Shown here piece by piece: positions 1-64,000 of a stretch of 64,000 bases of DNA (positions within the stretch are counted from its first letter, which is position 1; each line of letters begins with the position of its first letter). The position numbers were made by a program, and so were the translations under genes. This DNA comes from Parapedobacter soli (GTDB taxonomy: Bacteria; Bacteroidota; Bacteroidia; Sphingobacteriales; Sphingobacteriaceae). The notes below the pieces were generated by a model. That model saw only the letters and a list, made by a program, of their open reading frames with translations, had not been told where the DNA came from and did no database searches. The stretch spans positions 62,001 through 126,000 of the forward strand of contig NZ_JAMXAY010000007.1 in assembly GCF_025460835.1 (NCBI RefSeq), read 5' to 3'.

Positions 1-1
1 T

Positions 2-154
2 AAACTCAATGCGAAATACGAAAAGTGGATCAAGAATTATAAGGAAGGAAAGCTGCTTATCCTCGACAAGGATAAGCTAGACTTTGCCAATAATCCCGAA
101 GACCTGGGCTTCGTAGTTCAAAAAATCGAGGCGGAGTTGTTCGGGCTATTCTAG
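2..154 (+). CDS. Deoxynucleoside kinase, C-terminal 50 residues (partial)
   Basis: The window opens inside a gene. Reading from base 2 gives 50 codons and a TAG stop, with a charged helical tail containing KYEKWIKNY, LLILDKDKLDFANNPEDLG and a final ELFGLF. This matches the C-terminal end of Bacteroidota deoxyadenosine/deoxyguanosine kinase-like proteins of the dNK family, which phosphorylate salvaged deoxynucleosides with ATP. The P-loop and catalytic residues lie outside the window, so the assignment rests on the tail alone. The gene converges on the sugar isomerase gene, with an 18-base gap and no obvious terminator between them. Confidence 0.6.
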   Translation, partial: KLNAKYEKWIKNYKEGKLLILDKDKLDFANNPEDLGFVVQKIEAELFGLF

Positions 155-172
155 CGCCCGGTCACTGCCCGA

Positions 173-1021
173 TTATTGCCCGCTCAAAATATTCCGGAAA
201 TTGATGACGCTTTGCTTCACATCTCCGGCATTGTCATCCCAATTATGTTCATATTCGGCGGAGATATTACCTTTGAATCCCTGCCGTTTCAGCTCTGCAA
301 TGAGGCCCTCCACATTGCACACGCCGGTACCCCAGTGCACATCGTGTGTTTTCGGCGATTCGGCCTCCAGATCTTTGAAATGCAAACTCACCAAGTGTCC
401 GTCGTATTGCTTCAGGCTTTCCACCGGGTCTAACCCCGAACGCACCCAATGGCCAACGTCAGCACAGGCTCCCACGTATTTGCTGTTGGCCGTGGCAATC
501 GCATCCAGTACCACCTGGGGGCTCCAATAATGCGACGGCTGCGGGTGGTTGTGGATGCCCACCTTGATTTTATATTTGTTGGCCAGCTGGCCGATCAACG
601 GCAAGAATTCCTCCTTGGGCTCAGAATTGATTACTTTAATACCCATCGCCTTCGCAAAATCAAACAGTTGCCGCCATTCCTCTTCATTGTTTCCGTTCAC
701 CACACCAAATGCGCAGAGTTTCACGCCCTTCTTTTTCAACGCCTTTAAAATAGCTTTACGCTTTGCAGGTTCCATCTTGTAGTCCATCACCCCCTCGAAG
801 CCGCCGCCTAGCGTCTGGCCATTGTAGGCCTCTACAGAATTAAGCCCAGCACTGAGTGTTTTATCTACTGCCTCAAAAAAAGTGAACCGGTTGAACGTAT
901 ATGTCTGTGCGGACAGATACCAGCCCAATTTCCGCTCCGGCTGTTGGGCATTAGCCAGCGTCGGGTACAAGCCCAGAGTTACCAAAGCCAGGAGAACGAG
1001 TTGTTTTAATTGCTTTCTCAT
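173..1021 (-). CDS. Secreted sugar phosphate isomerase/epimerase (xylose isomerase-like TIM barrel)
   Basis: This 282-residue protein has a clear Sec signal peptide (MRKQLK, a hydrophobic run, then ANAQQ) followed by an AP-endonuclease-2/xylose-isomerase-like TIM barrel. Visible metal-site features include IGIHNH-like (KVGIHNHPQPSHY), ADVGHWVRSG, VSLHFKD and the late AEYEHNW acidic strand. The family isomerises or epimerises sugars and keto-sugars using a divalent metal. Export suggests a periplasmic substrate, perhaps a 3-keto sugar as for other Bacteroidota members of this family, but the substrate cannot be read from the sequence. It is the last gene of a leftward operon: FKBP, aldo/keto reductase, then this gene, 25 bases downstream of the reductase. 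Confidence 0.8.
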   Translation of the reverse strand: MRKQLKQLVLLALVTLGLYPTLANAQQPERKLGWYLSAQTYTFNRFTFFEAVDKTLSAGLNSVEAYNGQTLGGGFEGVMDYKMEPAKRKAILKALKKKGVKLCAFGVVNGNNEEEWRQLFDFAKAMGIKVINSEPKEEFLPLIGQLANKYKIKVGIHNHPQPSHYWSPQVVLDAIATANSKYVGACADVGHWVRSGLDPVESLKQYDGHLVSLHFKDLEAESPKTHDVHWGTGVCNVEGLIAELKRQGFKGNISAEYEHNWDDNAGDVKQSVINFRNILSGQ

Positions 1022-1046
1022 ATTGTTTAAATTTTTCTAAAAAATG

Positions 1047-1943
1047 CTACCGATGGGCCTCATAGTGGAAGGTACGGACAGATTGGCGAAGCTGATGGCG
1101 TACGCCATCAGGTAGCGGCTCTGCACGCTGCAATACGTCAATCGCTTCATCCAATTGAGCCGTTGTACGTATCCCCAGCGCAACGGTTGCCACTGCGGGG
1201 TGCCCCAATACATAGGCCAATGCCACATCAAGCGGTGTTAACCCCAATCTCTCGGCCACCTTAGCTACGGTTTTTGCAGCCCGTGCTACCTCCCCGTCGG
1301 TATACTGGAGATAGTTGGTTGCGGGTTTACCGATCAGCATTCCCTGGGCTACGGTACCCCGGCATATCACGCTGACGCCGTTTTCATGAAGCAGGTCCAG
1401 CGTTGCTTCTTCCGGCCGGTGGTCGAGCAAACTGTATTGCGTCATCACGCTGACAATATGGGCGCGTTTGATATATTCGCGGATTACGTTCGGCCGGATG
1501 GACGAAATCCCGTACCATCGGATTTTCCCCTGTTCTTTGATCCGCTCAAATGCTTCGATGATTTCATCGATCGGATCGTCTATCGTTCCGCCATGCAGTT
1601 GGTACAAGTCGATATAATCGGTTTTCAGCCGTTTAAGACTTTGGTCGATGTGCTTTAAAATATAAGCCTTGCTCGGATTCCAATCCCATCCACTCCCATC
1701 GGGACGCCACTGGTTACCCACTTTCGTGGCAATGATGACGTCTTTCCTCACAGGCTTGAGGGCTTCGCCTACATATAGCTCATTGAGCCCCTTATTATAA
1801 AGGTCTGCCGTATCAAAAAAATTGATGCCGGCATCAACTGCCCGGCGTAGCAAATCCGTATAAACGGCTGCGTTCTCCCCTAGCGACATGCAGCCGACGC
1901 TCACAGGAGTCACCCACAGATCCGATTTACCGAGCTGTTTCAT
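1047..1943 (-). CDS. Aldo/keto reductase
   Basis: The product is a 298-residue, single-domain (alpha/beta)8 NAD(P)H-dependent oxidoreductase without a signal peptide, so it is probably cytoplasmic. The catalytic tetrad can be placed at Asp44 and Tyr49 (NFFDTADLYNKG), Lys74 (IIATKVG) and His117 (LYQLHGG). Length is close to the usual 280-340 residues. Its ATG overlaps the stop of the upstream FKBP gene as ATGA, so the two are translationally coupled. With the downstream sugar isomerase-epimerase it may handle a carbonyl sugar intermediate, but the substrate is unknown. Confidence 0.88.
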   Translation of the reverse strand: MKQLGKSDLWVTPVSVGCMSLGENAAVYTDLLRRAVDAGINFFDTADLYNKGLNELYVGEALKPVRKDVIIATKVGNQWRPDGSGWDWNPSKAYILKHIDQSLKRLKTDYIDLYQLHGGTIDDPIDEIIEAFERIKEQGKIRWYGISSIRPNVIREYIKRAHIVSVMTQYSLLDHRPEEATLDLLHENGVSVICRGTVAQGMLIGKPATNYLQYTDGEVARAAKTVAKVAERLGLTPLDVALAYVLGHPAVATVALGIRTTAQLDEAIDVLQRAEPLPDGVRHQLRQSVRTFHYEAHR

Positions 1944-2674
1944 TTGGCTTGGTCTGCCTCCAATACTGCAGGTGCATCGACGGCATGCTGCACCGACACC
2001 AGTTCCACATCAAAAATCAGGGGGCTATAGGGAGGGATATCTTGGCCGGCACCGCGCTCACCATACCCCAATTCGTACGGCACATAGATTCGGTAGTGCG
2101 ACCCTTCCGGCATGAGCTGCAAACCTTCCTGCCAACCGGCTATCACCCTTCCTAAGGGAAATGTGGCCGGCTCACCCCGGTCATACGAACTATCAAAAAC
2201 ATGGCCACTGGCCAGTTGTCCTTTATAATGCACGGTTACTGTGTCCGCAAGCGTTGGTTTGCCACCGCTCCCATCTTTGATTACCTCGTACTGAAGGCCC
2301 GAAGCGGTGGTCGTGATTCCCGCCCGGGTTTTGTTATGCTCCATAAACGCATGGGCCTCATCGCGTAGGCGGCCATCCATCTTATCCCTCGCCGCTGTGA
2401 TGGTCTGCATAATCAGCTCACGCTCTTGCGCTTCTGCCAATGGGCTCGCCTTACCCGCGAATATGTCGGCGATGGCTTGGGCAAGTATCTCGGCGTTGAT
2501 GGTTTCCAGACCGGTACGTTTCAGATCGCGCGCCACCGATGCCCCAAAGGCATACGCCACCGAATCAGCATGGTTTGTTAGCATCGGCTTTCCGTCGTTA
2601 CCCGCCTGCTGCGCGTTTACAGACCCGGTCGCCATCAACAGTCCACACAAGACAATTACACTCGAAAACTTCAT
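1940..2674 (-). CDS. FKBP-type peptidyl-prolyl cis-trans isomerase, exported
   Basis: This 244-residue protein has a signal peptide ending near SVNAQQ, an N-terminal helical dimerisation region of the FkpA/Mip type (about residues 30-125) and a C-terminal FKBP domain (about 130-230). Hallmarks of the domain are VTVHYKGQLASGHVFDSS, GWQEGLQLMPEGS and the YGERGAGQDIPPYSPLIFDV core. It should assist folding of envelope proteins by isomerising X-Pro bonds. It is the first gene of the operon and is preceded by a strong Bacteroidota-type promoter. Its stop overlaps the start of the aldo/keto reductase. Confidence 0.9.
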   Translation of the reverse strand: MKFSSVIVLCGLLMATGSVNAQQAGNDGKPMLTNHADSVAYAFGASVARDLKRTGLETINAEILAQAIADIFAGKASPLAEAQERELIMQTITAARDKMDGRLRDEAHAFMEHNKTRAGITTTASGLQYEVIKDGSGGKPTLADTVTVHYKGQLASGHVFDSSYDRGEPATFPLGRVIAGWQEGLQLMPEGSHYRIYVPYELGYGERGAGQDIPPYSPLIFDVELVSVQHAVDAPAVLEADQAK

Positions 2675-2700
2675 ATTGGAAATCGCTAATTAACAGCTAC

Positions 2701-2731
2701 CAAACTTAGATAAACTCACACATATATGCAA
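2701..2731 (-). promoter_or_regulatory. Bacteroidota-type promoter of the FKBP operon
   Basis: On the minus strand a TTG (2729-2731) is followed by a 20-base spacer and TAAGTTTG (2701-2708). This fits the -33 TTTG/TTG and -7 TAnnTTTG consensus of the Bacteroidota primary sigma factor. It leaves a leader of about 25 bases before the FKBP start codon at 2674. Confidence 0.7.
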
Positions 2732-2850
2732 GAAGCGTATTTATTAATTGAATTTATGGCACTACACCTTGCCGAATTTATTTTCAGTGAAATCCAATTC
2801 GGAAAAGCCACAGCCCGATTACCAAATTAACAGTGCTTCGATATCTCAAC

Positions 2851-4065
2851 TTACCTACCCTGCTCTTTTAAGTTTGGCAAAAAGGCCGCTACGATGCCGA
2901 TCAGCGGCAAAAAGGAACAGAGGTGATATACGTATTCGATGCCACTACGGTCTGCCAACTTACCGAGCACTGCCGAACCAATGCCGCCCATCCCAAATGC
3001 AAACCCGAAAAACAAACCCGATACCAGCCCTACATTCCCCGGTAATAATTCCTGGGCATAAACCAATATGGCGGCAAATGCCGAGGCAATGATCACCCCG
3101 ATGATAAAAGCGAGGATGATGGTCCAAAATAAATTGGCATACGGCAGCATCAATGTAAAAGGCGAGGCGCCTAAGATGGACAGCCAGATGACATATTTTC
3201 GCCCGATTCGGTCGCCAACCGGCCCCCCGATCATGGTACCTGCAGCCACAGCAAAAAGGAAGATGAACAGGTAAATCTGCGATTGCTGTACAGACACGTC
3301 AAACTTGTGTATCAGATAAAACGTGTAATAGCTGGTGAGGCTCGCAAAATAAAAATATTTCGAAAAAATCAGTACCAGCAATACCACGATAGACGTCACC
3401 ACGGTGCTGCGGGGCAGTACACGATGAACGGCTACCTTAACCTTATTCTTACGGAGGATGTAATTGCGGATGGATTTCGGCTTGTACCACTTACCGATAC
3501 GATAAAGGATGATGATCGCCGTCAGTGCCGCTATGGAAAACCAGATGACGTGAAACTGCCCAAACGGCGCAATGAGCATGGCTGCCAGCAACGGGCCGAT
3601 GGCGCTGCCCGCATTGCCCCCAACCTGGAAAAGCGACTGCGCAAAACCGCGCCGCCCGCCCGATGCGGCGTATGCCATGCGGGAGGCCTCGGGGTGAAAC
3701 ACGGATGACCCCGTCCCCACGAAAGCGACCGCCACCAGCATCCACTGGTAGCTAGGCGCCAGCGCCAGCATCACCAACCCCGTTAGGCTAAATCCCATGC
3801 CTACAGGCAACGCATAGGGATAGGGTTTCGTGTCCGTAATAATACCCACCAATGGCTGCAATAGCGAAGACGATAACTGGAACACCAGCGTGATCACACC
3901 GATCTGCGAAAAACTCAGCTGGAAAGAATCTTTTACAATCGGGTAAATGGCCGGTATAAGCGACTGGATGGTATCATTGAGCAGGTGTGAAAAACTCAAT
4001 GCAAATAATACGGGATAAATGGTAGCGGATACGTGCTTACTGACGTTGGATTGCTCGTTGCCCAT
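2851..4065 (-). CDS. MFS transporter, fosmidomycin resistance (Fsr)-like
   Basis: This is a major facilitator with about 12 membrane segments and a short cytoplasmic N-terminus. The N-terminal half contains SFSHLLNDTIQSLIPAIYP and a first-loop region like that of the Fsr drug:H+ antiporter subfamily. The motif GGPVGDRIGRKYVIW in the middle is the conserved loop 8-9 signature. I chose the ATG at 4065 (MGNEQSN, 404 residues). An upstream in-frame ATG at 4119 would add an 18-residue extension with no family counterpart. It is probably an inner-membrane proton-coupled efflux protein whose natural substrate is unknown. It is transcribed alone. Confidence 0.82.
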   Translation of the reverse strand: MGNEQSNVSKHVSATIYPVLFALSFSHLLNDTIQSLIPAIYPIVKDSFQLSFSQIGVITLVFQLSSSLLQPLVGIITDTKPYPYALPVGMGFSLTGLVMLALAPSYQWMLVAVAFVGTGSSVFHPEASRMAYAASGGRRGFAQSLFQVGGNAGSAIGPLLAAMLIAPFGQFHVIWFSIAALTAIIILYRIGKWYKPKSIRNYILRKNKVKVAVHRVLPRSTVVTSIVVLLVLIFSKYFYFASLTSYYTFYLIHKFDVSVQQSQIYLFIFLFAVAAGTMIGGPVGDRIGRKYVIWLSILGASPFTLMLPYANLFWTIILAFIIGVIIASAFAAILVYAQELLPGNVGLVSGLFFGFAFGMGGIGSAVLGKLADRSGIEYVYHLCSFLPLIGIVAAFLPNLKEQGR

Positions 4066-4130
4066 GTCACAGAATGAATTTCGTGCAAAGCTAAACATAT
4101 TATCGATGCACCGAATCATCGCTTTGCAAC

Positions 4131-4163
4131 AAAAAAGCCGGGAGGATTACAATCCCTCCCGGC
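4131..4163 (-). terminator. Rho-independent terminator of the outer-membrane protein gene
   Basis: A 9-bp GC-rich stem (GCCGGGAGG at 4137-4145 paired with CCTCCCGGC at 4155-4163) is followed on the minus strand by six T residues (A-run 4131-4136 on the plus strand). It lies just past the stop of the leftward gene ending at 4187 and upstream of the Fsr-like gene. Confidence 0.85.
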
Positions 4164-4186
4164 CGCAATCGTTGTAAAGGTTGAAG

Positions 4187-5005
4187 CTATAAAGTCAAGC
4201 TCAATTTGATCTGAAACATATTATTTTTAAATTTTTCTTCTCCCGATCGAATCTCTCCGTCACCCTCGCTTGTTTCATATTCGAACTTGAATGATCCCGG
4301 GAAATAATCCAAGGACAAACCGATAGCACCGTACCGCACCGTGGCACCATAGTTTTGTTTAAATCCGAATTTACCCAGTTTGCCGAATGCAGCGATACCA
4401 CTGATTTCGTCGGCATCTTCTTCTTCGGGCATGAACGTGAAGTAGCGTTCGTCATCATCGTTGTACGCATAATAATCCAGACCATTCACGAAATAGGTGG
4501 CGGCAAGTTGCGCACGTACGTCGAGCACCAGTTTATCGATGAAATTGATTGAAATCACGGGCCCCAGCTTAGACGATGCCGATGCAGCAAAAAAACCTGC
4601 TTCGTCCACTTCGTACCCGTCGGCCCTATCCCTTTCTATAAAACCGGTCCAATCCAGCTCATTGTAGGTAAGCGACAGCTGGGTCCAGTCAAGTCCTATT
4701 TTAGTATCGAATATTGGCAACAGGCTGGTTTTATTAAAATAATAATTTCGTCCAAATTCCAGCACATAACCGCGTTTTGCACCATAGCGGCCATCCTGTA
4801 GGTTAGCCAGCATAGACGCTTCGCCATCTAACCCGCCTCCATTAACGGAGAAATTTGATAGGTCGTTCTCGAGCTCCTGCCCGAAATTACTGAATCCGAG
4901 TCTCAAATAGCCACGGCTATTCCTGGATTCACTGCCCGTAATCTGGCCAAACGACCAACTTACTGCACACAATAACACGGTTAATACTAGTAGTTGCTTT
5001 TTCAT
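4187..5005 (-). CDS. Predicted outer-membrane beta-barrel protein
   Basis: The 272-residue product starts with a Sec signal peptide (MKKQLLVLTVLLCAVSWSFGQ). It continues with alternating aromatic/polar strands such as GYLRLGFSNFGQELENDL, YVLEFGRNYYFNK and VRYGAIGLSLDYFPGSF, and ends in a strand (MFQIKLSLTL) typical of barrel C-termini. I chose the ATG at 5005 because it gives a perfect signal peptide. Longer in-frame starts up to 5101 would place the promoter inside the gene. I do not recognise a specific family. It is monocistronic, with a promoter and inverted repeat upstream and a terminator downstream. Confidence 0.7.
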   Translation of the reverse strand: MKKQLLVLTVLLCAVSWSFGQITGSESRNSRGYLRLGFSNFGQELENDLSNFSVNGGGLDGEASMLANLQDGRYGAKRGYVLEFGRNYYFNKTSLLPIFDTKIGLDWTQLSLTYNELDWTGFIERDRADGYEVDEAGFFAASASSKLGPVISINFIDKLVLDVRAQLAATYFVNGLDYYAYNDDDERYFTFMPEEEDADEISGIAAFGKLGKFGFKQNYGATVRYGAIGLSLDYFPGSFKFEYETSEGDGEIRSGEEKFKNNMFQIKLSLTL

Positions 5006-5061
5006 GATTAATTGAAATGGTTTAAACGTTATTTGTTTCAGCATCTGGTTTATAAACGTCG

Positions 5062-5069
5062 CAAACATA
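5062..5069 (-). promoter_or_regulatory. -7 element of the outer-membrane protein gene
   Basis: The minus strand reads TATGTTTG here, a match to TAnnTTTG. It lies 56 bases upstream of the chosen start codon at 5005. No clear TTTG is present at -33. That region is instead partly occupied by the inverted repeat at 5088-5113, so expression may depend on an additional factor. Confidence 0.5.
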
Positions 5070-5087
5070 AGCAAAGCTGATTCTCGA

Positions 5088-5113
5088 AAAAATACCCACA
5101 AGTGGGTATTTTT
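5088..5113. promoter_or_regulatory. Perfect 12-bp inverted repeat with 2-nt centre (operator candidate)
   Basis: AAAAATACCCAC, AA, GTGGGTATTTTT form a perfect dyad. The centre is about 32 bp upstream of the -7 box of the outer-membrane protein gene, so it overlaps the expected -33 region. It has the form of a homodimer binding site. It could also act as a weak bidirectional terminator because T-runs flank both sides, but no gene ends nearby on either strand. Confidence 0.5.
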
Positions 5114-5235
5114 ACCTGGTTTACCGCTATTTTTTTTTGGAGCAATTATTGCATTAAACTTTCAGACGCCGGTTAGTGTCATACCATAAATAATAAGGAG
5201 CAGTAAACAAGATTATTTTACCATAACAGCCCCGT

Positions 5236-5655
5236 ATGAAAACGTATCTTACCATTGCCGTTGGTCTTGTCGGAATAGCAGGACTTACTTCATGTACAAA
5301 AGAATATTATAGTCCGCCTCCAAATAAGACGTTCATCTATACCGTCTCCACCAACGATTGGGCGTGGGACGAGGGCGTGATCAATCAGATCTACCACGAC
5401 ATCGATTTGCCTGAGCTAACCGATTACTATGTGGATCAGGGGGTGGTAAGCGTATCGATAAGTGTGGACAGTGAAGTATCTTACAATATTTTGCCGGCCA
5501 CTATCATGGGTACTTCTTACTCCGTCAATTATACCACGGGTTTTGTAACCATTTATGCCGAAGACCCGATATTCGATCCCGACTACGAAGTGCCCATCCC
5601 GGATAGAACGATTAAAGTTAAAATCACGCTTTCCGAGGCGGACTACATTCCATAG
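5236..5655 (+). CDS. Small secreted lipoprotein, unknown function
   Basis: The 139-residue product begins with a lipoprotein signal (MKTYLTIAVGLVGIAGLTSC, Cys20 being the acylation site). The mature part is acidic and beta-rich, with YTVSTNDWAWDEG, VSVSISVDSEVSYNILP and IPDRTIKVKITLSEAD. The overall form resembles small lipoproteins found singly in Bacteroidota genomes. I cannot assign a function. It stands alone between divergent and convergent neighbours and is followed by a shared terminator. Confidence 0.75.
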   Translation: MKTYLTIAVGLVGIAGLTSCTKEYYSPPPNKTFIYTVSTNDWAWDEGVINQIYHDIDLPELTDYYVDQGVVSVSISVDSEVSYNILPATIMGTSYSVNYTTGFVTIYAEDPIFDPDYEVPIPDRTIKVKITLSEADYIP

Positions 5656-5670
5656 GAAACCGCATCCCAT

Positions 5671-5700
5671 AAAAAAAGCGGCTTTAGGCCGCTTTTTTTA
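5671..5700. terminator. Bidirectional terminator between lipoprotein gene and fabI
   Basis: AAAAAAAGCGGC, a short TTTAG-type loop, GGCCGCTTTTTTT: a GC-rich stem (AGCGGC/GCCGCT) flanked by an A-run on one side and a T-run on the other. It can therefore terminate both the rightward lipoprotein gene and the leftward fabI gene. Confidence 0.85.
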
Positions 5701-5723
5701 TGTTGAAAACAATTTCTTCCAAC

Positions 5724-6542
5724 CTACTTCGTTCCCATCTCCTCAACCACGGCCTGGCTCACCCCGGTGAACGAGAACCCACCGTCGTGGAACAGGTTCT
5801 GCATGGTAACCATTTTAGTCAAATCAGAAAACAAGGTCACCGTATAGTCCGCACACTGGTCGGCCGTAGCATTTCCCAAGGGCGACATCTTATCGGCATA
5901 AGATATGAAATCACCGAAACCTTTCACGCCTGAGCCTGCGGTGGTCTGTGTAGGGGACTGGCTGATTGTATTTACGCGCACACGCTTCTTCACACCATAT
6001 TGGTAGCCGAAGTTGCGGGTGATGCTTTCCAGCAATGCCTTTGCATCGGCCATGTCATTATAGTCCGGGAAGACACGTTGCGCGGCAATATAGGTAAGTG
6101 CTACCACCGAGCCCCAGTCGTTGATGGCATCCTTCTTCATGGCCGTGGCCAATACGCGGTGGAGACTGATTGCCGAAATATCGAATGCCTTATGCATAAA
6201 CTCGTAGTTGTTTTCCGTGTACGGAATCCCCTTACGTACATTGATGCTCATGCCTACCGAATGCAGGATAAAATCAACCCCCCCGCCGAAATGGGCCAAT
6301 GCCTGGTCGAATAGGTTTTCGATATCCTCACTGCTGGTCACGTCGGCCGGAATCACGGGCGCATCATTGCACGATGCCGCCAATTGCTTGATGGTACCCA
6401 TACGTAAGGCCACGGGTGCATTGGTCAGTAAAATATCGGCACCTTCCTGCACACACCGTTCTGCCGTTTTCCAAGCGATGGACTTATCATCCAACGCTCC
6501 GAAAATAATTCCTTTCTTACCTTTCAATAGGTTATGAGACAT
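5724..6542 (-). CDS. fabI: Enoyl-[acyl-carrier-protein] reductase FabI
   Basis: FabI reduces enoyl-ACP with NADH in the last step of each fatty acid elongation cycle. The 272-residue protein shows the FabI nucleotide-binding signature GALDDKSIAWKTAERC (about residues 15-30). Its active site can be placed at Tyr151, Tyr161 and Lys168 within LTYIAAQRVFPDYNDMADAK, matching the Tyr-x6-Lys arrangement of the triclosan-sensitive family. The length is usual. It is probably an essential housekeeping gene here, and is transcribed leftward towards the shared terminator. Confidence 0.96.
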   Translation of the reverse strand: MSHNLLKGKKGIIFGALDDKSIAWKTAERCVQEGADILLTNAPVALRMGTIKQLAASCNDAPVIPADVTSSEDIENLFDQALAHFGGGVDFILHSVGMSINVRKGIPYTENNYEFMHKAFDISAISLHRVLATAMKKDAINDWGSVVALTYIAAQRVFPDYNDMADAKALLESITRNFGYQYGVKKRVRVNTISQSPTQTTAGSGVKGFGDFISYADKMSPLGNATADQCADYTVTLFSDLTKMVTMQNLFHDGGFSFTGVSQAVVEEMGTK

Positions 6543-6634
6543 AGTTCGTTGTTTTTAGTCAATAAATATACAGCGGGTAAAAGTAACGCTTTTTTTTGTT
6601 TTTTTGATTTATACGGTAAGCGTGCATCGACGAC

Positions 6635-8302
6635 TTACGACTGCACCCCTAACAACTCGGCAGCATGTTGCATGGCCGCTTCGCCGGGATTAGCGCCGCT
6701 CAGCATTTGCGCCAACTCCAATACGCGCTCCTGCGGTTGCAATTGCACCATATGGGTCGCTGTCTTGTCGGCTGACTCCGCCTTGTACACTTTGAAGTGG
6801 GCGTTCCCTTTGGCCGCAATCTGCGGCAGATGCGTAATGGCGATTACCTGCATCCGCGCGGCCAAACGCTCCATGATGTCGGCTACCTTTAACGCCACCT
6901 CTCCCGATATACCCGTATCGATTTCATCAAAGATGATGGTAGGCAACGACGACGTTTTGGCAATCAGTGATTTGATCGCTAACATCAATCGGGACAATTC
7001 GCCGCCGGATGCAACCTTGCTGATGGGCTGTGGCTCCTGGCCTCGGTTCGCCGTAAACCGAAAGTCCACCCGGTCTTGTCCCGACTCCCTGACTTCTGCG
7101 TCGCCCACTTGGAATATACTGACCTGCAACCGGCTATGGGGCATACCCATCTCACCCAATACGTGGCTTATCTCCTTTTCCACCATCGGAACGACCGACT
7201 GGCGGCTCTCACTCAATGCCTTTGCCAGTTCCAGTAATTCGCTCTGCAGACGCGCCACCTCGGCTTCCAACTGGTCAATAGCTGCTTCATCGGCCGACAG
7301 GTTCTCCAGTTTCGCCCCCAGCTCCCGATGCAAAGCAATCAGCGCATCCACATCATCTGCACGGTGTTTCTGTTGCAGTGCATAAAGCTGGCTAAGCCGC
7401 TCGTTGACCTCCATCAGCCGCTCTTCGTCCAACGAGATATCCTGTTCGATACGGCCCACCTCCTCGGCTAGGTCTTTCAGCTCAATGAAAGTACTTTGAA
7501 GCCGCTCGACCTGTGGCGAAAGCGCAGGCATGTGACGCTCAGCCTGCTGCAACTGCTGGAGGGCGGCTTTAAGGAGTGTTACAGCATTGATTTCGTCTTC
7601 TTGCAATATGGCTACAGCACCTAGCAAGCTCCGCTTAATTTCTTCCGCGTGCTCCAACTGCTGTTGTTCTGCCTCCAACCGGGTTGCCTCCCCAGCCTGC
7701 AATTTGGCGGTATCCAACTCGTCGAATAGAAATTGATGATAATCAGCCTCCGCATTGGCACGGGCAGCCTCATTTTTCAGGTTCTCAAGTCTGGCAGCGG
7801 CCGCCCGATGGGCACGGTATACCGACGTATACTGCTCGCGCAGTGGTTGATTCTGAGCCACACTATCGAGGATCAGCAATTGAAATGACTCAGCGTTGAG
7901 CTGTAACGTAGCATGCTGGGAGTGCACGTCGATCAGCCTTTCGGTCAGCGCCCTAAGTACCTGTAGTGTCACAGGGGTATCGTTTACGAATGCGCGCGAT
8001 TTGCCCTCTACACTGACCTCCCGCCTTACAATGGTTTCCTGCTCATAATCCAGATCGTACTCAGCAAAAAAATCGCCCAGCCCGTAATCCGAGATATCAA
8101 AATATCCCTCAATGATGCATTTTTTCTGTTGGTTAAAGAAGTAACGGCTTTCCACACGCTGCCCCAAAATCAGTGACAGGCCACCCATGATGATAGACTT
8201 ACCGGCGCCGGTTTCACCGGTCAGGATATTTAAGCCCCTATCGAAATGGATATCGAGCGAATCAATCAGTGCATAATTCCGGATAGATAGTCGACTCAGC
8301 AT
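6635..8302 (-). CDS. recN: DNA repair ATPase RecN
   Basis: RecN is an SMC-like ATPase that binds DNA ends and promotes double-strand-break repair through RecA. The 555-residue protein has the N-terminal Walker A motif GETGAGKS (residues 29-36) and a long coiled coil in the middle rich in E, L, Q and A. Near the C-terminus it has a signature region (GGELSRLMLAIKSL) and a Walker B (TIIFDEIDTG, about 455-464). Length fits the family. It lies 6 bases downstream of the DUF4835 gene, the usual Bacteroidota arrangement. Confidence 0.95.
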   Translation of the reverse strand: MLSRLSIRNYALIDSLDIHFDRGLNILTGETGAGKSIIMGGLSLILGQRVESRYFFNQQKKCIIEGYFDISDYGLGDFFAEYDLDYEQETIVRREVSVEGKSRAFVNDTPVTLQVLRALTERLIDVHSQHATLQLNAESFQLLILDSVAQNQPLREQYTSVYRAHRAAAARLENLKNEAARANAEADYHQFLFDELDTAKLQAGEATRLEAEQQQLEHAEEIKRSLLGAVAILQEDEINAVTLLKAALQQLQQAERHMPALSPQVERLQSTFIELKDLAEEVGRIEQDISLDEERLMEVNERLSQLYALQQKHRADDVDALIALHRELGAKLENLSADEAAIDQLEAEVARLQSELLELAKALSESRQSVVPMVEKEISHVLGEMGMPHSRLQVSIFQVGDAEVRESGQDRVDFRFTANRGQEPQPISKVASGGELSRLMLAIKSLIAKTSSLPTIIFDEIDTGISGEVALKVADIMERLAARMQVIAITHLPQIAAKGNAHFKVYKAESADKTATHMVQLQPQERVLELAQMLSGANPGEAAMQHAAELLGVQS

Positions 8303-8308
8303 TCGTAT

Positions 8309-9229
8309 TTAACGGCTATTGCGTAACGTTTCATATTTATTGATATTCGCAGGGTCTACCTCGGCAAGGATATTATACGCCTGCACCCTCTCCTGCTGTC
8401 CCATGCCACTGAATATCCCCACAAGCTCGTCAGACTTTGCCGTAAAAAACACCTGGTTGAACACCGCACCTTGGGCCATCCGGTCCACCTGTTTCAATAT
8501 TGGCAACAAGTCTATCATGGTTTTTCGGGCATGTTGTACATTTTCTGACATCGTATCCAAACCGCCTATATGGAAACGGTAGATGAAATCGCGCAGGGGT
8601 TGATACCTACGGTCCAGCAAATTATTGACCAGCCAAAAGCGATTATTCCCCTCCATGGAGCGCCATCCGGTGAAGCCCGTGTTCTGGGCATTATTTACAA
8701 TATTCTGGGCAGCGGTATAAAAGGGTGTGCCTCCGTTTTGTTCAAACGTATCGGCATCCAGCCCCACGATAATGTATGCGTAATACGCGAGCAGCGACGT
8801 CAAGTTATTCATATATTGCTGGTCAGAATAATCCATCAATTGCCCCTCGGTATAGCTGAAATCAAAATTGTTGTCTGAAATACTAAGCACCGGGCTGTTA
8901 TACGACGTATTGAAAACCGGGCGGGTAGAGATAATCTGTGCCTGTGCCGTGAAATTTGAAGATCCATCCCACGAGTTGATCGTGATTACAAAGCTACAAT
9001 CGATACGTTCTTGCGGCTGCACCTGGTTTGCACTCCAGGTCCGGTTATTGAGGAAATCGGAAACGGCTTTTTCCAATACTTCCAACGCCCGTTTATTGGT
9101 GTTCTGTACTTGCGGCGATAAGATTTGTACACGTGCATTCAGGTCTTGCGCTACCCCCAACCGGGCAGATAGCAGAAAAAAAAGAACGAAGGCCGATGGC
9201 CACACCAAAATGCGTACCGCTGTAATCAT
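8309..9229 (-). CDS. DUF4835 family protein (PorD-like, type IX secretion-associated)
   Basis: This 306-residue secreted protein has a signal peptide ending at GVAQ and the DUF4835 hallmarks LNARVQILSPQVQNTN near the mature start, INSWDGSSNFTAQ and a C-terminal NILAEVDPANINKYETL. The family includes PorD of Porphyromonas, which has been linked to the type IX secretion machinery; its biochemical role is unclear. The first ATG is at 9229. Two codons upstream there is only a TTG that overlaps the promoter -7 box. The gene forms an operon with recN. Confidence 0.82.
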   Translation of the reverse strand: MITAVRILVWPSAFVLFFLLSARLGVAQDLNARVQILSPQVQNTNKRALEVLEKAVSDFLNNRTWSANQVQPQERIDCSFVITINSWDGSSNFTAQAQIISTRPVFNTSYNSPVLSISDNNFDFSYTEGQLMDYSDQQYMNNLTSLLAYYAYIIVGLDADTFEQNGGTPFYTAAQNIVNNAQNTGFTGWRSMEGNNRFWLVNNLLDRRYQPLRDFIYRFHIGGLDTMSENVQHARKTMIDLLPILKQVDRMAQGAVFNQVFFTAKSDELVGIFSGMGQQERVQAYNILAEVDPANINKYETLRNSR

Positions 9230-9232
9230 GCC

Positions 9233-9264
9233 CAAACTTAGATAAAGTTGTTTTGATATGCAAA
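9233..9264 (-). promoter_or_regulatory. Promoter of DUF4835-recN, predicted leaderless
   Basis: On the minus strand TTTG (9261-9264), a 20-base spacer and TAAGTTTG (9233-9240) make a consensus match. Only three bases separate the -7 box from the ATG at 9229. If initiation occurs at the usual distance, the mRNA would begin at or next to the start codon. Confidence 0.7.
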
Positions 9265-9379
9265 AGATAATCTAGCCGGTGATTTTTCCAATTTGAAAAG
9301 TTTTAAGCATCTTCGCTAAACCTTTGTGGTGCGTGTATGTTTAAGGTACAAAGGACAGCTGAAAATTACATATTAGACT

Positions 9380-12300
9380 TTGAATCGATTTGGCAGAATA
9401 GCAATTAAGATACTCTTTTGGATTGTCGGTGGCATTATCGGATTGGTTTTACTTGTATTCGTGCTGATACGCATTCCAGCCATCCAGAATTATGTGGTCG
9501 GTAAAGTCACTGCCTATATCGAGAACAAAATCAGTACCCCGGTACGGATTGCCCGTGTAAGCCTCGACTTACCAAAAATGCTGGTACTCGAAGGGGTGTA
9601 TTTTGAGGACCAATCGCAAGACACCCTCATTGCGGGCGACCGATTGCGGGTAGATATCAGTATGCTGAAATTATTGCGGAACACCGTCGAGATAAGCCAG
9701 ATCGACCTACAAGGTATTACAGCAAAAATAAACCGCACATTGCCCGACAGTACCTTTAATTTCGATTACATCATTACGGCATTTGTAGGTGAGCAGGACG
9801 AAACCACCCCACCGGACAGCAGTGCGCCGATGAAGTTCGACATCGATAAGGTAAACCTCGAACGTATCCGGTTTCTGTACCGCGACGATGTAATCGGGAT
9901 GGCGGCAGAAATCAATTTAGGGAAGCTGTCTACGCGCATCGGCGTTTTTGACCTAGAAGGCAATATGCGCTTCGGGCTCCCCGAAATCACCATCAATGGC
10001 CTGCAGGGGTCGGTGCGTCAATGGGCGGTGGCTGAAGGAGGTGAAATTCCGGATGCAAGCGATTTCGGGGTAGTCGATGCAGCCGAAACATCACTATTGC
10101 CCGACTTGGAATTCGGAACAATCAATCTCAGTGCGATAGATTTCGCCTATACCGATGAGGCAGGAGCGATGGACACGCGATTCAAGATAGACAAGCTGCT
10201 CGCTCGGCTGAACGAACTTGATCTCAACAATGAGTTTGTCGATATCCGGGAAATCGATCTCGACGGGTCGGCGTCACACATCTTTTTCGGGCAAACGGAA
10301 GCACCGGATAACAGTGAGGCAGACACCACCGCTGGTGAGCCGGTCAACTGGCGGGTTCGGGCTGCAGCGATCCATATTGCCAATACGGACTTCACATTCC
10401 GAGATGCCAATCAGCCCCGTATCGACAAAGGATTCGATTACGGCAACATCGGAATTACCGGGTTAGCCGGCAATCTGACGGATCTCTACTATTCGGCCGA
10501 TACGATAAGGGGCCGGTTGGCAGACCTGAAAGCCAGCGACCGCAGTGGATTCCAGCTGAATCGGCTGCAGGCCGAGTTCAGTTACACAAACCAAGGGGCA
10601 GAGCTGAGCAACCTTTATGCAGAGACACCCCATACGCTTATCCGCGACTACATCAGCGTGTCTTATCCCTCTCTGGAGACAGCAATGGAGGAACTTGGCA
10701 CCATCCAGTTGGTGGCCGATATCAAGGAAAGCCATTTAGGCATGGAAGATGTGCTATACTTCGTACCCGATATGGACACGATGGAGGTGATGCAACCACT
10801 TTGGGCTCATACGTTCTTCATCAATACAGAAATCAATGGCCGGCTAAACGACCTACAGATTCCGAGCTTGGAGCTACAAGCACTCGACAAGACCCGGTTA
10901 GTGGCCCATGCACACATCCGTGGGCTGCCAGACATAGACCAGCTGGATGTCGACCTTGATCTGGAAGAATTCGTTACGGGGAAAGCCGACCTCGACCGGC
11001 TGATTGCCAACAGCCTACTGCCCGACAGCATCAATTTCCCAGCAGACATTATGCTTGCGGGTACATTCAACGGAGGGATGAATGGCTTTCTCACCGATAT
11101 GCAACTGCAAACCAGTATGGGAAATGCTACGCTGGCTGCTGACTACCGAGTACAAAATCGCGACACCGTGTATGATGCCCAGTTGAGTATCAGCGAGATC
11201 GACATCGGCCAGCTGCTTAAGATGGATTCGGTACTGGGCAAGATATCTTTTGCAGCACATGCCAAGGGTAGCGGACTGGACCCTGCTACCGCCGTAGCTG
11301 ATATCCAAGCCGAGTTGATCAGCCTCGAAGCGATGGGCTACGAATATACCGCTATCGGTGTCGATGCCGCAGCGAAGGGTGGTGACATCACCCTCTCGGC
11401 AGCCAGCGGCGACCCCAATATCGATTTCGACCTTAATGCGCATGCCGACATGCGGGGGCAATACCCTAAGGTAAACCTGAACCTGATGGTGGACAGCGTA
11501 AACATGAAAAACCTAGGCCTAATGGCAGACGAATTCCGTTACCATGGCCGGTTGGTGGCCGATCTGGAAACTGCCGACATCGATCACCTGAACGGCACCG
11601 TGGATATTGTAAGCTCTTCTATTGCCTATAACGATGAACGGTATATGTTGGATACGGTTAGGTTGCGCGCCGTGGCACGAGACAGCTCCACCATGATGCA
11701 ACTGCAATCGGAGTTCCTCAATGCACACATGGTGGGTAATTATAAACTTAGCGAGCTTAGCGCCTCCGTGCAAGACATCATGGCTATGTACTACCAGCCC
11801 GACTCCATTGCCCCGGTATTCGAGTACTCACCGCAGCGGTTCGATTTCAGTGCGCAGTTCACTAGGTCGCGCTTCATCCGGGGCCTTGTCCCCGACCTTA
11901 CCGAAATGGAAGATATCACGCTCGATGGCTCGTTCAACAGCGAAGACAAGATGTTACTTGCCAAAGCTGTTGCGCCCCACGTAACCTATGCGGGCACGAC
12001 TATAAACAACGTCGGGTTTGACCTCAACACCTTCGATAGTACCATGTACTATTCCGTGCTCATCAACCGCATTGGGCTGGGTAATATCGAATTGGTCAAC
12101 ACACTTCTCAGTGGTACGGTACAACAAAACAAATTGGATTTCGGTCTATGGATCAAAGACCAAGCCGACAAAGAGCGATACCACCTCGGCATGGGCTTGC
12201 AGGTGGATGCCGGCAACTTTCTGTTCAGCTTGCTGGATGATGGATTGATGCTCAATTACGACCAGTGGGAAGTTCACCCCGAAAACGCTATCTCCTTTGG

Positions 12301-14665
12301 CAAAGATGGCCTCCGTACACACCAATTTATACTCAGCAATGACGGGCAGGAGATGGCTATTACTTCGCAAGACTCCACCCTGAATGCACCTATCGATTTG
12401 GTCTTCACGAATTTCAGGATAGAAACATTCAGCCAGATACTGGAAAGCGACCTGCTCAACATGGGCGGTGGCATCAACGGCACCGCTACCGTTTCGCGGC
12501 TCGAATCGTCACCCGTGTTTGTTTCCGATATAACTGTCGATCGGTTTTACTTTGGCAACGATACGGTAGGCAACATAAATATCAAGGTCAACAATGAGCG
12601 TGAAAACATCTTCGCCGCCGATGTGGCAATCAGCGGCAATGGCAACGATGTGAAGCTTACCGGCGATTACATCAGTTCACCCGGCCAAACCGCCCAGCTG
12701 GATTTCAAACTGAACATCCAACCGCTCACTATGCATACGCTCGAAGCATTCAGCCTTGGATACCTCCGGAATACTGCGGGCGATATCAATGGCAACCTCC
12801 GTATCACCGGCACAACGGAGCAACCCCGTATCAATGGTGAACTCGTCTTTAACCAAGCGACCCTCAACGTAGCCATGCTCAACGCTACCTTTAATATCGA
12901 TGAACAGCGAATCAATTTCAATGATAATGGTCTACGCTTCAATCGATTCCAACTGAAAGACGCCAAAGGAAACACCGCTATGCTAAATGGCTCTGTGAAT
13001 ACCAAGACATATACAGACTATGCATTTGCACTTACGCTTACGGCCGACGACTTCCAAGTGCTGAATTCGAGCCAGCAAGACAACGACATGTATTACGGAC
13101 AGCTTTATGTATCCAGCAATCTCCGTATTCAGGGTGATATAAACAATCCCAACGTCAACGGCACGCTACAAGTAAATGACGATACGGATGTCACCTTCGT
13201 GATGCCGAACGATGACCCGGGTATGGTCGACCGCCAGGGAATTGTCCGGTTCGTAGACCGGAGTGACACTTCCAGCGTCAATGTATTTGCTAAGGTAGAT
13301 TCCCTTACGCAAACAGAGTTGAGCGGGTTGAACTTATCCGTCAATATCGTCACCGACAAAGACGCCAAATTCACCATCGTTATCGACCCCGGGAGTCAGG
13401 ATGCGCTGGCGATACAAGGCGAGGCCGAGCTGAATGCAGGCATCGATCCCAGCGGCGAGATTACATTGAACGGCAACTATACGGTCGAGACGGGTAATTA
13501 TTCGTTCTCATTCGGCCCCGTCAAGCGGTTATTTCAATTCAAACAGGGCAGTATAATCACGTGGGCGGGTGACCCCCTGGATGCCCGTATGAACATCACG
13601 GCGGTATACAACGTCAAAGCGCCTACATTGGAGCTGGTACAAGCCCAGATTGGCTCCTCCGAGCAATCAAGCCTCTATAAACAACGGGTACCTTTCAACG
13701 TAAACCTGCACATTACCGAACAGCTGTTCCAACCCAGGTTGAGCTTCGACATTGATCTCGACGAAGACAATGCCATGGTTTCACAGGATGTTACCAGTAA
13801 AGTGAATACCGGACTCACACAATTGCGGGAAAACGAGTCAGAAATGAATAAGCAAGTCTTTTCATTGATTGTGCTGGGCCGCTTCATGGCCGCCAATCCG
13901 TTTGAAAGCCTTTCCGGGGGCGGCGGAGCCGAAGCCATTGCCCGTAATACCGTAAGCTCATTCCTGAGCGGCCAGCTAAACCGGCTGGCTGGCAACCTCA
14001 TCCAAGGACTTGAGTTTGATTTCGACCTGCAATCCGAACAGGATTATAGCATGGGTACCGGGGAAAACCGCACCGACTTAAACGTGGGCGTCTCCAAGAT
14101 GCTCTTCGACGACCGCATGAAAGTGACAGTGGGATCAAACTTTGAGCTAGAGGGCAACGCCCGGCCGGGCGAACAAACCACCAATATTGCAGGCGATATC
14201 GCCATAGATTACCAGCTCACCGAAGATGGCCGCTACGTGGTGCGGGTTTACCGTAAAAACCAGTACCAGATAACCCTTCAGGGGCAGTTCGTAGAAACCG
14301 GCGTTGGTTTTATCGTTAATCTCGACTACAACGAGTTCAAGGAAATCTTCAACCGCCAGAACCAGCAGGCCAATGAGTTCAATACGGACACCCGGCAGTT
14401 CCGTAGGCGGTGGGACGTAAACCGGATGGAAACAGACACGGCATATCGCGACAGCGTGCGCAGAGCGATCATTGACAGTCTGCAACGCAACGACCCCGAG
14501 TTTTTGGAACGGATGCGACAGCGGCGGCAGGAACGGCAGCAGCAAGAGCAAGAAGGGGGGAACACCCCCGCGACGCCCGATGCTACACCCAAACGTACCG
14601 CAATACGGATAAATGAACAAGAGGAAAACGTTACAACAGATGAAAGGGCGATGGATGGACAATAA
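9380..14665 (+). CDS. tamB: Translocation and assembly module protein TamB
   Basis: TamB is a periplasm-spanning AsmA-like protein that works with the TamA/TamL barrel in outer-membrane biogenesis, probably as a lipid conduit. The 1761-residue product has one N-terminal membrane anchor (about residues 8-31), a very long repetitive beta region and a C-terminal TamB/DUF490 domain (roughly 1250-1640; GSIITWAGDPLDARMNITAVY is typical). The tail is Q/R/E-rich. The start is TTG: an in-frame TAG lies immediately upstream at 9374, and no ATG occurs before the anchor. The end overlaps the tamL start, indicating coupling. Confidence 0.93.
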   Translation: MNRFGRIAIKILFWIVGGIIGLVLLVFVLIRIPAIQNYVVGKVTAYIENKISTPVRIARVSLDLPKMLVLEGVYFEDQSQDTLIAGDRLRVDISMLKLLRNTVEISQIDLQGITAKINRTLPDSTFNFDYIITAFVGEQDETTPPDSSAPMKFDIDKVNLERIRFLYRDDVIGMAAEINLGKLSTRIGVFDLEGNMRFGLPEITINGLQGSVRQWAVAEGGEIPDASDFGVVDAAETSLLPDLEFGTINLSAIDFAYTDEAGAMDTRFKIDKLLARLNELDLNNEFVDIREIDLDGSASHIFFGQTEAPDNSEADTTAGEPVNWRVRAAAIHIANTDFTFRDANQPRIDKGFDYGNIGITGLAGNLTDLYYSADTIRGRLADLKASDRSGFQLNRLQAEFSYTNQGAELSNLYAETPHTLIRDYISVSYPSLETAMEELGTIQLVADIKESHLGMEDVLYFVPDMDTMEVMQPLWAHTFFINTEINGRLNDLQIPSLELQALDKTRLVAHAHIRGLPDIDQLDVDLDLEEFVTGKADLDRLIANSLLPDSINFPADIMLAGTFNGGMNGFLTDMQLQTSMGNATLAADYRVQNRDTVYDAQLSISEIDIGQLLKMDSVLGKISFAAHAKGSGLDPATAVADIQAELISLEAMGYEYTAIGVDAAAKGGDITLSAASGDPNIDFDLNAHADMRGQYPKVNLNLMVDSVNMKNLGLMADEFRYHGRLVADLETADIDHLNGTVDIVSSSIAYNDERYMLDTVRLRAVARDSSTMMQLQSEFLNAHMVGNYKLSELSASVQDIMAMYYQPDSIAPVFEYSPQRFDFSAQFTRSRFIRGLVPDLTEMEDITLDGSFNSEDKMLLAKAVAPHVTYAGTTINNVGFDLNTFDSTMYYSVLINRIGLGNIELVNTLLSGTVQQNKLDFGLWIKDQADKERYHLGMGLQVDAGNFLFSLLDDGLMLNYDQWEVHPENAISFGKDGLRTHQFILSNDGQEMAITSQDSTLNAPIDLVFTNFRIETFSQILESDLLNMGGGINGTATVSRLESSPVFVSDITVDRFYFGNDTVGNINIKVNNERENIFAADVAISGNGNDVKLTGDYISSPGQTAQLDFKLNIQPLTMHTLEAFSLGYLRNTAGDINGNLRITGTTEQPRINGELVFNQATLNVAMLNATFNIDEQRINFNDNGLRFNRFQLKDAKGNTAMLNGSVNTKTYTDYAFALTLTADDFQVLNSSQQDNDMYYGQLYVSSNLRIQGDINNPNVNGTLQVNDDTDVTFVMPNDDPGMVDRQGIVRFVDRSDTSSVNVFAKVDSLTQTELSGLNLSVNIVTDKDAKFTIVIDPGSQDALAIQGEAELNAGIDPSGEITLNGNYTVETGNYSFSFGPVKRLFQFKQGSIITWAGDPLDARMNITAVYNVKAPTLELVQAQIGSSEQSSLYKQRVPFNVNLHITEQLFQPRLSFDIDLDEDNAMVSQDVTSKVNTGLTQLRENESEMNKQVFSLIVLGRFMAANPFESLSGGGGAEAIARNTVSSFLSGQLNRLAGNLIQGLEFDFDLQSEQDYSMGTGENRTDLNVGVSKMLFDDRMKVTVGSNFELEGNARPGEQTTNIAGDIAIDYQLTEDGRYVVRVYRKNQYQITLQGQFVETGVGFIVNLDYNEFKEIFNRQNQQANEFNTDTRQFRRRWDVNRMETDTAYRDSVRRAIIDSLQRNDPEFLERMRQRRQERQQQEQEGGNTPATPDATPKRTAIRINEQEENVTTDERAMDGQ

Positions 14666-16961
14666 GTTCGGATGGTGGGTATACGCCATTTCCGTGGTAG
14701 CATGCCTGGTAAGCTGCAGTAATCTCAAGTACCTCCCCGAAGGCGAGCAGCTTTATGTAAAGGGCGAGGTGGAAATCGAGACCGACACCATCCCTAAGCG
14801 GTACATCGAACCATTGAGCAATAACCTTGAGGAGTTACTGCGGCCGGAGCCTAACACAACAATATTGGGCATGCGCCCACAACTATATTTATATAACATC
14901 GCCGGCGAGCCGAAGAGCAACCAAGGATTCCGCAACTGGCTGAAAAACAAAGCCGGGCAACCCCCAGTGCTACTGAGTGATGTCAATCGCGAATACAACG
15001 AAAACCTACTGCGCAACCGACTGGAAAATCTTGGGTTTTTCCAAGCCCAAGTGACTTCAGACACCACAATAAAAAATCGGAAAGCCACTGTTACCTATAC
15101 CGCAAGCCCATATATCATTTATCGGATCGATTCGGTAACGTTCGAAGTAGATAGCAGCGAATTGGGCAAAGCCATCAAAGCCACTGAACCGGGTTCACTG
15201 CTACTCGCGGGCAGGCCCTATAACCTCGACAACATCATCGCCGAGCGGGAGCGGATCGATAACGAATTGAAAAACCGGGGGTATTACTACTTCAACCCGG
15301 ATTACCTGATTATTGAGGTGGATAGCACAGGGCACGACCACCACGTCAACTTGTATGTAAAGCTCAAGGAAGAAACACCCGACAAAGCAAAACGCGCTTA
15401 TTATATCAACGACATCTATATCTATCCAAACTATACCCTCACCGAACGAGGATACAGGCGGGCAGACCGCCGCAATGCGTCGCTATACAGAGACAGTTAC
15501 TATTTCATAGATCCGGAAGAAACGTTCCGGAAGTTTTCGATAGCCCAGGCGATGTTTTTCAAACCGGGCGACAGATATACCCGCCGGGACCACAACAGCA
15601 CCATCAGCCAGCTGGTAGGCATGGGGGCTTTCCGCTTTGTGCGCAACGAGTTTGCCGATGTTGAAGGCAAACCGAATCAATTAGACGTCTATTACTACCT
15701 CACGCCAATGCCCAAGAGGGGCTTACGACTAGAGCTACTTGGCAAAACTGCCTCCGTGTATAACGGTTCTGAAATTAATGTCAACTGGCAGCACCGCAAC
15801 GCATTCAGAAGCGCCGAACTGCTCACATTCACCGTATATGGGGGATTCGAAACCCAAACAGGCGGCAATGTCAACCTCAATTCGAGTTTTTACCGATACG
15901 GTATCGAGGCCAGCTTATCGTTTCCGCGTATGATCGCGCCTTTCAACTGGCAGCCTACACGGCGGTTTGTACCGCACACGGTTTTCCGTACTGGCTACGA
16001 ATTCCTCAACCGGCGCACGGCCTACAGCCTAAACTCGATGCGTTTTTCTTTCGGTTACCTATGGAAGGAAAACATCGAGAAGGAACACGATTTGAAAGTA
16101 CTAGAGGTAGGTTATGTGCAACCGCGCAATATCACCGAGTCTTACCAGGCCATGCTGGATACCATCCCTCCCCTCAGGCATGCCATCGAGCCGCAATTTA
16201 CGTTCGGTCCTATCTATTATTTCACGTACACCAACTCGATGAAAGCCGACCCGAAACATGGTGTATACTTCCGCGGTGGGTTAGACCTTTCGGCCAACCT
16301 CTATGGCATCATCAGGGGTGCCAATGTGGACGAGGGCCGGCAATACCAGATCTTCAATGCCAATTTCTCGCAATACATCAAAATAGAAGCCGATGTAAGG
16401 CATTACTTACGTTTAGGACCCAATGCCAAACTGGCATCTCGTGCGATGGCAGGCTTTGGGTACTCATACGGGAACTCCCGCATGCTCCCCTATTCGAAGC
16501 AATTCTTTTCGGGTGGCCCTAATGGCCTGCGTGCCTTCCGGGCACGGACAGTAGGCCCAGGGTCTTTTACCCCGGAGTTTTATGGTGAAGACAACTTTTA
16601 TGCGGACCAGACAGGCGACATCAAGATAGAACTCAACACCGAGTATCGCGCAAAACTGGCGAGCATCGTACATTGGGCAGCTTTTATCGATGCGGGGAAT
16701 ATCTGGCTCCAGCACACAGATGACGAGAAGCCAGGCGCAGCCTTCGGCAAGAACTTCATCAATGAAATGGCGGTAGGTGCTGGGCTAGGGCTACGCTTCG
16801 ATTTCACGTTCCTAATCCTCCGCACAGACCTCGCCATGCCCCTGCGTATCCCCTACCGACCTGCAGGCGAACGGTGGGTGATGGATGAAATTAATTTCAG
16901 GAGTCCCGACTGGCGGCGTCGCAACCTCGTGTTCAATCTCGCCATCGGGTATCCGTTCTAA
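14640..16961 (+). CDS. tamL: TamL: lipoprotein TamA/BamA-family outer-membrane protein
   Basis: This Omp85-family barrel carries POTRA domains. An N-terminal lipoprotein signal ends at CLVSC, which identifies the Bacteroidota TamL variant of TamA rather than classical TamA. POTRA-like segments occupy about the first 330 residues. The C-terminal bacterial surface antigen barrel includes the FSGGPNGLRAFRARTVGPG loop-6 region and the final NLVFNLAIGYPF strand. Candidate ATGs are at 14613, 14640 and 14655; all overlap tamB. I prefer 14640 because it gives a positively charged n-region before the lipobox. It is co-transcribed with tamB. Confidence 0.9.
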   Translation: MKGRWMDNKFGWWVYAISVVACLVSCSNLKYLPEGEQLYVKGEVEIETDTIPKRYIEPLSNNLEELLRPEPNTTILGMRPQLYLYNIAGEPKSNQGFRNWLKNKAGQPPVLLSDVNREYNENLLRNRLENLGFFQAQVTSDTTIKNRKATVTYTASPYIIYRIDSVTFEVDSSELGKAIKATEPGSLLLAGRPYNLDNIIAERERIDNELKNRGYYYFNPDYLIIEVDSTGHDHHVNLYVKLKEETPDKAKRAYYINDIYIYPNYTLTERGYRRADRRNASLYRDSYYFIDPEETFRKFSIAQAMFFKPGDRYTRRDHNSTISQLVGMGAFRFVRNEFADVEGKPNQLDVYYYLTPMPKRGLRLELLGKTASVYNGSEINVNWQHRNAFRSAELLTFTVYGGFETQTGGNVNLNSSFYRYGIEASLSFPRMIAPFNWQPTRRFVPHTVFRTGYEFLNRRTAYSLNSMRFSFGYLWKENIEKEHDLKVLEVGYVQPRNITESYQAMLDTIPPLRHAIEPQFTFGPIYYFTYTNSMKADPKHGVYFRGGLDLSANLYGIIRGANVDEGRQYQIFNANFSQYIKIEADVRHYLRLGPNAKLASRAMAGFGYSYGNSRMLPYSKQFFSGGPNGLRAFRARTVGPGSFTPEFYGEDNFYADQTGDIKIELNTEYRAKLASIVHWAAFIDAGNIWLQHTDDEKPGAAFGKNFINEMAVGAGLGLRFDFTFLILRTDLAMPLRIPYRPAGERWVMDEINFRSPDWRRRNLVFNLAIGYPF

Positions 16962-17012
16962 TTCAATTAATCACGTCTTTCCAAATCCGGGAGATATTTG
17001 CTATATTGTTCC

Positions 17013-17711
17013 ATGCCTACCAATAATCCATCATTCGGCGATCAGGTGATCGCATTCAACAAGCAGCTCGAATACACGGGCAACCTACCCGAGGGTTTTG
17101 CGGTTATAAATCCCTTTATCGAAAACCCCGAGACGATTCCCACGATGGAACGTTTTTACGGTAAATTCTACAAGGACAATAAAAAGCGGAAATTCATCAT
17201 CGGTATCAATCCGAGCCGCCATGGTGCCGGCATCACCGGTGTACCGTTTACTGACACCAAACGGCTGAAAAACGTATGCGGTATAGAAATGAAAACCGCC
17301 TATTCCCACGAACCGTCCTCAGTGTACCTGTATGACGTTATTGAGCAATATGGTGGGGCACACGCGTTTTACCGTGATTTTTACATCAATTCACCATTCC
17401 CGCTGGCCATTACCCGCCACAACGAGCGCAACCGGTGGATCAATGCTAACTATTACGACGATAAATCGCTATTTGAAGCGGTTAAGCCCTTCATGGTGGC
17501 TACATTGAAAAACCACCTGCAACTACCTGTAGATACATCGAAGGTGTACGTACTCGGGAAAAAGAATGCTGCCTATCTTGAAAAAATCAATATGGAGGAG
17601 CAACTCTTCGGCGAATTGGTGGTTTTGGAGCACCCCCGTTTCATCCAGCAATACAAATCGCGCGAAAAATCCGATTACGTACTCAAATACCTCAAGCTAT
17701 TATCCATATAG
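17013..17711 (+). CDS. SMUG2-like DNA glycosylase family protein (DUF4918)
   Basis: The 232-residue protein contains GINPSRHGAGITGVPF (residues 64-79), which corresponds to the GxNPxxxGMxxTGxPF active-site motif of SMUG-type uracil-DNA glycosylases. A later VLEHPRFIQQYKS segment matches the His-Pro helix motif. The expected role is excision of uracil or a related deaminated base. I use the ATG at 17013; a TTG at 16998 is less likely. It is a single gene that converges on the oxidase gene with a 3-base gap. Confidence 0.8.
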   Translation: MPTNNPSFGDQVIAFNKQLEYTGNLPEGFAVINPFIENPETIPTMERFYGKFYKDNKKRKFIIGINPSRHGAGITGVPFTDTKRLKNVCGIEMKTAYSHEPSSVYLYDVIEQYGGAHAFYRDFYINSPFPLAITRHNERNRWINANYYDDKSLFEAVKPFMVATLKNHLQLPVDTSKVYVLGKKNAAYLEKINMEEQLFGELVVLEHPRFIQQYKSREKSDYVLKYLKLLSI

Positions 17712-17714
17712 CAG

Positions 17715-19553
17715 CTATTTCAACGGCGCTTCCTGTTTACGTTCCCACTCTTCCTGCATACGGGCCCCTTGGGGATTCCCTTCGAAATCGCGTGCTATAT
17801 TGGAGGTCATCGTCACCGAGAATGGCGTAGTCTGTGGAATGAAGTCCTCCTCGTGCCCCGGCTTGCTGTAATCGTATGGCCACCGATGTACCGTGGGAAG
17901 CTCACCCGGCCAATTGCCATGGAGGTGTTCCACCGGCGTAGTCCATTCCAATGAGTTGGCACGCCACGGGTTCTGTACCGTCTTTTTACCATAAAACATC
18001 GAGTGGATGAAATTCCACAAGAATGCCAGTTGTGCTATACCGGCTATGATGGCCGACCACGATATAAAGATATTCACCGGCAGCCAATGGTCCATGAACC
18101 GGAATTCGGTAAAGGCGTAATACCTTCTAGGCACACCGTCTATACCCATGAAGTGCATCGGGAAGAACACAAAATAGGCACACACAAAGGTAATCCAGAA
18201 ATGTAAATACCCCAGTTTCTCATCCATCATACGTCCGAAGAGCTTGGGAAACCAATGGTAAGTACCCGCCAGCATACCGAAAATAGCCGCACACCCCATT
18301 ACCAGGTGAAAGTGGGCCACTACGAAATAGGTATCGTGCAGGTGGATATCGATGGGAGCATTCCCTACATAGAGTCCGGTCAGCCCGCCTGAGATCAAAA
18401 ACGACACGAAGCCAATTGCAAACAGCATGGCCGGCGTAAACCGCAGGTTGCCCCGCCAAAGCGTCGCGAGGTAATTAAATACCTTGATAGCGGAGGGTAC
18501 GGCAATGATCAAGGTGGTCATCATGAAAACACTGCCTAAGAAAGGATTCATACCCGACACGAACATGTGGTGCCCCCAAACCAAGAAAGAGAGCGTCAGT
18601 ATCGCTATCAGCGAATACACCATTGCATGGTATCCGAAAATAGGTTTCCTTGCATTGGTGGATATCACCTCTGACACGATGCCGAATGCCGGCAAGATAG
18701 CTATATATACTTCAGGGTGCCCCAAAAACCAGAATAGATGCTCCCATAAAATCACGCTCCCCCCCTCATTGGGCAGAATCTGGCCCTGTATTACGAGATC
18801 GGCCAAGTAAAAGCTCGTACCGAAGCTCCTGTCGAAAATCAGTAGTACCAAACCGGCTACAAGTACGGGAAATGAAAGCAACCCCACCACGGCTGTCAGG
18901 AACAGCCCCCATACGGTAAGCGGCATCCGCCAGAGGTCCATCCCTTTTGTCCGCAGATTAAGTACGGTGCTGATGTAATTGAGCGATCCCATGAGTGAAG
19001 AGATGACGAAAAGGATGACGCTGATCAACCAGATTGTCATCCCGGCACCTGAACCGGGGATTGCTTTCGGTATAGCCGATAACGGCGGGTAAACCGTCCA
19101 GCCAGCACTTGCCGGTCCACTTTCAACAAAAAATGAAATCATCAATACCACGCACGAACTGAAAAAGAACCAATAAGACAACATATTCAGAAAGGGCGAA
19201 GCCATATCCCGCGCACCGATCTGCAGGGGTATCAACAGGTTGCTGAATGTGCCGCTGAGCCCCGCCGTAAGCACGAAAAACACCATAATCGTACCGTGAA
19301 TGGTAACCAGTGCCAGGTAAAATTCCGGGCGTATCCGCCCACCCTCGGCCCACTTACCCAGAAAAACTTCCAATATTGGGAAAGATTTGTCGGGCCAGCC
19401 CAGTTGCAGGCGGAATAAAATAGATAACAGCAGCGCGAAGAAAGCCATGATGATCGCAGTAATGAGGAATTGCTTTGCAATCATCTTGTGGTCCTGGCTG
19501 AAAACATACTTTGTGATAAAACTTTGTGGTTCGGAATGAGCGTGTGCTTCCAT
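17715..19553 (-). CDS. Cytochrome c oxidase subunit I (aa3-type haem-copper oxidase)
   Basis: This inner-membrane catalytic subunit reduces O2 and pumps protons. The 612-residue protein shows all metal ligands: His86 (TIHGTIMVFF), His279 with Tyr283 (FLGHPEVYI), His328/His329 (WGHHMF), and His414/His416 (VAHFHLVMG). The K-channel Lys357 (AVPSAIKVF), Glu281 and the N-proximal GARDM Asp are present, so proton pathways look intact. The hydrophilic C-terminus (about 560-612) is longer than in many oxidases. No other oxidase subunit gene is adjacent: the divergent neighbour is an unrelated membrane protein, so the partners must be elsewhere. Confidence 0.95.
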   Translation of the reverse strand: MEAHAHSEPQSFITKYVFSQDHKMIAKQFLITAIIMAFFALLLSILFRLQLGWPDKSFPILEVFLGKWAEGGRIRPEFYLALVTIHGTIMVFFVLTAGLSGTFSNLLIPLQIGARDMASPFLNMLSYWFFFSSCVVLMISFFVESGPASAGWTVYPPLSAIPKAIPGSGAGMTIWLISVILFVISSLMGSLNYISTVLNLRTKGMDLWRMPLTVWGLFLTAVVGLLSFPVLVAGLVLLIFDRSFGTSFYLADLVIQGQILPNEGGSVILWEHLFWFLGHPEVYIAILPAFGIVSEVISTNARKPIFGYHAMVYSLIAILTLSFLVWGHHMFVSGMNPFLGSVFMMTTLIIAVPSAIKVFNYLATLWRGNLRFTPAMLFAIGFVSFLISGGLTGLYVGNAPIDIHLHDTYFVVAHFHLVMGCAAIFGMLAGTYHWFPKLFGRMMDEKLGYLHFWITFVCAYFVFFPMHFMGIDGVPRRYYAFTEFRFMDHWLPVNIFISWSAIIAGIAQLAFLWNFIHSMFYGKKTVQNPWRANSLEWTTPVEHLHGNWPGELPTVHRWPYDYSKPGHEEDFIPQTTPFSVTMTSNIARDFEGNPQGARMQEEWERKQEAPLK

Positions 19554-19800
19554 GTTAAATACATTATTTAATACTATCGTTACCGCCCGGATGCCAAAAA
19601 CGGGAGAACATCACAGCCGATTGGCAAATTGGACGACTCAAAATAGGGAGCCCCAAAACATGCAACAGGTATCATTTACCTTTGAGCAGATTCACTGATT
19701 TACATCAAACACCAAGATAACTGGCAAAGCAAGCGATTGGGAGTCACCTAATGGTGAGTCAAAGTTAATAAAAGAGTTTTATATCTTTTATTAAAAAAGA

Positions 19801-19808
19801 TATATTTG
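19801..19808 (+). promoter_or_regulatory. -7 element upstream of the membrane protein gene
   Basis: TATATTTG matches TAnnTTTG and ends 14 bases before the ATG at 19823. No good TTTG is found at the expected -33 position. The 269-base gap between this gene and the divergent oxidase gene holds no other recognisable element except two copies of GAGTCA around 19740-19760. Confidence 0.45.
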
Positions 19809-19822
19809 TCAAAAACATTTTC

Positions 19823-20263
19823 ATGGAAGTCTTGACGGCACAATCTGTGGCAATTGCAGCCACGTTTATTTGGATAGGTCTTATCCTCGGGATCAGTTTT
19901 CTCGAAGCATGGTTGAAATTCAGGGCGCCCGGCGTAACCACGGCCATCGGTCTGGGCATCGGCCGCCTCGTATTCGGTGCATTGAATAAATTAGAATGGG
20001 TATTGGCCATCATCGTGGCTATCGGTAGCTTTATCGGAAAAGGATTGGCGGGCGTTACCGGCAATGTAGTATTGCTAATCATTGTTGCCATATTAATCCT
20101 ACAAACGGTATGGATGCTTCCGGTCCTCGACAAGCGTGCCCGGCGTGTAATCAACAACGAGCCCGTCCGGCCTTCAAGCCTACATATTTTTTTCATCACT
20201 GCCGAACTGGTAAAAGTTGGGTTATTATTTACCATAGGGAAATCCTTATTAAGCGGTTTGTAA
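19823..20263 (+). CDS. Conserved four-helix membrane protein, unknown function
   Basis: The 146-residue protein has about four hydrophobic helices (residues 7-27, 58-75, 80-100 and 120-142) and short charged loops such as LDKRARRVINNEP. Features like FLEAWLKFRAPGVTT and GRLVFGALNKLEW look conserved, but I cannot name the family. It is probably an inner-membrane protein. It lies 65 bases upstream of mdh on the same strand, so co-transcription is possible. Confidence 0.6.
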   Translation: MEVLTAQSVAIAATFIWIGLILGISFLEAWLKFRAPGVTTAIGLGIGRLVFGALNKLEWVLAIIVAIGSFIGKGLAGVTGNVVLLIIVAILILQTVWMLPVLDKRARRVINNEPVRPSSLHIFFITAELVKVGLLFTIGKSLLSGL

Positions 20264-20328
20264 AATATTCCCTATATTCGCTACGGTCGATAAAACGAGT
20301 AGGAACCAAGTAAATAATACATAATCTT

Positions 20329-21267
20329 ATGAAGATAACCGTTGTAGGCGCCGGAGCAGTAGGCGCTACCACCACAGACAATATTGTCCGCCGTGAACTC
20401 GCTGAAGAAGTGGTATTGTTAGATATCAAAGAGGGGCTGGCTGAAGGGAAAACTCAGGATATGTCGCAGACCGCTGCATTGCTGGGTTTTGACACCAAGG
20501 TTACCGGTGTAACCAATGATTACAGTAAAACCGCAGGCTCTGCCGTGGCTGTCATTACTTCGGGTATTCCCCGCAAACCGGGAATGACACGCGAAGAGCT
20601 CATTGGCACCAACGCCAGCATCGTGCGAGAGGTGGCGGAAAACCTGCTGAAATATTCGCCTGATGTCATCTTGGTGGTGGTTTCCAACCCTATGGATACG
20701 ATGACTTACCTGGCGCTCAAGGCCACAGGACTTCCCAAAAACCGTATCATCGGTATGGGCGGCACGCTTGATTCTTCACGGTTCCGCTACCAGTTGAGCC
20801 TACGCTTAGGTGCCTCGCCGGCTGACCTCAACGCCATTGTTATCGGTGGCCACGGTGATACCACTATGATTCCACTCATCAACCACGCTACCTGGAATAG
20901 CTTGCCGGTAACACAGTTCTTATCAAAAGAAGAACAAGAACAGATTGTAGCCGACACCATGGTCGGTGGTGCCACCTTGACCAAGCTTATCGGTACCTCG
21001 GCATGGTATGCACCGGGTGCATCTACCGCCGCAGTGGTAGAGAGTATCGTGCGCGACCAAAAAAAGCTCTTCACCGCATCAGTTTACCTTGAAGGCGAAT
21101 ACGGTCAAAGCGACATCAACCTCGGCGTACCGGTAGTATTGGGAAAAGGCGGCTGGGAACGTATCCTCGACCTCCCGTTGGACGACACAGAAAAAGCTGC
21201 CTTCGCGAAAAGTGCCGAAGCAGTCCGTACCATGAATAATGTATTGAAAGAAATCGGGGCGCTTTAG
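20329..21267 (+). CDS. mdh: Malate dehydrogenase
   Basis: This enzyme oxidises malate to oxaloacetate with NAD in the TCA cycle. The 312-residue protein has the Rossmann glycine motif GAGAVGA near the N-terminus. The mobile loop IPRKPGMTREEL contains the Arg that selects dicarboxylic substrates over lactate, and the catalytic His lies in IGGHGDTTM. It belongs to the LDH-like (bacterial type III) malate dehydrogenases, and the length is typical. The retropepsin-like gene begins 3 bases after its stop. Confidence 0.95.
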   Translation: MKITVVGAGAVGATTTDNIVRRELAEEVVLLDIKEGLAEGKTQDMSQTAALLGFDTKVTGVTNDYSKTAGSAVAVITSGIPRKPGMTREELIGTNASIVREVAENLLKYSPDVILVVVSNPMDTMTYLALKATGLPKNRIIGMGGTLDSSRFRYQLSLRLGASPADLNAIVIGGHGDTTMIPLINHATWNSLPVTQFLSKEEQEQIVADTMVGGATLTKLIGTSAWYAPGASTAAVVESIVRDQKKLFTASVYLEGEYGQSDINLGVPVVLGKGGWERILDLPLDDTEKAAFAKSAEAVRTMNNVLKEIGAL

Positions 21268-21270
21268 TCC

Positions 21271-21732
21271 ATGGTCACTGTCCCGTTAACCTTACTGAAT
21301 CTTCAAGACAATGGCTTCCACCTTTTGATGGAAGTCATTGTTTTTGGGCATTCTTTCCAAGCGGTCCTAGACACCGGCGCATCCAAAACGGTATTTGATA
21401 AAACCACGGTCGAGACCCATCTTCACGAAGACATGGTATTGAAGCATACCGATATGGTATCTACCGGGTTGGGCACCACCTCGATGCAGAGCTTTACGCT
21501 CAATGTACCCGATCTACAGATTGGCGGCCTCCACCTGAAGAACTATGAAGTTGCCGTATTGGATTTATCCACTATCAATTACGCCTACCAGCAGCTTGAT
21601 ATCGACCCGGTTATCGGTGTAGTGGGCGGTGACATCCTCACACGGTATGGCGGGGTGATCAATTACCGGAAATCTACATTAACCTTACGCACACGGAAAC
21701 TCCCCGTAAAAGCGCCGATTATCCACCGATAA
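21271..21732 (+). CDS. Retropepsin-like aspartic protease
   Basis: The 153-residue protein is a single retropepsin-type half-domain. The active-site motif AVLDTGASKTVF carries Asp34-Thr-Gly-Ala, and the later hydrophobic-hydrophobic-Gly flap partner is IGVVGGDIL. No signal peptide is seen, so it would act in the cytoplasm as a dimer. Substrate is unknown. The ATG lies 3 bases after the mdh stop, indicating co-transcription and probably translational coupling. It converges on the beta-propeller dehydrogenase gene with a 13-base gap. Confidence 0.78.
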   Translation: MVTVPLTLLNLQDNGFHLLMEVIVFGHSFQAVLDTGASKTVFDKTTVETHLHEDMVLKHTDMVSTGLGTTSMQSFTLNVPDLQIGGLHLKNYEVAVLDLSTINYAYQQLDIDPVIGVVGGDILTRYGGVINYRKSTLTLRTRKLPVKAPIIHR

Positions 21733-21745
21733 ACGTGTTTTATCT

Positions 21746-23995
21746 TTACTTAACCACCTCCATGGTACCGTGCATCGTTTCGCTGTGCCCCGGGAAGGTA
21801 CACAAAAAAGGATAGCTGCCCGGTTCGGTGGGCGCGGTGAATAGCAATTCGCAGCTATCATCGGGGTTTACCAATGGCGTAGCGAATAACACGTCATCGG
21901 TAGCCGGTATATACTGCTGTTCGGCACCTTCCCGCCCGCGCGCGAGCTCCTCGGCCGCATCGCGGACCCTATCCAATGCGCCCGGCCTCACGATAACCAC
22001 GTTATGCTGCGTATAATTCGGATTGCTGAATTCGATTCGTATGGTCGATCCCGCCTTCACTTCGAAAAATTGTTTGTCGTATCGCAATTGGCCCAACCGG
22101 GGACGGAGCGCAACAACCTGGTCTACCTCACGCGTCAGCAGTTTTTCACGGAGCGCATCTTCACCCACCGCGGCAAGTCGGCTGGCCCCCAAAGGCGGTT
22201 GGTTATGTACCGCCTCCAAAAGCTTCAATGCTTGGGCAATCCACCTGTCGTCGGTATTCCGGCTTTCTCTTGTTGCTGCAGAAATAGCTTCATTGATTTC
22301 CGGGTTAGTTTCCGCATCCATTAGGGCCAGATAAGCCGCCAATCTCACCCGGCCGTCCGGGTCATCCAGTACTCCCGAAGTCAATAGTGCATGGGCAACA
22401 TCGGGGATGTGCACCGGCAATGCTTGGATAGCTGCTTTCCGTACTCCGGGGGCCGCGTGCTTCAACGCGCCCAACACTGTCGCTAAGGTCTTCGGATGGC
22501 TGCCGTCCAGTAATCCCAAGCCAGACAGGGTCCAAACGGCATGCAATGCTGGACCATTCATTTGGATCGCATCTACCGTGTTTGTCTGTACCAGTGCACA
22601 CAGCGCATCCGCAAGGTCAACCATACGGCGTTGTACGATAAGCCGCTGGGCCGTGGTACGCCAAAATAGGTTATCACTTTGCAGCGCTGCAATCATAGAC
22701 ATTGCATCATCTATGTCAAGCTTAGGCTTTGCGGTAGCCTGACCCTTCTTATAAACTAGCCGGTAAACCCGGCCTCGGAACAGGTCACGGCCAGGATTTT
22801 GAGCAGCATCTTGCCCTTCGGGTGTGTGTTGAACCATCAGATTATACCAATCCAGCAGCCAGAGTGCACCATCCGGGCCTACCTTTGCCGCTACCGGACT
22901 GAACCAGCTGTCGCTACTCGCCAGCATATTCCCGCCGTCCCCCAATTCCCTGAATCCCGAGCCATGCGGTACAATGACATGCTTATGGATCAGCCGTCCG
23001 GTAGGTTCGCAGATAAACGCCGTGTTGCCCCAATAATCTTCTGGGAATGAGCGTGCCGTATACAGGTTATGGCCGGTCGCCGCGGTAAAGCCGCCCTTTA
23101 CATCCAGTTGGTGCAGTTGGTCTACTACTGGGTGGATTTCATAGTGCGAATCGATAGGCCCAGTACCCCTACCCGCCACACCTACCCTTTCAAAATAGCG
23201 GTTGGGGATCCCCAAAAATACGCTATGTTCATTGTTTGTACAGGAAACGAATACGTCAAAATCTTCGGAGAAACCCAATCCCCACGTATTGTTTGACATC
23301 CCGGCTAGGTATTCAAAGCCATCCACGCCCCCGTCCACATCGGCATCAAAACGGAAGACACCCTGTTTTAATACAGTCCGGTCACCCGCGATATAGCCGT
23401 CAAACCCAGCATACCCGACGGTCCCCCACAGCTTGTTATCTAACCCATACTGTAGGTTAGAAGGCCCGGCGTGGGTATCAAACACCCCCCAACCTGTCAT
23501 GACAACCTCTTTGGTATCGGCCACATCATCGCCATCCAAATCCTTCAGAAACAAAAAATAAGGGGCCTGGGCTACCAACACACCGCCATGGGTAAACACA
23601 AAGGAAGTAGGGATTTTCAGTCCATCGGCAAACACAGTGAAATTATCGGCCTTCCCATCGCCGTCGGTATCTTCACAGATCAGGATGCGGTCATCCCCAT
23701 CACCTGGCTGGTTTTTTATCGAGTTGGGGTAGGCCACGGTTTCGATAATCCAAAGCCGGCCACGCTCATCCCAGTCCATCGCAATGGGCTTGCCGATCTC
23801 CGGTTCGCTCGCAAACAGCTCCAGCACGAACCCATCGGGCACCTGAACGAGCTCCATTGAAGCCATAGGTGGCTTGGGCAATGGCAAATCCACCAGTGTA
23901 TCCACCGCTGTAGTACCGGCTAAGCGACCTGTGCCGAACACATTGCTGCACCACAGCAGCCAGATAAAGCAAAGCAGGCCTGCCTTTACAGGCAT
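21746..23995 (-). CDS. Secreted PVC-type beta-propeller dehydrogenase with C-terminal cupredoxin
   Basis: With the start at 23995 (MPVKAGLLCFIWLLW) the protein has 749 residues and a signal peptide. A longer start at 24097 would overlap the upstream gene by about 80 bases. Domains in order: a TIGR02604-like propeller (PDGFVLELFASEPEIGKPIA, then several DxDGDGxAD strands), a HEAT-like helical region, and a C-terminal blue-copper domain with ligand pattern His (TQHNVVIV), Cys, His and Met (CTFPGHSETM). No CxxCH haem motif is present, although most relatives carry one. Likely a periplasmic sugar or alcohol oxidation enzyme; substrate unknown. Last gene of its operon. Confidence 0.8.
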   Translation of the reverse strand: MPVKAGLLCFIWLLWCSNVFGTGRLAGTTAVDTLVDLPLPKPPMASMELVQVPDGFVLELFASEPEIGKPIAMDWDERGRLWIIETVAYPNSIKNQPGDGDDRILICEDTDGDGKADNFTVFADGLKIPTSFVFTHGGVLVAQAPYFLFLKDLDGDDVADTKEVVMTGWGVFDTHAGPSNLQYGLDNKLWGTVGYAGFDGYIAGDRTVLKQGVFRFDADVDGGVDGFEYLAGMSNNTWGLGFSEDFDVFVSCTNNEHSVFLGIPNRYFERVGVAGRGTGPIDSHYEIHPVVDQLHQLDVKGGFTAATGHNLYTARSFPEDYWGNTAFICEPTGRLIHKHVIVPHGSGFRELGDGGNMLASSDSWFSPVAAKVGPDGALWLLDWYNLMVQHTPEGQDAAQNPGRDLFRGRVYRLVYKKGQATAKPKLDIDDAMSMIAALQSDNLFWRTTAQRLIVQRRMVDLADALCALVQTNTVDAIQMNGPALHAVWTLSGLGLLDGSHPKTLATVLGALKHAAPGVRKAAIQALPVHIPDVAHALLTSGVLDDPDGRVRLAAYLALMDAETNPEINEAISAATRESRNTDDRWIAQALKLLEAVHNQPPLGASRLAAVGEDALREKLLTREVDQVVALRPRLGQLRYDKQFFEVKAGSTIRIEFSNPNYTQHNVVIVRPGALDRVRDAAEELARGREGAEQQYIPATDDVLFATPLVNPDDSCELLFTAPTEPGSYPFLCTFPGHSETMHGTMEVVK

Positions 23996-24014
23996 ACAGG
24001 CAATGGAAGGGGCG

Positions 24015-25229
24015 CTATTCGTGGTCTCCCGCAGATATCCGTTCAAAATAGAACACCCCTTTTTTATTGGCCACCACAATATCCAGTAGACCGTCACCGT
24101 TCACGTCTTCCACCACATTGTTTAAGCCCACCCCCGAATCCTCATCAATGATATGCATAACCCAAGCCGGCCTATCTCCCGGTATAAACTCCAGCCAGAA
24201 AATCGTGGGAGGGAAAGACTCGCCGGGGTCATGGCCTTGATGTGCGAAATAACGCATACCGCTTACCAAGTCCATATCGCCATCGTTGTCGAGGTCCACA
24301 AGCGATAACGCGTGGGTCTGTGAATAGTCACTATTGATCTCGCGGAGTTTCCAGGTGGTCCGGCCGGCCGGATCGCGCCCCTGCTCATACCACCACATGC
24401 CATACCGATGGGCCGATGAACTGATTACATCGGCATAACCGTCGCCATTCACATCCATCACGTACATCTGTGCACAGTCCAAACCGAGTTCTGCGGGATG
24501 GAATACCCAATCGGGCTGTGTCGGGTCTGCCGGAGCCTCCCACCAGCCCTGCTTGATAACTACATCCCCGCGCCCGTCGCCATTGATATCGCCGAAACCG
24601 AGTCCGTGCGAAAAGATTGCTGTACCGGGCATATCCTTACGGCTGATCGCGTAGCGATTCCACGTGGTATCGCCTTTTTCCGACGGACAGCGGAACCACA
24701 CCATTTCTCCCGTGTTCGGATCGCCACACAAGATGTCATTGCGGCCGTCGCCATCGATATCAACGAAGGCAGGCGATTCGTTACTCGCCGCTTGTGCAAT
24801 CACATGCTGCTCCCAATAGCCTCCGTCTGTGCCGGGATTCCGGTACCACCATACCTGCTGGCCGGGGAAATCCACGCGGATGTAATCAATCCAGCCGTCC
24901 TGGTCGACATCGATGGTAAAATTCAGCATCGAGTTACTATAGCCGGTCGTGCCGTCAAAAACCTGCTCTTCGTGGTAAATATCGTGTACGTTCTGCCAAT
25001 CGGGACCCTCAAACCAACGTGCTCCGGCAATGATATCGGTATGGCCATCGTTGTTCACATCGGCCACAGCGACCCCCTCCGATATAAACTCCGTTGTCAG
25101 CGTATGCTTCTTAAAATCGAGCGGCCCGCTATGCCTCTGCTGCTGCGCCTGTTGCGTACAGGCAGCCGTAGCCACCGCCGATAGGCCGACGGTCAGCAAG
25201 AAAGATCCAATACTGTTCACCATAGTCAT
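24015..25229 (-). CDS. Exported FG-GAP/VCBS repeat protein
   Basis: This protein of about 404 residues has a signal sequence ending near ATAAC, possibly a lipoprotein. At least seven calcium-binding loops of the DxNxDGxxD type follow (VNNDGHTDII, VDQDGWIDYI, IDGDGRNDIL, INGDGRGDVV, VNGDGYADVI, LDNDGDMDLV, VNGDGLLDIV), the layout of an integrin-like beta-propeller. The ATG at 25229 lies 7 bases after the stop of the upstream gene; the ATG at 25223 is an alternative. It may be a scaffold or carbohydrate-binding partner of the flanking dehydrogenases. Confidence 0.78.
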   Translation of the reverse strand: MTMVNSIGSFLLTVGLSAVATAACTQQAQQQRHSGPLDFKKHTLTTEFISEGVAVADVNNDGHTDIIAGARWFEGPDWQNVHDIYHEEQVFDGTTGYSNSMLNFTIDVDQDGWIDYIRVDFPGQQVWWYRNPGTDGGYWEQHVIAQAASNESPAFVDIDGDGRNDILCGDPNTGEMVWFRCPSEKGDTTWNRYAISRKDMPGTAIFSHGLGFGDINGDGRGDVVIKQGWWEAPADPTQPDWVFHPAELGLDCAQMYVMDVNGDGYADVISSSAHRYGMWWYEQGRDPAGRTTWKLREINSDYSQTHALSLVDLDNDGDMDLVSGMRYFAHQGHDPGESFPPTIFWLEFIPGDRPAWVMHIIDEDSGVGLNNVVEDVNGDGLLDIVVANKKGVFYFERISAGDHE

Positions 25230-25236
25230 TGTGCTG

Positions 25237-28047
25237 TTATTTTTTGCTATCGGCGATGCGCCGGGCAACAAAATCTGTCAACCCCGGCAATTTAGCGCTC
25301 TTCGCCAATTCTGTCGCGCGGTTCTCATCTATACCTACCAGCGGTTCCAAGGCATACCATACCATGAGTGGAATATTCTGGTCTGTAGCGTCTTCCTCGT
25401 GCATACTCAGGTTTTTCACGACCTCCCACCGTTGCTCCAGCTCCATCCGTTGCAATGCCGATGCCAGGTACAGGCGTACCAAAGCCGATGTATCGCGTTT
25501 GGCAAGTGTTTCGAAACGGCGCTGGGCATCATCGGATACGTCGCTGTCTTCCGCGATGAATTGGATGGCCCAACCGCGCACGTACTCATCGTCGTGGTCT
25601 AGCAAATCTAACACCTGCTGATCGCTGATTCCGTTGGTCACGTGCAGTGCCCAAAGGGCTCGTAGCTTACGCGTCACGTCGGGGTTTTCATTGAATATCT
25701 TCCACAGGGCATCATACACTTGACTATTGCCACCCCTTTCCTGGAGCAACCGCCGGCTATGCACCACATAAAACTCGTTTTCGTTGAGTTGGTTCTCTAC
25801 CAGCTGCAAGTCCGTCTGTTTAGACAGATCTACCGTTACCCACTGGTCCTGTTGGTGGGTTATCTTGAATATCCGACCCAATGTTTTGTCGTGCACATCG
25901 GAATTCGGGCTATGGCACTGGTTTTTATCGTACCAATCGATCACAAAGAGCGAGCCGCTGGGTGTAATCCTGAAGCTCAGCCATTGCGACCAGAAGTCGT
26001 TGGTGTTGATGAAATCTTTGCCGTGGCTTGCGGTGTAGCCCGATCCCGTGCGTTTGGTAATATCCATGTTTACACGGAAGCCGTTTATGTTGTTCATGAA
26101 GATGGCATTCCTGTCCATCCCCCAGTGTTTGTTGCCTAGGTAGAACATTGCTCCGGCATGGGCATGTCCCCCACCGGCTGCTGCCGATCGGAAGTTGCCC
26201 GCATGTGGTCCCTGGTCACCCAGCCAGTGCACGTGATCGGCAATGGTCTTGATATCGTCATAGGTATACGGGTTGAAATGCTCACCTCCTTGGCGGTGGT
26301 AGCGCCCCCCTTGACTGATATGGAACAAGTGGGGAATCACGCAAACCGTCAAGAACGGCTGTCCATAGTCATTGAAATCCACCCCCCACGGGTTGCTGGT
26401 GCCATGGGCAAACACTTCAAACTCGTGGCGTGTGGGGTGGTAGCGCCACAACCCAGCATTAATGGGAATCCGTTTGTTGTCGGGCGTACCCGGCTTACCT
26501 ACGTTTGAGTGGGTAAATACACCATGCGTACCATACAGCCATCCATCTGGCCCCCACTTGAAGGAATTGAGCGTTTCGTGGGTATCTTGATAGCCGAAGC
26601 CGTCGAGTAATATCTGTGGTTCCCCGGCCGGTTTATCCGTTGACGCGTCTATGGGGATAAACAGCATATATGGTGCCGCTCCAACCCATACGCCACCGAA
26701 GCCTATTTCGATGCCACTCACCATGTTAAGCCCTTCAATAAACACCTTCCGGCTATCGAGAGTTCCGTCGCCATCCGTATCTTCAAAGATCAAGATGCGG
26801 TCTTTACCTTCTCCTTCGGGAGCGCGCACCGGATAGGTGTGTGCCTCTACCACCCAGAGGCGGCCGCGGTCATCCTGGGTGAAAGCGATCGGACGGACAA
26901 TCTGGGGCTCGGCGGCTGCCAATGTCACCGTGAAACCATCGGGCGCCTCCATCACCTTAGCCGCGTCTTCGCCCGACAATCCAGCATTTGGAACGATGTC
27001 GCGCGGCGGGAGGATGATGACATCATTCGGCCGCAGTTCATTTGTATAGCTTGGCCGCTCATTGTGGAAACGGAAATCATCAAATGAAATATGTGCCCAA
27101 TGGTTGTCGCCGATATATGCGATTTCCGGTACCGTTCCGGTTTCCTCATCAACCAGCCGGATATAGATTTCCTTTCCCCGCTGGGCGCCCAGGTCTACCA
27201 CTACCGGCCGGAACGCCACATGTGCCGGGTCGCTGGCTTTATCTTCATTGATGTGGCCCGATATATTGAAAAAGACTGAGTCGGTGGCCGCATCCACGAG
27301 TTCTACACGGAGGCCGGCCAACGCGCCGCCGGTCACTTTGAAAGAAGCCCACGGATGGGTCACTTCAAAGGCGGTGGACGTAAGTGTACCCGTGGCTTGG
27401 TAGTTCAGGGTGCCGCCACTGCTTACGTAATAGTCGCCCGATTGTTTCAGTACCACGCTATCGGGGTACCACGGCGCCGGGTCGAACGTGACCGACCGTG
27501 GGCCAAACGCATTGCCCGTAGCCTTCCAGTCTTCCAAATTACCGCGCTCGAAACCGAAGTTGAGCGGGCGTCCGCTTTTGCGCGGCGATACCCCCCAATT
27601 GTCGCTAACGGGAGCTTCGAAATTTTCGACTATCCTGAAGTGCCCGCGCATCACCTGCTCGTGCCCAGGCAAGGTGCAGTAATATTCGTCGTCAAATTCA
27701 GCAATGAACACCACGCTTGTCGTGTCGCCCTCTTCCAGCATCGTTTCACTTTGTACACCATACTTCTCCAATAAGACATCGTGTGCCATCAGCTCGCCGT
27801 TGACAAGCGAAATCTTCACCCGCTCCCCTTTTTTTGCCCGTAGTACCGGGTTGCGTCTTCCATCGATATCGCCGCCTACGCCAGTGTAGCCAATCATCTT
27901 GGCATCCAGCACATATTCGCGGTCAATTTGGGTCGAATCGGAATCGCCGCCCGCGCATGAGACGGCTATAGCCCCCACCGTCATGCAACAAAAAAACATA
28001 AGCGGAGAGCGGATGCTTGTGGTAAAATCAGTTATTATCTGTTTCAT
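25237..28047 (-). CDS. Lipoprotein PVC-type dehydrogenase with N-terminal cupredoxin
   Basis: The 936-residue protein starts with a lipoprotein signal (Cys31 in AIAVSCAGG). Domains in order: a plastocyanin-like domain with ligands His89, Cys124, His129 and Met133 (ELMAHDV; CTLPGHEQVM), a beta-sandwich of about 180 residues (CBM-like), a six-bladed propeller of the membrane-bound dehydrogenase type (APDGFTVTLAAAEPQIVRPI onward), and a C-terminal HEAT-like helical repeat. No CxxCH is found. The cupredoxin is at the N-terminus here but at the C-terminus in the paralogue at 21746-23995. Probable role: periplasmic substrate oxidation with electron transfer to copper. Confidence 0.8.
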   Translation of the reverse strand: MKQIITDFTTSIRSPLMFFCCMTVGAIAVSCAGGDSDSTQIDREYVLDAKMIGYTGVGGDIDGRRNPVLRAKKGERVKISLVNGELMAHDVLLEKYGVQSETMLEEGDTTSVVFIAEFDDEYYCTLPGHEQVMRGHFRIVENFEAPVSDNWGVSPRKSGRPLNFGFERGNLEDWKATGNAFGPRSVTFDPAPWYPDSVVLKQSGDYYVSSGGTLNYQATGTLTSTAFEVTHPWASFKVTGGALAGLRVELVDAATDSVFFNISGHINEDKASDPAHVAFRPVVVDLGAQRGKEIYIRLVDEETGTVPEIAYIGDNHWAHISFDDFRFHNERPSYTNELRPNDVIILPPRDIVPNAGLSGEDAAKVMEAPDGFTVTLAAAEPQIVRPIAFTQDDRGRLWVVEAHTYPVRAPEGEGKDRILIFEDTDGDGTLDSRKVFIEGLNMVSGIEIGFGGVWVGAAPYMLFIPIDASTDKPAGEPQILLDGFGYQDTHETLNSFKWGPDGWLYGTHGVFTHSNVGKPGTPDNKRIPINAGLWRYHPTRHEFEVFAHGTSNPWGVDFNDYGQPFLTVCVIPHLFHISQGGRYHRQGGEHFNPYTYDDIKTIADHVHWLGDQGPHAGNFRSAAAGGGHAHAGAMFYLGNKHWGMDRNAIFMNNINGFRVNMDITKRTGSGYTASHGKDFINTNDFWSQWLSFRITPSGSLFVIDWYDKNQCHSPNSDVHDKTLGRIFKITHQQDQWVTVDLSKQTDLQLVENQLNENEFYVVHSRRLLQERGGNSQVYDALWKIFNENPDVTRKLRALWALHVTNGISDQQVLDLLDHDDEYVRGWAIQFIAEDSDVSDDAQRRFETLAKRDTSALVRLYLASALQRMELEQRWEVVKNLSMHEEDATDQNIPLMVWYALEPLVGIDENRATELAKSAKLPGLTDFVARRIADSKK

Positions 28048-28105
28048 TTATATAATAAAGTAAGGTTTCACTTGGTATACGGTACGTCCAGCTGTCTTAC
28101 CGTTA

Positions 28106-28768
28106 TCAAAATTCGGTAATCGTTATGTCTCGGAATTGGACCTTTGCCGCACCGCCCCCATGAAGCTGTATGGCAATTATTCCATTCGTAGGAATATTAG
28201 GGTCCGTTTCGATGTAGTCGCACGTCTTTACGCCATTGATATACAGTTCGTGGTGATTGCCACGCACGCGAACGATATAACTATTCCAACCGTCCCTGTT
28301 CAGGATACGGTTCAACGAACGTAAATCGCCGGGCACAAGCAGTTCTCTGCGATGTTCGTCGTACAGGTCGCCCCAATGGCCGTCGCCGATATCTGCCTGG
28401 TATCCTACGATATCATCGTTCACCACCGCCGATCGGTATTGGATACCACTGTTTATAAACCCTGTGGCATGGTCGCCCGAGAGACGGAACAAACACCTGA
28501 GCTCAAAATCACCGTACTCGCGTGTGGTACGCAAATAAGTATTTTTTGGCACATCGGTGTGGCCATCGCCGCCAATTATACAGCTATCGGCAACCGTCCA
28601 GAAATGGGCATCTGCAGGATCTACGGGTTGCCACCCATCCAGTGTAACGCCGTCAAACAACTCCACGGGCTGCCGGTAGGCCCTGTTGTTCCCATTGGGT
28701 TGCGCGCATGCCATTGAAAAGCCGAGCGATGCAACAATGGGCGCGATGCAAGCATATACATATCTCAT
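28106..28768 (-). CDS. DUF1080 (3-keto-disaccharide hydrolase-like) secreted protein
   Basis: This 220-residue concanavalin-like beta-sandwich protein has a signal peptide ending near SMACAQ. Motifs VELFDGVTLDGWQPV, YGDFELRCLFRLSG, GFINSGIQYRS and the final IAIQLHGGGAAKVQFRDI are diagnostic of DUF1080. Characterised members cleave 3-keto-glycosides. It is the first gene of a leftward operon with two dehydrogenases and an FG-GAP protein, consistent with oxidation of a sugar followed by cleavage of the keto-glycoside. The pathway is inferred. Confidence 0.85.
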   Translation of the reverse strand: MRYVYACIAPIVASLGFSMACAQPNGNNRAYRQPVELFDGVTLDGWQPVDPADAHFWTVADSCIIGGDGHTDVPKNTYLRTTREYGDFELRCLFRLSGDHATGFINSGIQYRSAVVNDDIVGYQADIGDGHWGDLYDEHRRELLVPGDLRSLNRILNRDGWNSYIVRVRGNHHELYINGVKTCDYIETDPNIPTNGIIAIQLHGGGAAKVQFRDITITEF

Positions 28769-28983
28769 CTTTGGTATGCTTTAGGATATAAAAAAACCAA
28801 CAATAGCAAATATAGCCCCTTAAAGCAGGGCGAACTACGCATCTACTATCTTATCCTAACTGTTTTTTATCCTTTAATAGCTGTCTATAAGACACTAGAA
28901 AACAGTAGGTCTGCGTCTACTTTGCTTATGTAAAGTTATATAGATTTTCCAGAATGGAGGTAGGTTGTGGTCGAGATTGATCT

Positions 28984-29027
28984 AAAAAGAATCACAGCGT
29001 TTGCACGTTTCCGTGCAAACGCTGTGA
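28984..29027 (-). terminator. Long terminator hairpin downstream of yajC
   Basis: A 16-bp perfect stem (28992-29007 with 29012-29027) and a 4-base loop precede a TTCTTTTT tract on the minus strand. It lies 24 bases beyond the yajC stop. The stem is unusually long for a terminator. The remainder of the gap to 28769 is AT-rich and shows nothing else recognisable. Confidence 0.8.
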
Positions 29028-29051
29028 CGGATATATTATTTAACTTTAGTC

Positions 29052-29381
29052 TTACGCCTTAGCCGACGTATTCTGCGCTTTGGAGGCATCAAGTGCGATA
29101 GCAGACTTATCAAAACGTATCTTCACACCGCCTCCCACGTCCAACAAAAAAGTCGTTTCAGACACCTCTACAATACGTCCGTGTATTCCGGCAGATGTCA
29201 CTACTCGGTCGTTTTCCTTGAGTGCCTCGATATATTTCTTATGGTCTTTGGCTTTTTTCATCTGTGGCCTGATCATGAAAAAATAAAAAACCACGATAAT
29301 TAAAATCATAGGCAGGAACCCCATGATACCGCCAGCTCCGCCGGCACCACCGGCTTGCAATAAAATTGTCGATGTAATCAT
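29052..29381 (-). CDS. yajC: Preprotein translocase subunit YajC
   Basis: YajC is an accessory of the SecDF translocase. The 109-residue protein has a Gly/Ala-rich N-terminus, one membrane helix (about residues 22-38, followed by RPQMKKAKDHKK) and the conserved LKENDRVVTSAGIHGRI cytoplasmic domain. It follows DUF1573 and nusB on the same strand, the usual Bacteroidota order, and ends at a strong terminator. Confidence 0.93.
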   Translation of the reverse strand: MITSTILLQAGGAGGAGGIMGFLPMILIIVVFYFFMIRPQMKKAKDHKKYIEALKENDRVVTSAGIHGRIVEVSETTFLLDVGGGVKIRFDKSAIALDASKAQNTSAKA

Positions 29382-29466
29382 TTGTCTATTGTTTGCTTTT
29401 TGTTATTCTGTTTTTTCGCATTTTCGCACCATCATCCCCAACCATCAATTATCCACTACCCTCTCC

Positions 29467-29952
29467 TCATTTTTTCACCTCACCGCGCAGGTGCAGCAGT
29501 GTATTCGGACTAACCGCATTTGACGTAACGGTAATCACTTTATGCTGTTTACCTACCTGCCCAGCGCTGTTAAATACCACTTTCACCAATCCTTCGTCAC
29601 CTGGTGCGATCGGATTTTTCGAATATTCGGGGGTGGTACAACCGCAAGACGCCTGGACATTAGATATGATGAGGGGCGAGCTACCAGTATTGGTAAATCT
29701 AAATTCGTGTTCTACTTTTTTGCCCTCAGTAATCACGCCGAAGTCAAAACTGTCTTCGGTTACTTCCAATATAGCACCGGCTGAATCGGGTTCGGGAATA
29801 ACGGTTTGGCCAACGGGTTGTTCACCTTGCTGTTCCAGGGATATATCAGCGGCTTCAGCCCCCTGCTCTTGGTTTTTACCCATATTGCACGACACGACAA
29901 GCAGGGTGCCCGCGAAAAATAAAGGTGTCCATTTCATGATGCTCAATTTCAT
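29467..29952 (-). CDS. DUF1573 lipoprotein
   Basis: The 161-residue protein has a lipoprotein signal ending LVVSC and one DUF1573 Ig-like domain: FDFGVITEGKKVEHEFRFTN, then SNVQASCGCTTPEYS and GLVKVVFNSAGQVGKQ. The function of the domain is unknown. Its repeated CGCT motif suggests metal or disulfide chemistry in the periplasm. The start could be 29952 or the ATG at 29937, which gives a tighter signal peptide. Located between nusB and yajC. Confidence 0.85.
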   Translation of the reverse strand: MKLSIMKWTPLFFAGTLLVVSCNMGKNQEQGAEAADISLEQQGEQPVGQTVIPEPDSAGAILEVTEDSFDFGVITEGKKVEHEFRFTNTGSSPLIISNVQASCGCTTPEYSKNPIAPGDEGLVKVVFNSAGQVGKQHKVITVTSNAVSPNTLLHLRGEVKK

Positions 29953-30007
29953 ATCGTCTTGATTATATACTTTATTAACATTAACAGTGAACGTTCTTCC
30001 TTGTTTC

Positions 30008-30955
30008 CTACTGCATAAGCCCTCTTCCGGTTTTCCTTATGCGTCCTGCTGCCTGCAGGTCATTCAGTATCTTATCCAGTACCCCATTGATGAATGTGTT
30101 GCTCCGTGCCGTACTGAACACTTTCGATATCTCGATGTATTCATTGATGGTCACCTTCACCGGGATTGTCGGAAAATTGAGCAATTCACAAATAGCCATC
30201 CGCATCAGCAGGTTGTCCAGCAACGCAATCCTATCAGCTTCCCAATTTTTCGTTTTTGCCGCGATCAGTTGTTGGTACTCCTCGGCGTACCGGATGGTGT
30301 GGGTGAGCAGATCAAGGATGAATGGCCGGTCTTCCTCCCAATTTGGTGTCAGATCTGCCAATTTGTTTTGCCCAGGCACTTCACTCGCGAAGTTCTTCAA
30401 TGTTTTTGCAACCATCGCCTGCAGCACCTCCTTATCCACTTGCCAATTGATGAACTTCTCCTCGAAAGCCTGTTCGATAGACGGCGCCTTAAGGATGATT
30501 TTCCGAAAAATGTATTTGACGATTTCCTTTTCGCTTGTAAGGGACCGGTCTTCCTGGTTCAGATAGGTGGTATATGCCTCCGTATCTTTCAGTTGCAGAA
30601 ATACTGAACGGACGATCTCGGGATCGAAGTTCCAAGACACCTTATAACGTTTTACCGCATCCTTATACTGCTCGTTGTGCCGCAGCAGCTCAACAAATGT
30701 ATTGGTGTACAACCTGGTATTGGGCGATAGGTCTTCTGCCGAGGGGAGGAATTTATTGGCCCTTTCGTCGGCGTCGATACGCACATAATCAGACACCTCA
30801 TCCAATAGGTTCAATGCCCAGATGTACATTTCATAAACCTGATCGACGCTTTTGAGCAGCGCTTTCTCAAAGGTGGTGACCCGCCTATCTTCCGATAGTT
30901 GGTACGCATACAGCGTTTGTAGTACTTTAACCCGCAGGTGCCTTCTATTTAACAT
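30008..30955 (-). CDS. nusB: Transcription antitermination factor NusB, long Bacteroidota form
   Basis: NusB with NusE binds boxA RNA and supports rRNA transcription antitermination. The 315-residue protein is more than twice the size of E. coli NusB. The canonical helical domain occupies about residues 185-300 (LLTHTIRYAEEYQQLI, DRIALLDNLLMRMAICELL, VTINEYIEISKVFST, FINGVLDKIL). The N-terminal extension starts with LNRRHLRVKVLQTLYAYQ, a duplicated NusB-like motif typical of this phylum. It is the first gene of the nusB-DUF1573-yajC group. Confidence 0.92.
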   Translation of the reverse strand: MLNRRHLRVKVLQTLYAYQLSEDRRVTTFEKALLKSVDQVYEMYIWALNLLDEVSDYVRIDADERANKFLPSAEDLSPNTRLYTNTFVELLRHNEQYKDAVKRYKVSWNFDPEIVRSVFLQLKDTEAYTTYLNQEDRSLTSEKEIVKYIFRKIILKAPSIEQAFEEKFINWQVDKEVLQAMVAKTLKNFASEVPGQNKLADLTPNWEEDRPFILDLLTHTIRYAEEYQQLIAAKTKNWEADRIALLDNLLMRMAICELLNFPTIPVKVTINEYIEISKVFSTARSNTFINGVLDKILNDLQAAGRIRKTGRGLMQ

Positions 30956-31003
30956 ATTGATGTAAAGAACGAATCGATAAAAATCTCGATATCTTATATT
31001 GTT

Positions 31004-32083
31004 TTATCGCTTAATCTTCCGCATATCAGCTATCCGTGATTCGGCTATCTGATTTGCGGCTTGGTGCGGCGCTACGTTTTCGTTTATCGATTTGCGCAGC
31101 ACCGAGCGGGTGATTTCGTAGATATTCTCGGTAAGTGTGGCCGTACGCGACACGCCATAACCCGCAATCTCGGAATAACAGCTGATCAACCCACCGGCAT
31201 TGATCAGGTAATCAGGCGCATAGAGGATATCCTTATCCTTCAACCGCTTGGCATCTTCCGCTTCATCCCGCAATTGGTTGTTTGCAGAACCTGCAATGAT
31301 CCGGCACCTCATTTTGGCGATGGTTTCTTTGTTGACCGTCCCGCCCAGCGCACACGGTGCATACACATCTACATCCAAGTCGTAGATGCTGTTATTTGCC
31401 ACAGGTACCGCCTTATATTTATTAGCCACCTCTACCATCCTGTCCTCCACGATATCGCTCACATACACTTTGGCATTCTCTTCACGCAGCAACGCGATCA
31501 ATTGCTCACCCACATTCCCCGCACCCTGTACAGCTACCGTGCGGCCTGCTAGGCTATCGTTGCCATAGCGCTCTTTCAATGCGGCTTTTATTCCATAATA
31601 CACCCCTTTTGCAGTAAACGGCGCTGAATCGCCACTACCGCCGAGCGATTTGGGTAGTCCTGCCACGTGTTCTGTTTCCATCCGCAGAAACTCCATATCC
31701 CTGGGCGTGGTACCGATATCGAGCGATGCAATGAATGTACCGGCCAGCTCTTCTACAAACTGCCCGAACCGGCGCAGGAGTGCTTCGCTTTTCTGCGTAC
31801 GGTGATCACCGATTATCGCAGCGTTGCCGCCCCCCAGGTTCACCCCCGCAACAGCCGCCTTGTATGTCATGCCCCGCGACAGCCGAAGCACGTCGTCTAT
31901 CGCTTCATCGGTGTTTTGGTAGGGCAGCATCCTTACTCCGCCTATCGCCGGCCCCAAAGTTGTATCATGGATAGCAATAATCGCTTGCAGCCCGACAGCC
32001 TCGTCATTACAAAAAACAAGCTTCTGGTGGCCAAACTGTGCCATCAATTTAAAGGATGAATTGCTTTTGGTAGGTACGGACAT
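31004..32083 (-). CDS. Leucine dehydrogenase-family protein (Glu/Leu/Phe/Val dehydrogenase), Asn at catalytic Lys position
   Basis: This 359-residue member of the amino-acid dehydrogenase family normally deaminates branched-chain amino acids with NAD. The start is ATG 32083, just before SVPTKSNSS; upstream in-frame sequence contains no better start. Domain 1 has GGVRMLPY, MTYKAAVAG (substrate-binding Lys75) and SLDIGTT (Asp). Domain 2 has the NAD motif QGAGNVGEQ and the conserved YAPDYLINAGGLI. The position of the catalytic lysine in GGGK is Asn87 (VNLGGGNAAII). That may mean altered or lost activity, or a lineage-specific variation. Transcribed alone from a TAAGTTTG promoter. Confidence 0.88.
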   Translation of the reverse strand: MSVPTKSNSSFKLMAQFGHQKLVFCNDEAVGLQAIIAIHDTTLGPAIGGVRMLPYQNTDEAIDDVLRLSRGMTYKAAVAGVNLGGGNAAIIGDHRTQKSEALLRRFGQFVEELAGTFIASLDIGTTPRDMEFLRMETEHVAGLPKSLGGSGDSAPFTAKGVYYGIKAALKERYGNDSLAGRTVAVQGAGNVGEQLIALLREENAKVYVSDIVEDRMVEVANKYKAVPVANNSIYDLDVDVYAPCALGGTVNKETIAKMRCRIIAGSANNQLRDEAEDAKRLKDKDILYAPDYLINAGGLISCYSEIAGYGVSRTATLTENIYEITRSVLRKSINENVAPHQAANQIAESRIADMRKIKR

Positions 32084-32122
32084 AAAAAACGACAACTCGT
32101 TGTATAATCTGCAATATCGGGG

Positions 32123-32130
32123 CAAACTTA
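32123..32130 (-). promoter_or_regulatory. -7 element of the leucine-dehydrogenase-family gene
   Basis: The minus strand reads TAAGTTTG, a full match to TAnnTTTG, about 40 bases upstream of the start codon at 32083. A TTG lies about 22 bases further upstream (near 32153-32155). Confidence 0.6.
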
Positions 32131-32172
32131 GCAAAAAAATTATGCATATAATCAACCCCGCGAAACATTTCG

Positions 32173-32180
32173 TATTTTTG
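32173..32180 (+). promoter_or_regulatory. -7 element of the ABC exporter gene
   Basis: TATTTTTG matches TAnnTTTG and ends 13 bases before the ATG at 32194. The -33 region shows no good TTTG. Confidence 0.5.
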
Positions 32181-32193
32181 TCGCCTATTCGAC

Positions 32194-33975
32194 ATGAAAG
32201 ATCTCGCACACCTCAATAAGTACTTTTACAAATACCGATGGCGGATGATCCCCGGCGTGATTTTCGTGGTCTTATCCAACTATTTCGGCGTACTGCCCGC
32301 CCAGGTTATCCGGATAGCCTTCGATCTCGTTAAGGAGAATATCAGCATGTACCGGCTTTTCGACGGGTTCGACCGGCAGCAGCTAGTCTATGAAGTCTTC
32401 GGGTATTGCCTGCTGCTGTTCGGCGCATTGGTGCTGTTGCTCGCGCTTATCCGCGGCATTTTCCTGTTTTTGATGCGCCAAACCATCATCCTCACCTCCC
32501 GGCATATCGAGTACGACCTTAAGAATGAAATCTACGACCATTACCAGCAGCTGGATATGGCGTTCTACCACCGCAACAACACGGGTGATCTGATGAACCG
32601 GGTAACGGAAGACGTAAACCGGGTGCGTTCCTACCTAGGGCCTGCCGTGATGTATTCCATTAATACCGTCGTGCTCTCCGTAATGGTGATTGCCGCCATG
32701 ATCAGTGTAAACCGCACACTGGCCCTGTATGCGCTTATGCCCATCCCCATTCTTTCGGCCATCCTGCTTGTGGTCAACAAAATCATCAACCGCCGCAGTG
32801 AGCGCATCCAACGGCAGCTCTCCACCCTTTCATCGTTTGTACAGGAAACGTTCTCCGGCATCCGGGTAATAAAAACGTATAACCGTGAGGCAGATAAAAT
32901 GGAGCGCTTTGCGGATGAGAGCAACACTTACCGGGATACTGCCTTGGCATTGGTGAAAACCGAAGCCGTGTTTTTCCCACTCATCCTATTGTTAGTTGGC
33001 TTGAGCACCGTTATTACGGTATATGTGGGTGGGCTTGAAGTGGCTAAGGGTACCATTACCTCCGGCAATATTGCCGAGTTTATCATTTATGTAAACCAGC
33101 TGACATTCCCCGCCATGGCACTGGCTTGGGTTACTTCGCTTATCCAGCGGGCGGCAGCGTCGCAAAAACGCATCAACGAGTTCCTCCGCACACAGCCCGA
33201 AATCCGGTCGACGGCTACGGGAGAATTCCAAACCAATGGCCACATCCGGTTTGAGCATGTCAGCTTCACGTACCCCGATACCGGTATCCAGGCCCTCAAC
33301 GATGTATCATTCGAAGTGAAACCAGGTGAGGTACTCGCCATTGTCGGCCGCACGGGCTCCGGCAAATCCACGTTGGCCAACCTCCTCATGCGGATGTACG
33401 ACGTACAGGATGGGGCCATCCTTGTAGATGGTCACGATATCCGGCAGCTGCCGTTGCAAACCTACCGCAGCCAGATCGGCTTCGTGCCACAGGACGTATT
33501 CCTGTTTTCCGACACCATTGCCAACAACATCGTTTTTGGCCTCGATACTTCCGATAGTGGTGAAATAGAGAATGCTGCGAAGCAGGCAGCCGTGTACCAT
33601 AATATCATAGCATTCGACCAAGGCTTTGAAACCAACATCGGCGAGCGCGGCATCACCCTGTCGGGCGGCCAGAAGCAGCGCGTTTCCATTGCGCGAGCAC
33701 TCATCAAGAAGCCGCAGATACTTATTTTCGACGATTGTTTATCGGCCGTGGATACCAAGACTGAAGAAGAAATCCTACGCAACCTCAGTGTGGCGATGGC
33801 CGGTAAAAGCACCATATTCATCGCCCACCGGGTTTCCACCATCAAAAATGCCGATCACATCCTAGTGCTCGACCACGGTCGCGTGATCGAACAGGGCAGC
33901 CATGAAGAACTACTGGCGATGGAAGGCAGCTACCACGAACTGTATGAAAAGCAACTGCTAGAGGAGGCGAGCTAA
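32194..33975 (+). CDS. ABC exporter, fused permease and ATPase (MsbA/MdlA-like half-transporter)
   Basis: The 593-residue protein has a six-helix exporter domain (residues about 18-320) followed by a nucleotide-binding domain. Walker A is GRTGSGKST (385-393), the signature LSGGQKQR starts at 489, and the H-loop His is 545. After Walker B the catalytic Glu is replaced by Asp514 (ILIFDDCLSAVD), as in the degenerate subunit of heterodimeric exporters such as MdlA or BmrC. No partner gene is adjacent. It probably exports a lipid or drug. Its last 18 bases overlap the convergent kinase gene. Confidence 0.9.
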   Translation: MKDLAHLNKYFYKYRWRMIPGVIFVVLSNYFGVLPAQVIRIAFDLVKENISMYRLFDGFDRQQLVYEVFGYCLLLFGALVLLLALIRGIFLFLMRQTIILTSRHIEYDLKNEIYDHYQQLDMAFYHRNNTGDLMNRVTEDVNRVRSYLGPAVMYSINTVVLSVMVIAAMISVNRTLALYALMPIPILSAILLVVNKIINRRSERIQRQLSTLSSFVQETFSGIRVIKTYNREADKMERFADESNTYRDTALALVKTEAVFFPLILLLVGLSTVITVYVGGLEVAKGTITSGNIAEFIIYVNQLTFPAMALAWVTSLIQRAAASQKRINEFLRTQPEIRSTATGEFQTNGHIRFEHVSFTYPDTGIQALNDVSFEVKPGEVLAIVGRTGSGKSTLANLLMRMYDVQDGAILVDGHDIRQLPLQTYRSQIGFVPQDVFLFSDTIANNIVFGLDTSDSGEIENAAKQAAVYHNIIAFDQGFETNIGERGITLSGGQKQRVSIARALIKKPQILIFDDCLSAVDTKTEEEILRNLSVAMAGKSTIFIAHRVSTIKNADHILVLDHGRVIEQGSHEELLAMEGSYHELYEKQLLEEAS

Positions 33976-35448
33976 TTCAGCATGCTCCCGGTAGAGGGGC
34001 GCCATAGTCTCGCGAACCTGCTTAAAGAATTCGTAACGCTGGTCGTGGATGGGTACCACTTTGCTGTCGGGATCCACCCGTATACCCATTTTGATAATCC
34101 GTTCGCCCATCTCGGTAATATCCCGGTAATGCCCGTCTGCCAGGAAGGCGAGCATAGCGCTGCCCACCAGCCCCATCTGCTCCCCTGGTGGAATATGTAT
34201 GGTCAGCCCCAGGACGTTAGCGAAGATCTGTGGCCACGTTTTTATCTTGGCGCCACCTCCTCCCATACGTATTTCAGTGACCTCCAATTGGTTCTCCTTC
34301 AGCGCTTCATATAGGTAACGCATCGAATAGCCTACACCTTCGAGCATAGCACGTGCCATATCGACCTTGCCGTGGTATTGGCGCATACCGAAAAATACAC
34401 CAGAGGCGTACGGCCCCGTTTTTGAATCCCGTTCACTGGTTAGATAAGGGAGGCAAAGCAACGGTGGTTCCGCACCCACGTGCAGCATAACCTGGTCCTG
34501 CAAGTCCACATCAAACAAACTGTTACGCAGCCAATTCAGCGGCAGGGCGGCATTATTGAGCGCACCGCCGTTGAGGAAAACCCCTTTCTTCAGTGCATAG
34601 GGCTGGATACGTTTGTTGTCGTCCTTGTCAAACGCCGGCGAGTGGCCCGGCACCCGCAACATGGCCGATGTACCGACATTCATTATACCGATACCGGGTT
34701 GCATGGCTCCCAGACCCACCGCCAATGCTGCCCCATCGTACACGCCTAGCAGGACCTTCACCTGCTGTTTCAGTCCCAGCTCACTACGCACCTCGTCGGT
34801 CAACGATCCCACGTACGTAGTACCGTCTTCAATGGTGGGGAACTGCGCTGCGGAAAGCCCCAGGCGTGATAGGAGTGCCTCATCCCATCTGTCATCATTC
34901 AGGTTGTAATACTGGCTTGCCGCGGCGGTGCTCACATCCGTCACAAACTCGCCGGTCAGCCATTCAAATAGAAAAGCCTTGCTGTCGGTAAAATATGCAG
35001 CTTTATCGAAAACCTCTCGCTCCTTTCTTGAGAAATAGAATAACCGCGGCAGTACGTATGGTGTCATCAATGGGCATCCCGTCTGCGCGTAGATATCCAC
35101 ATCGGCATAGGCATCCAAGAAAGCATCGAACGTCTGCTGCGAGCGGATGTCTGCAAGCAAGGTAATACCGGTCAGCGGCTTTTTCTGTGCATCGAGCAGC
35201 ATCAAGCCGAACTGGTACGTAGAACCCACAACGTAGGCCACGTCATCGGCGGCACCTTCAGAAAGCACTTGGCGGGCAAGGGTGACAATAAGTTCCTTCA
35301 GTACCCGTGGGTCGTGCTCGGCACCCCCTGCCACCTTGTTTATAACCGGTACTGCCACCGAGCGCAGGCCGAGTATCTCGCCGCTTTCATTTACTAGCCC
35401 GACTTTAAGATTTGTAGTACCCAGGTCAATGGCTAACGCGGTTGCCAT
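33958..35448 (-). CDS. FGGY-family carbohydrate kinase (gluconokinase/xylulokinase-like)
   Basis: The 496-residue kinase has the FGGY N-terminal phosphate motif LAIDLGTTNLKVGLVN and the C-terminal domain motif EIRMGGGGAKIKTWPQIFANVLG. It phosphorylates a pentose, sugar acid or related polyol in the cytoplasm; the substrate cannot be fixed. Its start overlaps the end of the hydroxyacid dehydrogenase gene by 16 bases, so the two are coupled. Together they suggest catabolism of a sugar acid (keto-acid reduction, then phosphorylation). No dedicated transporter lies beside them. Confidence 0.85.
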   Translation of the reverse strand: MATALAIDLGTTNLKVGLVNESGEILGLRSVAVPVINKVAGGAEHDPRVLKELIVTLARQVLSEGAADDVAYVVGSTYQFGLMLLDAQKKPLTGITLLADIRSQQTFDAFLDAYADVDIYAQTGCPLMTPYVLPRLFYFSRKEREVFDKAAYFTDSKAFLFEWLTGEFVTDVSTAAASQYYNLNDDRWDEALLSRLGLSAAQFPTIEDGTTYVGSLTDEVRSELGLKQQVKVLLGVYDGAALAVGLGAMQPGIGIMNVGTSAMLRVPGHSPAFDKDDNKRIQPYALKKGVFLNGGALNNAALPLNWLRNSLFDVDLQDQVMLHVGAEPPLLCLPYLTSERDSKTGPYASGVFFGMRQYHGKVDMARAMLEGVGYSMRYLYEALKENQLEVTEIRMGGGGAKIKTWPQIFANVLGLTIHIPPGEQMGLVGSAMLAFLADGHYRDITEMGERIIKMGIRVDPDSKVVPIHDQRYEFFKQVRETMAPLYREHAELARLL

Positions 35449-36455
35449 GTACGGTGTTCTTTTTGTAAAACTTCGGGGTTTGCAATTTCCCCTGGCAGGC
35501 CATTTTGCTGGAATACTGCAACCGAATCATCCACACATGTTTGTCCCATGCCATGGAGCGACTCCCAGCTATAGCCGCCCAGGTGCGGCGTAATCACGGC
35601 ATTTTCCAATTTTGCCAAGCGGTGGTTGCCATCGATCGGTTCCCCCTCCACCACATCGGTAGCGTAAGCACCGAGTGGCCCCTCTTGCAAAGCGGCATAC
35701 AGTGCATCTTCGTCTACCAGTTCACCGCGGCAGGTATTCACCAATACGGCGCCTTTCTGCATGCTCGCAAACTGCGCTTGTCCAAGCATCCGCTTGGTTT
35801 CGTCGGTAAGCGGGCAATGGAACAGGATGGCTTGCGACGTGCTGATCAGTTCATCCAAAGGCACTTCACGTGCGCCGAAGGCGGCGAACCGCTCTTTGGA
35901 GATATAAGGGTCTGACGCTACCACGTCGGCACCGAATCCCTTAGACAAAATCTCTGCACTACGCGACCCGATGTTGCCAAGTCCGATGATGCCGATTGTC
36001 TTCCCTTTCAGCTCCATACCTATCATACCGGCACGAGCACTCCAATTACTGCTCCTCACGGCCTGCGATCCCACCACTACTTTCCGTGCCCCCGCTAAGA
36101 GCAAGGATACGGCGTATTCGGCCACTGCCTCTTTTTCTACGATACCTTTCACCCGCGACACCATGATCCCCAGCTCCGTTGCCGCTTCCAAGTCTACATT
36201 GTCGCAACCGATACCATGACGCACCAACAGTACCAACTTATCACATTGCTCAAGTGTCCGCCGTGGGATCTTGGGCGTGACGCTTGCAATGATACCATCG
36301 GAATTTTTTAAATGGACAGCAAGGCTGTCTCCATCGATATCTGCAGGAACGGTAACATGCTGGATGTCCGCAAAGCGTTCCAGGGTATCGATATGTTCCG
36401 CGAAATGTTTACCAAACGTGCTGGAATTGAGGATGGAAATGACTGGTCTACTCAT
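35433..36455 (-). CDS. D-isomer-specific 2-hydroxyacid dehydrogenase
   Basis: This 340-residue NAD-dependent dehydrogenase belongs to the phosphoglycerate/2-ketogluconate reductase family. Visible motifs: the Rossmann loop GIIGLGNIGSRS, the catalytic Arg in VNTCRGELVDED, Glu in DVVEGEP and His in ITPHLGGYS. There is no C-terminal ACT domain, which argues against a biosynthetic serine-pathway SerA. Given the overlapping FGGY kinase, a sugar-acid reductase is most likely. It is the first gene of the pair. Confidence 0.85.
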   Translation of the reverse strand: MSRPVISILNSSTFGKHFAEHIDTLERFADIQHVTVPADIDGDSLAVHLKNSDGIIASVTPKIPRRTLEQCDKLVLLVRHGIGCDNVDLEAATELGIMVSRVKGIVEKEAVAEYAVSLLLAGARKVVVGSQAVRSSNWSARAGMIGMELKGKTIGIIGLGNIGSRSAEILSKGFGADVVASDPYISKERFAAFGAREVPLDELISTSQAILFHCPLTDETKRMLGQAQFASMQKGAVLVNTCRGELVDEDALYAALQEGPLGAYATDVVEGEPIDGNHRLAKLENAVITPHLGGYSWESLHGMGQTCVDDSVAVFQQNGLPGEIANPEVLQKEHRTWQPR

Positions 36456-36525
36456 TTATATACTGATTAATGATTTTGATGGTTTTTATAGCGCTAAAAA
36501 TAGTGATTAATAGCCATATCTGAAA

Positions 36526-36564
36526 GAAAAAAACCGCCAACCGGAATTTCCGCTGGCGGTTTTT
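36526..36564. terminator. Bidirectional terminator downstream of rpmA
   Basis: ACCGCCA (36533-36539) pairs with TGGCGGT (36554-36560), with an inner CGGAA/TTCCG element. It is flanked by an A-run on one side and TTTTT on the other. It lies 34 bases beyond the leftward rpmA stop and upstream of the hydroxyacid dehydrogenase. Confidence 0.85.
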
Positions 36565-36597
36565 CAATATCGAGTACTATCGTGCTGACAGGGAGGG

Positions 36598-37287
36598 TTA
36601 CGCTTCCTTACCCCCGTCGAGCTCGTCTTGCCATTTTTTCAGCTCGTCAAACTTACCGTCGGCGGCAAGTTTAGCCTGCTCGGGCCATGTGTCGGTTACA
36701 GCCGTATTGAATTGGTCGCCGGCCTCAGCCAATATTGCTTTCAATTCTTCGGCCGTCTTGGCTGCGATGCCCGCAAAATCAGCAACACCTGCAGCGGTGA
36801 AAACCTCAGCAATCTTAGGGCCGATACCTTCAATCACGGTCAGGTCGTCTGCTTTGGCTTTAGCCGCCTTTTTAGGAGCTGCCTTTTCCTTCTTCTCGGC
36901 TTCCTTGGCTTCGGTCTTCGGTGCAGCTTCTTTGGATTCTGCTTTTACTGCCTTTTTAGCTGCCGGCTTTTCCTCTTTTGCAGTTGCTTCGGCCTTTTTA
37001 GCTTTCGGCGCGGTAACCGCTACGGTTTCTTCTTCAAACGGTACTACCGAAACGAACGACTTATTGTTGGCTTTCTTACGGAATACCACTTTGCCATCGA
37101 TCAGCGCAAACAGTGTATGGTCTTTGCCCATACCCACATTCACGTCGGGATGGTGCTGTGTACCGCGCTGGCGGACGATGATGTTTCCGGCAATGGCGCG
37201 CTGGCCCCCGAAGATTTTCACCCCTAAACGTTTGCTATGTGACTCACGGCCGTTCTTCGAACTACCTGCACCTTTTTTATGTGCCAT
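36598..37287 (-). CDS. rpmA: Ribosomal protein bL27 fused to a C-terminal helix-hairpin-helix domain
   Basis: Residues 1-88 are a normal bL27 ([20 protein letters not shown], then [19 protein letters not shown]), a component of the large subunit near the peptidyl-transferase centre. Residues 89-146 are an Ala/Lys/Glu-rich linker. Residues 147-229 form a helix-hairpin-helix-type domain ([20 protein letters not shown], then a helical tail with [20 protein letters not shown]). The total of 229 residues compares with about 85 for ordinary bL27. The extra domain could bind RNA or DNA or a ribosome factor. Located 49 bases downstream of rplU on the same strand, the usual order. Confidence 0.93.
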
Positions 37288-37336
37288 GTCTTATTTCCTT
37301 ATTTATGATGGGTCTTGCCCAGTTAAACAATCCGGT

Positions 37337-37648
37337 TTATAACGCTATGCCAGTGATTTCAATCTTGGTGAATTGCTGGCGATGCCCGTTTTTCTTCTTA
37401 TACCCCTTACGGCGTTTCTTCTTGAAAACGATTACCTTATCACCTTTTAAATGTGACAAAATCTTAGCCGAAACCTTGGCTCCTTTCACCGTAGGCGTAC
37501 CTACGGTAAATTTACCGCCATCTTCTGCTAACAACACATTGTCAAATTCAATACTAGCGCCTTCATCTCCTTGCAGACGATGCACAAAGAGCTGCTGGTC
37601 TTTTGCAACCTTGAATTGCTGTCCGGCTATATTTACTATTGCGTACAT
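37337..37648 (-). CDS. rplU: Ribosomal protein bL21
   Basis: The 103-residue product is a standard bL21: [18 protein letters not shown] at the start, [20 protein letters not shown] in the rRNA-binding C-terminal part and a final IEITGIAL. It binds 23S rRNA in the large subunit. It is the first gene of rplU-rpmA and is driven by the leftward half of the symmetric divergent promoter. Confidence 0.97.
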
Positions 37649-37694
37649 TGTTAATGAATTAAATAAAATAAATTATCTCTTAAAATTCGAAGCG

Positions 37695-37743
37695 CAAAGA
37701 TAGGAGTTTTGTTTTGATATCAAAAACTTTATACATAAATTTG
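37695..37743. promoter_or_regulatory. Symmetric divergent promoters for rplU-rpmA and rpsF-rpsR-rplI
   Basis: The rightward promoter is TTTG (37713-37716), a 19-base spacer and TAAATTTG (37736-37743). The leftward promoter is TTTG (complement of 37721-37724), an 18-base spacer and TATCTTTG (complement of 37695-37702). The two -33 elements together make the perfect palindrome TTTGATATCAAA (37713-37724). Polymerase bound on one side would occlude the other. Confidence 0.8.
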
Positions 37744-37800
37744 CATCCCGTTTTAAAACGGACTAGTGTTATTAAATTATTAGATTTTTTAAAGGAAAGT

Positions 37801-38172
37801 ATGCAACAGTACGAAACCGTTATCATTCTTACCCCGTTGCTTTCTGAGGAAGTATCGAAGGAGGCCATTGCCAAATTCCGTACCATCCTCACCGAAGGCG
37901 GAGCCGAAATTGTCCATGAAGACAATTGGGGTTTGAAAAAATTAGCGTATCCGATTGAGAAAAAAACAACCGGATTCTATCACCTCATCGAATTCAAGGC
38001 TCCCGGTGAACTGATCAGCAAACTGGAAATTGAATACAAGCGCGATGAGCGGGTAATGCGTTTCCTGACAATAAAGCTGGACAAGCACGCCATTGCTTAC
38101 AACGAGAAGAAGCGCAGTGGTGCTTTCAACAAAAAGGCCGAAGCGCCCAAAACTGAGGAGGTAGCAAACTAA
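37801..38172 (+). CDS. rpsF: Ribosomal protein bS6
   Basis: The 123-residue protein matches bS6, which pairs with S18 on the small-subunit platform: MQQYETVIILTPLLSEEV, EDNWGLKKLAYPIEKKT and FYHLIEF are characteristic. I start it at the ATG at 37801, preceded by AAAGGAAAGT, rather than at an upstream in-frame start near the promoter. The leader contains a CCGTTTTAAAACGG dyad (37748-37761). Its stop overlaps the rpsR start by one base (TAATG). Confidence 0.96.
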   Translation: MQQYETVIILTPLLSEEVSKEAIAKFRTILTEGGAEIVHEDNWGLKKLAYPIEKKTTGFYHLIEFKAPGELISKLEIEYKRDERVMRFLTIKLDKHAIAYNEKKRSGAFNKKAEAPKTEEVAN

Positions 38173-38435
38173 TGGCAAAAGAACAGATCCAATACGTGAC
38201 CGCTCCCAAGGTGGAGGACACACGCAAGAAATATTGCCGCTTCAAGAAGAACGGCATCAAATACATCGATTATAAAGATGCGAACTTCCTATTGAAGTTT
38301 GTGAATGACCAAGGCAAGGTATTACCCCGGCGGCTTACCGGCACTTCGTTGAAGTTCCAGCGTAAGGTAGCCCAAGCGGTAAAGCGTGCGCGCCACATCG
38401 GCCTACTGCCTTATGTTGCTGATTCATTAAAATAG
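38172..38435 (+). CDS. rpsR: Ribosomal protein bS18
   Basis: The 87-residue product has the bS18 core: KKYCRFKKNGIKYIDYKDAN and LPRRLTGTSLKFQRKVAQAV, followed by ARHIGLLPYVAD. It forms a heterodimer with S6 in the 30S subunit. The TAATG overlap with rpsF ensures coupled translation at equal stoichiometry. rplI follows 13 bases later behind a GGGAGG ribosome-binding site. Confidence 0.97.
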   Translation: MAKEQIQYVTAPKVEDTRKKYCRFKKNGIKYIDYKDANFLLKFVNDQGKVLPRRLTGTSLKFQRKVAQAVKRARHIGLLPYVADSLK

Positions 38436-38448
38436 GGAGGTAAACGTT

Positions 38449-38892
38449 ATGGAAGTAATTTTAAAGCAAGATATCAAGAAACTGGGTGAGAAAGACGACA
38501 TCGTAACGGTAAAACCCGGTTATGGGCGCAATTACCTCATCCCACAAGGATATGCTGAGTTGGCCACCCCATCGGCAAAAAAGGTGTTGGCAGAAAACAT
38601 CCGCCAAGCCCAGTTCAAGCAAGAAAAGATCAAGAATGATGCCGTTGAGTTGGCAAGTAAACTTGAAGGCTTGAAGCTGACCATCGGTGCCAAAGCCGGT
38701 GAGAGCGGCAAGATTTTCGGGTCGGTGAACAGCATCCAGATAGCCGACGCCCTCAAAAAACAAGGCTTTGAGGTAGACCGCCGCCGTATTACCTTCGAAG
38801 AAGACCCCAAATTATTGGGCGAATACGTAGCTAACCTTAACCTGCACAAGGAAGTGAAAGTGCAAGTACCATTTGAGGTGGTAGCGGAATAA
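38449..38892 (+). CDS. rplI: Ribosomal protein bL9
   Basis: The 147-residue protein is a normal bL9: an N-terminal domain with VILKQDIKKLGEKDDIVTVK and GYGRNYLIPQGYA, a long connecting helix and a C-terminal rRNA-binding domain (GKIFGSVNSIQIADALKKQG). This intact copy ends the rpsF operon and is followed by a terminator. A diverged fragment of its 3' end is found about 7 kb downstream at 45943-46031, on the far side of the protease cassette. Confidence 0.97.
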   Translation: MEVILKQDIKKLGEKDDIVTVKPGYGRNYLIPQGYAELATPSAKKVLAENIRQAQFKQEKIKNDAVELASKLEGLKLTIGAKAGESGKIFGSVNSIQIADALKKQGFEVDRRRITFEEDPKLLGEYVANLNLHKEVKVQVPFEVVAE

Positions 38893-38917
38893 ACCCTGGC
38901 ACGATTCTACGATAAAC

Positions 38918-38949
38918 AGAGGATGTCTAAGCAGGCATCCTCTTTTTTT
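38918..38949 (+). terminator. Terminator of the rpsF-rpsR-rplI operon
   Basis: AGAGGATG (38918-38925) pairs with CATCCTCT (38936-38943) and is followed by seven T residues. It also marks the upstream edge of the protease cassette, because homology between the two rplI 3' ends stops just before it. Confidence 0.85.
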
Positions 38950-39036
38950 GTATAATCCTCCGGCCGTGCGGCCAAACCCCCGGATCCAATTGTGCCAACA
39001 CGGTCAGCCCCAAAAGCAAGAACTTAAACAATTATT

Positions 39037-39057
39037 GTTAACATAAAAAAAGTTAAC
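39037..39057. promoter_or_regulatory. GTTAAC-N9-GTTAAC repeat upstream of the protease operon
   Basis: Two GTTAAC hexamers (39037-39042 and 39052-39057), each itself palindromic, are separated by nine A/T bases. This is about 100 bases before the first gene. A weak promoter (TACCTTTA around 39090-39100) lies downstream of them. The pair could be an operator, perhaps for the winged-helix protein encoded at the end of the operon. The 263-base gap from rplI to this operon shows no gene. Confidence 0.3.
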
Positions 39058-39155
39058 CAAAACCTTGTTTTTGTAACTACTTTTTATTTACCTTTAATCG
39101 AGTTTTCAGTTCTTCAGGACCTAAATGATTGCTAATTCAATTAAAACACCATATT

Positions 39156-41738
39156 ATGAGTACTGCAAAAGGACATGCCGTCCATATCGGGGTAAACACC
39201 GTCGACAGCAACCATTACCAAGGGCTCCCTTCATTATCGGGGTGCGTAAATGACGCCAAAAGTTTGGAAAACATCTCGCGTAGACTGGCATTCAATTCAG
39301 TCGTATCACTCACAGACCAAACGGCCACCTCAAAAAACCTCATAGCAACGCTTTCCAAATCGGCTGGTGAACTGGAAGCTGGAGACACCCTATGGATTAC
39401 CTATTCGGGGCATGGGGGTAAAAAACCCGATTTGAATGGCGACGAAAGTGACAACTGGGATGAAACATGGTGCCTATACGACAGGGAAATGATCGATGAT
39501 GAATTATTCGGGCTGTACGCCAAATTCAAGGCCGGTGTCAAGATATTCATCATATCCGACAGCTGCCATTCAGGCACGGTGGCCAGGGCCGTGATGGATG
39601 ACGGGGAAGAGAAAGCTTCATCCCCTTCCTCCGACCAGTTCGATTGGGAAGCATTCAAAGCAAAGCACCGAGCAAAAAGCCGAATGGCACCCTGGAAGGT
39701 CTGCGTCGATACCTATATAAAAAACAAGGCCCTGTATGATCCGCTATTAAAAACACCGTCTATACACAGCGGAGATATACGCGCACACGTCATCCTTTTT
39801 GCCTCCTGCCAAGATAACCAAGAAAGCATCGAATTTGGTGACAACGGCTATTTCACAACCATGGTATTGAATACATTTGCCTCCCTGCATCAGTCGGCCA
39901 CATACAAAGATGCTTATGACGCCATCAAACTCACAGATCTGGGGAATTCCCAAAATGCCAACCTCTACCAATATGGTAATGCCGCTTATAACTTTTTAGG
40001 CGACCTCGTGTTGTCCATCAATGGACAGCCGGCGGACTTCAACATCGGGAAGAGCGGAAAAGAAGATGACCGGCAGATCGAGGCGTCGGAATTGATCATC
40101 CACGACGACGATCCATCCAACGGAAAGCCTACAGCTGTGCCCAAGCGGAAAGGCACAGGTGGCACCATCTGGGATCAGGCTTACAGTAAGCACCTGGGAC
40201 TAAAGCAGCAAGGAAAAGATGTCTTTGTAGAGCCCAATATCAAAAGCAACTACCTTTTCAAGAACGGAGCCAAATCTGCAGATACCAACGAATACCTGCG
40301 GAGCTGGCCCAAACCCAATATCGGGAGCCCCACGGAATTTCTGTGGCACCTGGACGACGAACACAGCGAACTGTCAAAAGCGGCGGATGCGGTGCATAAA
40401 AAACTTAACGGCCAAACCGACAAAGTCATCCGGATAGGCCACATCGACACCGGCTATCGAAACCATGTGAGTAAACCGAAGTTCCTTGCCGTTGAGCTGG
40501 GCCGTAACTTCATCAAAGGGCAGCCCACCGACGATACCGAAGACAAATTCGATACCGGGTTCCCCGCTGAGCAAGACGGGCACGGGTGCGGTACACTGGC
40601 TATCCTTGCGGGTAACAGCATCAACACCGGCGATGCATACACGCCATATCGGGGCTATGTGGGTGCCATTCCTTTCGCAGAAGTTGTACCTCTACGGATC
40701 TGCGAAACGGTATACAACCTGTTTAATGCCAATGATGTAGCCGATGCCATCAGGTATGCTGTCGACTGCGGGTGCGAGGTTATTACCATGTCTATGGCCG
40801 GATATCCGACAAAAAAGGTAGCAGATGCCGTCAACTACGCCTATGACAGAGGGGTTGTACTGGTCACCGCAGCCGGCAACAATTGGTACAAGGGAATCCA
40901 GAGAGCTTCTCCCAAGTCGGTTTTATACCCCGCCCGATTTGCCCGGGTAATTGCCGCCACGGGGGCATGCCATGATCATTTCCCTTATGATAATGAGGCA
41001 CCGCGGTCCAACCAGGCGAAGCTCAGGTCTCCCGGCGGCGAAGTTATGCAGGGCAATTGGGGCCCTGAAAAGGTAATGGGAACCGCACTGGCAAGCTACA
41101 CACCCAATTTACCGTGGGCCACCACGGATACCCAATACCGGTTTCTCAAAAATGGAGGTGGCACTTCCTCGTCTACGCCGCAAATCGCCGCCGCCGCGGC
41201 ATTATGGATTGTTTATCACCGAGAATCTCTAACCGAACATGGGTTAGAGGGCAACTACAAGAAGGTGGAAGCCGTTCGTAAGGCATTATTCAGCACCGCC
41301 TCGAAAACCTACCCGTTTTATAAGAAGTATTACGGCAATGGCATACTCCGGGCCCATCGGGCACTGGAAGCCTTCAAATTCACACCCGAGGAAATCGGCA
41401 ATCTCCAGGAAACCAAAAAGGCACGGGTGTCATTTACGGGCATCCTTCCCTTCATTGGTCAGTGGTTCAGGAGCAAAAGCAATGGGGAGCCGGATGATGC
41501 CAAGGGGTTTGAAGATACCATCCTTTTCGAGATGCTTGGCACCGAATTGATCCAGCTCATCCATACCGACCCGTCCTTGATTGATTATGCTGCGCAGATC
41601 GATTTTGAAAACGGAGACGACCTGGAGTTTTTGGAAGAGCCGGAAGGCAGGCATGCATTTTTAACAAAAATTTACCAGTCACCATACGCCTCCAACTACC
41701 TCAAGCAGTTGGTTGGAGCTGAACTGAACCGGGCCTAA
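39156..41738 (+). CDS. Caspase-like (C14) and subtilisin-like (S8) fusion protease
   Basis: The 860-residue protein combines two protease domains. The N-terminal caspase/metacaspase domain (about residues 1-290) has His86 in WITYSGHGG and Cys137 in IISDSCHSGT. After a linker of about 110 residues comes a subtilase domain (about 390-735) with Asp431 (GHIDTGY), His476 (DGHGCGTL), oxyanion Asn575 (TAAGNNW) and Ser671 (GGGTSSSTP), so both active sites look complete. A C-terminal extension of about 110 residues follows. No signal peptide is seen, so it should be cytoplasmic. ATG 39156 is preferred over a TTG at 39129. First gene of the four-gene cassette; 13 bases to the next gene. Confidence 0.88.
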   Translation: MSTAKGHAVHIGVNTVDSNHYQGLPSLSGCVNDAKSLENISRRLAFNSVVSLTDQTATSKNLIATLSKSAGELEAGDTLWITYSGHGGKKPDLNGDESDNWDETWCLYDREMIDDELFGLYAKFKAGVKIFIISDSCHSGTVARAVMDDGEEKASSPSSDQFDWEAFKAKHRAKSRMAPWKVCVDTYIKNKALYDPLLKTPSIHSGDIRAHVILFASCQDNQESIEFGDNGYFTTMVLNTFASLHQSATYKDAYDAIKLTDLGNSQNANLYQYGNAAYNFLGDLVLSINGQPADFNIGKSGKEDDRQIEASELIIHDDDPSNGKPTAVPKRKGTGGTIWDQAYSKHLGLKQQGKDVFVEPNIKSNYLFKNGAKSADTNEYLRSWPKPNIGSPTEFLWHLDDEHSELSKAADAVHKKLNGQTDKVIRIGHIDTGYRNHVSKPKFLAVELGRNFIKGQPTDDTEDKFDTGFPAEQDGHGCGTLAILAGNSINTGDAYTPYRGYVGAIPFAEVVPLRICETVYNLFNANDVADAIRYAVDCGCEVITMSMAGYPTKKVADAVNYAYDRGVVLVTAAGNNWYKGIQRASPKSVLYPARFARVIAATGACHDHFPYDNEAPRSNQAKLRSPGGEVMQGNWGPEKVMGTALASYTPNLPWATTDTQYRFLKNGGGTSSSTPQIAAAAALWIVYHRESLTEHGLEGNYKKVEAVRKALFSTASKTYPFYKKYYGNGILRAHRALEAFKFTPEEIGNLQETKKARVSFTGILPFIGQWFRSKSNGEPDDAKGFEDTILFEMLGTELIQLIHTDPSLIDYAAQIDFENGDDLEFLEEPEGRHAFLTKIYQSPYASNYLKQLVGAELNRA

Positions 41739-41751
41739 AAAGACGCTGATC

Positions 41752-43254
41752 ATGGAACTTGACAAACGATATTACATCAACGTGGGCCCGGGCGGCACCT
41801 TCAAGCCCTCTGGTGATGCCCAATATGACACCACTGCAAAACATGTAGATGCCTTGATCGATAAATTGAGGGCAGACCAACAGCAACGCGTGCTGCTATA
41901 TTTCCACGGTGGGCTCGTCGGGTTGAAATCGGGCATGGAGGTGGCAGAGCGTATCCATCGCTACACGGCGGGCGCCAATGTCCATCCCGTTACCTTCGTC
42001 TGGGAAACCGGTTTGTTCAACGCTATCGGCGAAAACCTGTCGGTTATCCACAAATCGAAGTTCTTCAAGAAACTGCTTATCAAAATCATCAAAATCGCTG
42101 GTAAGGAGCTTGGGGTCGACATTGATAATCTACTGGCGGGGAGCAAGGGAATCGGGCAAATGTCCGATGAAGAAATCGCCCGCGAATTGCAAAAAGATGC
42201 TCCTTTTGAAGTGACTTCCGTCGATCCGACGAAAAAATCGGCTTCGTTACGCCTGGACGACGAGACGCAGATCAGCGATGCGTATATCGACACCGTCGTC
42301 AAAAATGAGGTGGAGGCCGGTTTGAGCGAAGAGATAGCCGATGACCTGGAACTCATCCACCTTGCTGAAACAGAAAAGCCCTCCGAAGAGGCACTACTCA
42401 TGAACCCCGCATATAGCGGCGGCTTGGCAACGGAAGGTGAAAAAGGAATTATCTCTCTTGCACTACTGATCAAGAGCGCCGTGCGCATTACGCTTCGCGT
42501 CATCAAACGCCACATCCGGAAACGCGACCATGGCTTCTACCCCACTGTCATCGAAGAAACACTCAGGGAAATCTACATCAACGACCTCGGTGCATGGGTA
42601 TGGGGAGCCATGAAAGATAAAGCCAAACGGATGTGGGCCAACGACGACTTCAGTGGCGAGCCAGAGAAATGGCATGCGGGAAGCTATCTCCTGGACCGGC
42701 TCAACGCCTATCAAGACGAGATCGGGTCACCGCTGACAATTGATTTAATTGGGCATTCGGCCGGTTCTATCGCTATCTGCCATTTGTTCGACGCCGTCAA
42801 AGAACGCTATAGCGGGCTCCGTTTCCGAAACCTCGTATTCATGGCCCCAGCCTGCCGGTGCGAATTGTTTAACCAATCAATTCTGCAAAACCAAGAGCTT
42901 TACGACCATATCCGGGTATTCACCATGCTGGATGATTACGAGCGCAAAGATCAACTAGCTTCCAAGCTCTACCCACGGTCGCTATTGTATTTTATTTCGG
43001 GCGTATTGGAAGATGGCGAATACGATGCGCCGATATTAGGGCTTCAACGGCATATTACGGATAACGCGCCATACGATAAAATACCGCTTTTACAGTCTAT
43101 AAGCCACTATTTAGAACAAGAGCGCAGAATGGTGTATGCCGTTACGGATGCGACCGCGGCCGAGGGCTTTCGCTCTGGTTCCATCAGGCATGGCGATTTT
43201 GACAACGACAAGGAAGCCACGTTGGACAGCATCATCGCCATCATCAAAAACTAA
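41752..43254 (+). CDS. Alpha/beta hydrolase (lipase/esterase-like) of the protease cassette
   Basis: The 500-residue protein has an oxyanion-type strand LLYFHGGLVG (residues 48-57) and a nucleophile elbow IDLIGHSAGSIA with Ser336. Candidates for the remaining triad are Asp394/395 (TMLDDYERKD) and His480 (RHGDFDND). A large insertion (about residues 95-310), rich in charged residues and with one amphipathic or hydrophobic stretch (IISLALLIKSAVRITLRV), separates the two halves and could act as a lid or membrane-contact element. No signal peptide is seen. Function within the cassette is unknown; a lipid or ester hydrolase effector is one possibility. The following gene starts 4 bases after its stop. 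Confidence 0.72.
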   Translation: MELDKRYYINVGPGGTFKPSGDAQYDTTAKHVDALIDKLRADQQQRVLLYFHGGLVGLKSGMEVAERIHRYTAGANVHPVTFVWETGLFNAIGENLSVIHKSKFFKKLLIKIIKIAGKELGVDIDNLLAGSKGIGQMSDEEIARELQKDAPFEVTSVDPTKKSASLRLDDETQISDAYIDTVVKNEVEAGLSEEIADDLELIHLAETEKPSEEALLMNPAYSGGLATEGEKGIISLALLIKSAVRITLRVIKRHIRKRDHGFYPTVIEETLREIYINDLGAWVWGAMKDKAKRMWANDDFSGEPEKWHAGSYLLDRLNAYQDEIGSPLTIDLIGHSAGSIAICHLFDAVKERYSGLRFRNLVFMAPACRCELFNQSILQNQELYDHIRVFTMLDDYERKDQLASKLYPRSLLYFISGVLEDGEYDAPILGLQRHITDNAPYDKIPLLQSISHYLEQERRMVYAVTDATAAEGFRSGSIRHGDFDNDKEATLDSIIAIIKN

Positions 43255-43258
43255 CGCT

Positions 43259-44272
43259 ATGGCAAACGATCTTGACTATGCCATTATCATCGGCATTGAA
43301 CACTATCGCGGAAGCTTAAACCAATTAAGCGGCCCCCACCAAGATTCCCAACAATTCAGGGATTGGGCATTGAGCGAACGCGGTGGGGATATTCCGAAAG
43401 ACAACATCAAAGAGCTTTATTCAACCGCGGATTACACCCCGATAAAAGACGACATTGATGATTGGCTGGGCAGCACATTGGAACAGCTGACGCTGGAAAA
43501 CAAGCGGGGGCGCCGGCTGTACCTTTATTTTTCCGGCCATGGTATCGGCTCCTCGCAGCGCAACTCGGCACTTTTACTACCCAAATGGTCGCATTCCAAC
43601 AGGCAATATGGACTTGCATCTGAAAAATACCTGGACGAGCTCGCAGCCAACGGATCATTCCGGGAGATTTATATCTTCTTAGATTGCTGCCGAAACCGCA
43701 TTACCAACGTTTCGGGTTCGCCCCCTTTCTTTTCAAGCGCCAAACCGTCGTCAAATCCATGCGAATACCTGGTCTTTTACGCTACCGAATTTGACAATTT
43801 TGCATACGAGGGCGCCACTACCACCACGCTGGACAACCTATTGCCGAGAGGACTGTTTACCGAGGTGTTGCTGACCGGTTTAAATGGTGCCGCCGCCGAT
43901 AAAGACGGCAGGCTACTATTGGGTAATCTGATCAACTACGTAAAACGGGTATTGCCCCAGCTGGCCCAAGCCAGAAAAAAAGCGCAGGTACCCCGAACCG
44001 AAACATCCATAGACGACCACAATAAATTACTAGCGCCGCCATTTGAGAAAAAAGTACAGATGAAGATACGGTTCAGCACTGCCGATGGAGCAGCCGCGGT
44101 ACTGGAAGATACCGATTTAGAAGTTGTGCATACCGGCTTCACAGACGATGGGGAGTGGGATGTAATGCTTACGCGAGGTTTCCACGTTGTCCGGAGAGCC
44201 GATAAAGATACCGGTGTGTTCTTTTATGTAGACGGCATCAATAAAGAACTGATCATTAACGAGCTTAGTTAA
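43259..44272 (+). CDS. Second caspase-like (C14) protease
   Basis: The 337-residue protein begins MANDLDYAIIIGIEHY, a typical first strand of caspase-fold domains. The catalytic dyad is His94 (YLYFSGHGIG) and Cys144 in IFLDCCRNR, the DxCR form common in bacterial caspase homologues. The protease domain covers about residues 1-260. The remaining 75 residues form a small beta-rich domain (MKIRFSTADG, EWDVMLTRGFHVV) that could bind a partner. The ATG at 43259 is used; an upstream in-frame start would run through the preceding gene. It lies 19 bases before the next gene. Confidence 0.85.
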   Translation: MANDLDYAIIIGIEHYRGSLNQLSGPHQDSQQFRDWALSERGGDIPKDNIKELYSTADYTPIKDDIDDWLGSTLEQLTLENKRGRRLYLYFSGHGIGSSQRNSALLLPKWSHSNRQYGLASEKYLDELAANGSFREIYIFLDCCRNRITNVSGSPPFFSSAKPSSNPCEYLVFYATEFDNFAYEGATTTTLDNLLPRGLFTEVLLTGLNGAAADKDGRLLLGNLINYVKRVLPQLAQARKKAQVPRTETSIDDHNKLLAPPFEKKVQMKIRFSTADGAAAVLEDTDLEVVHTGFTDDGEWDVMLTRGFHVVRRADKDTGVFFYVDGINKELIINELS

Positions 44273-44291
44273 GCCTTAGAAAAGCGAAGTC

Positions 44292-45815
44292 ATGCAGAAG
44301 TACAAGTTTAATTTCTCCATCAATATTCCCAGTGATCTCGGGAAACTAACCCACCTCAAACTCTTCAACGGTTACAACAAATTGATCTGCGATCAGTATG
44401 ACAATATTGATACCGAAGTAGATAAAGGCATTTACCAGCTGCGGATTGAAATCAATGAACATGTAGAAGACCGCATGTATCGCATAGCCGGAGATACCTA
44501 CGACCAGATCGACACCATCGACTCCTCCTCTTCCGTCCCTATCCCCGGACTAAGCTCCACCCACGAATATTTCTCCTACCCTTCGCAAGACTGGAGCGTC
44601 AAATCAACAATTGATAGCGACAAAAACATTAAAGGAAGCTCCATCTTCTTGTTTATCCGGTACGAGGACGATTCGGTCCCCTTTGAGGAAGTGCACGGAT
44701 TTGAAAAGAATTTTACAATCCTAAATTCCAAGCGCAAGCCCATATATCAGTTATCAGACACAAACACACACATAGATGCCGGGGAGGGTAGCAGTTATTT
44801 CGGGTCGGTATCTTTCAACGTGGCGGCAGAGCCCGGACAATATTACCTACTTTACCAAAGTGACCTCTTCAGCCGTGAACTACCGATTTACGTATTTGAA
44901 AATTACCAGACGCAACTCTTCATGAACTTCAATCAGGCACCCATTTTCGGAAGCGTGAAGATCATGTTGGGGCAATCAGGGTTCGATGCATTCAATTTTG
45001 AGACCATGCAATTGGACGGCCTAACCCTGAAGATGTTCAATGGCATTATGGTATTCCCTGAAGATTTAAGGTCATACGCCCTCAGTGGCCAGTGGGCAAA
45101 CCCCATGCTGGGCATTATCGGCTTATATTTATACCTCCTTTCAAAAGGTGAGAAAGACGAGCTGTTTTTCGATCTGTACCTGTCTAATTTGGCACTCAAA
45201 CTGGACAACGACTACAGCTCGCCCGATTTGAGGGCCCTCCGGCTGATGGGAGCAGTGTTGTTCAAAAGTCCGATTCCGGAGGAGCCGCTTCTGTACCCTA
45301 CCATGGTTGCCAGGGGTATGCAGGCCTATTTGACCCAATCAATAGCGCACGAGTCTCTCATTAAGAAAGACAGTATCATTGAATCCATCCTCACCAACAT
45401 GAAGGCCGATTCGATCTGGACATCATATACGCCGCTACCCATCAAAGAAACAGTGAAACGGAGAAGAAAATCGAGGGCTGCAAAGCCCAAAGGCTATACC
45501 ACCAGCGGTGCCGATTTCGATATCTCTGATTTTGTCATAGAAGCTGCCCTGCCACAGGCCACCGTCGTTGACGACAACAAATGGATAACCGACAGCATAT
45601 TTAACCAGCTGGCCGAAAATCCCAAACGCCGCTACAGCATTGCAGAGCTAGCCCGGCAAATGCAGGTGACTCCCCATACCATCCGGAAATCCCTCAAAAT
45701 CTTAAAAAATCAGAACGTTTTGGAACGGATGGCTACCTCGCTCGATGACTCAGGCATAGACCTGACCACACCTAAGCTGGGTGAAATCCGCGGCAGACTC
45801 GATAGCATCAGGTAA
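44292..45815 (+). CDS. Cassette protein with helical middle region and C-terminal winged helix
   Basis: I do not recognise the first 425 residues. Residues 1-230 look beta-rich (FNFSINIPSDLG; GIYQLRIEINEH; PGQYYLLYQSDLF). Residues 270-360 are helical, with NPMLGIIGLYLYLLSKG and SSPDLRALRLMGAVL. A basic linker (KRRRKSRAAKPKG, about 395) leads to a winged helix (430-482; KRRYSIAELARQMQVTPHTI). It may be a sensor or adaptor whose helical part meets the caspases, and an autoregulator through the winged helix; both are inferred. It is the last gene of the cassette. Confidence 0.7.
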   Translation: MQKYKFNFSINIPSDLGKLTHLKLFNGYNKLICDQYDNIDTEVDKGIYQLRIEINEHVEDRMYRIAGDTYDQIDTIDSSSSVPIPGLSSTHEYFSYPSQDWSVKSTIDSDKNIKGSSIFLFIRYEDDSVPFEEVHGFEKNFTILNSKRKPIYQLSDTNTHIDAGEGSSYFGSVSFNVAAEPGQYYLLYQSDLFSRELPIYVFENYQTQLFMNFNQAPIFGSVKIMLGQSGFDAFNFETMQLDGLTLKMFNGIMVFPEDLRSYALSGQWANPMLGIIGLYLYLLSKGEKDELFFDLYLSNLALKLDNDYSSPDLRALRLMGAVLFKSPIPEEPLLYPTMVARGMQAYLTQSIAHESLIKKDSIIESILTNMKADSIWTSYTPLPIKETVKRRRKSRAAKPKGYTTSGADFDISDFVIEAALPQATVVDDNKWITDSIFNQLAENPKRRYSIAELARQMQVTPHTIRKSLKILKNQNVLERMATSLDDSGIDLTTPKLGEIRGRLDSIR

Positions 45816-45942
45816 TCACTAGCTGCTGACCACATCCGTTTCTGCTTTCTATCTATCCAATCGTCCGGACCCCGACCCGTACAGAATACAGCATGTACTA
45901 CAACCCCATGCGTTATTTCGTCGGTCTCAAAATGTATCACAA

Positions 45943-46031
45943 GCCGCCGTATCACTCTCGAAGAAGACCCCAAAGTACAGGTACCGTTCGAGGTGGTAGC
46001 GGAATAAACCCCGGTACGATCTACGATAAAC
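45943..46031 (+). pseudogene. Diverged, internally deleted fragment of the rplI 3' end
   Basis: These 89 bases align with 38780-38917, the last 37 or so codons of rplI plus 25 bases after its stop. They differ by one in-frame 48-base (16-codon) deletion after EEDPK and one single-base gap in the untranslated part. The fragment still reads RRITLEEDPK-VQVPFEVVAE-stop. Of seven changed codons, six are synonymous and one is Phe to Leu. That pattern points to divergence while still coding, so it is probably a second rplI allele and not a recently decayed copy. It lacks a start and the rest of the gene. Confidence 0.9.
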
Positions 46032-46110
46032 TATTTGTACATTATCTTGGATGTTACTGAAAAAAACAGCATATTGAGGTCGCCTAGTACATATTAAAAA
46101 GGGGGTTATT

Positions 46111-47244
46111 TTGGTTATAGCTGTTGTCAAAGAAAGCAAGATACTCGAGCGCCGGGTGGCCCTCACCCCCGATGCGGCCAAAGTATTGGTAAAGGCCGGT
46201 TTCACCTGCCTCTTGGAGGCGGGTGCCGGGGTGGCTTCGGGATTCGATGATAGTAATTACGAAGCCGTTGGCGTGACGGTTTCACCTGACAAGGATGAGC
46301 TCTTGCATCGGGCCGATGCGCTGCTCAAGGTGAACGCACCCACGGATACGGAATTGGAAATGCTCCAAGATGGCGCCGTAACACTCTCTTTCCTCTATGC
46401 ACATACCGTACCCGAGTTGCTACGTACTTATGCCAAAAAGCGGGTTTCGGCTTTCGCCATGGATGCTATCCCCCGGATATCGCACGCCCAAAAAATGGAC
46501 GCCCTGAGTTCGCAGACCAACCTGGCGGGTTATAAGGCCGTGCTCTTGGGCGCCAACTCACTCGGAAAAATATTTCCATTGCTGATGACGGCCGCAGGGA
46601 CCATCCGGCCGGCCAGGGTACTGGTATTCGGTGCCGGCGTGGCGGGGTTGCAGGCCGTTGCCACCGCCAGGCGGCTGGGAGCGGTGGTGGAAGTCACAGA
46701 CGTACGGCCGGAGACCAAAGAGCAGGTGGAGTCGCTGGGCGGGAGGTTCCTGCAGGTAGCCGGCGGCGGCGTGGAGACCACCGGCGGCTATGCCAGCGAG
46801 GTGTCTGCCGAGTACCTTCAAAAGCAGAAAGACCTAGTAGCCAAGCATGTGGCCGAGGCCGACCTGATCATTACCACTGCATTGGTGATCGGCAAAAAGG
46901 CACCGTTGCTCATCACACAGGAGATGGTAAAAACGATGAAACGCGGTGCCGTCATCGTTGATATGGCCGTTGAATCGGGCGGCAACTGTGAATTGAGCGA
47001 ACCCGGCGAGACCGTGGTCAAACACGGCGTAACCATCATCGGCGAGACCAACCTCCCTGCATTGCTGGCTGTCAACGCAAGCGAACTCTATGCCCGCAAC
47101 ATCAGTACGTTACTGCTCCACCTGACCGATAACGGCCATTTTAAGTGGGAGCTGGACGAAGAGATCACCAAAGGTGCACTGATTATGCACAACGGCAAGC
47201 TGGTACATGCATTCACCAAAGAATTATTAAATACCGAAATATGA
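46111..47244 (+). CDS. pntAA: NAD(P) transhydrogenase subunit alpha, part 1 (NAD-binding)
   Basis: The proton-translocating transhydrogenase transfers hydride between NADH and NADP. This 377-residue soluble domain I has the alanine-dehydrogenase-like N-terminus (VVKESKILERRVALTPDAAK), the Rossmann motif FGAGVAGLQAVATARRLGA and the downstream VDMAVESGGNCE. The start is TTG behind a purine-rich AAAAAGGGGG (46096-46105). No ATG lies close. The stop overlaps pntAB as ATGA. The subunit is split into AA and AB, the usual form in many bacteria. It lies 79 bases after the rplI fragment. Confidence 0.95.
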   Translation: MVIAVVKESKILERRVALTPDAAKVLVKAGFTCLLEAGAGVASGFDDSNYEAVGVTVSPDKDELLHRADALLKVNAPTDTELEMLQDGAVTLSFLYAHTVPELLRTYAKKRVSAFAMDAIPRISHAQKMDALSSQTNLAGYKAVLLGANSLGKIFPLLMTAAGTIRPARVLVFGAGVAGLQAVATARRLGAVVEVTDVRPETKEQVESLGGRFLQVAGGGVETTGGYASEVSAEYLQKQKDLVAKHVAEADLIITTALVIGKKAPLLITQEMVKTMKRGAVIVDMAVESGGNCELSEPGETVVKHGVTIIGETNLPALLAVNASELYARNISTLLLHLTDNGHFKWELDEEITKGALIMHNGKLVHAFTKELLNTEI

Positions 47245-47528
47245 CGACGGACACCTTACTTATCTTATTATACATTTTCGTGTTGGCAGGTTTCGTAGGC
47301 TTTGAACTTATCTCCAAGGTACCCCCTACCCTGCACACCCCATTGCTTTCGGCTACCAACGCCATCGCGGGCATCACCATTGTGGGTGCCTTGCTGGCCT
47401 CGGGCACCCTGGGCTGGTCTATCAGCAAGCTCCTTGGCATTGCCGCCCTGTTCCTCGCCACCCTCAACGTAGTAAGCGGCTATGTAGTTACCGATCGGAT
47501 GCTTCGGATGTTTAAACGGAAGAAATGA
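47241..47528 (+). CDS. pntAB: NAD(P) transhydrogenase subunit alpha, part 2 (membrane)
   Basis: The 95-residue protein has three membrane helices (about residues 4-22, 37-58 and 62-82). The sequence between them, FVGFELISKVPPTLHTPLLS, is the PntA membrane-domain signature. It forms part of the proton channel with PntB. The start ATG overlaps the pntAA stop; pntB follows one base after its stop. Confidence 0.95.
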   Translation: MTTDTLLILLYIFVLAGFVGFELISKVPPTLHTPLLSATNAIAGITIVGALLASGTLGWSISKLLGIAALFLATLNVVSGYVVTDRMLRMFKRKK

Positions 47529-47529
47529 T

Positions 47530-48933
47530 ATGGATATCCCTTTGCTTATACATCTAGCCTATCTCATCGCGGCCATCTTGTTCATCGTTGGCATTAAACT
47601 GCTGGGCCGGCCCAGCACCGCACGGCGGGGCAACACCCTTTCCGCTGCGGCTATGTTCATCGCCATTGTTGCAACGCTGCTCAACCAGCAGGTGCTGAGC
47701 TACACCGAGATTGCCGTCACCGTGCTTGTTGCATCCACCATCGGTATTTACGCTGCACGTAAGGTAGCCATGACGGCCATGCCCGAGATGATCGCTCTGC
47801 TCAACGGTTTCGGGGGTCTGGCTTCCGCACTGGTATCCACGTCGGAGTATTGGCGTATGACGCAGGAGGGCGATTTCGAGGCCATCCATTCTGCGGTGGG
47901 CATCAGCATGGCACTGAGTATCGTAATCGGGGCTGTTACCTTTTCGGGGTCTATGGTTGCATTCGGCAAACTAAGGGGCCTCGTTAGCGGCAAGTCGGTT
48001 ACCTTCCGCGGCCAGCAAGTGTTGAATGCCTTGTTATTATGCGTGGCCATCGCTTGCTCTGTGATGCTGGTGGTGCATCCCGAGACCCACACTTGGGTGC
48101 TCAGCCTGCTTGGGGTGGCATTGGTATTGGGCATATTGGCTGTAATACCCATCGGCGGGGCTGATATGCCTGTCGTCATCGCTCTGCTCAATTCGTACAC
48201 CGGCATTGCCGCGGCCGCTACCGGGTTCGTGCTGAACAACCACATGCTCATCATCACGGGTGCGTTGGTGGGTGCAGCGGGGCTCATTCTCACCCAGATT
48301 ATGTGCAAAGCCATGAACCGGTCGCTTATCAGTGTGGTGTTGGGTGGTTTCGGGCAAACCACCTCGTCGGCCGAAGCCGAGGCCAATGATATCGTGGTGA
48401 AGGAAATCGGCACGGAAGAAAGTGCCATGCTGTTCGACTCTGTTTCTTCGGTAATCATCGTACCAGGGTATGGCATGGCGGTTGCCCAGGCACAACATGC
48501 GGTGCGCGAACTCGCCGAGCTGCTCGAAGAGCGGGGCGTTTCCGTCAGATTCGCCATCCATCCCGTAGCGGGGCGTATGCCCGGCCACATGAACGTGCTG
48601 CTGGCCGAAGCCAACATCCCGTACGATAAACTGGTGGAGATGGAACGAATCAACGACGAGTTTGCCTCCACAGACATTGCCCTGGTCATCGGAGCAAATG
48701 ATGTGGTAAACCCTGCCGCCAAGACAAACCCCAACAGCCCTATTTTCGGGATGCCCGTGCTCCACGTAGAAAATGCGCAGACGGTCATCGTTTGTAAACG
48801 CGGGATGAGTGCCGGTTATGCCGGTATTGAAAACGAGCTATTCGGCTACCCGAACTGCTTGATGCTGTTCGGTGATGCTAAAGCAACTATCACAGAAGTG
48901 GTTAACGAGCTCGCCGACCACCACCAAAGGTAG
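47530..48933 (+). CDS. pntB: NAD(P) transhydrogenase subunit beta
   Basis: The 467-residue protein has about nine membrane helices (residues 1-260) followed by the NADP-binding domain III: SVIIVPGYGMAVAQAQHAVR, FAIHPVAGRMPGHMNVLLAE, ALVIGANDVVNPAA and MSAGYAGIENELF. Together with PntAA and PntAB it completes the transhydrogenase, which supplies NADPH for biosynthesis. No hairpin-plus-T-tract terminator is evident directly after it. Confidence 0.96.
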   Translation: MDIPLLIHLAYLIAAILFIVGIKLLGRPSTARRGNTLSAAAMFIAIVATLLNQQVLSYTEIAVTVLVASTIGIYAARKVAMTAMPEMIALLNGFGGLASALVSTSEYWRMTQEGDFEAIHSAVGISMALSIVIGAVTFSGSMVAFGKLRGLVSGKSVTFRGQQVLNALLLCVAIACSVMLVVHPETHTWVLSLLGVALVLGILAVIPIGGADMPVVIALLNSYTGIAAAATGFVLNNHMLIITGALVGAAGLILTQIMCKAMNRSLISVVLGGFGQTTSSAEAEANDIVVKEIGTEESAMLFDSVSSVIIVPGYGMAVAQAQHAVRELAELLEERGVSVRFAIHPVAGRMPGHMNVLLAEANIPYDKLVEMERINDEFASTDIALVIGANDVVNPAAKTNPNSPIFGMPVLHVENAQTVIVCKRGMSAGYAGIENELFGYPNCLMLFGDAKATITEVVNELADHHQR

Positions 48934-48990
48934 TCCATAATATTTGCAAACACCTGGATATAAATATATTGGATATTAAGTCTATTGTAA

Positions 48991-49284
48991 ATTACATGTA
49001 GTTAGCATCGAACTACATGTAGTTAGCATCAAACTACATGTAGTTTACCTCAAACAACATGTAGTTTATCCGAATTTACTTGTTTTCTGTTTTTGGCAAC
49101 ATGTATAATAGATCGGCCTACATGTCATCCGATACAGCATCCTTGTAGTTGTCAGAAAAAGCGATGTCATTTGAGCTGGAATACATGTCATTCAATACTA
49201 TTTACATCGCTTATTAGAAAAACTACATGTATTGTTACTTCGTCTCCTTGTTGTTCTGTCGATTTTTCATGTTTTCTTCTCCAA
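48991..49284. repeat. Array of 21-bp-phased ACATGT palindromes
   Basis: Perfect ACATGT sites occur at 48994, 49015, 49036, 49057, 49099, 49120, 49183 and 49225. Every interval is a multiple of 21. The in-phase positions without a perfect site hold related hexamers: ACTTGT at 49078, CCTTGT at 49141 and 49246, CGATGT at 49162, ACATCG at 49204 and TCATGT at 49267. The first three units are also conserved outside the core (ACTACATGTAGTT dyads). The array fills most of a 480-base gene-free stretch between pntB and the terminator at 49413. No protein frame stays open through it. An iteron-like binding array is possible. Confidence 0.8.
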
Positions 49285-49412
49285 CTTGTACCGCTTCGGT
49301 TTTAGCATACCACACCATCAAGTCCAACGCATGTCCATCTTTGTAGGTATTAAAGTCCCTTTCGGTCAAACGCAGAATTTGAGTACCAACAGAAAAAACT
49401 CCAAAAAAGAAA

Positions 49413-49452
49413 TCAAAAAAGGGTACCCAAGGATAAACTCCCTTAGGCACCC
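49413..49452 (-). terminator. Terminator of the SusC/SusD-sugar isomerase operon
   Basis: On the minus strand a stem of about 12 bp (GGGTGCCTAAGG paired with CCTTGGGTACCC, two G-T pairs) with a short loop is followed by six T residues. It lies 34 bases beyond the stop of the leftward isomerase gene at 49486. Confidence 0.85.
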
Positions 49453-49485
49453 TGGCGCCGCACTTACGGCATTGTTCTAATAGGT

Positions 49486-50484
49486 TTATGTCAACCCGCC
49501 TCCGATGCGTTCCAGCATCGCTTTGGTCTTAGCTATTCCGTCATTTGCCGTAAGGCTATGCCCCTCATACTCGATGCCCACATAACCACTAAACCCTGCG
49601 TCTTTTACCATACTGAGAATACGACCATAGTCAATGCTCGACTCGTTGCCGTCAGCATCGAAATCATACGTTTTCGCACTTATTCCCTTGGCAAAAGGCA
49701 GCAACTCCGCCGTACCTTGGTAGCGGTCATACTCTTCCAAGCACTCCGTTGCCAGGTACGCCTCGATGGTCTGCTCCGCCGGCTCGGTACGCTTGATGCA
49801 GAAATTACCGATATCCGGCAGTGTACCGCAATTGGGAAGCGCCACGGCCTCCATCACGCCGCTTAGCCACTTGCCGTTTGACGAGTAGCCACCGTGGTTT
49901 TCTACAATAACCGAGATACCGTAGTCACCGGCAAATGTCGCAAGTGCGGTGAGGCTTTCGGCGGCGCACCGCGCCACCTCTTCGGCAGTACCCTCCCCAG
50001 CTGCGTTTACCCGGATGGCATGGCAACCCAGGAATTGGGCTGCTTCCACCCATTTGTAATGGTTTTCCACAGCAACCTTTCGCTTGGCTTCGTCGGCATC
50101 GCCCAGGTCTCCTTCCAAGTCGCACATGATCAGTACGCTGGTGATGCCATTGTCATCGCACCGGCCTTTCAAGTCGCCTAGATAGGTCCGGTCGGTAGCC
50201 TTGTCTTTAAAAAATTGGTTGACATACTCGACGGCGTCTACCCCGAAATTTTCCTTCGCATAAAGCGGGAAGTCCAAATGGTCGAGCTGGCCGCCGAAGA
50301 GTGCCCGGTTCAACGACCATTCGGCAAGCGATATCTTAAAGAACAGGTCGCCACCGGTGGTTACTCCCGCCCTTTCCTCCGTTTGCCGGCCATTACATGA
50401 TAGCATGGGCGACAGGATGGGGTAGGCGGCCGCCGCCGCCATACCCATACCCAACTGCTTTACGAATTTTCTTCTGCTGTTCAT
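49486..50484 (-). CDS. Tat-exported sugar phosphate isomerase/epimerase
   Basis: The 332-residue protein starts with a twin-arginine signal (NSRRKFVKQLGMG, then a hydrophobic Ala-rich run) ending in LSC, which suggests a Tat-exported lipoprotein. The body is a xylose-isomerase-like TIM barrel with VIVENHGGYSSNGKW, PDIGNFCIK and the final GYVGIEYEGH metal-site strand. I use the ATG at 50484; longer in-frame starts extend into the SusD coding region. As the last gene of the sigma/FecR/SusC/SusD locus it probably acts on the sugar or keto-sugar that this locus imports. Confidence 0.85.
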   Translation of the reverse strand: MNSRRKFVKQLGMGMAAAAAYPILSPMLSCNGRQTEERAGVTTGGDLFFKISLAEWSLNRALFGGQLDHLDFPLYAKENFGVDAVEYVNQFFKDKATDRTYLGDLKGRCDDNGITSVLIMCDLEGDLGDADEAKRKVAVENHYKWVEAAQFLGCHAIRVNAAGEGTAEEVARCAAESLTALATFAGDYGISVIVENHGGYSSNGKWLSGVMEAVALPNCGTLPDIGNFCIKRTEPAEQTIEAYLATECLEEYDRYQGTAELLPFAKGISAKTYDFDADGNESSIDYGRILSMVKDAGFSGYVGIEYEGHSLTANDGIAKTKAMLERIGGGLT

Positions 50485-50503
50485 TGTTGCAGATTTAATG
50501 ATC

Positions 50504-52219
50504 CTAGTTTTGTACCAACGCCCCCCCACTCCGGTCGATCTGCTCTTGCGGGATGGGGAAGTAGTTGTTCTTTTCCGTGAATTGGAGCCCCCGATAGGAG
50601 CTGATGAGGCTGCCCTCAAAGTTAGAATAACGTTCCAACACTTCCTTAGCTATACCCCAGCGCACCAGGTCGAAGAACCGGTGACCTTCAAGGGCCAGCT
50701 CCAACCGGCGCTCAAAGCGGATGGCATTCAGCGCGTATGCTTTGTCGGGGAACGCTGGGTAGGGCTGCACATTGTAGGCGGCTACGGGGGTACCCCCTAC
50801 CGATTTAGGCGGCAGCTTAGCTGCCCTGGCACGCACGTTATTCACCCGCGCCAGCGCGTATGCCAGATCGCCCGTTTCCGCTGCACACTCCGCGGCCATC
50901 AGGTACACATCGGCCAAACGGATGATATTTACGTTCAACGACGTAACGTAGTTGGTACCGCCCGATTGTGTGTTACCCGGGAAATCCGCTTGGTCAATCA
51001 TATGTTTATAACCTACAAAGGGCCCTCCAAACGCGGGGTCGCGCAGCCACGGGTCACCCGGCATAATGCCCCAATCGTGGTACGGAACCCCTCTGCGCCC
51101 AACGGTGTAGTCGACCCGCGGATCGATAGCCAGCGTATTATCTACCGTATAATCATCCTTGGCATCACCTGTAAGGCCAAAGTCAGACGTATAGGGGTTG
51201 GTCTGGAAGGAGCCGTCGAGCATGGGCAGCCCCTGGGCTGTTACCCTGAACGAGTTGACCAGGTCAAAGCTGGGGTTGAAAAACCCGCAGCAGTTTGCCG
51301 GGGCCGAACCGTACAATCCGCCGAGCATGTCGCCCACATTCGCATTGTCGCCACCGCCATCGGGGTTGATGGCGTGTTGCGCCGCAAAAATAGACTCCGG
51401 TCCGTTCTCCGTATTCACATCAAAGTTATCCAAGAACGGGAGTCCTTCCAAATCCGGCCGCGCAGCGATCACCTCTTTAAAGAGTGTCAGGGCCTCGGCG
51501 TACTTCTGTTGGTAAAGGTACACCTTACCGAGGTACGATTTTGCTGCAATCTGGTTTACCCGGCCCGCGTCGCCCAGGGGTGGGTTTCCATCGGACGAGA
51601 GGTTTTGTACCGCGAATTGGAAATCGGCTTCTATCATCGGTAACACATCTATATTGTTGGGTACCTGTGCCGCATCGGTGGTAGACACCGTCTCGTCGAT
51701 GTAGGGAATGTTCTTAAACACCCGCCACAGGAAGAAATAGTAATGCCCCCGGAGCATCTTAGCCTCGGCTTCGATCTCCTTGGCCCGCTGTTCCGAAAAT
51801 TTATCGTTGGCAGTTTCCTGCACCACCTTGAGCTGCCGGAGCGTGGTATTGCAACGGGTCACACCTTCGTAATAATTGTTCCACATGGTAGACAAATGTT
51901 CATTTACGCTGATGGCCGTGTGCATCTCGATATCGAACATTACCGCCTGGTCAGCCAGTTCACTGCCTTTATGTGCGTTATCGGCTGCCACCTCGCCAAA
52001 GAGCCACTGGCTGGGAGCTGCGGCATAGTTTCCCCATGTACCATTGCGGTTGCCGTTCATCAAGCCATAGGCCCCGGTAAGCAGCCACTCAACCGCCTTG
52101 GTATTCTGCACCTGCTCATCAGCCAATTGACCCTGCGGGCTCCGTTCCAAGAAACTGTCGCTACAGGCTCCCACAGCCAACAGTACAATCAATGCGGATA
52201 TTTTATAGTATAATTTCAT
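50504..52219 (-). CDS. SusD/RagB family outer-membrane lipoprotein
   Basis: The 571-residue glycan-binding lid protein partners with the SusC porin downstream of nutrient capture at the cell surface. It has a lipoprotein signal (ending AVGAC), an early SFLERSPQGQLADEQ segment, TPR-like helices and the C-terminal SusD signature (ALNAIRFERRLELALEGHRF, FDLVRWG, then NYFPIPQEQIDRS). The length is typical. It sits 42 bases after SusC and 19 bases before the isomerase. The ligand is unknown. Confidence 0.95.
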   Translation of the reverse strand: MKLYYKISALIVLLAVGACSDSFLERSPQGQLADEQVQNTKAVEWLLTGAYGLMNGNRNGTWGNYAAAPSQWLFGEVAADNAHKGSELADQAVMFDIEMHTAISVNEHLSTMWNNYYEGVTRCNTTLRQLKVVQETANDKFSEQRAKEIEAEAKMLRGHYYFFLWRVFKNIPYIDETVSTTDAAQVPNNIDVLPMIEADFQFAVQNLSSDGNPPLGDAGRVNQIAAKSYLGKVYLYQQKYAEALTLFKEVIAARPDLEGLPFLDNFDVNTENGPESIFAAQHAINPDGGGDNANVGDMLGGLYGSAPANCCGFFNPSFDLVNSFRVTAQGLPMLDGSFQTNPYTSDFGLTGDAKDDYTVDNTLAIDPRVDYTVGRRGVPYHDWGIMPGDPWLRDPAFGGPFVGYKHMIDQADFPGNTQSGGTNYVTSLNVNIIRLADVYLMAAECAAETGDLAYALARVNNVRARAAKLPPKSVGGTPVAAYNVQPYPAFPDKAYALNAIRFERRLELALEGHRFFDLVRWGIAKEVLERYSNFEGSLISSYRGLQFTEKNNYFPIPQEQIDRSGGALVQN

Positions 52220-52261
52220 CTCTTTATTATTTAATGGTTTGAAATATGCTAATACCGTTTG

Positions 52262-55200
52262 CTAAAAAGTAACGCTTAACCCCAACAGGTACTGCCGCGG
52301 CACGGGGTAAACCCCCATATCCACGCCCGGTGCTGAGAAATCAGACGAGTATTGGCTCACTTCGGGGTCCATACCGCTGTAACCGGTAATGGTGAAGAGG
52401 TTGGTTACACTGCCGTATACACGAAGGTTGGATACTTTACCGGCAAACATCCGTTGCGTGGGCAGCGTGTAGCCTACCTGTAGGTTGCGCATACGGAAAA
52501 AGCTGCCATCCTGCACGTAGTAGCTGGACGATTGGTACTCGATGGTCGGCGCATTGGCATTTGCCGACGGCATCATGCTGGTGGGGTTACTTGGGCTCCA
52601 TGCGTCGAGCACACGCGTACTCACGGCACCGGGGAATGCATAAAAGTCGGTATACTGCCGCGTGAGGTCGAACAGGTCATTGCCCTGCGAACCATTGAAA
52701 AACATACTGATATCAAACCGCTTGTAGGCGGCATTCAGGCTCAGCGAATAGATGAAATCGGGATGCGGATTACCGATTACCGTGCGGTCGGCACCATCAA
52801 TTATGCCGTCTGGCGCGCCATCCGGGCCGGACACATCGGCAAACTTAAAGCCTCCTACCCGGGCACCGTCGTACGACGGGCTATTGGCGATATCGGCTTC
52901 ATTCTGGTAGATACCGGCTACCTGATAACCATAGAAAGAACCAAAGGGGGCCCCCGCCTTTAAGATGGAAGTGGTTACCCCACGCAGCGTCAGATAGGGC
53001 TGCTCCGTAACCGATGGTGCCAGTTGGATGATATCATTGGTATACTTGGAGAAGAAAGCCCCCACATCAAACTGGAATGCGCCTTCTTCAGTGCCGGCCG
53101 TATAATGGTAGTTCAACGCCACCTCGAAACCGGTATTCTGCATATCACCGGAATTGATGAACGGCGATGAGCCTGTACCTACGGCTGCGGCAGGCTGCGG
53201 GACAGGATACAGCACGCCTTCGGTACGCCGATCGAACCAGTCGATCGCCCCGTCGATGCGATTATTAAACAGCGTGAAGTCGAGGCCTACGTTTACCGAT
53301 TTGGCTTCCTCCCACTTTACGCCCTGGTTGTCGTAGTTGCTGGTCCACAACCCGCTGGCTAGTTCATTGCCACCGGTGATGGGGTAGAACGAATAGTTGA
53401 TTGCAGAGGCATACCTTCTCACAAACTGGAAGGTGGGGATACGCTGGTTGCCGGTAACACCGTAGCCGGCTCTGAACTTCAGATCGTCCAACCAGGTAAC
53501 GGTATTCATGAAATCTTCATTAGATACCCGCCAGGCTACACTGGCGGCCGGGAAGGTGCCGAAGCGGTTTTCCGGCCCGAAGTTAGACGACCCATCTCGG
53601 CGTACCGTAGCCGACAATAGGTACCGGTCGTCAAACGAGTAGTCAACCCGCCCGAAAACGGAGAAAAGTGACCCTTCCGACCCCTGGCTGCCAGCACTGG
53701 TGTTTGCCGCCGTGTTGAGGTAGTAATAATTCATGTCGCCGGCAACAAAAAATTCGTTACCGTTGCCGTTCAGCTGGTGCCATTTCGATTCCACCGCTTC
53801 CGTGCCCAACAGCACGGTAAGGTCGTGCACATTGCTGAAGGTATTCTTATAGGTAGCCGTGTTAGACCACGTCCATTCGGAGTTGTACCCTTGGTACTCA
53901 CCCAGCGTGTTGTTCGTAAAACTACCTTCGGAACGCTCCGGATTTGGATAGCCGATGGAAACACCATGGTAGTTTTCATAACGCAGGCCGAACGTGGTCC
54001 GGAAATTAAGCCCTTTCACCAATTCGATATCGGCAAAGGTGCTTCCGAAAAACTGGCCGCTCTTGCCGACGTTGTCTTTGGAACGGTACAACACCGAAAG
54101 GGGGTTATCAGCATTCCCCATTTTGTTGCCGCGGGTACCTGCGAAATTACCCATGATATCGTATACCGGGATGATGGTCTGTATCCGATAGGCCCACCCA
54201 ATGGGCGATGCCTCCCCTTGGTAAGACCCCGAGGTGTTTTCGTTTACGCCAAACCCATTTCCACTGGTATATGAATATTGCATATTCTCACCCAGTGTAA
54301 CCCGATCATCAAAAAACTTGAACTGGGTGTTACTACGGATGGTAAACCGCTCAAAACCGGTGTACTTGTACGTACCTTCCTGTTTAAAGGCTCCGCCGCT
54401 TATCGCATAGGTCGCTTTTTCACTACCCCCCATAATACTTAGCTGATAATTTTGCATAGGAGCATCGCGGGTGATGACATCAAACCAATTGGTACCCGCT
54501 TGGTTGGCTTTGGTGATTTGGTAAAACTGAGCAGCGTCCATACTGTAATTGTATTTAGCTGGATCGGCATCCGCAGCGGTGACGTCATGTCCGGTGGCCG
54601 ACCCTGCCAGGAGGTACTCCGGCAGCGTGGGATGGTCGGGATCCGATCCGTAGTTTGTGCCGGTGGTCTCACTGGTTCCCGGGGTTTGGCCGGCATTCCT
54701 AAAGCGCTCGTAAACGTACTCTCCAAACTGCATGGGGTTCAAAAATTCGGGGAAACGGCTCCGGTTGGGCTGCTGCGTGCCATAATAGGTATCGAACGTG
54801 ATTCTGGGTGTACCCTGCACCCCTTTCCGTGTACTGATGATCACGACACCGTTGTTGGCGCGGGCACCGTAGATGGAAGCTGCCGACGCGTCTTTCAGCA
54901 CCTGCATGCTTTCAATGTCGCTGGCATTCAGCCAGCCCAGCTTACCTTCGTAGGGCATGCCATCGATGATGTACAGCGGATCGTTGTTATTAATGGTGCT
55001 GAATCCCCTGATGCGTATCTGTGGCGTGGCGCCCGGCGCGCCGGTATTGATAACCTGCACCCCGGTAGCCTTTCCCTGCAGGGCCTCGATGGGGCTGGCT
55101 GCCGGCTGCTGCTTCAGGTCTTTCACATCCACTACTGCCACCGAACCCGTTACGTCCTTCCTGAGCTGTGTACCGTAGCCCACCACCACCACTTCATCCA

Positions 55201-55804
55201 AGGTGCTGAGCGATACTTTCAGGGCGATGTCGTAAATACGGCGGTTAGCATCCACCACAAATTCCTGGGCAGCGAAACCGATGTAGCTCACTTCCACGGT
55301 TTCATTCGGCGTCGCAGCCAGCGAAAACTGGCCGTTGTCGTCGGTACTGGTACCGCGGGTAGTTCCTTTTACCTTGACAGCCGCACCCAATATAGGCATG
55401 CCGCTACTGGCATCGGTAACCTTACCCGTGATGGTAATTTCTTGAAAAACACTGAAAAGCAGTATTTTATCGTGTTCCACACGGTAATCAATGCCAATAG
55501 GCTTAAAGACGGCATGGAGTACGGTGGACAGGTCGCCCTCAAGTGATGCGACCTTGATTTTTCGGTCGGTCTTGATAGCCGATGAACTGTAGATAAACTG
55601 GGCACCAGATTGCACTGCAAGCGTCGTGATCAGCTCTTTGATCGTGGTGCGTTTGCCTGATAGCGCTATCTGCTTATCAAGCGCGCCCTGGGCATCTACC
55701 TCAGTTGCGTGACTTGTAAATACGACTATTGAAGTGATTAGGGCGTATAAAAAGGTTAGCCTCATCGCAGTTTTGGTTAACGCAATAATTCGATCTTTTT
55801 TCAT
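52262..55804 (-). CDS. SusC/RagA TonB-dependent receptor with N-terminal STN domain
   Basis: The 1180-residue outer-membrane transporter imports a ligand using TonB energy. Order: signal peptide, STN domain (about residues 45-115, which contacts the FecR anti-sigma factor), carboxypeptidase-regulatory-like beta domain (about 125-205, ITGKVTDASSGMPILGAAVK), plug (about 215-330; TonB-linked signature GYGTQLRKDVTGSVAVVD and SIYGARANNGVVIISTRKG) and a barrel to the end (RQYLLGLSVTF). The start is ATG 55804; the upstream TTG at 55831 is unlikely. The STN domain and the adjacent sigma/FecR genes indicate transenvelope induction by its own ligand. Confidence 0.95.
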   Translation of the reverse strand: MKKDRIIALTKTAMRLTFLYALITSIVVFTSHATEVDAQGALDKQIALSGKRTTIKELITTLAVQSGAQFIYSSSAIKTDRKIKVASLEGDLSTVLHAVFKPIGIDYRVEHDKILLFSVFQEITITGKVTDASSGMPILGAAVKVKGTTRGTSTDDNGQFSLAATPNETVEVSYIGFAAQEFVVDANRRIYDIALKVSLSTLDEVVVVGYGTQLRKDVTGSVAVVDVKDLKQQPAASPIEALQGKATGVQVINTGAPGATPQIRIRGFSTINNNDPLYIIDGMPYEGKLGWLNASDIESMQVLKDASAASIYGARANNGVVIISTRKGVQGTPRITFDTYYGTQQPNRSRFPEFLNPMQFGEYVYERFRNAGQTPGTSETTGTNYGSDPDHPTLPEYLLAGSATGHDVTAADADPAKYNYSMDAAQFYQITKANQAGTNWFDVITRDAPMQNYQLSIMGGSEKATYAISGGAFKQEGTYKYTGFERFTIRSNTQFKFFDDRVTLGENMQYSYTSGNGFGVNENTSGSYQGEASPIGWAYRIQTIIPVYDIMGNFAGTRGNKMGNADNPLSVLYRSKDNVGKSGQFFGSTFADIELVKGLNFRTTFGLRYENYHGVSIGYPNPERSEGSFTNNTLGEYQGYNSEWTWSNTATYKNTFSNVHDLTVLLGTEAVESKWHQLNGNGNEFFVAGDMNYYYLNTAANTSAGSQGSEGSLFSVFGRVDYSFDDRYLLSATVRRDGSSNFGPENRFGTFPAASVAWRVSNEDFMNTVTWLDDLKFRAGYGVTGNQRIPTFQFVRRYASAINYSFYPITGGNELASGLWTSNYDNQGVKWEEAKSVNVGLDFTLFNNRIDGAIDWFDRRTEGVLYPVPQPAAAVGTGSSPFINSGDMQNTGFEVALNYHYTAGTEEGAFQFDVGAFFSKYTNDIIQLAPSVTEQPYLTLRGVTTSILKAGAPFGSFYGYQVAGIYQNEADIANSPSYDGARVGGFKFADVSGPDGAPDGIIDGADRTVIGNPHPDFIYSLSLNAAYKRFDISMFFNGSQGNDLFDLTRQYTDFYAFPGAVSTRVLDAWSPSNPTSMMPSANANAPTIEYQSSSYYVQDGSFFRMRNLQVGYTLPTQRMFAGKVSNLRVYGSVTNLFTITGYSGMDPEVSQYSSDFSAPGVDMGVYPVPRQYLLGLSVTF

Positions 55805-55884
55805 ACTTTTGAAAAGTTTATAGTTCGTCAAACGTTTTTATTGGACTGTAAATTCACCGCGAACATTCGTGTTCGGGGCTATCA

Positions 55885-55914
55885 CCGGCAATACCCCCAT
55901 ATTGCCGGTTTTTT
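55885..55914. other. Stable hairpin in the leader of the SusC gene
   Basis: CCGGCAATA (55885-55893) and TATTGCCGG (55900-55908) form a 9-bp stem. On the plus strand a T-run follows, so the form is a terminator for rightward transcription, but no rightward gene precedes it. On the minus strand it would lie in the susC leader or between fecR and susC. The other parts of this 278-base gap show no clear promoter. Confidence 0.6.
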
Positions 55915-56082
55915 GTGGTTATGTTTTTGATTTTTTCATATTTGTTTATTATGGTTCAACTTCATTGGTAGTAGCGCCGGGCAACGTTTGCGTTGTTCCC
56001 AAAAATGGCTACGTCGGGGCCTTGTGTGTGTAAACGGTGTGTTTTGCGTGTTTGGTCATAACATAGTCGGGTTCAATTGTGG

Positions 56083-57126
56083 TCAGTATGGTTTGCGTTT
56101 CAGGAAAATCGTGGTGCCTGCCACCTCATACCGCGTGTCGGTAACCGTGCAGATGATATCCAGCTGTTTGAATAGTCCGATGCCACTGATGTCGCCCGTG
56201 AAGGTAGTGTGTGACAAATCGCTATCGGCCACAACATCCAGGGCGTACAACTCGCTCAAGGTTTCAGCCAACGAAGTTATCGGGATGTCCTGGTAGGTTT
56301 CGTGGCGGACTGCATCCACATGTTCCCTTACCGGCAGCGGGTTCTCCGTAACCGTCTCTTCCAGCTTCTTTGCTGACAATACGGCCCGCTGGTTGGTGGT
56401 AAGCGAAGCTTTTTTTGGCGTGGACAGGATGCGTTGCACCACATTACGTTGTCCTACATTGTAAAAAACATCTACCTTTCCCGAATACACGATGACTTCG
56501 CCCTTAGCGTTGCCTCTAGGTGCTTTGATCTTGAATTTTGTACCTAACACCTTTGTGATCATGCCTTCATGGAACACCCAGAACGACCGCTCCTTGTTTG
56601 GTGCCACCGAAAAAAACGCATCCCCTACCAGTCGGACCTCCCGGCAGTGCCCGCTGAACTGCTTCGGGTAATGGAGCTCAGCCCCGGGGTACAGCTCGAC
56701 CAGCGACTCATCCGCAAGGATAATATTCATGCGGCGGTCGGTATCGTTCTTCGCCACGACGATGTTGCTATCCAACGTACCGTTGGCGGTAAACGACGGC
56801 ACAATCGGATATAGGTACACACGAAGGTAAGCGATGGCACCGACAGCCACGAACAAGGCAACGGATGCGGCTACCAACAGACGGCGGAAGCGCCTCGACC
56901 CCGCTAATGGTCGGCGGGCCGAATGCGGAGCTACACCATCGGTGATTCGCCCGTGTATTTTCTGCCACATAGCATCTTCCAAAGCCGCTAAATTCGATAC
57001 ACTGATTTCGTGTTTATCGTCGGCCTCCAGCATGTGGTACCAGTGGTCTACCAGCCGTTCTTCCGCTGGTGTGCACCGGCCATCGAGGTAACGTTGCAGT
57101 AATTGATGAAAACTTTCCCTACCCAT
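56083..57126 (-). CDS. FecR-family anti-sigma factor
   Basis: The 347-residue inner-membrane regulator has an N-terminal cytoplasmic sigma-binding helical region (residues 1-75), one membrane helix (about 83-104), a periplasmic FecR domain (about 115-225: NIILADESLVELYPGAELH, VRLVGDAFFSV, FKIKAPRGNAKGEVIVYSGK) and a C-terminal STN-like/DUF4974 domain (about 270-345). It passes the signal from the SusC STN domain to the sigma factor encoded 70 bases upstream. Confidence 0.93.
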   Translation of the reverse strand: MGRESFHQLLQRYLDGRCTPAEERLVDHWYHMLEADDKHEISVSNLAALEDAMWQKIHGRITDGVAPHSARRPLAGSRRFRRLLVAASVALFVAVGAIAYLRVYLYPIVPSFTANGTLDSNIVVAKNDTDRRMNIILADESLVELYPGAELHYPKQFSGHCREVRLVGDAFFSVAPNKERSFWVFHEGMITKVLGTKFKIKAPRGNAKGEVIVYSGKVDVFYNVGQRNVVQRILSTPKKASLTTNQRAVLSAKKLEETVTENPLPVREHVDAVRHETYQDIPITSLAETLSELYALDVVADSDLSHTTFTGDISGIGLFKQLDIICTVTDTRYEVAGTTIFLKRKPY

Positions 57127-57196
57127 ATTCCACAGGTGCTTATTAACCCGTTCAATAGTATAGTCTACCGAACCGGTTCAATCCCTAAAAAGTTTT

Positions 57197-57781
57197 TCAG
57201 AAAAATAGGAAGAAGAGAGAAACGGACACAAGAAAATCTTTCAGCACGAGCCTCAACATTTTGAGCGACTGCGTAATATGGTATTCAACTGCCTTTTCCG
57301 ACAGGTTGAGTTCATTCGCTATTTCTTTGACGGAATAATGCTCAGAGCGGCTCAAGGTATAAACGGTCTTGGTTTTGGGAGGCATCATGGCCACACCCTT
57401 CTCAATGGCTTCGTTGAGCTCTTTGATGTGCATCGATACTTCCACCGGATTATGCCGCTCCTGGTCGTCTTCGCGTAAATGAAACGCATAGGCTTCTTCG
57501 TGCATCTGCGCCCTCAGGTAAGTGATAAACTGAAAGCGCACCGCCGAATAGAGGTATGCGCCAATGTGCTGGATGTTGGCTGTTTTCCGTTTTTCCCACA
57601 ACGATACGAAAACACTCTGGGTAATGTCTTCCGCCAATTTCGCGTCGCACGACCGGCGCACGACCTGCATATAGCAGCGCTGCCAATAGCGTCTATACAA
57701 CTTTTCGAAGGCCACCTGGTCGTCCTTCTTTATACGCTCAAGTAATTCCGTGTCTTTATCGAGTATAGATTCGTTCAACAA
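57197..57781 (-). CDS. ECF RNA polymerase sigma factor (SusC/FecR-associated)
   Basis: The 194-residue sigma-70 family protein has region 2 (VAFEKLYRRYWQRCYMQVV; AEDITQSVFVSLWEKR) and region 4 (MPPKTKTVYTLSRSEHYSVK; ANELNLSEKAVEYHITQSL). It should transcribe the downstream SusC/SusD genes when FecR releases it. No ATG precedes region 2, so it starts with TTG (57779-57781, or the next TTG). The last 12 residues are strongly hydrophobic (LVSVSLFFLFF), which could promote membrane contact. A consensus promoter lies upstream. Confidence 0.93.
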   Translation of the reverse strand: MLNESILDKDTELLERIKKDDQVAFEKLYRRYWQRCYMQVVRRSCDAKLAEDITQSVFVSLWEKRKTANIQHIGAYLYSAVRFQFITYLRAQMHEEAYAFHLREDDQERHNPVEVSMHIKELNEAIEKGVAMMPPKTKTVYTLSRSEHYSVKEIANELNLSEKAVEYHITQSLKMLRLVLKDFLVSVSLFFLFF

Positions 57782-57806
57782 GGCTCTTTCTGTTAATTGG
57801 CTGAGA

Positions 57807-57838
57807 CAAACGTAATGATTCGATTACATTTATACAAA
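57807..57838 (-). promoter_or_regulatory. Promoter of the ECF sigma factor gene
   Basis: On the minus strand TTTG (57835-57838) is followed by a 20-base spacer and TACGTTTG (57807-57814), an excellent housekeeping-sigma match. The predicted leader is about 20 bases. The -33 box is part of a CAAATATTTG palindrome (57835-57844) shared with the divergent side. Confidence 0.75.
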
Positions 57839-57870
57839 TATTTGCTGAATATTTACCTCCATACATTTCC

Positions 57871-57878
57871 TATCTTTG
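57871..57878 (+). promoter_or_regulatory. -7 element of the PQQ-type sugar dehydrogenase gene
   Basis: TATCTTTG ends only four bases before the ATG at 57883, so the transcript would be leaderless at that codon or have a leader of about 20 bases to the ATG at 57904. The -33 box is not well placed. Confidence 0.55.
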
Positions 57879-57882
57879 ACGG

Positions 57883-59061
57883 ATGAAAGTGTTTGACGAT
57901 CATATGATCCCTCAAAAAACATTGCGGCTACTCATTGCGCTTGCCGCCGGCACCTTATTCCTATGCTGCACGGGCAGCGGCCGCGGAGGCGGCAATACGT
58001 CGCTTCGGACCGGGCAGCCCATACCTTCAGAAAGCGGCACTTTTTATCTCGACACACTGTATTCGGGGTTGGACAACCCGTGGGGCATGGCATGGCTGCA
58101 AGATGGCCGGATGCTGGTAACCGAGCGGAAAGGCGAAATACTGATTTTTGAAGACGACCGGTACAGCGGCGAGAAACTAAAGGGTTTCCCACAAACCTAC
58201 GAGCGCGGCCAGGGTGGTCTGCTAGACATCCAGCCCCACCCGCACTATGCGGAAAACGGATGGATTTATGCAACCTACGCCAAGCCGGGGGCGGGGGGCG
58301 GTAGCACCACGTTAATACGGTTCCGCCTGTCCGGCAATGACATCACCGATCTGAAAACCTTGTACGAAACGACTCCCCTGTCCACCGCTGGCGTACATTT
58401 CGGTAGCCGCATTATTTTTGACAACGACGGCTACCTCTACTTCAGCACAGGCGAACGCGGCGCTAAAGAACATGCACAGAACCTGGCAAATGACATGGGC
58501 AAAATACACCGGCTGCACGACGACGGGCGCATACCGGCCGACAACCCCTTTGTAGATACGCCACTTGCAAAGCCCAGCATTTGGTCTTATGGCCACCGCA
58601 ATGTGCAGGGCATGGCCTATGATAGCACTCACAACGTGATCTATGCCACCGAGCACGGCCCGCGGGGGGGCGACGAGCTGAACATCATCGAAAAGGGGAA
58701 AAACTACGGCTGGCCGGTGATTACATACGGCATCGATTATAGTGGAGCCATCATCTCGGTACTCACCGAAAAAGAAGGCATGGAGCAGCCAATCCATTAT
58801 TGGACCCCTTCTTTAGCTACCTGCGGACTGCTTTTCTATACAGGCGATAAGTTTGCCGGATGGCAGGGCAATCTGTTTGCCGGTGCGCTGGCACTGACCC
58901 ATGTAGCGCGCATAGAGCTGAGAAACGGCAACTATGCCCATGAGGAAAAATTGCTGCAGGGCATCGGCCGCGTAAGGCATATTGCACAAAGCGCCGACGG
59001 CTATATTTACGTGCTCACCGAAGGCCCCGGAATGCTCCTCAAACTAATTCCGGCGGAATAA
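57883..59061 (+). CDS. PQQ-dependent sugar dehydrogenase (soluble glucose dehydrogenase-like)
   Basis: The protein is a six-bladed propeller of the glucose/sorbosone dehydrogenase family that oxidises aldoses in the periplasm with PQQ. Motifs include DNPWGMAWLQDGRMLVTER, GGLLDIQPHPHYAENGWIY, STGERGAKEHAQ, TEHGPRGGDELN and a late GLLFYTGDKF. A lipoprotein-like signal ends at LFLCC. The start is either ATG 57883 (392 residues, leaderless) or ATG 57904 (385 residues, cleaner signal peptide); I list the first. It is divergent from the sigma factor gene. No PQQ biosynthesis genes are in the window. Confidence 0.85.
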   Translation: MKVFDDHMIPQKTLRLLIALAAGTLFLCCTGSGRGGGNTSLRTGQPIPSESGTFYLDTLYSGLDNPWGMAWLQDGRMLVTERKGEILIFEDDRYSGEKLKGFPQTYERGQGGLLDIQPHPHYAENGWIYATYAKPGAGGGSTTLIRFRLSGNDITDLKTLYETTPLSTAGVHFGSRIIFDNDGYLYFSTGERGAKEHAQNLANDMGKIHRLHDDGRIPADNPFVDTPLAKPSIWSYGHRNVQGMAYDSTHNVIYATEHGPRGGDELNIIEKGKNYGWPVITYGIDYSGAIISVLTEKEGMEQPIHYWTPSLATCGLLFYTGDKFAGWQGNLFAGALALTHVARIELRNGNYAHEEKLLQGIGRVRHIAQSADGYIYVLTEGPGMLLKLIPAE

Positions 59062-59095
59062 GTCGCATAGCGTTCTGCGATTGTCAAAAACTGCG

Positions 59096-59103
59096 TATCT
59101 TTG
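59096..59103 (+). promoter_or_regulatory. -7 element of mqnC
   Basis: TATCTTTG ends five bases before the mqnC ATG at 59109, implying a leaderless or near-leaderless transcript. It lies 34 bases after the stop of the sugar dehydrogenase gene, so mqnC-scpB has its own promoter. Confidence 0.6.
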
Positions 59104-59108
59104 CTATC

Positions 59109-60233
59109 ATGAACGTCGACAAATTGCTTAGCCGGGCCCTGGATTTTGAGTTTCTCTCTATCGACGAAGGTGTCTACCTGTATCACCATGCACCTGTTGC
59201 GGATTTGACCTACGTAGCTAACGCACTGCGAAAGATCCAAGTGCCCCACGGCAAGGTGACCTGGCAGATAGACCGGAATGTAAACACCACCAATGTGTGC
59301 ATTGCCAACTGCAAATTCTGCAATTTTTTCCGCCGGCCGGGCCACGAGGAAAGCTATATCACCGATATTGACACCTACAAACGTAAAATCGAAGAGACTT
59401 TCCGCTACGGGGGCGACCAACTGCTGCTACAGGGCGGTCACCATCCAGAGCTGGGACTGGCATTCTATACCAACTTGTTCCGCGAGCTGAAAACACTATA
59501 CCCCCAGTTGAAACTGCACGCCCTCGGCCCTCCCGAAGTGGCCCATGTCTCGAAACTGGAAGGGATGCGCCACATCGACGTGCTGCGTGCACTTAAGGAA
59601 GCAGGCCTCGACTCATTGCCGGGTGCTGGTGCAGAGATTCTGAACGACCGCGTAAGACGGCTCATTTCCAAAGGGAAATGCGGCGGTAAGGAATGGTTGG
59701 ACATCATGCGGGCAGCACACCAAGTAAACCTGCCCACGTCGGCAACCATGATGTTTGGCCACATCGAAACGATAGAAGAGCGTTTCGAACACTTGGTATG
59801 GATACGGGAAGTACAGGCCGAACGGCCGGAGGGTGCTTACGGTTTCACCGCCTTTATCCCCTGGCCATTCCAAGACGATGGCACATTACTCAAACGCCTA
59901 CGCGGGATCACCAACAACGTAACGGGCGAGGAATACATCCGGATGATTGCATTAAGCCGGATTATGCTACCGAACATCAAAAATATACAAGCCTCATGGC
60001 TTACCGTAGGCAAGCGCGTAGCGCAGCTGTGCCTGCATGCCGGGGCCAACGACTTCGGGTCGATCATGATCGAGGAGAATGTGGTTTCTGCTGCGGGGGC
60101 ACCTCACCGGTTTACGTCTAAATCGATACAGGATGCCATCCGCGAGGCTGGATTTGAACCACAGCTCCGCACACAGAAATATGAATTCCGCGAAATACCG
60201 CAGGCGATAGAAGAACAGGTCATTGATTATTAG
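59109..60233 (+). CDS. mqnC: Cyclic dehypoxanthinyl futalosine synthase MqnC (radical SAM)
   Basis: MqnC cyclises dehypoxanthine futalosine in the futalosine route to menaquinone. The 374-residue protein has the radical-SAM cysteines Cys64, Cys68 and Cys71 (NVCIANCKFCNFFR). It also carries the MqnC-type segments LDSLPGAGAEILNDRVR, SATMMFGHIETIEERFEHL and GFTAFIPWPFQDDGTLL, which distinguish it from MqnE. The length is usual. scpB begins immediately after its stop. Confidence 0.92.
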   Translation: MNVDKLLSRALDFEFLSIDEGVYLYHHAPVADLTYVANALRKIQVPHGKVTWQIDRNVNTTNVCIANCKFCNFFRRPGHEESYITDIDTYKRKIEETFRYGGDQLLLQGGHHPELGLAFYTNLFRELKTLYPQLKLHALGPPEVAHVSKLEGMRHIDVLRALKEAGLDSLPGAGAEILNDRVRRLISKGKCGGKEWLDIMRAAHQVNLPTSATMMFGHIETIEERFEHLVWIREVQAERPEGAYGFTAFIPWPFQDDGTLLKRLRGITNNVTGEEYIRMIALSRIMLPNIKNIQASWLTVGKRVAQLCLHAGANDFGSIMIEENVVSAAGAPHRFTSKSIQDAIREAGFEPQLRTQKYEFREIPQAIEEQVIDY

Positions 60234-60806
60234 ATGAAAGCGGCAGACGAACAGCTGGGTCGGCAAATCGAAGCACTTATCTATGCTTCTGAACTAGGTA
60301 TCGGCATCGCGGAAATCCAACAGGTCCTCTCTGTGGTGTACGATACGGAAATCTCCGAGCAGGCTATCGTATCGGCCCTCGAAACAATCAAAGACCGCTA
60401 TTTGGCGGACGACCGCATATTCGAATTGCGACTCATCAACAACGCCTACCAGTTTCTTACCAAGCCGTCGTACTACGACACCATCAACCAACTGCAAGCC
60501 CACCGATCAAAAAAGAAGCTCAGCCCGGCGGCATTGGAAACCCTGGCGATCATCGCCTACCGTCAACCCATCACAAAGCTGGAAATCGAACAGATCCGTG
60601 GGGTCAACTGCGATTACTCGGTACACCGCCTGCTCGAAAAGGAACTCATTAAAATCGCGGGGAAGGCCGACACGCTGGGTAAACCTATTTTGTACGCCAC
60701 AAGCGATCTGTTTATGGATCATTTCGGGATTGCCTCAACAGCCGATTTGCCGAAAATGAAGGATATCGTACAAGAAGAAAATACGATAGGGGAAACGAGC
60801 GAATAG
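60234..60806 (+). CDS. scpB: Segregation and condensation protein B
   Basis: ScpB is the winged-helix kleisin-associated subunit of the Smc-ScpAB condensin. The 190-residue protein carries two winged-helix domains: IEALIYASELGIGIAEIQ, then LSPAALETLAIIAYRQPITK and a following EIEQIRGVNCDYSVHRLL, the conserved ScpB core. Its ATG directly follows the mqnC TAG with no gap, so it is translationally linked to mqnC. Confidence 0.95.
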   Translation: MKAADEQLGRQIEALIYASELGIGIAEIQQVLSVVYDTEISEQAIVSALETIKDRYLADDRIFELRLINNAYQFLTKPSYYDTINQLQAHRSKKKLSPAALETLAIIAYRQPITKLEIEQIRGVNCDYSVHRLLEKELIKIAGKADTLGKPILYATSDLFMDHFGIASTADLPKMKDIVQEENTIGETSE

Positions 60807-60891
60807 CACATAGATTTATTTTTTTAAAAAATATGCTTTGAATTAAAAACTTCCTATTTTTATCCTATAAAATAACACAGTATCTTTTAAC

Positions 60892-61080
60892 ATGATTATG
60901 GAAACGCCAATGATGGATGACATGGATTTAGCGATGTTGGAGGACGACATGCTGATCATGCTGAACACGGGTCCCGATGATGAGGATTCGGAAGATCTTT
61001 TCGATGATGAGGATGATTTCGAATTGGATGAGTTTGACTCGTTGGATGAGTTTGATGATTTCGACGATGATGATTATTGA
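60892..61080 (+). CDS. Highly acidic 62-residue protein, unknown function
   Basis: The product is 62 residues, of which more than half are Asp or Glu, with an N-terminal Met-rich stretch (MIMETPMMDDMDLAMLEDDM) and a C-terminal run of DDFELDEFDSLDEF-type repeats. It has no signal peptide. It resembles small DNA-mimic or chaperone-tail-like acidic proteins, but I cannot name it. A TATCTTTT box three bases before the ATG and a terminator behind it suggest that it is a real, independently expressed gene. It could instead be a low-complexity chance reading frame. Confidence 0.6.
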   Translation: MIMETPMMDDMDLAMLEDDMLIMLNTGPDDEDSEDLFDDEDDFELDEFDSLDEFDDFDDDDY

Positions 61081-61165
61081 TTAAGAACCCCTCGTATTTG
61101 AAGAGACCCCTTACCTGCTACAGCGTATAGTTAAACTAGCTGAACAAGGCAACTGTATAATGATG

Positions 61166-61214
61166 CCCGCTTCATACCGATTGGCTTGAGCCACGGGGAT
61201 GAAGCGGGATTTTT
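61166..61214 (+). terminator. Terminator after the acidic protein gene
   Basis: CCCGCTTCAT (61166-61175) pairs with ATGAAGCGGG (61199-61208) across a 23-base loop, followed by ATTTTT. It lies 85 bases after the stop of the acidic protein gene and just before the convergent XRE regulator gene. Confidence 0.75.
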
Positions 61215-61229
61215 AACTGATTAACAACA

Positions 61230-61568
61230 TTATACAGATGCCCTTTTGTGCAGCATCTCGTAAAGATCGATGACTTTTTTCTGGAGTTTGATAACCTCCG
61301 CTTCGCGTTCCTGTAGTTTTTCCCGCAGCTCTTCCACCTCGGTGGTGTGTTGCTTCTCCTCTTCCGAGTCTGTGGTGGCCAGCAGCTGAACGATAGTCAT
61401 ATCAAAAAGCCGCGATATCTGCGCCAGCCGCGAAAGATTGACATCTGTAATACCGGTCTCGATTTTCGAAAATGCCGGGATAGATATTTCCAGCCGTTTG
61501 GCAACGTCTTCCTGACTCCATCCTCTCTGATGCCTCAAAAGCCTTATTTTTTTTCCTAATGTGTTCAT
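61230..61568 (-). CDS. XRE-family helix-turn-helix regulator with C-terminal coiled coil
   Basis: The 112-residue protein has an N-terminal HTH_3 domain (IRLLRHQRGWSQEDVAKRLE, then SIPAFSKIETGITDVNLSRL; residues 5-62) and a C-terminal heptad-rich coiled coil (about 72-106, EVEELREKLQEREAEVIKL) that should mediate dimerisation. It is a probable DNA-binding regulator with unknown targets. It sits in its own transcription unit between the acidic protein gene and mpl. Confidence 0.88.
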   Translation of the reverse strand: MNTLGKKIRLLRHQRGWSQEDVAKRLEISIPAFSKIETGITDVNLSRLAQISRLFDMTIVQLLATTDSEEEKQHTTEVEELREKLQEREAEVIKLQKKVIDLYEMLHKRASV

Positions 61569-61656
61569 TGGTAAGATGATATAAAGAAAAACGTGGTACT
61601 TAATGGCAATTAATACTACGATATACCTCTATGGGAGCCGAATATAGTTAAATTTC

Positions 61657-63015
61657 TCATCTGTATAAAAACTTATCAGCAAAATGAACAAGATTTATGC
61701 CACCATAGTTGCCCGAGCTCATAAATAACAGGTTTTTTCCTTCGGGCGACATGTCATCCAGGTATTGCGTCATCCGGTCTACCCCATCTAAATAAACGAG
61801 ATTGGGCTGATTAAAGGCCCGCCTCAGCGTGGCCTCAGAGATGGCCTCGGCGTTTCGCTGCTTCAGTGCCTCTTGGTTGATGAATACCGCCGGGTACTCG
61901 GCCTCTTGCATGGTATCCCGGTACTCGTTGAGGTAGGCACTATCCAGGCTACTGTAGGTATGCAACTCGATGATTGCTACCAATGCCTCATCCGGGAACT
62001 GCTCTTTAATCGCGTGTATACTGGCCCTCAGTTTGGCGGGGGTATGTGCGAAATCCTGGTAAACTACGCTGTCGTTATCGCTGGCCACATATTCCAGCCG
62101 GCGCGTAGCCCCTTTGAACTGCCTGATAGCGGCAAAAAACTCATCACGCTCGACACCAAGCCATTCACATACGGTGAATGCCCCTGCTATATTGGAAAGG
62201 TTGTGCTTGCCGAAAACCTGCAACGGTACTTCACCGATATGCGTATGCATGTACGTGATACCCTTGTTTATGGTGTACTCCGGCGTACGGTAGCCGTGCT
62301 TGTTTATCTTAGACTTGTCTTCCAGCACCAGTTCCTGCAGCGTTTTGTCTTCCTTATTATAAACCAGGGTGCCTTTAGGCTCAATACTTTTTATGAACAG
62401 CCGGAATTGATTCACATAGTTTTCAAATGTGGGGAACACATTGACATGGTCCCATGCTACGCCGCTGATGAGTGCGATATGCGGTTTATAGAGGTGGAAC
62501 TTAGGGCGCCGGTCGATGGCCGAAGCGAGGTACTCATCACCTTCGATAATCATCAATGGGGCGTCTTTGGTCAACTTCACCATGTGCTCGAAATCGTCGA
62601 GCTTGGCCCCTACCAGGAAATCGAAATCGCGCCCGATCGATTTGAGCACGTGCATGACCATGCTCGTGATGGTGGTTTTCCCGTGGCTGCCGCCAATCAC
62701 CACCCTCGTCTTCTCGGCCGCCTGCTCGTAGATAAACTCGGGATAAGAGACTATACGGATACCCATCTCCTGAGCTTTCAGCAGTTCGGGGTTATCTTCT
62801 TTTGCGTGCATCCCCAACACCACAGCGTCGATATCCTCGGTGATGCGAGCAGGATCCCAACCGAGCTCCGGCAGTAGTCCCTCTTGCTCGAGGTTGGTGC
62901 GCGACGGCTCATAGATGTGGTCGTCTGACCCACTAACGAGGAAGCCCTTTTTGGCTAGCGCAATCGCGAGGTTGTGCATGATGCTGCCGCCAATAGCTAT
63001 GAAATGTACCCGCAT
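61657..63015 (-). CDS. mpl: Mur ligase, Mpl-like (UDP-MurNAc:tripeptide ligase)
   Basis: The 452-residue Mur ligase has the MurC/Mpl N-terminus (HFIAIGGSIMHNLAIALAKK), the ATP P-loop GGSHGKTTITSM (about 108-119), a central domain with IIEGDEYLASAIDRRPKF and ISGVAWDHVNVFPTFENY, and a C-terminal domain with YQDFAHTPAKLRASI. Mpl reuses murein tripeptide from cell-wall turnover. The absence of a nearby division cluster favours Mpl over MurC. It is in an operon with prmA (6-base gap) and tpiA. Confidence 0.85.
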   Translation of the reverse strand: MRVHFIAIGGSIMHNLAIALAKKGFLVSGSDDHIYEPSRTNLEQEGLLPELGWDPARITEDIDAVVLGMHAKEDNPELLKAQEMGIRIVSYPEFIYEQAAEKTRVVIGGSHGKTTITSMVMHVLKSIGRDFDFLVGAKLDDFEHMVKLTKDAPLMIIEGDEYLASAIDRRPKFHLYKPHIALISGVAWDHVNVFPTFENYVNQFRLFIKSIEPKGTLVYNKEDKTLQELVLEDKSKINKHGYRTPEYTINKGITYMHTHIGEVPLQVFGKHNLSNIAGAFTVCEWLGVERDEFFAAIRQFKGATRRLEYVASDNDSVVYQDFAHTPAKLRASIHAIKEQFPDEALVAIIELHTYSSLDSAYLNEYRDTMQEAEYPAVFINQEALKQRNAEAISEATLRRAFNQPNLVYLDGVDRMTQYLDDMSPEGKNLLFMSSGNYGGINLVHFADKFLYR

Positions 63016-63021
63016 ACGTTA

Positions 63022-63861
63022 TTATCTTTTTAAAAACCGTGCTGCAACCCAGCTGTCCAACGCCTCATGGCTTACATAGGCGAGTCCAAGGCTCTCCCCT
63101 GCTTCCTTCAACATCGTGAGATCATGCCCCTCGTAGAAGCCGCTCATGTATAACACCCCATCCGTTCGCAACGATTGGGCGTACTGCCCGATTTGTTCCA
63201 GCAGGATGTTGCGGTTGATATTTGCTAGGACAATATCGAACCGCTTGCCCTGTATCAGCTCAGCGGATCCGCAGGCGGTGATGATGTGGGCCGCATCATT
63301 CCTTATTTTATTCTCTTCCACACTGTCCACACATACCGGGTCGTTATCAATCGCCAATATCTGCTCTGCACCCAGCTTGGCTGCCAATATGGCCAATATG
63401 CCGGTACCGCACCCCATATCCAACACCGTTTTCCCGTCAAATGTTTCAGTCAACATCTGGCGCATCATCAGTGAAGTGGTTTGATGGTGGCCGGTGCCAA
63501 AGGCCATCTTCGGGTCGATGACGATCTCATAGGGGTACTGGGGTGCCGCAGGATGAAATGTAGCCCTTACATAGCACTGGTCGGCTATCACGATGGGCTC
63601 GAAATTCTGCTCCCAAACGCTATTCCAGTTTTGGGGCAGGATTTCGTTGACCTCATAGTCGACCTCAAAACCGGAGGGCTGATGGATCAGCAGCGACTCC
63701 AACGCAGAGAGGTCGAGCTGCTCCGATGCGATGTAGGCAGCAAAACCACCTTCGCGGGCTTCGAAGGTATCGAAACCGAGGTCACCAAGGTCGCCGATCA
63801 GGATATCCTGATGCCAATCCTCACCGCCTCTGCAGGAAAAAACAACTTCGCTGTACCTCAT
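63022..63861 (-). CDS. prmA: Ribosomal protein L11 methyltransferase
   Basis: The 279-residue SAM-dependent methyltransferase has an N-terminal substrate-recognition domain and a class I fold with VLDMGCGTGILAILAAKLGA and ILAIDNDPVCVDSVEEN. The family active-site segment appears as VLANINRNILLEQI, and the region before the fold contains DPKMAFGTGHHQTTSLMMRQ, a PrmA signature. It trimethylates L11. It lies 12 bases after the tpiA stop and 6 bases before mpl. Confidence 0.94.
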   Translation of the reverse strand: MRYSEVVFSCRGGEDWHQDILIGDLGDLGFDTFEAREGGFAAYIASEQLDLSALESLLIHQPSGFEVDYEVNEILPQNWNSVWEQNFEPIVIADQCYVRATFHPAAPQYPYEIVIDPKMAFGTGHHQTTSLMMRQMLTETFDGKTVLDMGCGTGILAILAAKLGAEQILAIDNDPVCVDSVEENKIRNDAAHIITACGSAELIQGKRFDIVLANINRNILLEQIGQYAQSLRTDGVLYMSGFYEGHDLTMLKEAGESLGLAYVSHEALDSWVAARFLKR

Positions 63862-63873
63862 CGCCCGTTTATG

Positions 63874-64000
63874 TTAACGATTGAACACTTTGGCGATGTC
63901 GATGAAATCCCTTGATTTCAACGACGCACCACCGATGAGGCCGCCATCGATATCTGGCTGCGCGAACAGCTCGGGCGCATTCTTGGGGTTGCAGCTGCCA
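63874..64000 (-). CDS. tpiA: Triosephosphate isomerase, C-terminal 41 residues (partial)
   Basis: The window ends inside this leftward gene. The visible part reads [14 protein letters not shown], then [20 protein letters not shown] and a stop. This is the conserved C-terminal phosphate-binding region of triosephosphate isomerase, the glycolytic enzyme that interconverts DHAP and GAP. Catalytic residues lie beyond the window. prmA follows 12 bases after its stop. Confidence 0.93.

What the first reader, a model, noticed from the sequence alone, without database searches (positions are those of the whole stretch)
48991..49284. ACATGT palindromes phased at exactly 21 bp over about 290 bp
Eight perfect ACATGT sites are separated by 21, 21, 21, 42, 21, 63 and 42 bases, and the empty phases hold one- or two-mismatch versions. 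21 bp is two helical turns, so all sites face the same side of the DNA, as in iterons or cooperative regulator arrays. The left end is best conserved (ACTACATGTAGTT dyads) and the right end decays. A coding origin (7-codon period) is possible, but stops occur in the frames.
Basis: seen in the sequence. Interest (0 to 1): 0.65.

Follow-up and report, generated by a model that had tools for sequence, protein, structure and literature searches.

The report
Orphan 21-bp phased palindrome array
This stretch is a stray copy of a 21-letter repeating block of DNA that elsewhere, in several bacterial phyla, sits just in front of members of a nameless protein family; the repeat length stays the same while its letters change, which points to an undescribed protein-and-DNA-array system.

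Summary
In detail: 8 of 8 ACATGT sites in the 552-bp gap between pntB and an isomerase-like gene share one phase of 21 bp; 0 of 5000 dinucleotide shuffles reach that. The array is non-coding (stops in all six frames). It is an orphan copy of something larger. The same genome holds paralogous ACATGT arrays at four other places, each beside a conserved 63-nt hairpin. One (contig C131) lies upstream of a 204-aa protein (helical N-terminus, FN3-like C-terminus) that Pfam and NCBIfam do not name. Starting from that gene family, 26 of 30 loci carry a 21-multiple array upstream, against 0 of 26 control FN3-domain loci; in eight other genomes, including Treponema, Planctomycetaceae and Verrucomicrobia MAGs, 22 of 23 further loci do. 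Unit sequences differ between loci; the 21-bp period and, in 27 of 44, dyad symmetry persist, without RNA-strand bias. In the window copy the ACATGT core diverges less than the linker (9/76 versus 67/167). Best reading: phased dimer-binding sites on duplex DNA belonging to this gene module. The binding protein is unidentified.

The parts
48994..49287 (.). Fourteen consecutive 21-bp units, each beginning at an ACATGT phase; 8 perfect cores, 6 with one or two mismatches
48989..49066 (.). Best-conserved head of the array (TRF: period 21, 3.7 copies, consensus AAACTACATGTAGTTAGCATC)
49141..49287 (.). Decayed right half of the array, still in phase; units alignable to paralogous units in C131 and C106 (unit k of the window to unit k-1)
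47530..48933 (+). Left neighbour: pntB, NAD(P) transhydrogenase beta subunit (60 bp between its stop and the array)
   Evidence: Pfam PNTB E=7e-188
49486..50619 (-). Right neighbour: xylose-isomerase-like TIM-barrel protein, convergent with pntB (start codon uncertain)
   Evidence: Pfam AP_endonuc_2 E=8.1e-24
49235..49450 (-). 71-aa open frame of doubtful status whose 3' end runs into the array; no Pfam match

Best explanation
The window array is an orphan, decaying copy of the DNA half of a two-part module: (1) a run of 21-bp units, most often dyad-symmetric, and (2) directly downstream in the complete copies, a gene of a ~205-240-aa family (helical N-terminal bundle, FN3-fold C-terminus, no evident signal peptide). 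Likely working (inferred): a homodimeric DNA-binding protein occupies one palindrome every two helical turns, so that all dimers lie on one face of the duplex and form a cooperative filament or platform at the 5' flank of the gene. Sequence specificity turns over quickly between loci, but spacing and symmetry are kept by the assembly. In this genome and its relative G008 an AraC-type regulator often lies upstream and is one candidate binder; the family protein itself is the other. Shown: array, phase, dyads, gene linkage across phyla, non-coding nature, core conservation. Inferred: protein binding, who binds, and regulation as the outcome.
For: Linkage: 26 of 30 family loci have a 21-multiple array in the upstream 1500 bp, 0 of 26 generic FN3-domain loci, 0 of 30 in the last 1500 bp of the same loci on the downstream side; 22 of 23 further loci in eight other genomes. 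In the reverse direction 19 of 118 loci found only by the ACATGT-N15 pattern carry a family gene at E<1e-3, in 18 of 19 with the array at its 5' side, in five of these inside the open frame that runs into the gene. DNA-level symmetry: 27 of 44 gene-first arrays have a unit-wide dyad at p<0.05; G.T versus A.C mismatches 283 versus 334 and no difference in RNA folding z between strands. Constraint: core ACATGT 16/240 changed versus 135/600 for the rest, summed over the three pairs of C131, C106 and C114 (p=9e-9; the pairs are not independent); C131/C106 align without gaps and C131/C114 with one 21-bp gap; window 9/76 versus 67/167 (p=3.8e-6). Regulators: Pfam-confirmed AraC-type HTH proteins upstream, co-oriented and ending within 750 bp of the array, in 7 of 28 array loci and GerE in 2, plus AraC at C131.
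Against: No binding or expression data. The N-terminal half of the family protein is net neutral (median charge 0), unlike many DNA-binding domains. In the eight cross-phylum genomes no regulator was found upstream: 10 of 26 nearest long frames scanned by Pfam gave none, the rest were only read by eye; so AraC cannot be the general binder. Sister loci with 67% identical AraC C-terminal ends (L249/L250) have unlike units. The C106 orphan shows no significant core conservation of its own (3/78 versus 11/195). At least three of the orphans (window, C106, C143) lie between convergent genes, a poor place for an operator. Other spacings occur: L201 has a 43-bp period and L301 its best lag at 43. Dyads were not significant in 17 of 44 arrays. 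The free alignment of window to C131 uses gaps of 14, 7 and 21.
Confidence: 0.5

Rival explanations
1. A mobile or satellite element: the array (with or without its hairpin) is a MITE-like or minisatellite unit that spreads in the genome and expands by slippage; the family gene is its passenger or its helper, and the window copy is a dead insertion.
For: Five dispersed ACATGT copies (window included) plus C95 in one genome, at unrelated genes; C106 shares array and hairpin but no gene with C131 at 87%; patchy distribution (phased ACATGT in 2 of 399 family genomes; by my reading of the spans the full-length family gene in 4 of 148 phylum genomes); homogeneous arrays exist beside old ones; in the Verrucomicrobia MAG locus L138 a tyrosine recombinase lies directly upstream of the array.
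Against: No common ends or target duplications were established; transposase genes were not searched systematically. Gene linkage is very tight. A neutral minisatellite explains neither one period across phyla, nor dyads, nor core conservation.
Confidence: 0.2
2. The array is the operator or upstream activating region of a locus-specific AraC/LuxR-type regulator that controls the linked gene; the window copy is an extra target of the C131 AraC protein.
For: AraC-type regulators upstream and co-oriented in 7 of 28 array loci, GerE in 2, and AraC at C131; L249/L250 regulators and FN3 genes are about equally diverged, 60% and 58% identical.
Against: 19 of 28 array loci gave no Pfam-confirmed regulator (only 10 upstream frames were scanned), and none of 10 scanned cross-phylum neighbours is one. 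Arrays of up to 46 units are long for an operator. The window copy is not upstream of a gene start.
Confidence: 0.2
3. Decayed coding sequence for a heptad-repeat (7-codon) peptide.
For: 21 is 7 codons; some arrays are open in one frame, such as L184, L198 or the G008 copy.
Against: 14 of 36 arrays have stops in all six frames and no frame or strand shows a consistent synonymous excess; dyads are not expected of coding DNA.
Confidence: 0.03
4. A structured or repeat RNA transcribed from the array.
For: Array transcripts fold better than dinucleotide shuffles (mean z about -3), as any palindromic repeat would; the neighbouring 63-nt hairpin is kept in five copies.
Against: Same folding gain on both strands and no G.U excess on the sense strand; pair covariation of the hairpin does not exceed its shuffles, though it exceeds slid versions; the one Rfam hit is far below its threshold.
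Confidence: 0.07

Closest known systems
BrickBuilt minisatellite/MITE of Porphyromonas gingivalis (PMC4596501; outline with abstract and seven passages read)
   Same: Tandem short units without spacers in intergenic DNA of a Bacteroidota genome, many dispersed copies, stops in frames, possible link to transcription
   Different: Unit of 23 nt, leader and tail with inverted-repeat ends, one species group, no linked protein family in what I read; here 21 bp or multiples, sequence differs by locus, linked gene family, several phyla
Plasmid iterons (from general knowledge)
   Same: Tandem sites of about two helical turns bound on one DNA face
   Different: No replication gene directly beside it; multicopy, dyad-symmetric, variable sequence
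AraC/LuxR-type operator arrays (from general knowledge)
   Same: Phased sites near a regulator gene in 9 of 28 array loci
   Different: Much longer arrays, regulator not found in the other loci, full-unit dyads
FN3-fold proteins (PDB neogenin, DCC, contactin FN3 domains)
   Same: C-terminal half of the family has the FN3 fold
   Different: The listed matches cover the FN3 part, none is reported for the helical half alone; no hydrophobic start in 38 of 39 by a crude test; no Pfam or NCBIfam family above cut-off

Membership tests
BrickBuilt-type MITE with minisatellite | 23-nt repeating unit | tested here: not met
   Unit is 21 bp
BrickBuilt-type MITE with minisatellite | Leader and tail segments with small terminal inverted repeats | tested here: inconclusive
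   A hairpin lies on one side of four own-genome copies and one in G008; the window copy has none and no right-hand end was defined
Plasmid iteron array | Adjacent replication initiator gene | tested here: not met
   Immediate neighbours are pntB and an isomerase-like gene; no Rep profile was searched further away
Plasmid iteron array | Direct repeats of about 17-22 bp in one phase | tested here: met
CRISPR array | Identical repeats separated by unique spacers of about 30 bp, with cas genes | tested here: not met
   Units are contiguous 21-mers with related linkers; cas genes were not searched
AraC-regulator operator array | Cognate regulator gene beside the sites | tested here: inconclusive
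   Present at C131 and 7 of 28 array loci, absent beside the window array
AraC-regulator operator array | Regulator binds the units | not testable with these tools
   needs gel shift or DAP-seq
21-bp array / FN3-family module (as defined here) | Array period 21 or a multiple | tested here: met
   Window period 21
21-bp array / FN3-family module (as defined here) | Family gene directly downstream | tested here: not met
   No family hit in the whole window at E<=10: orphan copy; the paralogous copy C131 has it

The most novel reading that the evidence does not exclude
A new kind of self-addressed protein-DNA module: each member of the FN3-like family recognises the dyad units of its own upstream array, so that many parallel, mutually distinct protein/array pairs live in one genome (24 and 28 family matches, fragments included, in two Treponema MAGs) and specificity turns over fast while the 21-bp geometry stays fixed, in the manner of satellite DNA and its binding proteins. 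Orphan arrays such as the window's would be trans targets or relics.
Probability: 0.25. Interest if true: 0.9.

Novelty: categorically new. Interest (0 to 1): 0.75.

Why it matters
A repeat whose length is fixed at two helical turns in several phyla while its sequence is free, and which is tied to a protein family without a name or function, is a strong sign of an unknown DNA-protein assembly. It gives a direct, testable handle: gene and array are next to each other, some genomes offer many independent pairs, and geometry and sequence can be separated by experiment. It also gives a home to minisatellites of a kind that annotation passes over.

Tried and rejected
Coding origin: rejected on stops and synonymous tests. 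RNA element: the only Rfam hit at E<=1 over 48000-50600 is mir-2941, E=0.043, 22.7 bits against a cut-off of 60, taken as chance; strand test negative. Hairpin as a conserved RNA: pair covariation did not exceed shuffles. Phage or plasmid origin of the gene: no tblastn match of the C131 protein in phages or plasmids, no relative of two single proteins in viral contigs; of four proteins PADLOC matched none, PHROGs gave an FN3-region tail-fibre match for two. A/T phasing at 10.5 bp as a curvature signal: W harmonic not raised (z -0.9); the A-minus-T skew has period 21 (z 6.1), which I ascribe to the dyads. A conserved downstream gene: five pairs of loci share some downstream frame, mostly weakly. 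Literature: of the listings of searches (capped lists; two returned no paper) none named such a module; 65 led to BrickBuilt. The library is open-access papers only, so absence there is weak evidence.

Limits of the counts: arrays were found by their in-phase segments, so in-phase figures (535 of 561 units) are biased upwards. The eight genomes were chosen because one locus each had an ACATGT array; the seven seed loci that came back are left out of the 22 of 23 (all seven have arrays). Genes C94 and C107 (broken) and C92 (contig end) were left out; C128 (two genes) and C99 (gene fragment) were tested apart there: no, no, yes. In one search the four misses are L201 (43-bp period), L202, L204 and L209 (score 19.8, below the ratio cut). 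One search uses the in-register offset of one unit, which has the highest ungapped identity to C131 (0.659 against at most 0.524 at other offsets).

Full report
WHAT WAS CLAIMED AND WHAT IS THERE. The six other phases between 48994 and 49287 hold versions with one or two mismatches. In the 552-bp gap between the pntB stop and the convergent isomerase-like gene, all 8 sites share one phase modulo 21; in 5000 dinucleotide shuffles the largest number in one phase was 2, and the lag-21 autocorrelation (0.522) exceeds the highest of any lag from 15 to 63 in 2000 shuffles (0.409). ACATGT is not over-represented in the window as a whole. All six frames contain stops. Pfam identifies pntB and the isomerase-like protein.

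COPIES IN THE SAME GENOME. A search of the window's own genome (G000, 177 contigs) finds homologous arrays on C131, C106 and C114; a pattern scan adds C143. With the window's (C145) that makes five ACATGT arrays. C131, C106, C114 and C143, and a copy in the same-genus genome G008, share a 63-nt inverted repeat with no length change. A covariance model of that hairpin finds no match in the window but finds two further places: C95 in G000 (E=0.0015), where a short 21-bp array has the palindrome CAGCTG in place of ACATGT, and C67 in G008 (E=0.02), with a 21/42-bp array of GCTAGC/GCCGGC-like palindromes. So the palindrome can change while the 21-bp frame stays. The hairpin's pair covariation does not exceed shuffles, so I make no claim that it is an RNA.

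THE LINK TO A GENE FAMILY. On C131 the array lies between an AraC-type regulator (Pfam HTH_18) and a 204-aa protein with a weak FN3 match only. That protein is multicopy: 9 of 41 genomes near G000 have matches, 30 places listed, with eight each in G000 and G008 and none in the seven other same-genus genomes. Periodicity analysis of those loci showed 21- or 42-bp arrays upstream of most. In a clean test with one rule for all, 26 of 30 family loci have a 21-multiple array in the 1500 bp upstream (the 30 are the intact genes plus three). A profile search of 148 phylum genomes gave mostly proteins that only share an FN3 domain; these serve as a control: 0 of 26. The last 1500 bp of the same 30 loci on the downstream side: 0 of 30. 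Three G000 loci tested apart gave no, no and yes.

THE REVERSE SEARCH AND OTHER PHYLA. An iterated profile of the family, searched in all 118, found a family gene in 19 at E<1e-3; in 18 of these the array is at its 5' side, the exception being L115. The records are labelled as Bacteroidota of several families, Treponema and another Spirochaetia, a Planctomycetaceae MAG and a Verrucomicrobia MAG. That many of the MAGs come from termite guts is my recollection, not a tool result. In eight of these genomes I then searched gene-first: 97 matches, among them 24 and 28 in two Treponema MAGs, fragments included. Of 30 loci returned, 7 were the seeds (all with arrays); of the other 23, 22 have a 21-multiple array upstream, the miss being L295. 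Their printed units look unlike each other.

WHAT THE ARRAYS HAVE IN COMMON. (1) Period 21, 42, 63 or 84; exceptions are L201 (43, with 22) and partly L301. (2) Dyad symmetry over the unit: 27 of 44 gene-first arrays at p<0.05 by column permutation, about 2 expected; an earlier count that includes ACATGT-selected arrays gave 38 of 48. The innermost pair is not enriched, so a short free centre is usual. (3) No strand bias: G.T and A.C mismatches in dyad pairs are 283 and 334, and predicted RNA folding gains are alike on sense and antisense (mean z -3.01 and -3.45, p=0.38). That argues for duplex DNA rather than RNA. (4) Fast turnover: unit similarity is lost between genes at 58% identity (two pairs) and for one pair at 71%, though kept for pairs at 69% and 92%.

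CONSTRAINT IN THE WINDOW COPY. Aligned by unit, C131, C106 and C114 differ, summed over their three pairs, at 16 of 240 core positions and 135 of 600 others (p=9e-9); C131/C106 align with no gap over 294 bp at 37 differences, C131/C114 with a single 21-bp gap. The window units, at an offset of one unit, differ from the common state of C131 and C106 at 9 of 76 core positions and 67 of 167 others (p=3.8e-6). Changes unique to C131 spare the core (0/78 versus 14/195), as do those of C114 (5/78 versus 33/195); C106 does not show it (3/78 versus 11/195). Some of this conservation may date from before the copy became an orphan. A free aligner puts gaps of 14, 7 and 21 between window and C131, so their register is the likeliest rather than proven.

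THE PROTEIN FAMILY. AlphaFold2 on a 12-sequence alignment (all from DNA-search loci) gives mean pLDDT 90.8 and pTM 0.51: helices (residues 11-102) and a beta sandwich (122-220). The best PDB matches are FN3 domains (neogenin, DCC, contactins); the named viral matches are largely FN3-bearing tail proteins. Pfam and NCBIfam give nothing above cut-off, PADLOC nothing, PHROGs an FN3-region tail-fibre match for two of four. Median pI of 39 members 8.5, N-terminal half net neutral, a hydrophobic start in 1 of 39 by a crude test.

MECHANISM. Palindromes with a conserved core, at exactly two helical turns, without strand preference, at the 5' flank of a gene, are what a homodimer binding cooperatively along one face of DNA would leave. 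The binder is not identified. AraC-type regulators upstream in 7 of 28 array loci, GerE-type in 2, and AraC at C131 make a regulator a fair candidate in this clade. In the eight cross-phylum genomes none of 10 upstream frames scanned by Pfam is a regulator and none stood out among the other 16 loci by eye, so the only constant partner is the FN3-family protein. I therefore give about equal weight to the family protein, a linked regulator and an unknown host factor as binder.

WHAT THE WINDOW FEATURE IS. An orphan copy: no family gene in the window, no hairpin, convergent gap, right half decayed. The only other same-genus genome with pntB (G003; 2 of 9 in all) has a kinase-like gene directly after it and no array in the stretch read (the name is my reading of the sequence).

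NOVELTY. The closest described repeat that I found is BrickBuilt (outline, abstract and passages read), which differs in unit length, ends and lack of a linked family in what I read. Seven other literature searches (two of them empty, the others capped lists) listed nothing on a 21-bp array tied to an FN3-family gene; only listings were seen. I rate the module as new in kind, with the caution that the library is open-access only and that the function is unproven.

Noticed in passing
L138 1007-2122 (+ strand): In the Verrucomicrobia MAG the frame directly before array and family gene is a 371-aa tyrosine recombinase (Phage_integrase E=4e-33 for its end; frame) that resembles integron integrases as I recall them: a possible vehicle of the module.
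   Followed up: partly
L011 (G000:C114) 5372-5529: A second, different repeat with a 63-bp (3 x 21) period beside the ACATGT array, close to the contig end: two array types in one place.
   Followed up: no
L270 (G039:C25), array at 1320-1814 counted in gene orientation: The one family-linked array with a 43-bp period (sub-period 22), that is about 21.5 bp per unit; L301 also has its best lag at 43. These may tell what helical repeat is tolerated.
   Followed up: partly
G561 and G566 (Treponema MAGs, loci L287, L293, L294, L299, L302, L306, L308): 24 and 28 matches to the family, fragments included, in genomes of about 2.5 Mb; the seven loci returned besides the seed each have an array.
   Followed up: partly
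L039 4875-5225 (- strand): The G008 array is open in one frame as a 116-aa reading frame of DYMSFVS-like heptads with an ATG; probably accidental.
   Followed up: partly
L009 4560-4594 and L010 4917-4950: The last array units encode the C-terminal residues of an AraC-type protein (C131) and of a sodium:solute symporter (C106): the array edge overlaps unrelated coding ends.
   Followed up: no
window 43136-45815: A caspase-domain (Peptidase_C14) protein directly followed by a 507-aa protein without a Pfam match at E<=1e-5; possibly a two-gene unit of its own.
   Followed up: no
window 46111-48933: A pntA/pntB transhydrogenase operon; pntB is found in only 2 of 9 genomes of the genus.
   Followed up: no
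genomes G072, G129, G195, G233, G353, G365, G368, G386: The reversed control pattern (TGTACA, also a palindrome) occurs in 21-bp phase in these 8 genomes of the same family: perhaps further arrays of this kind.
   Followed up: no
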